Shown: piece by piece, positions 1 through 33,762 of the stretch
Layout of the letters: each line of letters starts with the position of its first letter
Numbering within the stretch: the first letter of the stretch is position 1
Origin: a virus
Reading direction: 5' to 3' (one strand)
DNA length: 33,762 nucleotides
IMG/VR virus record: IMGVR_UViG_3300030116_002265
Location: 1 to 33,762 of that record
Notes under the pieces: model-generated
Database searches by the model: none
What the model saw: the letters and a program-made list of their open reading frames with translations, nothing else
What the model was told of the DNA's origin: nothing
Program-made: the position numbers and the translations under genes

Positions 1-2
1 CT

Positions 3-773
3 GCAATGACTGGATCTGTTGGTAACACGGTAGAAACTGGAACTGGAACTTTTAGTCTAACTGGTAATTCTGCTGAAACTCTAATTGCAGGAACATCATC
101 TTCTACAATAACTTTTACTGTGACCGTTGTTAGTGGTAATCCTTCAAACCATCCTTATTACAATCAAGGATCAACAAATAAGTACGCTATTAATGGATCG
201 ACTGCTACCAGTGATGTTACTTTAACCATGTATGAAGGTAACACTTATAGATTTGATCAAAGTGATAGTAGTAATGATGGTCATCCAATTAATTTTTATG
301 AGACTGCGGATAAAAACACTGCTTATAGCAGTGGTGTTACTTTTAACATAGATGGTTCCACTGTTTCACGAGATCAGTATGTAGACAGTAGCACTTTTAA
401 CGCAGGCACAACGAGATATATAGAAATAACTGTCCCAGCTGGAGCACCAACATTGTATTATCAATGTTATAACCACGCTCTGATGGGATATTTTGGAACC
501 ACTCCTTTTTCTGTATTAATAGTAACGACAACTGGAGCACCAACTACTGGTGTTGTAGGAACAACTGCTCTAGGAGATGAAACAGTTATAGGAACTGCTG
601 ATGTTGCAGTCACTCTAGCTGGTCTTAGTATTAGTGTAGGCACACTTGCCTTAACTGGTACTTCTGTGGTATCTTTAACTGGAGTTAATGCAACTGGTTC
701 GACTGGTGAAGAACAAGTTTATAGTTTAATTAAACCCACGCAAGTGGCTAACTGGATAGAGAAGGCAGCATAA
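3..773 (+). CDS. Virion surface/fibre protein with cupredoxin-like domain (5' partial)
   Basis: The frame is open to the left edge, so the gene probably begins upstream; the first ATG inside is at 6. The visible 255 residues are rich in Thr, Ser and Gly, as in phage fibre and decoration proteins. Numbered from that ATG, residues 70-170 look like a cupredoxin: a His in GHPINF (H93) and a C-x-x-H-x-x-M cluster in YYQCYNHALMG (C154, H157, M160). This is the His, Cys, His, Met ligand set of type 1 copper proteins, and the end resembles the azurin GHSALMKG segment. The rest looks like beta-repeat fibre sequence. The stop overlaps the next start (TAATG), placing it in the fibre operon. A structural role is inferred from neighbours; copper binding is a prediction. 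Confidence 0.7.
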   Translation, partial: AMTGSVGNTVETGTGTFSLTGNSAETLIAGTSSSTITFTVTVVSGNPSNHPYYNQGSTNKYAINGSTATSDVTLTMYEGNTYRFDQSDSSNDGHPINFYETADKNTAYSSGVTFNIDGSTVSRDQYVDSSTFNAGTTRYIEITVPAGAPTLYYQCYNHALMGYFGTTPFSVLIVTTTGAPTTGVVGTTALGDETVIGTADVAVTLAGLSISVGTLALTGTSVVSLTGVNATGSTGEEQVYSLIKPTQVANWIEKAA

Positions 774-1786
774 TGGCAACATATGTTAACAATTTAAGAT
801 TAAAAGAAATAGCAACTGGTGATGAATCAGGAACATGGGGTACTTCAACCAATACAAATCTTGAATTAATTGGTGAAGCACTAGGTTTTGGTACGGAAGC
901 CATAACCACAAATGCTGATACACATACTACGACTGTAGCAGATGGATCGGCAGATGAGGGCAGAGCCATGTATATTAAATATACTGGTACATTAGATTCT
1001 GCATGTACAATAACTATAGGTCCAAATACTTTAAAAAGAGTCCACATGATTGAGAACGCTACAAGTGGATCACAAAATATAATTATATCACAAGGCTCTG
1101 GTGCAAATGTAACCATAGGTCCAGGCGATACAAAAGTCGTTTACCTTGATGGTGCAGGTTCTGGTGCAGCTGTTGTAGATGCTTTTGTGGATTTAGATTT
1201 ATCTGGTGGTTCTGTAAATGTGAGCACAGTCAAAACTAATTCTGGTGATATGACATTTGATTCTGCTGGAGATATTATTCTCGATGCAGATGGTGCTGAT
1301 GTTATATTTAAAGATGGCGGAACATCTATTGCACACTTAACAAACTCAAGTAGCGATTTTGTTATTGAAACAAAAGTACAAGATAAAGACTTTATTGTAA
1401 AAGGAAACGATGGTGGCTCTGGTATTACAGCACTTACAATTGATATGTCTGGTGCTGGAGCGGCGACTTTTAACAATGATGTAACTGCTTTTTCTGACGA
1501 AAGACTTAAAGAAGATATACAACCTATTGTTGGTGGACTTGAAAAAGTTATGCAACTACAAGGTGTAAGTTACAAAAGAAACGATGTTGAAAATGCTAAA
1601 ACACAGATAGGTGTGATAGCTCAACAAGTCGAATCAATCTTACCAGAAGTTGTTTTGACTGCCGATGATGAAATGGGTACAAAATCAGTTGACTATTCTA
1701 AGATGACTGCTGTACTAATAGAGGCAGTAAAAGAGTTAAAACAAGAAATAACACAACTAAAACAACAAATAAATAACGGAGCATAA
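773..1786 (+). CDS. Tail fibre/spike protein with C-terminal S74 self-cleaving chaperone domain
   Basis: 337 residues. The N-terminal part (about 1-60, with GDESGTWGTSTNTNLELI) is of a kind common in marine phage fibre proteins. The middle (140-235) is beta-rich with repeated aspartates (GDIILDADGADVIF). The last 97 residues form a Peptidase_S74/intramolecular chaperone domain beginning at S241 in SDERLKEDI, then QIGVIAQQVESILPEVV and VDYSKM, and ending in a coiled coil. In the endosialidase family this domain assembles the trimeric fibre and cuts itself off just before the Ser of the S-D-x-R-L-K motif, so the mature fibre would be about 240 residues. The start overlaps the previous stop. Confidence in S74 is high; the receptor is unknown. 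Confidence 0.9.
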   Translation: MATYVNNLRLKEIATGDESGTWGTSTNTNLELIGEALGFGTEAITTNADTHTTTVADGSADEGRAMYIKYTGTLDSACTITIGPNTLKRVHMIENATSGSQNIIISQGSGANVTIGPGDTKVVYLDGAGSGAAVVDAFVDLDLSGGSVNVSTVKTNSGDMTFDSAGDIILDADGADVIFKDGGTSIAHLTNSSSDFVIETKVQDKDFIVKGNDGGSGITALTIDMSGAGAATFNNDVTAFSDERLKEDIQPIVGGLEKVMQLQGVSYKRNDVENAKTQIGVIAQQVESILPEVVLTADDEMGTKSVDYSKMTAVLIEAVKELKQEITQLKQQINNGA

Positions 1787-1789
1787 TAA

Positions 1790-3073
1790 GTGGCGATACC
1801 AAGTTCTGGACAATCTTTATCTTTCTCTGCACTTAGAACTGAATTTGTTGGTGGGTCTAGTGCAATTAGTTTAGGTGACCTTTACAGAGGTGGTTCTAAT
1901 ATTTTAAAAAAAGCTGGAGATAATCAAGCTACAAATCTTGCCGCTAGTGTTGCTACTTCTGGTTCATTAGATGTTAGTGATTATTACGATCAAGCAAAAG
2001 GATTTACTTTCACTTATTCTACTACTTTTTTGAGTGGATCAAGTGGAACAGATCAAAATGTATCAACATTGTTTGGTGATGATTACGATGTTAATTATCC
2101 AAAGAATGTTGTTATACCATCAGGTATAACACTAGGATCTAACAACACAGCAGAATATGGTTTAGAAGTAGATTCTGGTGGAGCTGGTACAATAACAATT
2201 ACTAATAACGGAAACATTATTGGAGCGGGTGGAGCTGGTGGATCAGCTGGAGCCGCAGGTACTGGTGGAGCGGGTGGAGCTGGAGGCAATGGATCAGCTG
2301 GAGGCGATGCCGTAAAAGCCGCAGTTGCATGTACCATTATAAATAACGGAAGTATCTTAGCTGGAGGCGGTGGTGGAGCCGCTGGTGGTGGAGGTGGACT
2401 AGGTGGAGCTCTTCAACAACAGCAACAAACCACTGGTCAACAAGGTCCGACTTATTATGCTGGTGGATATGCTACACAACAATATATTTGGCAAGGAATT
2501 TTTCAACAAGGTTTTGGAAACCCTATAGGTGCTCAAGCTAACTGGGGTCCTGGAAATCCAGATGGTATAGTTGGGACAACAGCATCATCTCATCCTCGTT
2601 ATATTCCAGGTTTGGCTGGACAGACTTCATTTACATTTGGACAGTATACTTATTATAGAGGTGGCTATAGAGGTGCTAACCAATTTAATACTTTCAACAC
2701 CCTCTATAATATATATAGACAATTTCCTCAATCACAACAAACTCAAGTGGCTGGACATGCAGGAGCCGCAGGTGGAGCTGGTGGATTAGGAAGAGGATTT
2801 AATAATCAACCTGGTGGAGACTCTGGTGCATCTGGAGGTTCTGGAACAACTGGTCAAGCTGGAAACGGTGGAAACGGTGGAAACGGAGGCGATGGTGGTG
2901 GCTATGGTCAAGCTGGTTCATCTGGTCAAGCTGGTCAAGCGGGAACAAATTCATCTACTAATGGGTCTGCCGCAGGTAGTGCAGGTAGTGCGGGAGCGGC
3001 AGGTAATTATATCGAAGGAATTTCAAACGTAACTTTAACAAATAACGGCACAGTCGCAGGAGGCACAGAATAA
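1790..3073 (+). CDS. Glycine-rich tail tip/fibre protein
   Basis: 427 residues from a GTG start two bases after the previous stop. The N-terminus (MAIPSSGQSLSFSALRTEF, then ISLGDLYRGG) is a recurring module of marine phage fibre-associated proteins. Two long Gly/Ala-rich stretches (about 140-205 and 320-410) consist of GGAGG, GNGG and GQAG repeats, and a Gln/Tyr-rich segment lies between them (about 207-318). Glycine-rich sandwiches of this kind form polyglycine II lattices in the adhesin tips of some T4-like phages, so a receptor-binding tip is a reasonable inference. It could instead be a decoration protein. Codon repeats in the DNA suggest the Gly regions can change length. Confidence 0.75.
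   Translation: MAIPSSGQSLSFSALRTEFVGGSSAISLGDLYRGGSNILKKAGDNQATNLAASVATSGSLDVSDYYDQAKGFTFTYSTTFLSGSSGTDQNVSTLFGDDYDVNYPKNVVIPSGITLGSNNTAEYGLEVDSGGAGTITITNNGNIIGAGGAGGSAGAAGTGGAGGAGGNGSAGGDAVKAAVACTIINNGSILAGGGGGAAGGGGGLGGALQQQQQTTGQQGPTYYAGGYATQQYIWQGIFQQGFGNPIGAQANWGPGNPDGIVGTTASSHPRYIPGLAGQTSFTFGQYTYYRGGYRGANQFNTFNTLYNIYRQFPQSQQTQVAGHAGAAGGAGGLGRGFNNQPGGDSGASGGSGTTGQAGNGGNGGNGGDGGGYGQAGSSGQAGQAGTNSSTNGSAAGSAGSAGAAGNYIEGISNVTLTNNGTVAGGTE
2861..2949 (+). repeat. Short tandem repeats inside the glycine-rich gene
   Basis: Three near-perfect 9-base copies (GGAAACGGT/A) run from 2861 to about 2889. The following bases hold repeated GGTCAAGC units, also seen at about 2853. They keep the reading frame and encode Gly-Asn-Gly and Gly-Gln-Ala units. 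Such repeats are prone to slippage in multiples of three. Confidence 0.6.
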
Positions 3074-3432
3074 TGGCTATATCATATACATGGTCTATAC
3101 AAAAACTTTATACAAAAGATATAACAGAGGGTGGTCAAACTTATACTGATGTTATAAAAAGAACAATAGGAACTTTAACTGGAACACAATCAGGTGAAGA
3201 AGTTATTCACGGTTTTGACCTTGATTTAAGAAATCCTTCCTCATGGTCTGATTTTACTGCATATGATTCACTGTCAGAAGCTAATGTTGTTTCTTTTGTA
3301 GAAACAAGAATAGGGTCAGACATGATAGCTTCTATTAAAGCAGAAATGGAAAACATGATGGCAACTAAACTAGAGTATGCTGGTGCAACTATAAAAGGAA
3401 CTGATGAGAATCCAACTTTTCCTTGGAGTTAA
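3073..3432 (+). CDS. Small conserved phage protein (DUF7936-like)
   Basis: 119 residues, start overlapping the previous stop (TAATG). It begins ISYTWSIQKLYTKD and has a middle DLDLRNPSSWSDFTAYDSLSEA followed by a helical end. The overall pattern (an N-terminal YxW strand, a TPYDSLTE-like segment, a helical C-terminus) recalls a small family common beside fibre genes in marine phages that I know as DUF7936. The family assignment is from memory. Function is unknown; its place between the fibre genes and the oxygenase run suggests a virion or assembly role. Confidence 0.65.
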   Translation: MAISYTWSIQKLYTKDITEGGQTYTDVIKRTIGTLTGTQSGEEVIHGFDLDLRNPSSWSDFTAYDSLSEANVVSFVETRIGSDMIASIKAEMENMMATKLEYAGATIKGTDENPTFPWS

Positions 3433-3972
3433 ATGAATAAAATTTTAAACTTACTTTCAGAGTCACAAGTTTCTCTGTTAAAATCACATTTTGATTATGT
3501 CTGTAATATGCTTCCAAGAAGCATGAGTGATTCTAATATGATAGGACATAACTCTCACGAAATGTATGCAGATCCTATAACTGAAAATATCTTAAACTAT
3601 GTACATCCAACTATTCAAGAGGCGTATGGTAAAGAGTTATGCCCTACTTACTCTTTTTGGAGAAGATACTATGAAGGACAAACTTGTGCCGCACATAAAG
3701 ATAGACCAGCTTGTGAAGTTAGTATTACTTTGAATGTAGGTGGTACACCTAGAAGTGACTGGAGTATATTTGTAGATAATAAAGAATTTAGTTTAAGCGA
3801 AGGACAAGGTGTTTTATATAAGGGTTGTGATCAAATGCACTGGCGAAATGCACTGCCTTATGAAAGCCATACACAAATTTTTTTGCATTTCATAGAAAAA
3901 GATGGTAAGTTCTATCCGAAACATAAGTACGATGAAAGACAATCTTTATATCATGAGGCTGTCCAGAGATGA
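3433..3972 (+). CDS. 2OG-Fe(II) oxygenase-like protein 1 (prolyl-hydroxylase type)
   Basis: 179 residues, starting directly after the previous stop. The double-stranded beta-helix signature is visible: H88-K-D90 in CAAHKDRPACEVS, and the distal H136 in CDQMHWRNAL, followed by QIFLHF. This fits the phage family ending HWR...QvFLHyv, related to prolyl 4-hydroxylases, which use Fe(II), O2 and 2-oxoglutarate. The residue ten after the distal His, normally Arg or Lys to hold 2-oxoglutarate, is H146, so cosubstrate binding may be unusual. First of seven consecutive genes with this fold pattern. The substrate is unknown; it could be a virion protein, a host protein or a nucleotide. Confidence 0.75.
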   Translation: MNKILNLLSESQVSLLKSHFDYVCNMLPRSMSDSNMIGHNSHEMYADPITENILNYVHPTIQEAYGKELCPTYSFWRRYYEGQTCAAHKDRPACEVSITLNVGGTPRSDWSIFVDNKEFSLSEGQGVLYKGCDQMHWRNALPYESHTQIFLHFIEKDGKFYPKHKYDERQSLYHEAVQR

Positions 3973-3975
3973 GAT

Positions 3976-4542
3976 ATGAAAAGAAATATTATTGTTGCAA
4001 AGAACGCTATAAGTTCTGATTTATGTAATGCTATAATCAACACAACAAAAAATACCTTTACACCTGCTCAGATAGGTGGAGATTCAAGTAGAGACGCAAC
4101 AATAAGAAGAAGCGAAACAAGTTGGTTAAGAGGATCAATAAAACATCTTGAGGTGTATACTCCAATATTACAGCTTATAAAAAAAGTTAATCAAGACTTT
4201 TATGGCTTTGACTTGACAGATCCAGAGCCTTTTCAAATAACAAGATACGATGAACAAAATCAAGGGTTCTATCATCCTCACGAAGACGGAGTTTACGACC
4301 CACTTCCAGTTGGTAGTTTTGTAAGAAAGTTGTCTTTGTCTATTCAACTTACCTCACCAGAATACTATGAAGGAGGAGAGTTTGAGTTTCCAGATGATAA
4401 AGAAAAATTTAATGTAGAGGATTCTAAACAACAAGGGACAGCTATATTTTTCCCCTCTTATATAAAACACGGTGTAAAACCAGTTACAAAAGGCACGAGA
4501 TATAGTTTAGTTTGTTGGGTGTTGGGACCGATGTTTGCATGA
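3976..4542 (+). CDS. 2OG-Fe(II) oxygenase 2 (PKHD/PiuC-like hydroxylase)
   Basis: 188 residues with the clearest oxygenase signature of the seven: iron ligands H102-E-D104 (in YHPHEDG) and H165 (in YIKHGVKPV), and R175 exactly ten residues later for the 2-oxoglutarate carboxylate. The strand EGGEFEFPD and the PFQITRYDEQNQGFYHPHED segment are typical of PKHD-type hydroxylases. The expected reaction is hydroxylation of an amino-acid side chain or small molecule with 2-oxoglutarate decarboxylation. It follows the previous gene by three bases, and its stop overlaps the next start (ATGA), so translation is coupled. High confidence in the family, none in the substrate. Confidence 0.88.
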   Translation: MKRNIIVAKNAISSDLCNAIINTTKNTFTPAQIGGDSSRDATIRRSETSWLRGSIKHLEVYTPILQLIKKVNQDFYGFDLTDPEPFQITRYDEQNQGFYHPHEDGVYDPLPVGSFVRKLSLSIQLTSPEYYEGGEFEFPDDKEKFNVEDSKQQGTAIFFPSYIKHGVKPVTKGTRYSLVCWVLGPMFA

Positions 4543-5093
4543 GAATAGAAGTATTTCCGACACTGCTTTATTGCTATCATTTAGAAAATCAAAATCAGAT
4601 AAAAGAAAAAGTAGAAAACTATTATGACAAACACAAGAATGAGAGTGCTACGCCTAATGAATGGAATTGTGATTTGTTCACATCCTATGGCACAAACACA
4701 TTTCCTATACAAGAATGTCTAGACGCTTTTAATCCAATATTAGAAGAGTTTCAAAAAGAAACAAAACTATTTGGAAAAATAGTTTTAACAGATATGTGGT
4801 TAAATGTGTATCAAAAACAAAACTGGCAAGAAAAACACGTTCATTCTCCAGGTCAATGGTCTAGTGTATATTATGTTCACTTCGATCCAAACGAACATAG
4901 AGCAACTAAATTTCATAATCCGATTGAGACATTACTTGCTTCCAATGGCATTAAAGAAAACTGTGTATCTCCCACGGTAAAAGAAGGAGATATGGTTATT
5001 TTTCCCGCATGGCTAGAACATGCCGCACCAATGAATAAATCTTCTAAGTTGAGATCCACTATATCGTTTAATTTTTTTATTGAAGGAAACTAG
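4539..5093 (+). CDS. 2OG-Fe(II) oxygenase-like protein 3 (2OG-FeII_Oxy_5 type)
   Basis: I place the start at 4539 (ATGA overlap with the previous stop, giving MRIEVFPTLL) rather than 4512, because family members begin with this VFPTPLY-like segment. The protein has 184 residues. The motif WLNVYQKQNWQEKHVHSPGQWSSVYYV and the end DMVIFPAWLEHAAP...LRSTISFNFF match the family known as TIGR02466/2OG-FeII_Oxy_5. Candidate metal residues are H100 and H102 (an HxH in place of HxD) and H161, with R172 as the 2-oxoglutarate anchor. It shares the family of the next gene, so the pair may be an old duplication. Confidence 0.82.
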   Translation: MRIEVFPTLLYCYHLENQNQIKEKVENYYDKHKNESATPNEWNCDLFTSYGTNTFPIQECLDAFNPILEEFQKETKLFGKIVLTDMWLNVYQKQNWQEKHVHSPGQWSSVYYVHFDPNEHRATKFHNPIETLLASNGIKENCVSPTVKEGDMVIFPAWLEHAAPMNKSSKLRSTISFNFFIEGN

Positions 5094-5096
5094 AGA

Positions 5097-5702
5097 ATGA
5101 ACGTGCAACTTAAAGACTGTTTTCCAACACCACTATATAGTTCGTATTTAGATATAGACACAAATATATATATTAAAAAGGTGTATGAAGAAGAAAGTAA
5201 ATCTAAAGGTAGACGAAGAAGCAACACGGGTTGGCAGTCTCTTGATTTAGATGTAAAACAATACAAAGAATTATTTGACAAGATAAATCCTCACATAATT
5301 GAATATTACAAAATATTTAATTGTTCGGCAGAATTACACATGTCTAATGCTTGGTTTAATATAAATAGGTACAAAGATATGAACTCATCACATCATCATG
5401 CCTCTTCAGCCGTATGTGGAATTTTATATTTTAAAGTGCCAGACAATAGTGGAGACATTGGTTTTGAGAATCCTAATCCTTTTATTGGGTCTACTTGGAT
5501 TCAAGGCACAACAGACGATACATTAAATAAATATAATGCAGAAACTATTTATTATAAATCAGAAGAGAAATTATTAATTTTATTTCCAGGTTATTTAAGA
5601 CATGTGGTAAGACCAAACATGTCAAATGAAGATAGAATATCTATGGCTTTTAACACAAATGTTTTTTTCAAAGGAGACTTTAATGAACCTAGAAAACTAT
5701 AA
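5097..5702 (+). CDS. 2OG-Fe(II) oxygenase-like protein 4 (2OG-FeII_Oxy_5 type)
   Basis: 201 residues, three bases after the previous stop. Its layout matches its neighbour: an N-terminal CFPTPLYSSYL, a central SNAWFNINRYKDMNSSHHHASSAVCGILYF, then LILFPGYLRHVVRPN...EDRISMAFNTNVF. Candidate iron ligands are H99 and H101 (HxH form) and H169, with R180 for 2-oxoglutarate. An ENPNP segment at 124-128 parallels the FHNP segment in the preceding protein. Its 3' end overlaps the next gene by 20 bases. Family confidence is high; the biological substrate is unknown. Confidence 0.82.
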   Translation: MNVQLKDCFPTPLYSSYLDIDTNIYIKKVYEEESKSKGRRRSNTGWQSLDLDVKQYKELFDKINPHIIEYYKIFNCSAELHMSNAWFNINRYKDMNSSHHHASSAVCGILYFKVPDNSGDIGFENPNPFIGSTWIQGTTDDTLNKYNAETIYYKSEEKLLILFPGYLRHVVRPNMSNEDRISMAFNTNVFFKGDFNEPRKL

Positions 5703-6333
5703 AAAAATAGTTCAAGAAAGATTCCCAATAGATCCAAAGAATTTACCTTACTATATTGTTTATGATGATTTTTTACCTGCTCACGAGTTTGGTAATTTAA
5801 AAAGTTACTTGTCAAGTGATTTTCCTTGGGGAATTGCAAATAAATTAAATTATGATGATCAAAACCCATACTTAGTAAGAAAAATATATGACGTTGAACA
5901 CCCAGCTAGACATGAGTGGACATCTCATATTGATACAGAGCCTTTTGTTTATATAACACAAAAAATAGGCATGGTTGCTATGTTAAGATTAAAAGCAAAT
6001 ATGTATTTTAATAGTCACGTTAAGGATATACATTATCCTCACATTGATTATCAATTTCCACATCAAGGAGCTTTGTTTTATTTAGATGACTGTGACGCTC
6101 CTACTTACATGTCAGATGGAGTGGGTATTGAAAGTAAACAAAATAGACTTTTACTTTTTAACGCATCAACGGCTCATTCTAGTTCAGCACCAACTGATAA
6201 AAGCTATAGACAAACTATTAACATTAATTATTTTGGAGGAGGTATTCGTAATGATTACTTAAGATTAATTAAAGATCCTACTGTAATATCTGAACATGTT
6301 CCTTTTACGATTAAGCCAGATGGGAGAACATAA
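5683..6333 (+). CDS. 2OG-Fe(II) oxygenase-like protein 5
   Basis: The start at 5683 is chosen because AAGGAG lies seven bases upstream; a longer frame back to 5626 would overlap the previous gene further without a ribosome site. The protein has 216 residues. It begins with the usual YYIVYDDFLPAHEFGNLKSYL helix-strand entry of phage oxygenases. Iron ligands are H120-I-D122 (YPHIDYQF) and H165 (ASTAHSSSAP), with R176 as anchor in KSYRQTINI. GALFYLDDCD and RLLLFN form the expected core strands. The TAATG junction couples it to the next gene. Confident on fold and ligands, not on substrate. Confidence 0.82.
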   Translation: MNLENYKKIVQERFPIDPKNLPYYIVYDDFLPAHEFGNLKSYLSSDFPWGIANKLNYDDQNPYLVRKIYDVEHPARHEWTSHIDTEPFVYITQKIGMVAMLRLKANMYFNSHVKDIHYPHIDYQFPHQGALFYLDDCDAPTYMSDGVGIESKQNRLLLFNASTAHSSSAPTDKSYRQTININYFGGGIRNDYLRLIKDPTVISEHVPFTIKPDGRT

Positions 6334-6896
6334 TGCAGTTTCAAACATATCAATCAAAACTAATAGAAGATAATCATCAAGAGTTTTTAACAGAATGCGA
6401 AAGAGCAGTAGCTAAATTAGATGATAACTTTCCAGGTGAAGACAAAACGTGGAGTTATTACAAATATAATTTTTTCGTTGTCACTGCGGGAAGTAAACTG
6501 TTCTATAATTTATTTAAAGAAATGCAATGGTGTATTAGAAATTTCTGCCAAACTAATGAGCCTCTTTGGTGGGGATGTTGGTTAAATTACCATGAGTCAG
6601 ACAAAGTATTAGACTGGCATAATCATGGTTCAGATTATCATGGATATGTATCTATTGAACCAAAAAACACTGTTACTGAGTTTAAACAATGGAAAGTTAA
6701 TAATAAAATAGGACAAATCTACATAGGAGAAGGTGGACATGAACACAGAGTTGTTGTTAATGAAAACTTTGACACACCTAGAATTACTCTTGGTCTTGAT
6801 ATTTATAAAAACTTAAATTTTTTTGAAGACCTAAAAGAAGAAGATGGCGTTGTTACAACCAAAGTATTAGGTAATATGTGTTACATACCATGTTAG
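6333..6896 (+). CDS. 2OG-Fe(II) oxygenase-like protein 6 (HxH variant)
   Basis: 187 residues. It contains WWGCWLNYHESDKVLDWHNHGSDYHGYVS and, later, GQIYIGEGGHEHRVVV...TPRITLGLDI. The likely metal residues are H96 and H98 (HxH form) and H136 or H138, with R150 as the 2-oxoglutarate anchor. The many Trp and His residues around the site are typical of phage members. It is more diverged than its neighbours, so the assignment rests on motif order and context. The last seven bases overlap the next gene. Confidence 0.68.
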   Translation: MQFQTYQSKLIEDNHQEFLTECERAVAKLDDNFPGEDKTWSYYKYNFFVVTAGSKLFYNLFKEMQWCIRNFCQTNEPLWWGCWLNYHESDKVLDWHNHGSDYHGYVSIEPKNTVTEFKQWKVNNKIGQIYIGEGGHEHRVVVNENFDTPRITLGLDIYKNLNFFEDLKEEDGVVTTKVLGNMCYIPC

Positions 6897-7429
6897 AAAA
6901 ATCTAGTTTTATTTATTTTGAAAATTTTCTCCCTACAAATTATTTTGAGGAACTTCAACAGTTAATGACAAGTGGAGACTTTGAATGGTTTTATAGAAGT
7001 CAATCAACAGAGAGTGATAAAGAGTCAAGTTTTACACACGCTTTATATGCTGATGAAAGTGGACAAGTCGCAACAAGCCATCATTGCGAAAAATTTAAAA
7101 CTCTGTTTGATGAAATGTTAAAAAAGTTTGGTGGAGAAAGAATAATAAGAGCAAGAGCTGTTTTGTACACTAAAAGAAATGAAATAACTTACACTGGAAA
7201 ACACTATGATGTTATTAACTTTGATTCGAAACCAGTGCAAGATCCTATTAAAATAGCATTGTTGAACTTTCATACATGTAATGGTGGAACAGTAGTCGGA
7301 AACACAAAAGTACCTTCAGTTGAAAATTCTGCTATACTTTTTAATAACACAACTGCTCATAGTGGTTTTATACAAAGTGATACTCCAATAAGAATTGTAT
7401 TAAACTTTGTGTTTGTTGCCAATAATTAG
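6890..7429 (+). CDS. 2OG-Fe(II) oxygenase-like protein 7
   Basis: I choose the ATG at 6890 over the GTG at 6878, because family members begin near FIYFENFLPTNYFEELQ. The protein has 179 residues. Iron ligands are H105-Y-D107 (GKHYDVINF) and H157 (TTAHSGF), with R168 as the 2-oxoglutarate anchor in TPIRIVLNF. GGTVVGNTK and SAILFNN are the strands expected before the distal His. It closes the island; a 20-base gap then leads to the large tail protein gene. The family is clear and the substrate unknown. Confidence 0.8.
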   Translation: MLEKSSFIYFENFLPTNYFEELQQLMTSGDFEWFYRSQSTESDKESSFTHALYADESGQVATSHHCEKFKTLFDEMLKKFGGERIIRARAVLYTKRNEITYTGKHYDVINFDSKPVQDPIKIALLNFHTCNGGTVVGNTKVPSVENSAILFNNTTAHSGFIQSDTPIRIVLNFVFVANN

Positions 7430-7449
7430 AGTTAGTGGTATCATGACCT

Positions 7450-9309
7450 ATGCCTTTAACATCACTAAAATTTAGACCAGGTATCAACAGAGAGATAACC
7501 TCATACTCAAATGAGGGTGGTTTCTTTGATTGTGAAAAAGTAAGGTTTTATGCAGGATTTCCAGAAAAAATAGGTGGTTGGGTTAAACAATCTGACAACA
7601 CATATCAAGGGACTGCAAGAGCTTTACACAATTGGGTTGCTTTAGATAACTCTAATTTTATGGGTGTTGGAACACATCTTAAATATTACATAGAAGAGGG
7701 TGGAAAGTTTAATGACATAACACCTATTCGTAAAACATCTACAAACACTATTACATTTTCTGCAACAAATGGATCTGCTGAGTTAACAGTTACAGATTCA
7801 TCTCATGGTGCAGTAGCGAATGATTTTGTTACAATATCTGGTGCAGTTAGTTTAGGAGGCAACATTACTGCCGCCGTACTAAATACAGAACATCAAATAA
7901 CTTCTGTAGTGGATGGTAATTCATATAAAATTACCGCAAGTGCAACAGCTAATGCATCTGATAGTGGTAATGGTGGTTCTGGTGTTGATGGCGTATATCA
8001 AGTAAATGTAGGTTTGGACACTGCCGTTGGAGGTAATGGATGGGGGGCTGGAGGTTATGGTGGTGTGAATGCTGATCTATCTACATTTGGTTGGGGTGAA
8101 GCAGCAGCTAGTGGGACAACTGCTCAAATTCGTTTATGGTCACATGATAACTTTGGCGAGGACTTACTCATCAATGCAAAAGATAGTCCTATTTTTTATT
8201 GGGACAAATCAAATGGTCTCGGAACACGAGCCGTGAACTTAACGTCTGTAGCTGGTGCTTCAAACGTACCAATTATTGCAAAGCAAATACTTGTGTCAGA
8301 CATTGATCGACACATTATTGTTTTTGGAACAAATGCACTGGGAAGCACGGATCAAGATCCATTGTTAATTAGGTTTGGATCACAAGAATCTTTAACTGAT
8401 TTTACACCCACTGCAACAAATACTGCTGGTGACTTAAGGCTTGGTAGTGGTTCTACTTTTGTTCAAGCAGTAGAAACAAAACAGCAGATACTTGTATTTA
8501 CAGATAAAGCTGTATTCTCTATGAGATTTATAGGTCCACCATTTACATTTGGACTGCAAGAACTTTCAAAAAATATTACAATTATGAGTCCTAAATCTGC
8601 AATAGCAATTGATGATGCAGTGTTTTGGATGGGTAAAGATAGTTTTTATGTGTATGGAGGACAGACACAACAGATACCTTGTTCTGTACGAGATAAAGTA
8701 TTTTTAGATTTTAATACCTCTCAATCAGAAAAAGTATTTGCTGGTGTTAATTCTAAATGGGGTGAGATCTGGTGGTTCTATCCTTCTGCAAGTAGTGAAG
8801 AAATAGATAAATATGTTATTTATAATTATTTAGAAAAGACATGGTATTATGGATCATTGTCTAGAACTGCTTGGCATGACAGAGGTATACGAACTTTTCC
8901 GATTGCCGCAGGGTCATCTTATTTATTTGAACATGAAAATGGAAATGATGACGATGGATCTGCAATGACTGCCTCTGTTGAAACGAGTCAAATGGATATT
9001 GGAGACGGTTATCAATTTAGTTTTATAAAACAATTAATTCCAGATATAACTTTTAACGGATCTGATGTCTCTACTCCTGCCGCGACTTTTACATTACAAG
9101 CTAGAAACGGCCCAGGTAGTCCTTACAGTAACACTTCTGCTGGAACAAGTACAAGAACAGCCACGGCTCCAGTAGAACAATTTACAGATTTGGTTAATGT
9201 AAGATTAAGAGGACGCTCTTTTAACATGAAACTTGAATCAACGGGACAAGGAGTAATGTGGAAACTAGGAACACCAAGGGTAGATATTAGACCAGACGGG
9301 AGGAGATAA
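7450..9309 (+). CDS. Probable phage stabilisation/tail protein (P22 gp10-like role inferred)
   Basis: 619 residues. The N-terminus (KFRPGINREITSYSNEGGFF, then KVRFYAGFPEKIGGW) is a strongly recurring entry motif of a large virion protein in marine podoviruses, often annotated as phage stabilisation protein after P22 gp10. The body is beta-rich, with WGEAAASGTTAQIRLWSHDNFGEDLL and repeated DKAVFSMRF/DDAVFWMGKDSFYVYGG segments that look like propeller blades. The C-terminus (NVRLRGRSFNMKLES...RVDIRPDGRR) is a compact beta domain. Such proteins close the head-tail junction. The assignment is from remembered family similarity plus context. The TAATG overlap couples it to the next gene. Confidence 0.7.
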   Translation: MPLTSLKFRPGINREITSYSNEGGFFDCEKVRFYAGFPEKIGGWVKQSDNTYQGTARALHNWVALDNSNFMGVGTHLKYYIEEGGKFNDITPIRKTSTNTITFSATNGSAELTVTDSSHGAVANDFVTISGAVSLGGNITAAVLNTEHQITSVVDGNSYKITASATANASDSGNGGSGVDGVYQVNVGLDTAVGGNGWGAGGYGGVNADLSTFGWGEAAASGTTAQIRLWSHDNFGEDLLINAKDSPIFYWDKSNGLGTRAVNLTSVAGASNVPIIAKQILVSDIDRHIIVFGTNALGSTDQDPLLIRFGSQESLTDFTPTATNTAGDLRLGSGSTFVQAVETKQQILVFTDKAVFSMRFIGPPFTFGLQELSKNITIMSPKSAIAIDDAVFWMGKDSFYVYGGQTQQIPCSVRDKVFLDFNTSQSEKVFAGVNSKWGEIWWFYPSASSEEIDKYVIYNYLEKTWYYGSLSRTAWHDRGIRTFPIAAGSSYLFEHENGNDDDGSAMTASVETSQMDIGDGYQFSFIKQLIPDITFNGSDVSTPAATFTLQARNGPGSPYSNTSAGTSTRTATAPVEQFTDLVNVRLRGRSFNMKLESTGQGVMWKLGTPRVDIRPDGRR

Positions 9310-9608
9310 TGTCCTCAAGAAATACAGCTCCACCAAGGCTACCTCTCCCTATTGGTGGTGTTACCGAAATGTATATAACAGATCTGGTCAACGCTTTAGA
9401 TTTTTTCATAACACAAACAACCAATCCAGGCGAGGGAAGAAACACAAAATTAGTCTTTACAGAGATGCCAACAAGTGATGTGGGTTTAGAACCTGGAACC
9501 TTGTATAGAATAGGAAATGATGTTAAGATATCTCTAATAGACATCGCTGGTGTTGACGGTGTGTCTGGAACTGTATCTATAGGAACTGTAACTGTATCGG
9601 TATCGTAA
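9309..9608 (+). CDS. Small virion-associated protein, unknown
   Basis: 99 residues with start overlapping the previous stop. It begins SSRNTAPPRLPLPIGGVTEMY, followed by VNALDFFITQTTN and a beta-rich end VSGTVSIGTVTVSVS. No enzyme motif is visible. Placed between the stabilisation-like protein and the probable internal protein, it is likely a minor tail or head-completion component. I do not recognise the family. Confidence 0.6.
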   Translation: MSSRNTAPPRLPLPIGGVTEMYITDLVNALDFFITQTTNPGEGRNTKLVFTEMPTSDVGLEPGTLYRIGNDVKISLIDIAGVDGVSGTVSIGTVTVSVS

Positions 9609-10379
9609 ATGGGAATATTTAAAAGTTTTACAAAAATTTTAAAAAAAGCAGCACCAATTATAGGTGGCTCAATAGGTTTTGCCATAGCACCAGGGTTTTT
9701 GGGTGCGGCTCTTGGTTCAGGAATTGGTAGTCTTGTTGGAGGAGCTGATCCAGAAGATGCCTTAAAAGCCGCGGCTCTTGGTGGCATAGCTGGATACGCG
9801 GGTAGTAAATTTATGGCTCCCACTGCCGAAGCAGTAAAAGCCACGACACCCGCATCTTTTGGTTTTGAAGCTGCGTCAAAAGTACCAGTTACTGCTGTAT
9901 CAACAACACCATTAGCTTCTGAAGGTATTATGTCTTCAGTATTGGACTTTGCTAAGTCACCAGTGGGTATTGCTAGTATTGTGGGTGCTGGAGGTTTAGC
10001 GGCTCTTGGTGGAGAGGAAGAAGAAACAACTAAAAAAGAAGAAAGACCTTTTCCAAAAGGTACATCAAGATTAGGCATGGGAATGGTAGATGGAAAGTCT
10101 TACAATTTAAATAATAAAGAAGAAAGAGACGAGTATTTTAGAAGAGTTAGAGCAAAACAAGGTTTTGAAGATGATGTAGGTATAGATCCAGTATACTCTG
10201 CTAATGGTGGTGAGGTAACTGGACCAGGGACTGGTACAAGTGATTCTGTACCAGCAAGACTATCAGATGGCGAGTTTGTATTGACTGCTAAAGCTGTCAG
10301 AGGAGCTGGTGGTGGAGATAGGGACTTGGGTGCAGCTAGAATGTATGATATGATGTCAGAGTTAGAGAGGGTCGCATAA
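9609..10379 (+). CDS. Probable internal virion protein with glycine-zipper N-terminus
   Basis: 256 residues. Residues 15-70 are a Gly/Ala-rich hydrophobic stretch (APIIGGSIGFAIAPGFLGAA, GSGIGSLVGG, AAALGGIAGYAGSKF) of glycine-zipper type, compatible with insertion into a membrane during DNA ejection. A charged middle (EEEETTKKEERPF) follows. The end has the SDSVPARLSDGEFVLTAKAV motif, repeatedly seen at the C-terminus of marine podovirus virion proteins. It starts right after the previous stop and overlaps the next start (TAATG). The role in the ejection apparatus is inferred from position and composition. Confidence 0.6.
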   Translation: MGIFKSFTKILKKAAPIIGGSIGFAIAPGFLGAALGSGIGSLVGGADPEDALKAAALGGIAGYAGSKFMAPTAEAVKATTPASFGFEAASKVPVTAVSTTPLASEGIMSSVLDFAKSPVGIASIVGAGGLAALGGEEEETTKKEERPFPKGTSRLGMGMVDGKSYNLNNKEERDEYFRRVRAKQGFEDDVGIDPVYSANGGEVTGPGTGTSDSVPARLSDGEFVLTAKAVRGAGGGDRDLGAARMYDMMSELERVA

Positions 10380-11374
10380 TGGCAGATCAAAATATTACGC
10401 AAGAACAAACCGTTAGACTTGCTCCATTTCAAGAAGAGTTTTTAGCAGATATATTTGAAAGTGTTAAAAATTTAACAGGTGATGGCACACAAATGCCTTT
10501 TGCTGAACAGCAGTTGGCAGGTTTATCACAAGGACAACAACAAGCTATAGCAAACGCACTCAGTGGAGTGGGTGCTTTTCAACCTTTTTTACAGAAAGGA
10601 GCGGAGGCTATAGGTCAAGGTATAGGTGCAGTTGGCACTGGTCTTGGAACGATAGGAAGTGCAATAGGACAAACGGCTGAAGCTGGTTTTGATCCGACAT
10701 CTTATCAACAGTTTATGGATCCGTTTACTGAAAGTGTTATAGCACAAACACAAGCAGACATAGCAAGACAAGGTGCTATACAACAAGGAAATATAGGAGC
10801 AAGAGCCGCCTCTGCTGGAGCATTTGGTGGATCTAGACAAGCGGTCGCAGAGCAAGAACTCGCTAGAAATGTCATGGATCAACAAGCAAGAACTGGAGCA
10901 CAGTTAAGATCACAAGGTTTCGCACAAGCACAACAATTAGCACAACAACAAGCTAATCAAGCATTAAGACAAGCACAACTTACTGGTCAATTAGGGCAAA
11001 CAACTGGTGCTCTCGGATCACAGATTGGACAAATGGGTGTACAAACTGCTGGACTAGGACAACTTGGTCAACAGTTAGGAGTGCAGGATATCAATACACT
11101 ATTAGGTATTGGTGGTCTTCAACAACAACAAGGACAGAAAGAATTTGATGTTGCAAGAGCTAACGAACTTGCAAGACAAGCGTTGCCTTATCAACAAGTA
11201 GGATTTATGTCTGATATATTTAGAGGTGTACCAGCATTACAACAAACAACTTCAACGACAACTAGACCTGGTCCAAGTACAGGATCACAGTTACTTGGTT
11301 TAGGAATCGCAGGTCTTGGAGCGGTAGGACAAGCTGGTGGCTTTAGTAATTTCTTTGGACCGAGAGCAGCATAA
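10379..11374 (+). CDS. Probable internal virion/DNA-ejection protein, Gln/Ala-rich
   Basis: 331 residues. After LAPFQEEFLADIFESVKNLT comes a long helical Gln/Ala-rich domain: an FMDPFTESVIAQTQADIARQ segment, then GARAASAGAFGGSRQAVAEQ, then QAQQLAQQQANQALRQAQL. The C-terminal 100 residues are Gly/Gln-rich (LGQLGQQLG). The GxxGARAASAGAFGGSRQ signature recurs in marine phage structural proteins upstream of a giant internal protein. This gene, the next one and the 1601-residue gene occupy the place of the three ejection proteins of T7-like phages, which is why I suggest that role. No enzyme motif is seen. Confidence 0.6.
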   Translation: MADQNITQEQTVRLAPFQEEFLADIFESVKNLTGDGTQMPFAEQQLAGLSQGQQQAIANALSGVGAFQPFLQKGAEAIGQGIGAVGTGLGTIGSAIGQTAEAGFDPTSYQQFMDPFTESVIAQTQADIARQGAIQQGNIGARAASAGAFGGSRQAVAEQELARNVMDQQARTGAQLRSQGFAQAQQLAQQQANQALRQAQLTGQLGQTTGALGSQIGQMGVQTAGLGQLGQQLGVQDINTLLGIGGLQQQQGQKEFDVARANELARQALPYQQVGFMSDIFRGVPALQQTTSTTTRPGPSTGSQLLGLGIAGLGAVGQAGGFSNFFGPRAA

Positions 11375-13254
11375 TGAGCATATACGATAGACCAATGTTT
11401 CGTAAAAAAGGTGGAGCCACTGGGATCATGGCTAGTGGACCAAATATAATTAAAGCTGCATTAGGCACATCTGTTAATCGTAAAAATCAGTTTCCTAGTG
11501 TTCAAGCTTTTAACTACGGTATTGTTCCAGCGTCAACTGCTATTGCAAGTCCTATACTAACTGGTGATAAAAAGTATAGTGGTATAGACAAGATATTAAA
11601 ACAGTATTCTGAGGCACCTGGAAGTACGATATTTGATGGCCCTGGTCAATTCAAAGTAGATTCGATTTACCATCCAGGTGTCATGGGTAAAAAAATGGCT
11701 CAAACAAAAATATTTAGTTCAGAAGAAAAAGATTCGGCGGCAGAGGAAAAGAAGAGAAAAGCTGTAAAGCAAATGGCTGAACAAGAAGCCAATATAGACA
11801 AACAAATAAAACTTGAAAAGTCTGGCAAGACATCGGATTTTGGATCTGGTAAAACAATAAACGAAATCAATAAAAATATATTAGATAAAAAAGTTACAAA
11901 AAATACTGATGTTATTGATGAAGGAACTGGTAATGTATTTACTTCGGCAGAAGACGACTCTAATTTAGTTACAGGAGGAGAAACTACTGGAGGGACAACA
12001 GCAAAATCGTTTGACTTTAATGACGTAAATGAAAGAATACAAACTCAGACCAGAGAGCTTCAAGATATATATAATAACTATGCCTCAGATTTAGAAGATG
12101 TTAACTCTGCCACTTATTTGGGTAAAACTTTCGAACAACATCAACAAGATTATTTTGATGCCTTAAATAAAAAACCAGAAGAAGTTACTTTTGCAGACGT
12201 AAAAGACGCAGCTTTTGATATGCTCGGATACGACAAAGATAAGTTAGATGAAAATTTATCAAAAGATCAACAAGGTTCTATTTGGCTTAACATGATGAGA
12301 GCAGGTCTTGCTATGGCGGCAGGAGAAAGTTCAAACACACTTACTAATGTAGCAAAAGGTTTTAGTGTTGGTCTTGAAGGCTATGGAAGAGACATGAAAA
12401 ATCTTAGAGATGATTACAGAGAAGATGTAGAAAAATATCAAAACACAATGTATAGATTGTTAAAAGACGAAAAGGCAGAAAGAGTGGCTATGAACGCATT
12501 AGATGTTCAAAGAAAAGCTGCACAGTTTAACATAGTTCAACAAACTCGTGGTGAAGCAAGAGAAGATTTGTTAAATAAGTTAAACACAGAAGTTGCATTG
12601 AGAAAAATAAAATTAAATACCATGAGCACTCTTGCACAATTTGATCTTGAAAAGTTTAAACTAGATAAATCTTCAGATGAATTTCAAAAAACACTAGAGA
12701 TGTCAAAAGCAAAGATAGCTGCTATGTTACCAGATGAAATACAAGGAGCAATAGCTAGTGGTCTTGTTCAATTAAAAAATCCTGATGACCCAGCTACAGC
12801 AGATAATTTAGAGTTGACTAAGAAAGGTATTGATAGTGCATTTGATTTAATTAAAGCATTAAAAGATGGTAGTAAAAAATATCCAAGTGAGGCTATGCAA
12901 AAAATAAGTATCTCTGGTGGAACTGGAGGGTATGGCATTTCAGCCACTGAAGGCACAGAGTTGACAGACCAAATGAAAAGTGAACTTGGTGCAACCATTC
13001 AGAGTTTACAGAAGTCAACCAGTCCATATCAAAAAGCATTAGATCCTACCACTTCAAATCCAAGTGCAGCATTAAGTGCTTTGATCACTGAGTACAGACC
13101 TTTATACAATAAATATAAAGGAAAGATACAACTTAACTATTTAGATTTACCAGAACAGATAAAGACTGCAATAGAAGAAAATGACGAAGATACAATGAAA
13201 GTATTGCAGAGAAACAAATCTTTGTTTACTAACTTTGGTGCAACTTTCGGTTAA
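11374..13254 (+). CDS. Probable internal virion protein with long coiled-coil
   Basis: 626 residues. The N-terminal 110 residues contain FRKKGGATGIMASGPNIIKA and VQAFNYGIVPASTA. From about 110 the protein is highly charged and helical (EEKKRKAVKQMAEQEANIDK), as is 340-450 (DMKNLRDDYREDVEKYQNTM, then LKDEKAERVAMNALDVQRKA), predicting long coiled coils. A conserved-looking SIWLNMMRAGLAMAAGESSN lies at about 305-325. Such proteins fit the second ejection protein of podoviruses. The start overlaps the previous stop (TAATG). Family not recognised; role inferred. Confidence 0.6.
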   Translation: MSIYDRPMFRKKGGATGIMASGPNIIKAALGTSVNRKNQFPSVQAFNYGIVPASTAIASPILTGDKKYSGIDKILKQYSEAPGSTIFDGPGQFKVDSIYHPGVMGKKMAQTKIFSSEEKDSAAEEKKRKAVKQMAEQEANIDKQIKLEKSGKTSDFGSGKTINEINKNILDKKVTKNTDVIDEGTGNVFTSAEDDSNLVTGGETTGGTTAKSFDFNDVNERIQTQTRELQDIYNNYASDLEDVNSATYLGKTFEQHQQDYFDALNKKPEEVTFADVKDAAFDMLGYDKDKLDENLSKDQQGSIWLNMMRAGLAMAAGESSNTLTNVAKGFSVGLEGYGRDMKNLRDDYREDVEKYQNTMYRLLKDEKAERVAMNALDVQRKAAQFNIVQQTRGEAREDLLNKLNTEVALRKIKLNTMSTLAQFDLEKFKLDKSSDEFQKTLEMSKAKIAAMLPDEIQGAIASGLVQLKNPDDPATADNLELTKKGIDSAFDLIKALKDGSKKYPSEAMQKISISGGTGGYGISATEGTELTDQMKSELGATIQSLQKSTSPYQKALDPTTSNPSAALSALITEYRPLYNKYKGKIQLNYLDLPEQIKTAIEENDEDTMKVLQRNKSLFTNFGATFG

Positions 13255-13258
13255 TTAA

Positions 13259-16200
13259 ATGTTTACTTATAATGTTGATGGAAAAAACTACACTTACTCA
13301 AAAGAGATAGGTCAAGAAGAAGCTGAAAGAAGAGTAAGACAGTTTGAAGAAAAAGTAGCAAAAGCTCAAAAAGGCGACCCTCAAGAGTATGAAGGATTTT
13401 TTACTGAAGCTGGTGAAGGTGTGCTTTCTGGTTTATCAAAAATACCAGAAGGTATCATATCAGTTGGAACTTTAGCATCTGACGCAATTACTGGAGGCAA
13501 TGCCACTGGTCTTGTTGAACAATGGTTTGATGGACTTAGAGAAGATCTTGGTATAGATCCTACGGGTGCAGCGGGTAAAGTCACAGAAGCATTGGTGCAG
13601 TTTGGTATACCTGGTGTTGCCGCCGCCTCTGCCGTGTCAAAGGTGGGACGAGTAGCACGAATCATGAGAGGTCAGCCAAGAATGGCTGTGAAAAACCGTA
13701 AGATAGAGTCTTATCAATTAGGAACTAAATTAGGTGCTGTTAGAAAAGGACGAGATCCTTTTACTATGTTTGAGAAAAAACCTACTGTGTTTGGATTACC
13801 TGGTAAAGTCAGAACCAAAGCACAAAAAGTAGGTCGATACGCTACCATGTTAGGTGCGGCTGGTTTAGCAGATGCCATAGTTTCTACAGATGATACTCAA
13901 ACATTAGGAGATTTTTTTGACGCTGGTCCAACAAATACAGTTGATGCAGTTGGCATGGATGGTCAAGAAAGAGCTTTTGCAAAAATAGCAAATAAACTTA
14001 AAGTTGGTCTTGAGGGTGGAATAGCAACGGGTGTCATTCCTCCAGCATTAGGTGCTTCTTTTACAGTTCTAAACAAGACTCTCGGTGCAAGACCAGTGGA
14101 AGGAATAAGAGCTTTAAATGAAAAAGTCGGTAACATAGCGGGTAAAATTCTTCCAGAAAATACAACAGTTTTAGACATAGCTAGTGGTATGACAGTTCCT
14201 TTAGCTAGAGGCATGATAGACACTGCTAAAAGATCTATTGCTAAAAGAGAGGAGTTACTTACCAAAGATCCTCAACAACTATCAACCTTGTCTGGTTTTA
14301 TCGCTAAAATGGAATCTTTGTTAAGATACAGAGGTTTTTTAGATCCAGTTGTTGCAAGAGCTAGATCTTTAATTAATCCAGAAGTAGAAGGCAACATTAA
14401 AATTGCCAAACAAAAAATGCAAGAGATCGATAAAAAAATTACTGAAACTTTAAAGAATCCTCGTTTTACTGGATTACCAGATCACAGTAAAAGAAAGTAT
14501 GTGGATAATTTTATGGATGTCTTGGAGGGAGCAAGAAAAAATCAAAATTTACAAGGCTTGTCACGCAATCAACAACAAATAGCAAGACAAAAAGCAAACA
14601 AGATTGTAGATTTACCAGATGAATTATACACCTTATATGTAGATGCGGCTAATATGATTAAGAAGTTATCTGATCAGTTTGTAGCAAGTAAAGTTATTCA
14701 AGATCTACCAGATGATGCAGTTATTCAAGGCAACCTCACTAGATATCAATTTGAAGCTCAAGTTGAAAAAATGATGAGAGAGGGAGGATATTTAAGAAGA
14801 TTATATAGAATATATAATGACAAGAACTATAAGATACAACCTCAAGCAAAAGAAGCAATCATACAGAAAATTATTGCAAGAGAAGGTACAGATTTAGGAC
14901 ACATAAGAGGTATCTTATCTGAAACACCAATGAGAATAACTGATCAACAAATGGATGACATAATCAATGGTGGAGCTACTCTTACAAGACAACAAGCAGA
15001 GGCGTACATAAATAAAGTAGTAGCAAACGCAAAAGCAAAAGGTGGAAACAGAGGCATTGGTCTTAATAGATTGTTTCAAACAAGATTAGACACAAGTTTA
15101 ATTAATAAAAGAAAAGTAGATAGTCAAGTTTTAAGAGAGATACTTGGTGAGGTTAGAGATCCAAGAGAGGCTTTTATATCTACTGTATCTGAGTTATCTA
15201 ACTTTGTTGCTACAGATAGATTCTTATCGTTGTTCAAACAATCTGCTGATGCAAACATAGCTTCAGTTGCCGCGAGAAATGCAGCACGAGCCACGGAAGT
15301 TGGAGCGACCCCTGAAAAACAACTCTTCTTTAAAATGGATGATGAAATCATAAAATACATAAAAGAAAGAGCAACTACCTATGATGTTGATCCAAACCAA
15401 ATTAGTAGAATAGGTCAACTAGACCAACAACTTTTAGGTAAAGCTTTAGATGATTGGTTAGAAGATAATCCTAATCATGTAATCTTGGGACGTTCTGGAG
15501 AGACAACTGTAGCAAGAGATGCTTACTCTCCTGGTGCTAATCAAACAAGCAGTATTTATGGAACTATGTTTGGCTACGCAATACCTAGAGTTATGTTTAA
15601 TAATTTAAGTAATCACATTTGGACAGATGCAGACACTATGCCTACATTACTTAGAAAGACTTATGGTTTTATGCAAACACTGAAAGGTGCTACACAATAT
15701 GCAAAAACAATTTTATCTCCTTTAACACAAGTAAGAAACGTAACATCCGCTTCTGGATTTGCAATAGCTCAAGGTAATTATGGCAAGGGAGCTAGTTTAG
15801 GATCTTCGTTTAACATAGTTTTAAGAGATGCAATCGATAAAGAACTCAAGACAAAAAACATGACTTTTTTAGATTTACAAAGAGATAATCAAACTCTTGA
15901 CTTTCTTGTAGAAATGCAAAAAAGAGGTGTTATTGGTAGTTCGGCACAATTAAGAGAGATACAAGAAAATTTAAGAAAAGGTTTAGGATACGAAGGCACT
16001 GGTGGTTTTGTTCAAGGTTTAAAAGAATTTGATCCTAGAGGAAAGCAACTTACACAAGGGCAGAGAGCTGATAAACAATTAGGTAAATCAGATCCTACTT
16101 TTGATGCAGAAAAAAGAAGTAAGCTTGGACAGTTTTTTAGAGGGCCTCTTGGTTTTGCAGAAGATTTGTATAGAGGTGGTGATGATGTTTGGAAGATATA

Positions 16201-18064
16201 CAACTACTTATTTGAACTTCAGAAGTTTAGAAACGCTAGAAGAAAGATGCAGTCGGCTGCAATAACAAAAGTAAAAAAACAACCAGTAGGTCCACTAGGT
16301 AGAAGTTTTGATGATCTAAATAAAGAGCAACAAAATAATTTAATCGCAGGTGCGGTAAGAGATGCAGACAGAGAGTTTGGTCGTTACATAGGAGCTAAAC
16401 CAGATGCGGTTGGTGATGAACTTGATGAAGCGTTTAAACAGTTTACAGCAGATAATATTCGTAACTTAGTTCCAAACTACGAACTTGTACCAGATATTAT
16501 AAAAGGATTAAGAGGATTACCTCTTGGTAACTTTATTGCTTTTCCTGCAGAGATTTTAAGAACTGGATTTAACACATTAGATGTTGCCATGAAAGAACTT
16601 GCTAGTGATAGTGCTGCAATAAGAGAGATAGGAGCAAGGAGATTAACTAACTCTTTGTTCACATTCAGTGTGTTGGGAGATGGACTACAAAGATTTGGTC
16701 AAATGATGACTGGAACTTCAGACGAAGAGATCGATGCTATTAATAGATTATCTGCACCTTGGCAAAGAAACTCTGTGTTGATACCAGTAGGTAAAGATGA
16801 AAAAGGTAATCCAGAAGTTATAGATTTTAGCTACACGAACCCTTGGGACATGTTGTCTAAACCTTTCCACACAGTTTTTAGATCATTAAGAGAGGGATCA
16901 AGATTACAAAAATCTGACTTTGCCAATATCAGAGGAGCGGCATTTGATTCTCTAGCTGAATTTTTTAGTCCTTTCTTTGAAGTATCTATGATTTATGATG
17001 CGGCCCTTGATGTACTACCAAAAGAAAGTGCTTTAGGACTTGGAGTTGGAAGAGGAGGACGAACTCGCTCTGGTGCTAAAGTTTATAAAGAAGGTGATGG
17101 TTTAGGGTTGTCCATAGAAAAAAGTATAATACATCTTCTTGACACTCTTAAACCAAACATTATTCCGATCAGAGTTCCAACTGGTGCAGATCTTGGTATT
17201 ACTAGAGGACAACCAGTTAAGTCTCCAGAACTTGGCAGAACTGCAAGAGGTCTTTTATTTCCAGAGGGTGGAGAGTTTTTGGGATTTAATGTAAAAGCAG
17301 AGGAGCCTACTACTGGAAGAGAGTATACAAGATATGGTGAATTATTTAGAGCTTTTACTGGATTACAATCTCAAGTTATAGATAGAGATAAGATTGCAGA
17401 GTTTAAAGCTCAAGAGTTTAAATCACTTAGATCAGAGGCAGCCACATTATTTACTGATGCTTTACGATTAGAAGACCCATCAAAAGAACAGATGTTAGAA
17501 GCATATCTAAGAGCAGATGACGCTAGGCTCAAGGCATTTAGAGAAATGAAATTAAATTATGATAGTTTAAAACGATTAGGTTTTACTAATAATAAAATCG
17601 CTAGAATATTAAGAGAGAAAGCTGGCATAGGAAAAAAAGAAATATTTTCTTTGAGAGCAGATAAATACATACCGTATTTGCCAAGTAAAGAAAGACTGGG
17701 TGCAGCTATTAGAAAAGGAATTAAAGTGCCTTATTCTACTATCATGAGATTATACAGAAAAAGATTTGGAATGAGATTGACTCCAGAACCTAAAGAGGAT
17801 GTCTCACCACCAACTGTAAATGATTTTTTAAGTTTAACAAACACTAAGGCAAATCCTAACTTTAAAGTTAATCCGTTAAACGAAAATCAAAAACTACCAG
17901 AACAAACAACACGAAGGACTACAGAAGATCCAAATATAAATGTAGCAACGGTTACAAATCAACTTCTTAATCCTGCACCAGAGAACAGACAAATAGCAGA
18001 ATTTCTAGGTGGTAACCCAGAGCAAATATTAAAGAACATGGAAATAGCAAGGAGAACTGGATGA
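13259..18064 (+). CDS. Giant internal virion protein (1601 aa), T7 gp16-like role inferred
   Basis: The largest gene of the window. The first 40 residues (FTYNVDGKNYTYSKEIGQEE) form a small module. Hydrophobic Gly/Ala stretches at about 110-135 (FGIPGVAAASAVSKVG), 195-205 and 250-272 (GGIATGVIPPALGASFTVL) could cross a membrane during ejection. The rest is charged and helical, with repeated DxRDPREAF, YKIYNYLFELQKFRNARRKM-like and LVPNYELVPDIIKGLRGLPL segments. I found no lysozyme or transglycosylase catalytic motif. Length and position at the end of the virion genes match the giant ejection protein of podoviruses. Its stop overlaps the peptidase gene by four bases (ATGA). Confidence 0.65.
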   Translation: MFTYNVDGKNYTYSKEIGQEEAERRVRQFEEKVAKAQKGDPQEYEGFFTEAGEGVLSGLSKIPEGIISVGTLASDAITGGNATGLVEQWFDGLREDLGIDPTGAAGKVTEALVQFGIPGVAAASAVSKVGRVARIMRGQPRMAVKNRKIESYQLGTKLGAVRKGRDPFTMFEKKPTVFGLPGKVRTKAQKVGRYATMLGAAGLADAIVSTDDTQTLGDFFDAGPTNTVDAVGMDGQERAFAKIANKLKVGLEGGIATGVIPPALGASFTVLNKTLGARPVEGIRALNEKVGNIAGKILPENTTVLDIASGMTVPLARGMIDTAKRSIAKREELLTKDPQQLSTLSGFIAKMESLLRYRGFLDPVVARARSLINPEVEGNIKIAKQKMQEIDKKITETLKNPRFTGLPDHSKRKYVDNFMDVLEGARKNQNLQGLSRNQQQIARQKANKIVDLPDELYTLYVDAANMIKKLSDQFVASKVIQDLPDDAVIQGNLTRYQFEAQVEKMMREGGYLRRLYRIYNDKNYKIQPQAKEAIIQKIIAREGTDLGHIRGILSETPMRITDQQMDDIINGGATLTRQQAEAYINKVVANAKAKGGNRGIGLNRLFQTRLDTSLINKRKVDSQVLREILGEVRDPREAFISTVSELSNFVATDRFLSLFKQSADANIASVAARNAARATEVGATPEKQLFFKMDDEIIKYIKERATTYDVDPNQISRIGQLDQQLLGKALDDWLEDNPNHVILGRSGETTVARDAYSPGANQTSSIYGTMFGYAIPRVMFNNLSNHIWTDADTMPTLLRKTYGFMQTLKGATQYAKTILSPLTQVRNVTSASGFAIAQGNYGKGASLGSSFNIVLRDAIDKELKTKNMTFLDLQRDNQTLDFLVEMQKRGVIGSSAQLREIQENLRKGLGYEGTGGFVQGLKEFDPRGKQLTQGQRADKQLGKSDPTFDAEKRSKLGQFFRGPLGFAEDLYRGGDDVWKIYNYLFELQKFRNARRKMQSAAITKVKKQPVGPLGRSFDDLNKEQQNNLIAGAVRDADREFGRYIGAKPDAVGDELDEAFKQFTADNIRNLVPNYELVPDIIKGLRGLPLGNFIAFPAEILRTGFNTLDVAMKELASDSAAIREIGARRLTNSLFTFSVLGDGLQRFGQMMTGTSDEEIDAINRLSAPWQRNSVLIPVGKDEKGNPEVIDFSYTNPWDMLSKPFHTVFRSLREGSRLQKSDFANIRGAAFDSLAEFFSPFFEVSMIYDAALDVLPKESALGLGVGRGGRTRSGAKVYKEGDGLGLSIEKSIIHLLDTLKPNIIPIRVPTGADLGITRGQPVKSPELGRTARGLLFPEGGEFLGFNVKAEEPTTGREYTRYGELFRAFTGLQSQVIDRDKIAEFKAQEFKSLRSEAATLFTDALRLEDPSKEQMLEAYLRADDARLKAFREMKLNYDSLKRLGFTNNKIARILREKAGIGKKEIFSLRADKYIPYLPSKERLGAAIRKGIKVPYSTIMRLYRKRFGMRLTPEPKEDVSPPTVNDFLSLTNTKANPNFKVNPLNENQKLPEQTTRRTTEDPNINVATVTNQLLNPAPENRQIAEFLGGNPEQILKNMEIARRTG

Positions 18065-18516
18065 GACTTTCAGCAAATTTTACTTTAACAGAATTTACAA
18101 AATCGCAAACAGCAGAGCGAAAAGGTATTGACAACACACCAGATGACAACCATATAGAAGCTATGGAACAGTTATGTCATGCTGTTCTAGAAGAGATACG
18201 ATATCACTTTCAAAGACCTATGGTTATTAATTCTGGATATCGCAGTCCCGCCCTATGTGAAGCGATTGGCTCAAAATCAACCAGCCAACATGCAAAAGGT
18301 CAAGCGGCTGATATAGAAATACCAGGCGTTGATAATTTAAAACTTGCTCAATATATACAAGACAAGATGGACTTTGATCAATTGATTTTAGAATGCTATA
18401 CTGGAGATCCAAGTTCTGGTTGGGTTCATGTCTCGTACAATAACAATGGCGAAAACAGAAAAGATGTGCTTACCTATGATAGAACAAATGGTTATAGAAA
18501 AGGATTGATAGCATGA
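18061..18516 (+). CDS. M15-family zinc peptidase, probable endolysin
   Basis: 151 residues of the Peptidase_M15_3 type. Zinc ligands are visible: H77 and D84 in SQHAKGQAADIEI (the H-x6-D of the family) and H123 in GWVHVSY. The INSGYRSPALCEAIG segment at 57-70 is the standard substrate-side motif. Such enzymes cut D-Ala-containing peptide links in peptidoglycan and serve phages either as endolysins or as virion-borne wall hydrolases. There is no signal peptide, and no holin-like membrane protein lies beside it. It overlaps the giant internal protein gene (ATGA) and the next gene (ATGA), so it is cotranslated with late genes. Confidence 0.88.
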   Translation: MRLSANFTLTEFTKSQTAERKGIDNTPDDNHIEAMEQLCHAVLEEIRYHFQRPMVINSGYRSPALCEAIGSKSTSQHAKGQAADIEIPGVDNLKLAQYIQDKMDFDQLILECYTGDPSSGWVHVSYNNNGENRKDVLTYDRTNGYRKGLIA

Positions 18517-18725
18517 AAGAAGGTCCGTTAAAAGACGCAATGAACAACGATCATGGTAACTTAGTTATCAAACAAGAATTTAGTACAATAAAAATTGTAA
18601 ATAATGTTCTTGTAAAAGAAGTTGTAACAAGAGATTATGATTTTCATGGAGACTATATAGACACCATGAGTTCACAACCCTTGATGCAAATGGATAAAAT
18701 ACTACCAAAAGAAACGATGCACTAA
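18513..18725 (+). CDS. Small hypothetical protein
   Basis: 70 residues, coupled to both neighbours by overlapping start and stop codons. The sequence is charged (KEGPLKDAMNNDHGNLVIKQ, then VKEVVTRDYDFHGDYIDTM) with no membrane segment and no motif I recognise. Position after the peptidase would suit a lysis or late accessory protein, but with no hydrophobic helix it is not a typical holin. Confidence 0.6.
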   Translation: MKEGPLKDAMNNDHGNLVIKQEFSTIKIVNNVLVKEVVTRDYDFHGDYIDTMSSQPLMQMDKILPKETMH

Positions 18726-19378
18726 TGGCATCATTGATATGTAACCTGCCCTCTGAAGATGTGTGGGTTAGAAAAGAGTATTTAAGAGATCATGAAGATG
18801 GTCATGGAGAGTTTGTTAAGGGGATTTGGGTTACGGCTAAATCTGTTCCTGGGAGAGCGTTTTATTTCGAAACTTATCTTCCTGATTATGGTGCTCTTTA
18901 CGATAAGCTACCTATTTCTGCATTCGTTTCTGACCCAGTTGTCCCTACTCCAGATATGGATCTTTATAATCTTCAGTTTTGGAATTGCATGGATTATGGC
19001 GTGGTCGCTATTCACAAGCAATTTATAGGATCGATGGACTTTGAAGTATTTACAAGAGATCACGGAACATTGAAAGGTAGCTACATTGCTACCTTGGATA
19101 ATTATCATGATAGTGTAGATAGTATTGATTACTCAACAAGTCATAAACCAGCAGAACACAAGTCACATAATTTATTAGAACTAGAAAACGGTCAGTATTG
19201 TTTGTATCCAAACAACAGAATGAGAGTATATGATAACTCACTCACACCAGATCAACCATTGCAGCCAGACTTCAAAGTTAGCACAGAAATATATCAAGTA
19301 GAAAATGGACAGAAGTTCAGATTAGGCGATACAGACGAGTATTTTTGGAAAACAAAGGACGAAGATAAAAAAAATTAG
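18725..19378 (+). CDS. Hypothetical late protein, unknown function
   Basis: 217 residues, starting within the previous stop (TAATG) and ending the rightward block. It looks globular and beta-rich with many Tyr, Asp and His residues: EDVWVRKEYLRDHEDGHGEF, GRAFYFETYLPDYGALYDKL, LQFWNCMDYGVVAIHKQFI. Repeated aromatic-acidic clusters recall small structural or adaptor proteins, but I do not recognise the family. Its final codons contain an A-rich run that doubles as the T-run of a leftward terminator candidate. Confidence 0.65.
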   Translation: MASLICNLPSEDVWVRKEYLRDHEDGHGEFVKGIWVTAKSVPGRAFYFETYLPDYGALYDKLPISAFVSDPVVPTPDMDLYNLQFWNCMDYGVVAIHKQFIGSMDFEVFTRDHGTLKGSYIATLDNYHDSVDSIDYSTSHKPAEHKSHNLLELENGQYCLYPNNRMRVYDNSLTPDQPLQPDFKVSTEIYQVENGQKFRLGDTDEYFWKTKDEDKKN

Positions 19379-19402
19379 GCTCTCAGACGCTCACAGAGAG
19401 GC
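19366..19402 (-). terminator. Candidate terminator at the convergent junction
   Basis: Read leftward, a CTCTC/GAGAG stem (396-400 with 380-384, 11-base loop) is followed by CCTAA and a run of eight T (19374-19367). This would end the polymerase operon at its meeting point with the rightward late genes. The stem is short, so this is moderate evidence. The 92 bases between the two blocks contain no gene. Confidence 0.45.
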
Positions 19403-19470
19403 GAAACGATGTCTCCTAGTATGATTGCATCTAAAAATACGTTTTCTTTTGTACGCTTTTATAATCTCCA

Positions 19471-21381
19471 CTATCCAACTTCACCCCAGTTTTGACCCAT
19501 TTCAGCGTCAACTTCAAAGGGAATCTTAAGATCTGATATACAATTAGACATAATGTCTTTTATTTTATCTGAATCATCTTGATTTAATATGCTAAAACAA
19601 AGTTCATCATGCACAGTTAGCATTGGACATAATCCCTCTTTGTAACAATCAACCATAGCTTTCTTAGTTTGGTCGGCACTCGACCCTTGAATCAGTCTAT
19701 TCAATGCCTTGTATGTGAATGCTCTTCTTATTCTACCTTTACCTCCATATTCAGATATCGCTTCTTTCATGGGTAAGGCTTTATTGTATTGATATGAAAT
19801 AGGCTCGTACATATTAAATCTACATTTACGACCCAACCAAGTTCTAATTACTCCACTATCTGCTGCTCGTCTCATAGCTTTTTCTGAAACTGATTTTAGA
19901 AAAGGAACTTTATCATTATATTTATCTAATAAACTTGTTGCCTCTTCGATAGATAGATCTAGAATGTTCGCCAACTTAGCTTTACCCATGCCATACATTA
20001 AACCAAGGTTAACTGTCTTTGCTTGTTTTCTTGGTATACCAGCGATGTCTGCAACAATTTGATGAAAGTCGGCTTGACCTTCTTGATACAACTTTACAAC
20101 ATCATCAATTTGTGGATGTCTATCTATACCTGTCAAGGTGGCACAATAATGCACTAGCCATCTTGGTTCTTGTGAAGCATAATCAAAAGAACCCCATTTG
20201 TAACCTTCCTCTGGAATAAACAAACCACGGATTAATTTTTTTATCTCTGGGTCTCTAGCAGGAATCTGTTGTAAGTTGGGATTACTAGAACTGAAGCGGC
20301 CCGTTACTGTGCCGCCTCCGTCAGTACGAAGAGGATGAAAGTCACAATGTATACGACCATTATGAGAATGTTCAAGAATAGTGTCAACAAAAGTAGTATT
20401 TGCTTTGTTTATCTCTCGAATCTTTATAATCTTTTTTGCAATTGGGTGAGGATGGTTAGCAAGAAACTGTTTTGTAAACGCGGGAGACCCGGACTTTTCT
20501 GTGCGAGAATAAGAAAGACCCATAGCATCAAAGACCTTTGCTACAGATGTGGCGACCCAAGGTTCCATCGTAACTTTTGTTTCAGAGGCTATCTCATCAA
20601 GTAAATCTTTCTCTAATTTTGTTAGATATCGTTTTACTTGTTGAGCCTTATCTAAATCTACACGGACACCTTTTGTTTTCATGTCTAACAATACTGGAGT
20701 CAACTGTGTCTCTAAATTAAATATACTGGTACACTCTTCAGAAACAATTCTATCTTGCAAAATGTTCCAAAGTTTTAATGTTATCGAAGCGTCTTGTTCT
20801 GCATATGCACCAACATAACGAGGTGGTAATCTCCACATCTCAGACTTTGGATCTACACCAAACTCTTCTGCCGCACCTTTTAACATCTTTTCATCTTTAT
20901 ATATTTTTAAATAATCTCCAGCGACAGAGTTTAAATTATAATATCTTCTGTTCTCGTCTAATATTGGAGCTGCTATCATTGTGTCCCTAATTTTACCCTT
21001 AACCTCTATATCCACGGATCGTAACCACCCTAAGTCATACAGAGCGTTGTGAAACACAAATGTTTTTGTAGTATCAGAACATAAATCTTTTAACCAACCA
21101 AGCACTGGTCTTCTAGGCATATTCCCAACAGTATGTGCTATCGGAAAATACCAAGAGCTATCTCCCGCCGCCACGGCTATGCCTATAATGTGTCCATCTT
21201 TTCTACACCATCCAGGTCCAAGTTTTAATAGATTCGAGTCTTTGGTTTCTAAATCTATCGCTATGGTATCATACTGTGACAAGTCTGGAATAGTCTGTGG
21301 AGGTGTCCAATCAGAGTCAGCATTACCCCAAGATATATCCCTTATGTCTTGTTCTAGCAAATGATATTGTTCATTTGTCAT
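19471..21381 (-). CDS. DNA polymerase I-like family A polymerase with 3'-5' exonuclease; Leu at 762 position
   Basis: 636 residues; replicates phage DNA. The proofreading exonuclease is complete: motif I D43-L-E45, motif II N112...D116 in FHNALYDLGW, motif III Y193...D197 in YAEQD. Polymerase motifs: TGRFSSSNPNLQQIP at 360-374, motif A D400 in SFDYASQEPRW, motif B R451...K455...L459...Y463 in RKQAKTVNLGLMYG, and motif C H591-D592-E593. No 5'-3' exonuclease domain is present, as usual for phage enzymes. L459 aligns with E. coli Phe762, and motif A has a Pro in place of the usual Leu in DYSQIELR. Last gene of the tightly overlapped replication operon; its start overlaps the preceding gene by 11 bases. 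Confidence 0.97.
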   Translation of the reverse strand: MTNEQYHLLEQDIRDISWGNADSDWTPPQTIPDLSQYDTIAIDLETKDSNLLKLGPGWCRKDGHIIGIAVAAGDSSWYFPIAHTVGNMPRRPVLGWLKDLCSDTTKTFVFHNALYDLGWLRSVDIEVKGKIRDTMIAAPILDENRRYYNLNSVAGDYLKIYKDEKMLKGAAEEFGVDPKSEMWRLPPRYVGAYAEQDASITLKLWNILQDRIVSEECTSIFNLETQLTPVLLDMKTKGVRVDLDKAQQVKRYLTKLEKDLLDEIASETKVTMEPWVATSVAKVFDAMGLSYSRTEKSGSPAFTKQFLANHPHPIAKKIIKIREINKANTTFVDTILEHSHNGRIHCDFHPLRTDGGGTVTGRFSSSNPNLQQIPARDPEIKKLIRGLFIPEEGYKWGSFDYASQEPRWLVHYCATLTGIDRHPQIDDVVKLYQEGQADFHQIVADIAGIPRKQAKTVNLGLMYGMGKAKLANILDLSIEEATSLLDKYNDKVPFLKSVSEKAMRRAADSGVIRTWLGRKCRFNMYEPISYQYNKALPMKEAISEYGGKGRIRRAFTYKALNRLIQGSSADQTKKAMVDCYKEGLCPMLTVHDELCFSILNQDDSDKIKDIMSNCISDLKIPFEVDAEMGQNWGEVG

Positions 21382-21655
21382 TTATTATTTCGCCTCCCAG
21401 AGCAGCGTATCCTATGATATCTACCCAACTGTCGTCTTTGTTAATATCTTCAGCTAATCTTGCCACTTTTACCCCTATCATACAAGCTACTGCCTCTTCT
21501 GGAGTTATAGGCTCTTTTAATTTTTTTTCTAGTAAAATCGACCATATGTCAGCTATCCTTTGATGATTCTTTTTTACTGGCCCATAATCTTTTGCTCTTG
21601 GTCCATTAATTAATTTTTCTGTTTCTTTTAAAAAATATTCTCTGTTTTTCTTCAT
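21371..21655 (-). CDS. DUF6378-like small phage protein
   Basis: 94 residues matching a small phage family I recognise by NGPRAKDYGPVKKNHQRIAD, then IWSILL, PEEAVACMIGVKVARLAE and DDSWVDIIGYAAL. The family, known as DUF6378, has no firmly established role; its all-helical layout with conserved acidic residues resembles MazG-like nucleotide hydrolases. It lies between the UvrD-like helicase and the polymerase with overlaps on both sides, so it probably works with replication or nucleotide supply. Confidence 0.75.
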   Translation of the reverse strand: MKKNREYFLKETEKLINGPRAKDYGPVKKNHQRIADIWSILLEKKLKEPITPEEAVACMIGVKVARLAEDINKDDSWVDIIGYAALGGEIINDK

Positions 21656-23187
21656 AAATTAAATCCGTATTGTTGTTGTGATTCTATTAAATGTAATGTC
21701 TTTTTTGCACGAGTCATCCCTACATAAAAAACTCTATACTCTGGGTCTTGATCCCATTGTTCAGTACAAGCTTTTGTGGAGTCTAACAATAAAGCTACAT
21801 TATCCGCCTCTCCACCTTTGGCTTTGTGTATTGTCGATACACGAATCCTCGGAGCTTTCGTTAGTATCCTCTCCCCTCTCTTTCTGACAGATACTATGTA
21901 AGCCACCTCTTGTTCCGATACTTTCAGAACTTTCTGCCAAGGTGTTTCTGATGTCGCTTTTAGATTGCAGTTGTTTATAATATCTTGAAGAGTATAGTTT
22001 TGATCTGATTCTAAAGAGGCTAGAACTTTTCTGCCCGCCTTTGTAATAAGATCTGGATGTATTAGTTTTGAAAATGGGAGTAACTCTTCTGTTGTCAATT
22101 CTTCCCCTTTGCATAGTTTAAGCCATACCTCTATTGCATTCAAAACATTTGGTGATATAGACCAACCAGTGCCTTCTCTCCAGAAAAGATGTCCATCTTC
22201 TTTCAAACGTAAACATACTTTGTTTACTAAATAATTTGTTCTTGCAAGTATTAACCATTCGCCACTTGTTAAGTCTACATCAAGTATATCACGATACCAA
22301 GAAACAAATCCATTTTGGTTTTGGGGTTGCCATTTTTTATCTTCTCTGATTTTAACTTTTCTTATAAGTAAGTCTGCCATTTTATGTATTTCAATTGGTA
22401 CACGAAAAGATTTTTTAAGAACTCTTTTATTTGGACTAGCTCCTAAAAATCTTTTTACATCCACACCCATCCAACCATAGATCGCTTGATCATCATCACC
22501 TGCATAGAAAACTTCTTTTGAATTAGGAACCAACACTTCCTTAACCATTCTCCATTGCAGAGGCACAAGATCTTGTGCTTCATCTATAATTAGCAAATCA
22601 AACTTTGGACTTGTCCCTTGACTGATAAATTTTTCTATCATGTCTATAAAATCTAATTTACCTTTTGCTCTTTTATATTTCACATAAGCATCGTTCAATA
22701 GTTCTAGTTGCTGCACTTGTAGTTTTGAACTCCACTCTTCTGGTGTGTCCCAGTTTTGTTTAAACTCATCCATGACTGGCACTTGTTTAACTCTTGCCAT
22801 TTGGATGATAGACATGTATTTATCTCCACCTGCACCGATAGAAAACAAAGGACCGTCTTCTATATTTAATGTTTGTGATGATCTAAAATCTATACCTACG
22901 ATCTTACCTAGCTCATTGTAATCAGAGCCTCTGAACACATCTCTTGTGTTTAAACCAAGCCATTGAAAGGCTAAACTGTGTAAAGTTCTAAAATACTGTA
23001 AACTTTTATTATCTAATTGTAAGTCAAGCCAAGCACGATCTCTAGCTTCTGTGGCTGCTTTTCTACTAAAAGAAAAGAACCCTATCTTATCTGGAGCCAT
23101 TCCAGTAGACATTCTATCTTTGACTATATTAATTAATGTTGTTGTTTTCCCCGTTCCAGGAGGCCCAAATATCGTTGTTTCATTCAT
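21652..23187 (-). CDS. Superfamily 1 DNA helicase (UvrD/PcrA-like)
   Basis: 511 residues with all main SF1A motifs: Walker A GPPGTGKTT at 8-16, right at the N-terminus; motif II IDEAQD at 201-206; motif III GDDDQAIYGW at 230-239; FRVP at 261-264; motif V VSTIHKAKGGEADNV at about 457-471; motif VI VFYVGMTRAKKTLHL at 486-500. It would unwind DNA in the 3'-5' direction using ATP. It is shorter than bacterial UvrD (about 720), as many phage versions are. The start overlaps the primase stop (TAATG), so it belongs to the replication operon. Confidence 0.95.
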   Translation of the reverse strand: MNETTIFGPPGTGKTTTLINIVKDRMSTGMAPDKIGFFSFSRKAATEARDRAWLDLQLDNKSLQYFRTLHSLAFQWLGLNTRDVFRGSDYNELGKIVGIDFRSSQTLNIEDGPLFSIGAGGDKYMSIIQMARVKQVPVMDEFKQNWDTPEEWSSKLQVQQLELLNDAYVKYKRAKGKLDFIDMIEKFISQGTSPKFDLLIIDEAQDLVPLQWRMVKEVLVPNSKEVFYAGDDDQAIYGWMGVDVKRFLGASPNKRVLKKSFRVPIEIHKMADLLIRKVKIREDKKWQPQNQNGFVSWYRDILDVDLTSGEWLILARTNYLVNKVCLRLKEDGHLFWREGTGWSISPNVLNAIEVWLKLCKGEELTTEELLPFSKLIHPDLITKAGRKVLASLESDQNYTLQDIINNCNLKATSETPWQKVLKVSEQEVAYIVSVRKRGERILTKAPRIRVSTIHKAKGGEADNVALLLDSTKACTEQWDQDPEYRVFYVGMTRAKKTLHLIESQQQYGFNL

Positions 23188-24725
23188 TAGAATGGTGACT
23201 CCTCTTGCTTTATCTCTATTGGTTTCATCTGTATTTCTGCTCCAAACTCAGGTATCCACCATACTCTTATTGTTTTTGTTTTACCTTGTGATGTTTGAAA
23301 TCTTTTAACAACAGAACTGTCTCCACTATTAATCTCTTTTATTCTTTCTTGAACTTGTGCTCTTGTATAATTATCAAACTTACGACTTCTTAAAAAATCC
23401 ATCAAAGATTCTAGTCTAAAGTATGTTTTAGATTCTTCTGCCTCTGTAAAAGGTTTACCTAACACCACTTCTTCAAAGCTTTGTGCTTGAACTCTTCCAG
23501 TACAATACAACTCTAACAAAGACATAAACTGCCCTTTGTAAGTCAATTCCTCTGGAACAGATATTTCATTACAATTTTCAAGAAGACCATTGACTTGTAC
23601 TTCCCAATCTCCGTCCTTCATTTTTGGTGGCATAAAATTTAACTGCTCCATACATGCTCTTTGAAATAATCTTGGAGTCTGTAGTTCTTCTGTTGTGAGT
23701 TCTAATCTTCTGCCATCTATATCCAAGAACCAAAGACGAGGCTCTGATAAAATGACGGACAATCCACTAATTGATGGCATAGAGGTCATACCAATACCAT
23801 GCTTCAATCCACGACAAACTCCTTGATTACAATGAGAAGCCATAGGTTCTTCTTTACATGTATATTGATACTCTTTTTTCTCCAGTGTGTTTTGAATTGT
23901 AACTATTTCAGAAGCAGGTAAAGCTGGAGTAAAATGTTTTACATTCAACTCCTCCATCTGCGACTTCCAGTCATTAGGTCGAGACTTTTGTAAAAAAACA
24001 CCTAACTGAAAAGCAGCTTTATTTCTACCACCTTCATGCACTCCGATACTTAATAAAGCACGAAGACACGGCACGAATCCTGGAAATAAATTAGCTGGCC
24101 CACCAATATTTATATTCATAAATTGTTTTGGTAGACATGTTTGCTCTTTTATTTCTTCAATAAACTCCTCAAGCGTAGCCTCAATATAGCCATCTTTCTT
24201 TTGAATGACCGCGTATCTGAGGGTTTTAGCATGATCAAAATAAGGAAGATTGATAAAATTACCAACATCCCCCCTTTCGACCAGAACTTGCTCCTGTTTT
24301 GGGAAAATCTCGCAACGACCATGACCCAATCCAGCAGCAATCTCCGCAGCTTTATCACGAAAATCACTAGCATCCATCCACTCCTTAAAAAAGAAAAATA
24401 TGTGTGCTCCGCCACTTTTACTACGGCACACGATACATGGAACTTTGAGTTCCTTCAGTTTTGTGGCTAGACTAATATGGTCTAATGGATACTGATCAAT
24501 GTCAAGAGCACCAAATTTGCACTTGTTGTTTTCGTTAATTGGTATCGCTCCGACACCTTTTTTGCCATCAAGATGACCTTGTACTAATTCTAATGTTAAT
24601 GGTTGTCTTACTATAAATGATTTGGCTTTTTGTTTGCCATTCATTCTTTGGTTGGAAACATCTGTTTGTCCGTGTGCTTGACCGAACCCTTCAAATGCTT
24701 TTAAAAATTCTTCTGTTATATTCAC
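23187..24725 (-). CDS. AEP-type primase with PriL-like cysteine domain
   Basis: 512 residues from a GTG start with GGAG seven bases upstream. The N-terminal half is an archaeo-eukaryotic primase domain of the TOTE type: catalytic D75-I-D77 in FGALDIDQYP, RSKSGGAH108IFFFF, then EIFPKQ at 139-144 and GNFINLPYF at 155-163. Residues 217-312 resemble the C-terminal Fe-S domain of archaeal PriL: PCLRALLS...GGRNKAAFQLGVFLQK, and four cysteines C220, C290, C299, C304 ending in CRGLKHGIG. The role is primer synthesis for replication. The protein ends EESPF, similar to the tail of the SSB-like neighbour. A terminator-like hairpin lies before the gene. Confidence 0.85.
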   Translation of the reverse strand: MNITEEFLKAFEGFGQAHGQTDVSNQRMNGKQKAKSFIVRQPLTLELVQGHLDGKKGVGAIPINENNKCKFGALDIDQYPLDHISLATKLKELKVPCIVCRSKSGGAHIFFFFKEWMDASDFRDKAAEIAAGLGHGRCEIFPKQEQVLVERGDVGNFINLPYFDHAKTLRYAVIQKKDGYIEATLEEFIEEIKEQTCLPKQFMNINIGGPANLFPGFVPCLRALLSIGVHEGGRNKAAFQLGVFLQKSRPNDWKSQMEELNVKHFTPALPASEIVTIQNTLEKKEYQYTCKEEPMASHCNQGVCRGLKHGIGMTSMPSISGLSVILSEPRLWFLDIDGRRLELTTEELQTPRLFQRACMEQLNFMPPKMKDGDWEVQVNGLLENCNEISVPEELTYKGQFMSLLELYCTGRVQAQSFEEVVLGKPFTEAEESKTYFRLESLMDFLRSRKFDNYTRAQVQERIKEINSGDSSVVKRFQTSQGKTKTIRVWWIPEFGAEIQMKPIEIKQEESPF

Positions 24726-24734
24726 TCATCACTC

Positions 24735-24777
24735 CAAAAAATAAGGGCCACATACTTGGAGGAGCGTATGTGACCCC
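24735..24777 (-). terminator. Terminator-like hairpin between SSB-like and primase genes
   Basis: Read leftward, the stem uses CACATAC/GTATGTG (749-755 with 766-772) plus an outer GGG/CCC and a 10-base loop. It is followed by TTATTTTTT on the minus strand (24744-24736). It sits in the 57-base gap after the SSB-like gene. Partial termination here would make more SSB than primase, helicase and polymerase. The primase ribosome site lies just beyond. Confidence 0.7.
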
Positions 24778-24782
24778 AATAG

Positions 24783-25562
24783 TTAAAACGGTGCTTCGTC
24801 ACCCTTATCTGCCATCTCGTCAGCAGAGGCGGCTGCCATTTTAACCTCCCCTTTCCTCACACTTTGATACATATTACGAGCTTCTAGCATCATACTTTCT
24901 ATATCTTTAGTGATTTCTGTAATACGGTCAAGTTTATAATTATACCATGTCCCTTGATCGTTACTTTCGGAAACTGTCGTAATCTTCCACGCAGTACCAT
25001 AAAGAGGCATAGGTTTACCAGAGGGCAAACGAATACCATTCTTCAAAGTATTCCATCTTCTTGACACTTTTAATTGTGTCTTCTTCATGTCAAGAACTGC
25101 TGGAGCCATCTCATTCTCACCTTTGGCAATCACGAGATGTTGGTGTGTTCTTACGAGTTCATTACCACTTGGTAACATTTCAATAGTCCCTTCACGATTG
25201 GTAAGATTGATATCTTTATCGTCTGGAGATAACTCCTTGATAAATCCACCACCAGTAGATCGTAATGCAAATTCTAAAAATTTCTTTTCAAAATATGCTG
25301 GAACAACAGTTAATCCAGTATCTGCTTTATAGATCTCTCCACTAACTGTATTGAATATATCGCCTTGCTCAGCACCTTTAATATATAAAGGATCTTGCTT
25401 ATTGAGTTGTGGCGATAACGCCTGCAGAATCCTAATAAAAGGTATCTGCATATCTTCGGTTGTAAAATTCTCAAGACCAGCACCAGAGTCCTCTTCAAGT
25501 AACTTGTCGAGTTCTGATACCACAACCTCTGTGGTCTTTTTCTGTGCAACTTGTGTGTCCAT
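24783..25562 (-). CDS. Probable single-stranded DNA-binding protein
   Basis: 259 residues with a strong ribosome site (AAAGGAGGT). The N-terminus is acidic and helical. The core holds MQIPFIRILQALSPQLNKQD, IFNTVSGEIYKADTGLTVVP and WNTLKNGIRLPSGKPMPLYG, a pattern I know from phage proteins annotated as SSB-like. The C-terminus is Ala/acidic and ends DKGDEAPF, which imitates the acidic Pro-Phe tip by which bacterial SSB recruits partner proteins. Position at the head of the primase-helicase-polymerase run fits. No OB-fold can be proved by eye, so the assignment rests on tail, context and remembered similarity. Confidence 0.7.
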   Translation of the reverse strand: MDTQVAQKKTTEVVVSELDKLLEEDSGAGLENFTTEDMQIPFIRILQALSPQLNKQDPLYIKGAEQGDIFNTVSGEIYKADTGLTVVPAYFEKKFLEFALRSTGGGFIKELSPDDKDINLTNREGTIEMLPSGNELVRTHQHLVIAKGENEMAPAVLDMKKTQLKVSRRWNTLKNGIRLPSGKPMPLYGTAWKITTVSESNDQGTWYNYKLDRITEITKDIESMMLEARNMYQSVRKGEVKMAAASADEMADKGDEAPF

Positions 25563-26128
25563 TACTGACCTCCTTTAATTTTTGCACGATTACCCTGGTA
25601 TACCCCAAACATATCAAGATCAATTTCTTGACCGTTTTCGATTCTGTTCTTCGCCCAAGTTCTCAGAGTCATTGGATGTATGTGAGTTTTCTGTACTGGA
25701 TTCAGACCTTGCTTCGTAAGATCATCAACCACGGCTCCCGCTACATTATCTTGACCCATATTAAATCCGACAACAACTTCATTCTTAATTATATCTGCTT
25801 CACCTATTGATCTTAGAAAAGCATAAGCTTCTTCTTTTCTAGCCTCTGGTATACGAGCAGACACAAATTTATCTATTGATACTTTGTTGCCATCTACTTG
25901 TAGACTCTCTACACCAAGCTCTTCCATTAATGAAGGAATATCTTCCTCATCAACAGTTCGCTTCTTTTGTTTCAAGTCTTTAAGATAGTCTTCGGTTTCT
26001 TTTATTTGTTTCTCAACATCTATAGATAACCGAATAAGAGACGAAAGATTCTTCGTCTTGTCTTTGCTAATTTCAAACGCTTGAGGATTAGCTGCCTCTT
26101 CTTCAAATAGTGAAAACACATCACTCAT
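25562..26128 (-). CDS. Replication-associated coiled-coil protein, unknown
   Basis: 188 residues, stop overlapping the SSB-like start (TAATG). Residues 25-60 are a charged coiled coil (LIRLSIDVEKQIKETEDYLK), followed by DEEDIPSLMEELGVESLQVD and GNKVSIDKFVSARIPE. The end has HIHPMTLRTWAKNRIENGQE. The layout resembles a phage family commonly found next to SSB or recombination genes, with an N-terminal coiled coil and a small beta domain built around DG.KV. I cannot name a function; a partner of SSB or polymerase is plausible. Confidence 0.65.
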   Translation of the reverse strand: MSDVFSLFEEEAANPQAFEISKDKTKNLSSLIRLSIDVEKQIKETEDYLKDLKQKKRTVDEEDIPSLMEELGVESLQVDGNKVSIDKFVSARIPEARKEEAYAFLRSIGEADIIKNEVVVGFNMGQDNVAGAVVDDLTKQGLNPVQKTHIHPMTLRTWAKNRIENGQEIDLDMFGVYQGNRAKIKGGQ

Positions 26129-26305
26129 AGTTCTACCTTTCTCAAATAAAGTTTATGCTCTTCAGCGGTTAAGATACGGCCCTACAGGAGTGGAGAGCCG
26201 TATCGATATGTATTAACTATTAACATAATCGTTAGGTGAGGAAATGTACGGATCTAGGAGTGTCGTCCAGACCCGGAAAGGAAACCCCACCCAACTAATC
26301 GACAA
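26129..26305 (-). promoter_or_regulatory. Intergenic leader with hairpins before the SSB operon
   Basis: 177 bases without a gene. The clearest element is a perfect 8-base stem GATACGGC/GCCGTATC (26173-26180 with 26197-26204) that extends inward through CTAC/GTGG. A weaker stem (CGG-TCT with AGA-CCG) lies at about 26251-26278, and between them is a doubled GTTAATA on the minus strand. Neither hairpin is followed by a T-run, so I read them as leader or operator structure rather than a terminator. Confidence 0.4.
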
Positions 26306-26473
26306 CTAGCCTACCTTTTTGATTTGCTTGTTGTCAACTTCTTTTTCATATTCTCTTTTTGTGAGAAATGAAATCGTTCCGCCGACAGACCTATCATTTC
26401 TGTCAGCTAATTCTTTTAACTTTGTCCAAATACTAATCGGTACTGCTACTGATTTCCATTTACTCGGATCCAT
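26306..26473 (-). CDS. Small ribbon-helix-helix DNA-binding protein
   Basis: 55 residues, ATG at 26473 with AGGAAGG seven bases upstream, stop TAG at 26306. The sequence from KSVAVPISIWTKLKELADRN onward (strand KSVAVPI, helix SIWTKLKELADRN, turn DRSVGG, helix TISFLTKREYEKE) has the strand-helix-turn-helix layout of MetJ/Arc/CopG-type repressors, which bind DNA as dimers through the N-terminal strand. It stands between two structured intergenic stretches, consistent with a regulator of the replication operon or of itself. It is the only candidate transcription regulator I see in the window. Function is inferred from the pattern. Confidence 0.72.
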   Translation of the reverse strand: MDPSKWKSVAVPISIWTKLKELADRNDRSVGGTISFLTKREYEKEVDNKQIKKVG

Positions 26474-26494
26474 TTGTCGTCCTTCCTAATTAAT

Positions 26495-26556
26495 GATGAG
26501 GTAGGGGAGAAACCAAGGGAATCCACAAAAACCTTGGAACCTACCTCATCTTTTTT
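26495..26556. terminator. Long stable hairpin: + strand terminator or leader structure of the RHH gene
   Basis: A perfect 11-base stem GATGAGGTAGG/CCTACCTCATC (26495-26505 with 26540-26550) encloses a second perfect stem CCAAGG/CCTTGG (513-518 with 532-537). On the + strand it is followed by six T (26551-26556), giving a textbook intrinsic terminator, although no + strand gene precedes it. On the minus strand it lies just upstream of the RHH ribosome site, where it could control translation. Both readings are possible. Confidence 0.6.
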
Positions 26557-26695
26557 CGCAATTCGTTTGAGTGGTCTGGAGCTAATGTGGGAAATAAAAA
26601 AAACCACAATCAGACTCCTCAAACTGGCATCTCGGTGGCAAGGAGGAGGGTTATGCGAACCCCTATGAAAAAACCACTTTGATGTTATCTTAACT
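26557..26695 (-). other. Structured leader region without a gene
   Basis: No credible gene. An imperfect hairpin joins GTTTGAG near 26565 with CTCAAAC near 26624, with inner GTCTG/CAGAC and TGTGG/CCACA segments and an A-rich loop. A small GGGTT/AACCC hairpin lies near 26650-26664. Together with the stem at 26495 this makes a heavily folded leader of about 215 bases between a promoter candidate and the RHH gene. Confidence 0.4.
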
Positions 26696-26723
26696 CTTAT
26701 CACAACTATACCCACTTTGTCAA
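26696..26723 (-). promoter_or_regulatory. Sigma70-like promoter candidate for the RHH/replication operon
   Basis: On the minus strand a perfect -35 TTGACA (26723-26718) is followed after 16 bases by GATAAG (26701-26696), which matches four of six -10 consensus bases. It lies just after the stop of the nuclease gene and points toward the RHH gene and the replication genes beyond. Confidence 0.5.
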
Positions 26724-26731
26724 ATAAAAAC

Positions 26732-27193
26732 TTATATTTTTTTTCGTTCTTTTTTTAGTAGGTTAAATGTATGTTTTTGACTTTCATACAAAGAGCTTTG
26801 CCATGTTCTTTTTACATCATCTTCATTCATAAAATCATTCATGTGAATTTTTTTACTTACCTTTTGTAATTTTTCAACATTAAAAAAGAGAACTGCTTTT
26901 TGTCTGATGGAACACAAAGCTATGATGTCACAATCTTTTTTTGTGTAGGCCCGTTTGTCTCCACCTTTTGATGTAGAAAAGTTAAATAGCTTTTTATCAT
27001 TCAACCATGTTGCTGTCTTCACTTCTATTCTTTGAGGCACAAGTAAACTATCGTCTATTGACTTACACGCTATGATATCTGTGCCATCTTGTTTAACCAA
27101 GGAACATTCAACACCCATCATTGATAAAGCATAAACAACGAAAGCTTCTCCCGCCGTGCCTATCATCTTTTCCCCTCTTATGTCTTTAGCCAT
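26732..27193 (-). CDS. PD-(D/E)XK nuclease (PDDEXK_5 / resolvase-like)
   Basis: 153 residues. Catalytic residues of the PD-(D/E)XK fold are visible: E16 in GTAGEAFVVYAL, D39 in KQDGTDIIA, and E57-V-K59 in RIEVKTAT. The helix-strand order GEAFV...GVECSLVKQDGTDIIA...RIEVKT is that of archaeal Holliday-junction-resolvase-like and PDDEXK_5 nucleases. It overlaps the SNF2 helicase gene by 16 bases, so the two are cotranslated. Likely jobs are branched-DNA processing, host DNA breakdown or recombination. Specificity cannot be read from sequence. Confidence 0.85.
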   Translation of the reverse strand: MAKDIRGEKMIGTAGEAFVVYALSMMGVECSLVKQDGTDIIACKSIDDSLLVPQRIEVKTATWLNDKKLFNFSTSKGGDKRAYTKKDCDIIALCSIRQKAVLFFNVEKLQKVSKKIHMNDFMNEDDVKRTWQSSLYESQKHTFNLLKKERKKI

Positions 27194-28623
27194 TCTAATA
27201 CCCTTTCTCCCAAAGTTATACTTGCTAGTTTATTCTTGTTTAATAATGTCTTAACAATGTGAACATCAACTGTGTTAGGACACATTAGATCAACATATAA
27301 AACTGGATGATGTTGACCAACTCTATGTGCTCTATCTTCAGATTGTTTTCTTGACTCTAAATTAAAATCATTTGAGTAATAAATAACATTTGTCGCTGCA
27401 TGAAGTGTAATACCCATACCACCAGTTTGTGGATTAGATATGAAAAATTTCACATCATCTTCTAAATTTTGAAATTTTTCAATTGCATCTTGTCTGTCTT
27501 GCATGGTCGTATCGCCAAAGTAATTTACCACTGTGTTTGATCCATATGTTTGTTTTAACTTTTCTGTTATCTTTATGATGTCGTGTCTGAATCTAGACCA
27601 AATAATAATCTTGCCTTCCATCTCTTCGATTGTTTCCATTAACACATTCATACGATTGTTTGGTATCTCTTCTACTTCTCCGTTGTCTGTAACAAGATAA
27701 CCACATAGTAATTGTTGTAGTCTTAGCAATTGTGTCATGACCTCTGGAGCAGTAACCATCTCTCCAGTTTCAAGCAACGCCACTGAAGTTTTTTTAATAC
27801 TTTGATAATGTCGTTCTTGTTCTATTGTCAAATCAACTTGTCTTGTTGTGTATATCTTCGGTGGTAAATCTAATGCTTCTTCTTTTGTTGTACGATAAGA
27901 ATAGTGAGCAATCTTACATTTCATCTCTTCTAAATTTCTGTACCCAACAACCTGGTTGAAAGAGTGTGCTCCCATCTTCACACTTCTCACTACGGCATAC
28001 CTTCCTTGAAAAGACCAGTATGAATCAAACCCCATGATTTCTTTGTCTAAAAATAAAAACTGTGCATATAAGTCAAGAGGTGATTTTGTTATTGGTGCTC
28101 CAGTTAATATTCTTTTATACTTCGCATCCTCACCAAATTTTATAAGTGCCTTTGTTCTCTTTGCTTTTATATTTTTAATTGTTGTTGATTCGTCTATGGC
28201 TAAAAGAAACTCGCTTCTATGTGTTACCTTATCTAAATACTGCAACACTTTCTTTGTAGCAAAAGCCTCAACATTGACGAGAATGATTCTAAGTCTATGC
28301 CTCTCGACCACCGATTCACGGAGCATTTCCGTTTCTTTTTTTGTTAGACTAGATTTCCATGTGTAAACTTTATGTCTTATACTATCATGCAAATGAATAG
28401 GTATCTCGCTATTCTTCCAGTTCATGTATACACCTTTTGGTGCAACGATAACGGCACAATCAATTTCTGCTTTTTCATAAAGCCAAGCGATATTGTCAAT
28501 CAATACTTTTGACTTACCACAACCCATCTCCATGAAGTATGCAAAGTTTCTTTCCATGTAACTTTGTTCTAATGCTTCTTTTTGATGTTGATATGGTTTT
28601 GTTTTGTATTTAAAGTCTGTCAA
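27178..28623 (-). CDS. SNF2-family superfamily 2 helicase
   Basis: 481 residues from a TTG start that overlaps the preceding stop (TTGA). The next in-frame Met (residue 23) would remove the KPYQHQKEAL Q-motif region, so TTG is preferred. Motifs: Walker A MGCGKSK at 33-39, motif Ia APKGVYMNWK, motif II LLAIDESTTIKN, motif III TGAPI, motif V GMGITLHAATNVIYYS, motif VI QSEDRAHRVGQ. These are SNF2/Rad54-type double-stranded DNA translocase motifs. Many phages pair such a protein with a nuclease, as here. A role in replication fork or recombination processing is inferred. Confidence 0.93.
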   Translation of the reverse strand: MTDFKYKTKPYQHQKEALEQSYMERNFAYFMEMGCGKSKVLIDNIAWLYEKAEIDCAVIVAPKGVYMNWKNSEIPIHLHDSIRHKVYTWKSSLTKKETEMLRESVVERHRLRIILVNVEAFATKKVLQYLDKVTHRSEFLLAIDESTTIKNIKAKRTKALIKFGEDAKYKRILTGAPITKSPLDLYAQFLFLDKEIMGFDSYWSFQGRYAVVRSVKMGAHSFNQVVGYRNLEEMKCKIAHYSYRTTKEEALDLPPKIYTTRQVDLTIEQERHYQSIKKTSVALLETGEMVTAPEVMTQLLRLQQLLCGYLVTDNGEVEEIPNNRMNVLMETIEEMEGKIIIWSRFRHDIIKITEKLKQTYGSNTVVNYFGDTTMQDRQDAIEKFQNLEDDVKFFISNPQTGGMGITLHAATNVIYYSNDFNLESRKQSEDRAHRVGQHHPVLYVDLMCPNTVDVHIVKTLLNKNKLASITLGERVLEWLKT

Positions 28624-28805
28624 AATTTAGGTTCCCAAAAAATTCCATGATTGATTTTGTCTTTCCAATAATCTGCTTGTTCTTTACACCACCGTGCGTT
28701 GAGCTTGTCTTCATTCCACTCATGATCGTATTGTTTTTGTCTCCAATACTTTTCTTCTTTCAAGCAGTTATCAAACAGCTCTTCTTGTCTTTTGGGATCT
28801 TCCAT
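28620..28805 (-). CDS. Small charged hypothetical protein
   Basis: 61 residues, ATG with AGGAGAG upstream; its stop overlaps the SNF2 start and its start lies inside the end of the next upstream gene. Very rich in Lys, Glu, Asp and Trp (KEEKYWRQKQYDHEWNEDKL), probably helical. No known family. The good ribosome site and tight overlaps support a real gene. Confidence 0.6.
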   Translation of the reverse strand: MEDPKRQEELFDNCLKEEKYWRQKQYDHEWNEDKLNARWCKEQADYWKDKINHGIFWEPKF

Positions 28806-29157
28806 TATACTCTCCTGTTTCTATTGCCCTGGCCCAGTCTGCTAAAGTTCTAAATTCTATTTTTATATTATAATATTTAGCAACTCGGATACCTTTTCTC
28901 ATGCCTTGAGTTATTCCATGATCTCGATACACTGCCATAAGGTTAGCGTGTCGATACCATTTAAAAGCTCTTTTCATACCCATTGTTCTTTGACCAAGAT
29001 CTTGCTCGTTTAATACTTGAGTATAAAGCAAGTGTGATGCAAAAGGTGACTCTCCACGCATCAACGAATCATGAAGGCATAATCTTGCATATGTTGAGTT
29101 CTGTTCTTGACCAAAATTTTTATTGCCGCGAAACGGCGATTCTATGATAACTAACAT
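28771..29157 (-). CDS. DUF7768-type protein, nucleoside 2-deoxyribosyltransferase-like fold
   Basis: 128 residues beginning LVIIESPFRGNKNFGQEQNS, then YARLCLHDSLMRGESPFASH, LLYTQ and a C-terminal helix-strand unit. This is a widespread phage family I recognise (VIlESPyaG...YAr.c..DSL.rGEaP.aSHLLYTQ), currently called DUF7768. It is predicted to share the fold of nucleoside 2-deoxyribosyltransferases and related nucleotide-binding proteins. Its activity is not established; a role in nucleotide salvage or NAD/ADP-ribose chemistry is possible. Ribosome site AAAGGGAGAG. Confidence 0.8.
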   Translation of the reverse strand: MLVIIESPFRGNKNFGQEQNSTYARLCLHDSLMRGESPFASHLLYTQVLNEQDLGQRTMGMKRAFKWYRHANLMAVYRDHGITQGMRKGIRVAKYYNIKIEFRTLADWARAIETGEYNGRSQKTRRAV

Positions 29158-29177
29158 TGTCTCTCCCTTTTATTACG

Positions 29178-29206
29178 TTTTAATCACATTTTTTCCTATA
29201 TGTCAA
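29178..29206 (-). promoter_or_regulatory. Weak promoter candidate upstream of the DUF7768 gene
   Basis: On the minus strand TTGACA (29206-29201), 17 bases, then TTAAAA (29183-29178). The -35 is perfect and the -10 is poor. It lies in the only gap (58 bases) in this part of the leftward block. Confidence 0.3.
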
Positions 29207-29215
29207 TCAAAAAAA

Positions 29216-29605
29216 TTATTCGTAAGTATCTTCGGCCCAGGTTAAACTAGAACTTGACGACTGTTGTATAGAATACTTGTTTCTATATCGTTGTTCTTTT
29301 TCTCGTACTGCTTTTGGATCATCCTCAAATTTTTCTGCACATAGTTCTTCTGATTCTTCTGGTGTTAAAAAAGGTCCCCAGTAACCTTTGTGTGAGTCAA
29401 AGACATTTTTATCGTCTTTCTTCCAGTTTTCAAGTTTTGCTATCTTCTGGATCGTCTCCACTGGTGTCCCAATCTGGAGTGAAATAGAATGTGAGTCTCT
29501 CCCCACTTTCCACATTCTCTTTGCGACTGCTATCGCTAGGTGCGGATGGTTTGGGAAACTGGATGATGTTATCTCCAGTTTTATTGTGTATGTTTTTTTT
29601 GTCAC
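29216..29605 (-). CDS. Unknown protein; 5' end overlaps another frame (possible frameshift)
   Basis: 129 residues if read from the GTG at 29605, which overlaps the preceding stop (GTGA) but has a poor ribosome site. Only the part after 29430 (NWKKDDKNVFDSHKGYWGPF, ESEELCAEKFEDDPKAVREK) is free of competition and looks coding: acidic, soluble, phage-like. The 5' 176 bases are shared with the gene at 29430-29615 in another frame. Either this is an overlapping gene, or it is the C-terminal half of that gene joined by a one-base frameshift at a run of four A near 29433. Function unknown. Confidence 0.5.
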   Translation of the reverse strand: MTKKTYTIKLEITSSSFPNHPHLAIAVAKRMWKVGRDSHSISLQIGTPVETIQKIAKLENWKKDDKNVFDSHKGYWGPFLTPEESEELCAEKFEDDPKAVREKEQRYRNKYSIQQSSSSSLTWAEDTYE

Positions 29606-29615
29606 TCTTCTTCAT
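29430..29615 (-). CDS. Small hypothetical protein with IIQFPKP motif, possibly frameshifted
   Basis: 61 residues from ATG at 29615, with GGGAGAG five bases upstream, the best start in this area. It contains DNIIQFPKPSAPSD, echoing the DNVLKFPYKL entry of the preceding gene; such (I/V)xxFP starts are common in small phage proteins. It ends with an acidic PDWDTSGDDPEDSKT. If one A of a run near 29433 were removed, the frame would continue through ENWKKDD to 29216, making one acidic protein of about 132 residues. Real coding is likely; the true 3' end is uncertain. Confidence 0.55.
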   Translation of the reverse strand: MKKSDKKNIHNKTGDNIIQFPKPSAPSDSSRKENVESGERLTFYFTPDWDTSGDDPEDSKT

Positions 29616-29850
29616 CAATCTCTCCCTCTTCCAATATCATGCCTTGCATCAAACCCATTTTGGAACTTTCTAAGTACCAAAGAACTTCAGCAGGGTCTTG
29701 GAATGTAGATATAAGTTGGACTTGACCCTGTTTTGTTACCCCCATGATAACTACATTCTCCAACCTAGCTTTTGCCAAATCACATACTCGTTCTATTGGC
29801 ATTTGTGTCCTCTTTAATTTATAAGGAAATTTTAATACGTTGTCACTCAT
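29602..29850 (-). CDS. Small conserved phage protein, unknown
   Basis: 82 residues from ATG at 29850; the TGA of the zinc-ribbon gene overlaps this start (ATGA), and AAGGA lies upstream. It begins SDNVLKFPYKLKRTQ, has a beta core VVIMGVTKQGQVQLISTFQD, then VLWYLESSKMGLM and an acidic end EEGEIDEEE. This pattern (short basic lead, beta hairpin, WxLE..K helix) is common in small phage proteins near replication genes. Function unknown. Confidence 0.7.
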   Translation of the reverse strand: MSDNVLKFPYKLKRTQMPIERVCDLAKARLENVVIMGVTKQGQVQLISTFQDPAEVLWYLESSKMGLMQGMILEEGEIDEEE

Positions 29851-30020
29851 TTTTGTGGTTGTCCTTGGCAACAATCTTCAATTACTGCTTTGCATACAAC
29901 ACATTGTAAGTGTCCATGTACGTCTATTGTCTGTAAAACTGTCTTGCATCTCGGACATAGCTTCCCGGTACAATGGTCTTTTACATCTAAAATTGTTTGA
30001 TCTTTAGGTAGTTCTTCCAT
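29847..30020 (-). CDS. Small zinc-ribbon protein
   Basis: 57 residues, ATG at 30020, stop at 29847 overlapping the next start. Cysteines at 17, 22, 25, 40, 43, 50 and 51 form two knuckles (CTGKLCPRCKTV and QCVVCKAV) typical of a zinc ribbon, with a CC pair after them. Zinc ribbons of this size usually bind nucleic acid or a polymerase subunit. It overlaps the upstream gene by 17 bases. The protein is small, but the paired CxxC and the coupling on both sides make it convincing. Confidence 0.7.
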   Translation of the reverse strand: MEELPKDQTILDVKDHCTGKLCPRCKTVLQTIDVHGHLQCVVCKAVIEDCCQGQPQK

Positions 30021-30234
30021 TATTGTTCTCCTTTTTAATACATTTTATAGTCATTGAATGTGGAACTGGTATTGTATTTCTAATATTCCACATCATTTCA
30101 CTCAATCTTGTTTGGCATTTCTCTATTGTTTTGTAACCTTGTGGCTGTATCATGTCATGTATTTCAATACAATTAGGATTAGCGATTGGTGAGCAAAGTA
30201 ATATTATAGCAAAGAACATAATTAAATCTACCAT
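30004..30234 (-). CDS. Small secreted or membrane-anchored Cys-containing protein
   Basis: 76 residues. The first 18 residues (VDLIMFFAIILLCSPIANP) are a hydrophobic signal peptide or anchor. The rest has C22, C40 and C64 in a spacing seen in small exported phage proteins (CIEIHDMIQP, YKTIEKCQTRLSEMMWNIRN). It is probably sent to the periplasm or held in the inner membrane; superinfection exclusion is one possible role. First gene of the leftward block, next to the repeat array. Confidence 0.65.
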   Translation of the reverse strand: MVDLIMFFAIILLCSPIANPNCIEIHDMIQPQGYKTIEKCQTRLSEMMWNIRNTIPVPHSMTIKCIKKENNNGRTT

Positions 30235-30310
30235 GCTTTACTCTTTCTGCCAAACGCATATAGTGTTTCTGTCATATTTTTTTGTGTGTAAACTTTTTTT
30301 AAAAAATAGG

Positions 30311-30395
30311 TGTAACACTGTAACACTGTAACAAAACGTCTGTAACCCATACTGACACTAGAGTTTCTTGTTACACTTCTGTTACACTTGTTACA
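30311..30395. repeat. Opposed TGTAACA repeat array (operator or origin candidate)
   Basis: TGTAACA occurs at 30311, 30319 and 30327, with a near copy TGTAACC at 30341. Its exact reverse complement TGTTACA occurs at 30369, 30380 and 30389. The left copies are 8 bases apart; the right copies lie in an 11-then-9-base spacing with repeated ACTTC. The two groups face each other across about 20 bases. This looks like a binding array for a dimeric protein or an iteron-type origin. Confidence 0.75.
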
Positions 30396-30444
30396 CTTCA
30401 TATACGATTTATGATGACACGCGGGCATTTTTTTGTGTTTTGAA

Positions 30445-30473
30445 TTGAAAAAATATGGGGAAAACACTATTAT
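30445..30473 (+). promoter_or_regulatory. Promoter candidate for terS
   Basis: TTGAAA (30445-30450), 17 bases, TATTAT (30468-30473), each a five-of-six match to consensus. Transcription would begin almost at the ATG at 30480, and no good ribosome site precedes it, so the mRNA may be leaderless. Confidence 0.5.
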
Positions 30474-30479
30474 AAGGCT

Positions 30480-30989
30480 ATGCCAAAAGAAAAATTTCTT
30501 ACAAATAGACAAAAAGAATTTGCTAAATTTATAGTTGAAGGCACTTATTCCAATGCGGAATGTGCTAGAAAAGCTGGATATTCTGAAGGACAAGCAGCTA
30601 AAACTGCAAGTCTTTTGCTCAATGGTAAAGATTTTCCCCTGGTCGTGGATCATGTCAAAGATCTTCGTGAAGCCAGAGAAAAGAAATATGGTGTCACTTT
30701 GTTGGGTCAGTTGAAAAGATTCTCTGATCTTTCCAAGGGAGCAGAAGAGTCTGGACAATTTTCTGCTGCGGTCAATGCGGAGAAGATTAGATCTGCACTT
30801 GGTGGTCTTGCTATAGATAAAAGAGAAACAAATGTTGTACATCAATTAGATAAACTTTCTCGTGAAGAGATCGTGGCTCGACTCTCTGAGATCAGAAAAG
30901 CCTATCCGTCTGCATTCATTGAAGGTGATTATGAGGTAGTCGGAGAGGACAAGGGGAGGAAAACCCTCTCCGACAAGGGCGTTGATTAG
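30480..30989 (+). CDS. Terminase small subunit
   Basis: 169 residues. The N-terminal helix-turn-helix (LTNRQKEFAKFIVEGTYSNA, ECARKAGYSEGQAAKTASLL) is the classic Terminase_2/small terminase DNA-binding domain. It is followed by a helical oligomerisation region (VTLLGQLKRFSDLSKGAEES, AAVNAEKIRSALGGLAIDKR) and a charged tail. It would recognise phage DNA and feed the large subunit during packaging. It stands alone on the + strand between two leftward blocks, and no large subunit follows, which is unusual. The large antisense frame across it is a shadow. Confidence 0.88.
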   Translation: MPKEKFLTNRQKEFAKFIVEGTYSNAECARKAGYSEGQAAKTASLLLNGKDFPLVVDHVKDLREAREKKYGVTLLGQLKRFSDLSKGAEESGQFSAAVNAEKIRSALGGLAIDKRETNVVHQLDKLSREEIVARLSEIRKAYPSAFIEGDYEVVGEDKGRKTLSDKGVD

Positions 30990-31133
30990 CAATTCCCGTA
31001 ATTGCCTCGTGCTATTAAGAAATAACACACATAAATTTTGCAAGTCAAGTGACATTATTTTTTTCTAACTTTTTTGTTTCCGTTGTGCGTGTAAGAAATG
31101 TACTTGTCTTTTGCGTTTGTTTTTCGTTTGTGC
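30939..31133. other. Hairpins at the end of terS and the following gene-free stretch
   Basis: A perfect 10-base stem GTCGGAGAGG/CCTCTCCGAC (30939-30948 with 30965-30974) lies inside the last terS codons. GCAATT/AATTGC with a five-base loop (30989-31005) starts at the stop codon. Neither is directly followed by a T-run; T-rich bases appear only near 31048-31072. They could slow or end terS transcription or protect the mRNA end. I see no gene in 30990-31133. Confidence 0.4.
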
Positions 31134-31391
31134 CTATTCGCAGCTTGTTTTGCTTTGTGCATTCGTTTCATTCTTAAGTCCTTTCGTTAATTTAATTTCT
31201 TTGATGTCGTTTTGAAAAGCTTTTATACTTTCTGCAAGTTCCATGCAAAGATCGATACCATCCAATACGCCCTGGTATCTTTGTGAGTGTGGTTTACCCA
31301 CTAACTCACAATGTTCTATGTATAAATATCTGAGTCTTTCAACCTTCTGAAAAAGATTTTGTACTGATCCAGAAGGTCTACCCTTTCTCAT
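31134..31391 (-). CDS. Small helical hypothetical protein
   Basis: 85 residues. A basic start (RKGRPSGSVQNLFQKVERLR) is followed by YLYIEHCELVGKPHSQRYQG and a long helix LDGIDLCMELAESIKAFQND. GRPSGS-type starts are common in small DNA- or RNA-associated phage proteins. Its start overlaps the stop of the preceding gene (ATGA). No family recognised. Confidence 0.6.
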   Translation of the reverse strand: MRKGRPSGSVQNLFQKVERLRYLYIEHCELVGKPHSQRYQGVLDGIDLCMELAESIKAFQNDIKEIKLTKGLKNETNAQSKTSCE

Positions 31392-31603
31392 GTAGTCACC
31401 TTGTGTGGTCTCATTGCTCTCACCTTTAGCTCATTTTCCATTTTACCGATTGTGTTTGTTACATATCTTCTTTCTTTAGATACTGGATGTGTATAAATAT
31501 AAGTATCAGAGTGTGGATGATCTTCGTCCAGTTTATTTCTGTAAGTATACATACTTCTAACAAACAACTCTATTTCTTTTTGTGATATTTTAAGATGTGC
31601 CAT
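31388..31603 (-). CDS. Small hypothetical protein
   Basis: 71 residues with a good ribosome site (GAGAGGAG, seven bases). It overlaps the methyltransferase 3' end by 14 bases and the next start by four. The sequence is helical and charged (KISQKEIELFVRSMYTYRNK), then HPHSDTYIYTHPVSKERRYV, suggesting a small mixed fold. No known family. Cotranslation with the methyltransferase suggests a shared time of expression. Confidence 0.6.
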   Translation of the reverse strand: MAHLKISQKEIELFVRSMYTYRNKLDEDHPHSDTYIYTHPVSKERRYVTNTIGKMENELKVRAMRPHKVTT

Positions 31604-32660
31604 TAAATTCTCCTCTCAAAGCTAGTCCTAAATACATTGCATTTTGGGGACATATTGCATTCCCCAAGCCAATTAATCGTTGTTTTCTGTCTTTGTCCAA
31701 TTCTGTGGATATCCCATTAGGAACTCCGTGAAGTTGGCGTTCAACTTCCCACCATGATAATTGTTCTTCAACACTTCTCTCGGTAACGATTTGTCTCTGC
31801 TCTCTTTCCACGTTGGATTGTATGATGCGTCCTTCCAATCTCTCGCAAGTGGTGTTGGATAATTCCAGGTTTTCATTCTTGGTGGTCTTAGCGTCACTCC
31901 GTCCATCATTGCTTGAGCTTCTGCTTCCGTCATTTCTCCATTCTCCACTTTCTTTCTGAAGATCATTGTTTGTCCCTCCGAGGCATGACCGAAACCTTTG
32001 GTCGTTGGAGTTGGATACAAACTCATTGTCATTGGATCTAACTGCTCTCTCAGATTGCTCGGTTTCTTCCGTCCCTTTCTGTGACCTTCTTGCATTTTCT
32101 TCGTTGCTTCTGCACTCCTTGGGGGAAGATGATCCATCGTGTTCGGTGTTGCGTAAAGATTTACAGATGATCCAGAGTCTGTCCCTTTTGTGCCATGCTC
32201 CGATTGATGAAGACGGAAATACAAATGTCCTCGTACAGTAGTCGATGCTTTCCATTTTAAAGAGAACCTCGTCCAATCCCAACGAGAGATGTCCATAAAC
32301 ATTTTCGTAAATGACAAAAGAGGGTCTTGTTTGTTCAACAATTCTAAAGATGTACGGGAAGATGTGGCGAGGGTCTTCTTGCCCTCTGCGATTTCCCGCA
32401 ACGCTGAACGGTTGACACGGATATCCAGAGGTGAGGATATCTGGTTTTTTTGGAATAAATCTTTTTGGGTCATTTGCGATCTCCTTTACATCGTTAAAAA
32501 TTGGTACACCTGGAAAATTCTTTTTTAATACTTTGTGACACCATTGTTCGGTATCACAAAATAAAATTGGTTTGGATAGTTTTGCACCTTCATCTAAGCC
32601 AAGTGCAAATCCTCCGATGCCACTACATAAATCAACATGAGTTTTATTTAAATGTTTCAT
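31590..32660 (-). CDS. C5 cytosine DNA methyltransferase
   Basis: 356 residues from ATG at 32660, chosen because AAGGAG lies five bases upstream; another ATG at 32678 is possible. Motif I DLCSGIGGFALGL at 10-22, motif IV GYPCQPFS with catalytic C82, motif VI ENV at 119-121, motif VIII KRDRLWI at 158-164, and motif X GLGNAICPQNAMYLGLAL near the C-terminus. It transfers methyl from S-adenosylmethionine to C5 of cytosine, probably to protect phage DNA from host nucleases. Residues about 170-300 are Ser/Asn/Glu-rich, with NTEHDG, SNSNDQR and SNTTCERLEG units, and this part is shared with a second gene in another frame. Target site unknown. Confidence 0.93.
   Translation of the reverse strand: MKHLNKTHVDLCSGIGGFALGLDEGAKLSKPILFCDTEQWCHKVLKKNFPGVPIFNDVKEIANDPKRFIPKKPDILTSGYPCQPFSVAGNRRGQEDPRHIFPYIFRIVEQTRPSFVIYENVYGHLSLGLDEVLFKMESIDYCTRTFVFPSSSIGAWHKRDRLWIICKSLRNTEHDGSSSPKECRSNEENARRSQKGTEETEQSERAVRSNDNEFVSNSNDQRFRSCLGGTNNDLQKESGEWRNDGSRSSSNDGRSDAKTTKNENLELSNTTCERLEGRIIQSNVEREQRQIVTERSVEEQLSWWEVERQLHGVPNGISTELDKDRKQRLIGLGNAICPQNAMYLGLALRGEFNGTS
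31673..32473 (-). CDS. Overlapping gene within the methyltransferase (phage LMGYPxxWT-motif protein)
   Basis: 266 residues, wholly inside the methyltransferase in a different frame of the same strand. ATG at 32473 is preceded by TAAAGGAG at seven bases, an excellent ribosome site in the middle of another gene. The protein carries a pattern I know from phage proteins near C5 methyltransferases: NLYATPNTMDHLPPRSAEA, SLYPTPTTKGFGHASEG, WNYPTPLARDWKDAS, then GGKLNANFTEFLMGYPQNWT at the end. The repeated (L/N)YxTP units and LMGYPxxW are conserved in that family, so this is not a chance open frame. Function is not established; partnership with the methyltransferase is the obvious guess. Confidence 0.78.
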   Translation of the reverse strand: MTQKDLFQKNQISSPLDIRVNRSALREIAEGKKTLATSSRTSLELLNKQDPLLSFTKMFMDISRWDWTRFSLKWKASTTVRGHLYFRLHQSEHGTKGTDSGSSVNLYATPNTMDHLPPRSAEATKKMQEGHRKGRKKPSNLREQLDPMTMSLYPTPTTKGFGHASEGQTMIFRKKVENGEMTEAEAQAMMDGVTLRPPRMKTWNYPTPLARDWKDASYNPTWKESRDKSLPREVLKNNYHGGKLNANFTEFLMGYPQNWTKTENND

Positions 32661-32916
32661 TTTGCTCCTTTTCTTCATCTATTTGTCTTGAGTACAAAGT
32701 TATTCCAAAGTCATAACCTTCTTGATAATAGTGATGAGATTGAGTGGTATCTCTTATACCATGTATCAATCCATCAACTACACCATCTCTGAACGCCTTT
32801 AAAATTTCGTTAACTGATAGTTGCCCTACAGAACCATGTCTATCTATAAAACAACTAGGTATTTTTTCAAAATATCCATTTGGAATATTAGTTTTAAATT
32901 TTATTTTCTTTGTCAT
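32644..32916 (-). CDS. Small hypothetical phage protein
   Basis: 90 residues. A beta start (KIKFKTNIPNGYFEKIPSCF) is followed by LSVNEILKAFRDGVVDGLIH and HHYYQEGYDFGITLYSRQ. The DGxxxGxxxxxxxHYYxxGYDFG arrangement is familiar from small phage proteins of unknown role. The 3' end overlaps the methyltransferase start by 17 bases and the 5' end touches the previous stop, so it is part of the same unit. Confidence 0.62.
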   Translation of the reverse strand: MTKKIKFKTNIPNGYFEKIPSCFIDRHGSVGQLSVNEILKAFRDGVVDGLIHGIRDTTQSHHYYQEGYDFGITLYSRQIDEEKEQNETFK

Positions 32917-33242
32917 TATTCTACCCTATCATGAATTGCGACTGCACCATAAAACTTATGCCCTAGCATTTCAGAAACTTTCTCTGAAAATCTGGAGTCT
33001 GAAGTTTCTCCGAAGTTACCACCAAACATTGGATTTTTGTCGGCTACTTCATGAGGTACAATTTTAACACTCTTGCCATATCCAAAATCTTGTAAAACAA
33101 GTTCTGCTTCTGGATAATCTTTGCAAGGCTCGAAAGGCCCATCTACATTCGTAAGACATAAGCCTTTTATATCTCTGGACGAAACACCATTATTAGTGCA
33201 ATCGCCTAAATTATTTTTATAAATATATATTAACATTGGCAT
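32916..33242 (-). CDS. Conserved phage hypothetical protein
   Basis: 108 residues, ATG at 33242 with AAGGAG upstream (eight bases). It contains CTNNGVSSRDIKGLCLTNVD, then GPFEPCKDYPEAELVLQDFG and a C-terminal MFGGNFGETSDSRFSEKV followed by AIHDRVE. These match a small phage family I have seen with FGGNF..TSDSRF and HDR.E ends. Beta-rich and probably cytosolic. Function unknown. Confidence 0.65.
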   Translation of the reverse strand: MPMLIYIYKNNLGDCTNNGVSSRDIKGLCLTNVDGPFEPCKDYPEAELVLQDFGYGKSVKIVPHEVADKNPMFGGNFGETSDSRFSEKVSEMLGHKFYGAVAIHDRVE

Positions 33243-33245
33243 AGT

Positions 33246-33479
33246 TTAATCTCCTTGATGTAAGCTTCTGTTAGTTCTGTGAAAGTCGTCCCAAGATTGA
33301 CCAGTTCTATCTTCTGCTTGTCTTTCTAAGATAATCAACTTTGCAATCTCTTTCTTATATGTGCCAAGCTCTTTTTCAATATGATTTAAAGCTTGTTCGT
33401 TGGTCATTCCTTTTTGATTGAGGCAAAGGTCAAGCTCTTGCTCGACCTCTATCATTACATTGTTTTGTAAGTTCCCCAT
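33246..33479 (-). CDS. Small helical hypothetical protein
   Basis: 77 residues from ATG at 33479, chosen for its AGGAG site eight bases upstream; a longer reading to 33524 overlaps the previous gene without a site. It is helical and acidic (VMIEVEQELDLCLNQKGMTN, ALNHIEKELGTYKKEIAKLI), with SWDDFHRTNRSLH at the end. No family recognised. Confidence 0.6.
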   Translation of the reverse strand: MGNLQNNVMIEVEQELDLCLNQKGMTNEQALNHIEKELGTYKKEIAKLIILERQAEDRTGQSWDDFHRTNRSLHQGD

Positions 33480-33480
33480 T

Positions 33481-33666
33481 TTAATCACTCCTGTTTTCTT
33501 CATAATCAAAATCAACTTGATCATTCTTTAAAATTTCAATAAATTCTTTGATCGCCGCGTTTCTAGCTTTTTTGTCCCACTTCTTAAAACCTCGAATAGA
33601 AATCCCAGTTTCCAGAAAAACATCAAAGCCTTTAACTTCTGCTTTTTTCCAATCTTTATATAACAT
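33481..33666 (-). CDS. Small hypothetical protein
   Basis: 61 residues, ATG at 33666 preceded by an AGGGGGG ribosome site. YKDWKKAEVKGFDVFLETGI is followed by RGFKKWDKKARNAAIKEFIE and an acidic end DQVDFDYEENRSD. Lys/Trp-rich and probably a small alpha/beta fold. Its stop is two bases before the next start. Function unknown. Confidence 0.6.
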   Translation of the reverse strand: MLYKDWKKAEVKGFDVFLETGISIRGFKKWDKKARNAAIKEFIEILKNDQVDFDYEENRSD

Positions 33667-33762
33667 TTAATTAGGCCCCCCTTTCTTTACTTTGGTTACA
33701 TTGCCATCTTTTCCAAAATAAACAATTCCTCTCCAGTCTGGAGATATTGGTTTGTTACCATA
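33667..33762 (-). CDS. 3' end of a hypothetical gene (partial at window edge)
   Basis: The minus strand is open from the right edge to TAA at 33667, giving 31 residues with a natural protein look (KPISPDWRGIVYFGKDGNVT, then KVKKGGPN). It ends just before the next gene's start. Function cannot be judged from this fragment. Confidence 0.5.
   Translation of the reverse strand, partial: YGNKPISPDWRGIVYFGKDGNVTKVKKGGPN

Follow-up and report, generated by a model that had tools for sequence, protein, structure and literature searches.

Marine phages that carry several 2OG-Fe(II) oxygenase genes, also in clustered form, have already been described (PMC9599517, PMC9602691, PMC3037559), and such genes are among the most multiplied in this group of viruses, the T4-like cyanophage S-SCSM1 encoding 24 of them (PMC9602691). 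For the 2OG oxygenases of T4-like cyanophages, nitrogen signalling, metabolism or DNA repair have been put forward (PMC3037559), and according to PMC9602691 the functions of viral 2OG oxygenases have not been specifically investigated. In the present work, a run of such genes was analysed in the window, which denotes the whole stretch of 33,762 nucleotides of a marine virus of bacteria (IMG/VR record IMGVR_UViG_3300030116_002265, positions 1 to 33,762).

Organization of the oxygenase island

Positions 3433-7429 of the window contain seven + strand ORFs, all of the 2OG-Fe(II)-oxygenase type (here ox1 to ox7), which follow each other with intergenic distances of about -20 to +3 bp and form one tightly packed, operon-like block. 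Promoter-like sites inside the island are fewer than expected (54 versus a shuffled expectation of 64.5) and thus carry no information on internal promoters. The block sits within the virion-gene strand, away from the polymerase/primase/helicase block, and all flanking features given next are likewise on the + strand. Upstream lie a tail fibre gene (fib773, 773..1786), whose product matches tail-fibre PHROGs and ends in a C-terminal S74 intramolecular chaperone (PF13884, 9.3e-19), and a gene for a Gly-rich tip adhesin (1790..3073; phrog_10745, with a weak match to the tail-fibre phrog_11439), here termed type A and regarded as the putative substrate of the island enzymes. Glycine reaches 47% within 60 aa of this adhesin, which by its composition presumably resembles the polyglycine adhesins of the T4 gp38 type. 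A small DUF7936 protein (3073..3432; PF25590, 2e-9) separates the adhesin from the oxygenases. The right border of the island is formed by a gene (7450..9309) which the initial annotation had labelled a tail protein, a label that is replaced here by P22 gp10-like stabilisation protein because tblastn matches it to phage proteins annotated as stabilisation proteins; a search of 84,980 prokaryote species genomes yielded no relative of the gp10-like protein. A C5-cytosine methylase is encoded at 31590-32678, on the strand opposite to the island.

Assignment of the enzyme class

The initial annotation had recognised the seven genes by an HxD or HxH pair, a later His and usually an Arg. The HxD/E/H...H...R motif alone is weak evidence, since shuffling these proteins still yields it in 9-45% of the copies, and the assignment therefore rests on homology and fold: Pfam matches for ox2, ox3 and ox4, Pfam matches of relatives for ox5 and ox7, and the predicted fold for ox1 and ox6. 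On this basis the class is near certain for 7/7 genes, each of which shows an oxygenase fold or superfamily membership and an invariant metal triad (no variation in 5/5 family alignments).

The product of ox2 (3976..4542, + strand) is a prolyl-4-hydroxylase-like 2OG-Fe(II) oxygenase which matches PF13640 (6.7e-15) with 56.3 bits against a curated cut-off of 27, and in whose family H102, D104, H165 and R175 are invariant (n=14 sequences). The genes ox3 (4539..5093, + strand; HxH...H...R) and ox4 (5097..5702, + strand) encode PF13759/TIGR02466 oxygenases (PF13759 3.2e-18 and 9.6e-22; TIGR02466 1.3e-18 and 1.2e-22, respectively) that reach the curated scores for both families, exceeding the cut-off for TIGR02466; the better start of ox3 is the ATG at 4539, which gives a 4-bp ATGA overlap onto ox2.

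Two further genes, ox5 (5683..6333, + strand; better start ATG 5683) and ox7 (6890..7429, + strand; better start ATG 6890 or GTG 6878), belong to phrog_274 (2e-35 and 1.8e-29) and are related to each other (blastp 8.8e-10; hhalign 96.7%). The two window proteins themselves are without a PF13640 match, and a PDB sequence search with their profile returned nothing significant; PF13640 is matched by 11/31 of their relatives (best 9.5e-7), and H119, D121, H164 and R175 are invariant in the family (n=31 sequences). The name ‘DNA endonuclease V’ (T4 denV) given to phrog_274 is not supported by the Pfam scan of these 31 members, in which PF13640 was the leading match and no endonuclease family was found.

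For ox6 (6333..6896, + strand; phrog_2696, HxH...H...R) the AlphaFold2 model (pLDDT 87.5) has Foldseek matches to 3bvc (6.9e-5) and to a prolyl hydroxylase (2.2e-4), and PF13759 is weakly matched by 14/17 of its relatives (best 0.0095); as plain cupins match the model as well, this fold assignment is weaker than that of ox1. The latter gene (3433..3972, + strand; phrog_2954) was placed by structure, because the family alignments are shallow and comparing their profiles gave too weak a signal to tie it to the other island genes; a PDB sequence search with its profile likewise gave nothing significant. Its AlphaFold2 model (pLDDT 90.6) contains the double-stranded beta-helix fold, and its 50 best Foldseek matches in the PDB are of the 2OG-oxygenase type, a few being uncharacterised entries (best 1.3e-7). 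The triad H88, D90 and H136 is invariant in the ox1 family (n=21 sequences), as are R138 and H152 at +2 and +16 from the distal His, and the Arg or Lys that would hold 2OG, 8-13 residues past that His, is not conserved in the family alignment, which corrects the motif as first described. Since some subfamilies position the 2OG-holding residue elsewhere, the oxygenase assignment of ox1 stands at the level of the modelled fold, with use of 2OG being putative. The name ‘ferrochelatase’ carried by phrog_2954 finds no Pfam or fold support here, no such family occurring among the Pfam matches of 21 members or among the 50 best fold matches of ox1.

The earlier view that the seven genes are too different for recent duplication is borne out: the best pairs are only about 21-23% identical, which excludes recent tandem duplication despite two related pairs. 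One of these, ox3/ox4, had been noticed at the outset as the only shared subfamily, to which ox5/ox7 is now added.

Variation of the island among related phages

The slot between the tail-fibre genes and the gp10-like gene holds 1-8 oxygenases in 48/49 related contigs, and in 47 complete loci 179/200 slot genes (about 90%) are oxygenases of one fold class. Some islands also carry QueC-like, PLP-enzyme or DUF6065-like genes. A similar setting occurs in independent phages (Mosig, P-RSM4, HTVC033P, HTVC023P and Syn33), with runs of about six oxygenase genes beside the fibres of the cultured Pelagibacter phage Mosig EXVC030M and Prochlorococcus phage P-RSM4, and with an ox7-like gene adjoining the Gly-rich gp38 gene in Syn33. 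A survey of gene neighbourhoods, which the initial annotation had proposed, thus revealed that islands of 1-8 genes are usual among these phages, so that the lack of similar islands in relatives, named there as a refutation, was not borne out. The run of seven, described there as striking, is so only in part, given also the runs of about six in cultured myoviruses.

Gene content differs between relatives by exact whole-gene indels. For instance, the ox3-ox4 pair is an exact two-gene indel among close relatives, being missing in contigs L003 and L015, and the seam sequences delimit an approximate exchange unit at 4552..5676 (+ strand). The slot survey and the seams support the suggestion of a switchable set if this is taken as modules exchangeable between phages; there is no sign of switching inside a single genome. 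The five oxygenases shared by the window and L015 show dN/dS values of 0.06-0.54 and are therefore constrained.

The oxygenase set varies with the type of adhesin encoded next to it and not with the neighbouring gp10, a relation that is new here. Adhesin type predicts the oxygenase set when gp10 identity is controlled for (partial r 0.76, permutation p 2e-4), and for pairs at 78-88% gp10 identity the Jaccard similarity of the sets is 0.47 with the same adhesin type versus 0.03 with different types. The type-A adhesin and a core of ox1, ox2 and ox5 coincide in 18/18 loci with zero mismatches, although the gp10 tree shows at least six changes of adhesin type. Among type-A loci, the divergence of the adhesin is correlated with that of ox5 (0.60) and ox1 (0.51) and little with that of gp10 (0.19), and no correlation links the oxygenases to fib773, which lies on the other side of the adhesin. 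Tracking of adhesin type is weak for the oxygenase at the end of each island (r 0.28), and the gene adjoining gp10 varies independently of it (partial r 0.04). A Gly-rich adhesin is not a requirement, several loci carrying oxygenases without one. The core is thus exchanged jointly with one adhesin type, and the other members are gained or lost as whole-gene units.

Because the adhesin and core genes are neighbours, joint transfer by linkage could yield the same pattern. Phage fibre regions are known hot spots, and the slot might gather small mobile genes from a family that is widespread in marine phages, the core travelling with the adhesin only through adjacency, as the exact whole-gene indels would also allow. 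We regard this as unlikely, considering that 90% of the slot genes belong to one fold class, that gp10, equally close on the opposite side, does not co-vary, and that the shared oxygenases are constrained.

Possible role of the island

The reading that we prefer, with a probability of roughly 0.45, is that the 2OG-Fe(II)-type oxygenases form a modular cassette, expressed late, which is matched to the receptor-binding tip of the phage and acts on the fibre or tip protein. Modification of such proteins had been the option favoured initially, and it remains so in that the sets track adhesin type, the adhesin or a fibre protein being the candidate substrate. Judging from strand and position, the island would be expressed late, and its enzymes would hydroxylate residues of newly made adhesin or fibre, with ox2 as a prolyl-hydroxylase-like enzyme and ox1 possibly as its partner; hydroxylation might then alter tip folding, stability or receptor contact. 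Each type of adhesin would require a set of enzymes of its own, with optional modifications provided by the additional members. Besides the tracking of adhesin type, this reading draws on the family and fold assignments, on the slot being filled almost exclusively with oxygenases, on the recurrence of the setting in independent phages and on the viral prolyl hydroxylase related to ox2. Weighing against it are the possibility of linked transfer, the weak tracking by the last oxygenase and the loci that lack a Gly-rich adhesin; moreover, no hydroxylated phage protein or fibre was reported in the open-access papers searched.

Alternatively, the oxygenases and the adhesin type may both follow the host, the enzymes acting on metabolites, surface molecules or defence components of the host and the adhesin not being their substrate. 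The same PHROG groups have been interpreted as auxiliary metabolic genes that are enriched in seasonal pelagiphages (PMC11561400) and as partners of a ‘ferrochelatase’ (PMC9599517), and the QueC-like, PLP-enzyme or DUF6065-like genes of some islands would fit this view; against it, the ‘ferrochelatase’ behind the idea of iron or haem metabolism has an oxygenase fold, and the island directly follows the adhesin within the virion-gene strand in podoviruses and myoviruses alike, so that we consider a host-directed role improbable, if less so than a mere hot spot.

Modification of DNA or nucleotides, such as oxidation of methylated bases, might be suggested by the C5-cytosine methylase of the window and by the DNA repair role proposed for cyanophage 2OG oxygenases, as quoted in PMC3037559 and PMC9146016. 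It appears very improbable, as TET/JBP profiles are absent from the Pfam matches of all seven proteins, the name endonuclease V finds no support for phrog_274, the island lies apart from the replication genes, and co-variation with adhesin type would not be predicted.

Extended beyond this locus, adhesin modification would imply that exchangeable multi-enzyme hydroxylation cassettes of marine phages modify their own receptor-binding adhesins, with a core set per adhesin type, a generalisation that we offer tentatively and with less confidence than the reading for the window itself. If true, it would add a post-translational layer to host recognition in marine phages, in which these enzymes may chemically tailor the grip of the virus on its host. 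The link between oxygenase content and adhesin provides a concrete candidate substrate, testable in cultured pelagiphages. Should the re-annotation prove correct, published statements on haem/iron metabolism and a ‘ferrochelatase’ in phages (PMC9599517, PMC11561400) and on ‘DNA endonuclease V’ in cyanophages need to be corrected.

Comparison with known systems

Among proteins of solved structure, the ox2 family is closest in sequence to the collagen prolyl hydroxylase of PBCV-1 (5c5t; 3.8e-12 with the family profile), a viral peptidyl-prolyl hydroxylase; this is, however, an algal-virus enzyme, and the phage adhesin shows no clear collagen repeat. T4-like cyanophages (PMC3037559) possess PF13640, PF13759, phrog_274 and phrog_2954 homologs, some of which adjoin fibre genes, whereas their 2OG genes are often scattered across large genomes. 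Mosig EXVC030M (MT647606) has six consecutive oxygenase-type genes between tail-fibre and neck genes, but it is a myovirus in which two of the six are annotated as ferrochelatase and endonuclease V, and the run is followed by haem oxygenase and bilin reductase genes; further oxygenases adjoin its replication genes, which counts against an adhesin-matched cassette. In HTVC023P-type pelagiphages (PMC9599517), several non-orthologous 2OG genes lie near one another, one of them beside a ‘ferrochelatase’, and homologous families of the island oxygenases were confirmed in HTVC023P; there the genes were described as non-adjacent and as metabolic with a ferrochelatase partner, whereas in the window this partner is itself of the oxygenase fold, the run is seven genes long, and it follows adhesin type.

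Enzyme class of the seven consecutive genes

The window, a virus record from IMG/VR, carries virion and lysis genes on its + strand, from position 1 to ~19.4 kb, and genes for DNA polymerase, helicase, primase and a C5-cytosine methylase on its - strand. A run of seven + strand ORFs (ox1 to ox7, 3433-7429), set about -20 to +3 bp apart, is bordered on the left by the genes for a Gly-rich tip adhesin (1790..3073) and a DUF7936 protein (3073..3432), and on the right by a P22 gp10-like stabilisation gene (gp10, 7450..9309). No further oxygenase genes of these families were found elsewhere in the 33,762-base window.

Since 9-45% of shuffled copies of these proteins contain the oxygenase motif, the motif alone is insufficient as evidence; profile and fold comparisons demonstrate that the seven proteins are of the oxygenase type. 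The ox2 protein (3976..4542) exceeds the Pfam threshold for PF13640, and both PF13759 and TIGR02466 are passed by ox3 (4539..5093) and ox4 (5097..5702). The family of ox5 (5683..6333) and ox7 (6890..7429) is phrog_274, named ‘DNA endonuclease V’; 11 of 31 relatives match PF13640 (best E-value 9.5e-7), and the metal-binding HxD...H triad and the Arg are invariant in its alignment (n=31 sequences). The ox1 protein (3433..3972) was assigned to phrog_2954, labelled ‘ferrochelatase’, and yet no ferrochelatase occurred among its Pfam matches or the 50 best PDB fold matches of its model (pLDDT 90.6; each model comes from one AlphaFold2 run that included neither templates nor metal). These 50 were 2OG-oxygenase-type structures throughout, including a PKHD-type oxygenase, a chlorella-virus collagen prolyl hydroxylase, PiuC, PHD2 and ALKBH5, along with a few uncharacterised entries (e.g. 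3bvc, 2rg4). As the Arg/Lys usually conserved after the distal His is missing, use of 2-oxoglutarate (2OG) by ox1 is uncertain. The ox6 protein (6333..6896) belongs to phrog_2696, a family without assigned function; its model (pLDDT 87.5) matched 3bvc, a prolyl hydroxylase and mimivirus lysyl hydroxylase, interspersed with plain cupins, and hhalign gave 80% for kinship with ox3.

One part of the phrog_3531 profile is matched by ox1 and the other by ox2, which suggests a natural fusion and a possible working pair. Among 80 further loci fetched for the ox1 family, 75 contain another oxygenase gene ≤300 bp from the ox1-family gene.

Elsewhere on the + strand, the protein encoded at 18725-19378 matches phrog_3704 ‘ferredoxin’ (4e-108) and lacks both a ferredoxin-type cysteine cluster and a Pfam match, this being probably another wrong PHROG name. 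The partial tail-fibre ORF at 6-773 ends in a sequence that appears cupredoxin-like by eye (YYQCYNHALMG), hinting at a copper-binding domain.

Conservation of the oxygenase slot

With the gp10-like gene as query, related loci were retrieved (80, the best of 311); 49 loci, window included, had gp10 identity ≥75% and enough upstream DNA for a census of the slot between the fibre/adhesin genes and gp10. Oxygenases occupy the slot in 48 of these 49 loci. The 47 complete islands hold 1-8 oxygenases (median 4), accounting for 179 of 200 slot genes, where gene calls were mechanical and the family profiles, built from the same loci, cross-match one another; the remaining genes are QueC-like, phrog_7084, one PLP enzyme and unknowns. 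The slot is dedicated to oxygenase-type genes. The island is mostly missing from relatives with gp10 identity below ~60%.

The exception, L041, has an empty slot (9501-10001) in which gp10 comes immediately after a 141-aa gene, despite a Gly-rich adhesin. QueC-like PP-loop genes were seen in the islands of L021, L022, L025, L031, L050 and L011, that of L031 also containing a Cys/Met-type PLP enzyme gene. Island genes including L006 1737-2438 and L011 5495-6892 match DUF6445/phrog_1644 ‘minor coat protein’ and possess HxD...H...R; they look like another, misnamed oxygenase subfamily. An extra oxygenase gene lies upstream of the fibre block at L005 1791-2396, L009 2366-2983, L015 1814-2467 and L029 1918-2487.

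Co-variation of the oxygenases with the adhesin

Once near-duplicates had been discarded, 37 loci remained for comparison, with subfamilies and adhesin types defined by single-linkage clustering. A common adhesin type predicts common oxygenase subfamilies (r 0.77), also when gp10 identity is taken into account (partial r 0.76, permutation p 2e-4); where the gp10 identity of a pair is 78-88%, the Jaccard index averages 0.47 if the adhesin types agree and 0.03 if they differ. The core of ox1, ox2 and ox5 co-varies with the adhesin: it accompanies the type-A adhesin, that of the window, in 18/18 loci, with zero exceptions in either direction, and the gp10 tree requires ≥6 switches of type A, versus 12.6 expected with shuffled labels. 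The first island gene follows adhesin type strongly (0.83) and the last weakly (0.28), neither of them tracking gp10. Within type A, adhesin divergence is matched more closely by that of ox5 (0.60) and ox1 (0.51) than by that of gp10 (0.19); the tail fibre gene adjoining the adhesin on its opposite side (773..1786) shows no correlation with the oxygenases. This co-variation fits neighbour linkage and function alike, the two being indistinguishable in the present data, and hitchhiking by linkage within an insertion hot spot is ranked second among the alternative explanations.

L003 and L015 (97.6% gp10 identity) are without exactly ox3 and ox4, the seam (GAATAGAAG|...TTTAATGAACC) lying between the ox2 stop and the ox5 ribosome-binding region. 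The shared oxygenase genes are constrained (dN/dS 0.06-0.54; adhesin 0.34, gp10 0.05).

The best-supported reading is that the island would represent a protein-hydroxylase cassette matched to the adhesin, which we infer to be the substrate. Auxiliary enzymes matched to the host form the foremost alternative, while DNA modification by the oxygenases ranks third, behind hitchhiking.

Comparison with known phages

It is established that a marine phage may encode multiple 2OG oxygenases: T4-like cyanophages have up to five (PMC3037559), HTVC023P-type pelagiphages eight non-orthologous kinds with ‘ferrochelatase’ partners (PMC9599517) and S-SCSM1 24 (PMC9602691), and phrog_61 and phrog_2954 are seasonally enriched (PMC11561400). 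Three points are novel relative to the open-access literature searched: phrog_2954 and phrog_274 are read anew, the slot is conserved in the present phage group, and the oxygenases co-vary with the adhesin. Cultured phages with such genes include HTVC023P and HTVC033P, each carrying several oxygenases, as does the single-cell virus AG-345-E08, and also Mosig EXVC030M, P-RSM4 and Syn33. Mosig EXVC030M has six consecutive oxygenase genes with fibre genes on one side and neck genes on the other, and additional ones beside replication genes, so that fibre adjacency is not universal. In P-RSM4, six oxygenases, interrupted by two small genes, lie within ~4 kb downstream of the fibres, and in Syn33 one oxygenase gene abuts a Gly-rich gp38 adhesin.
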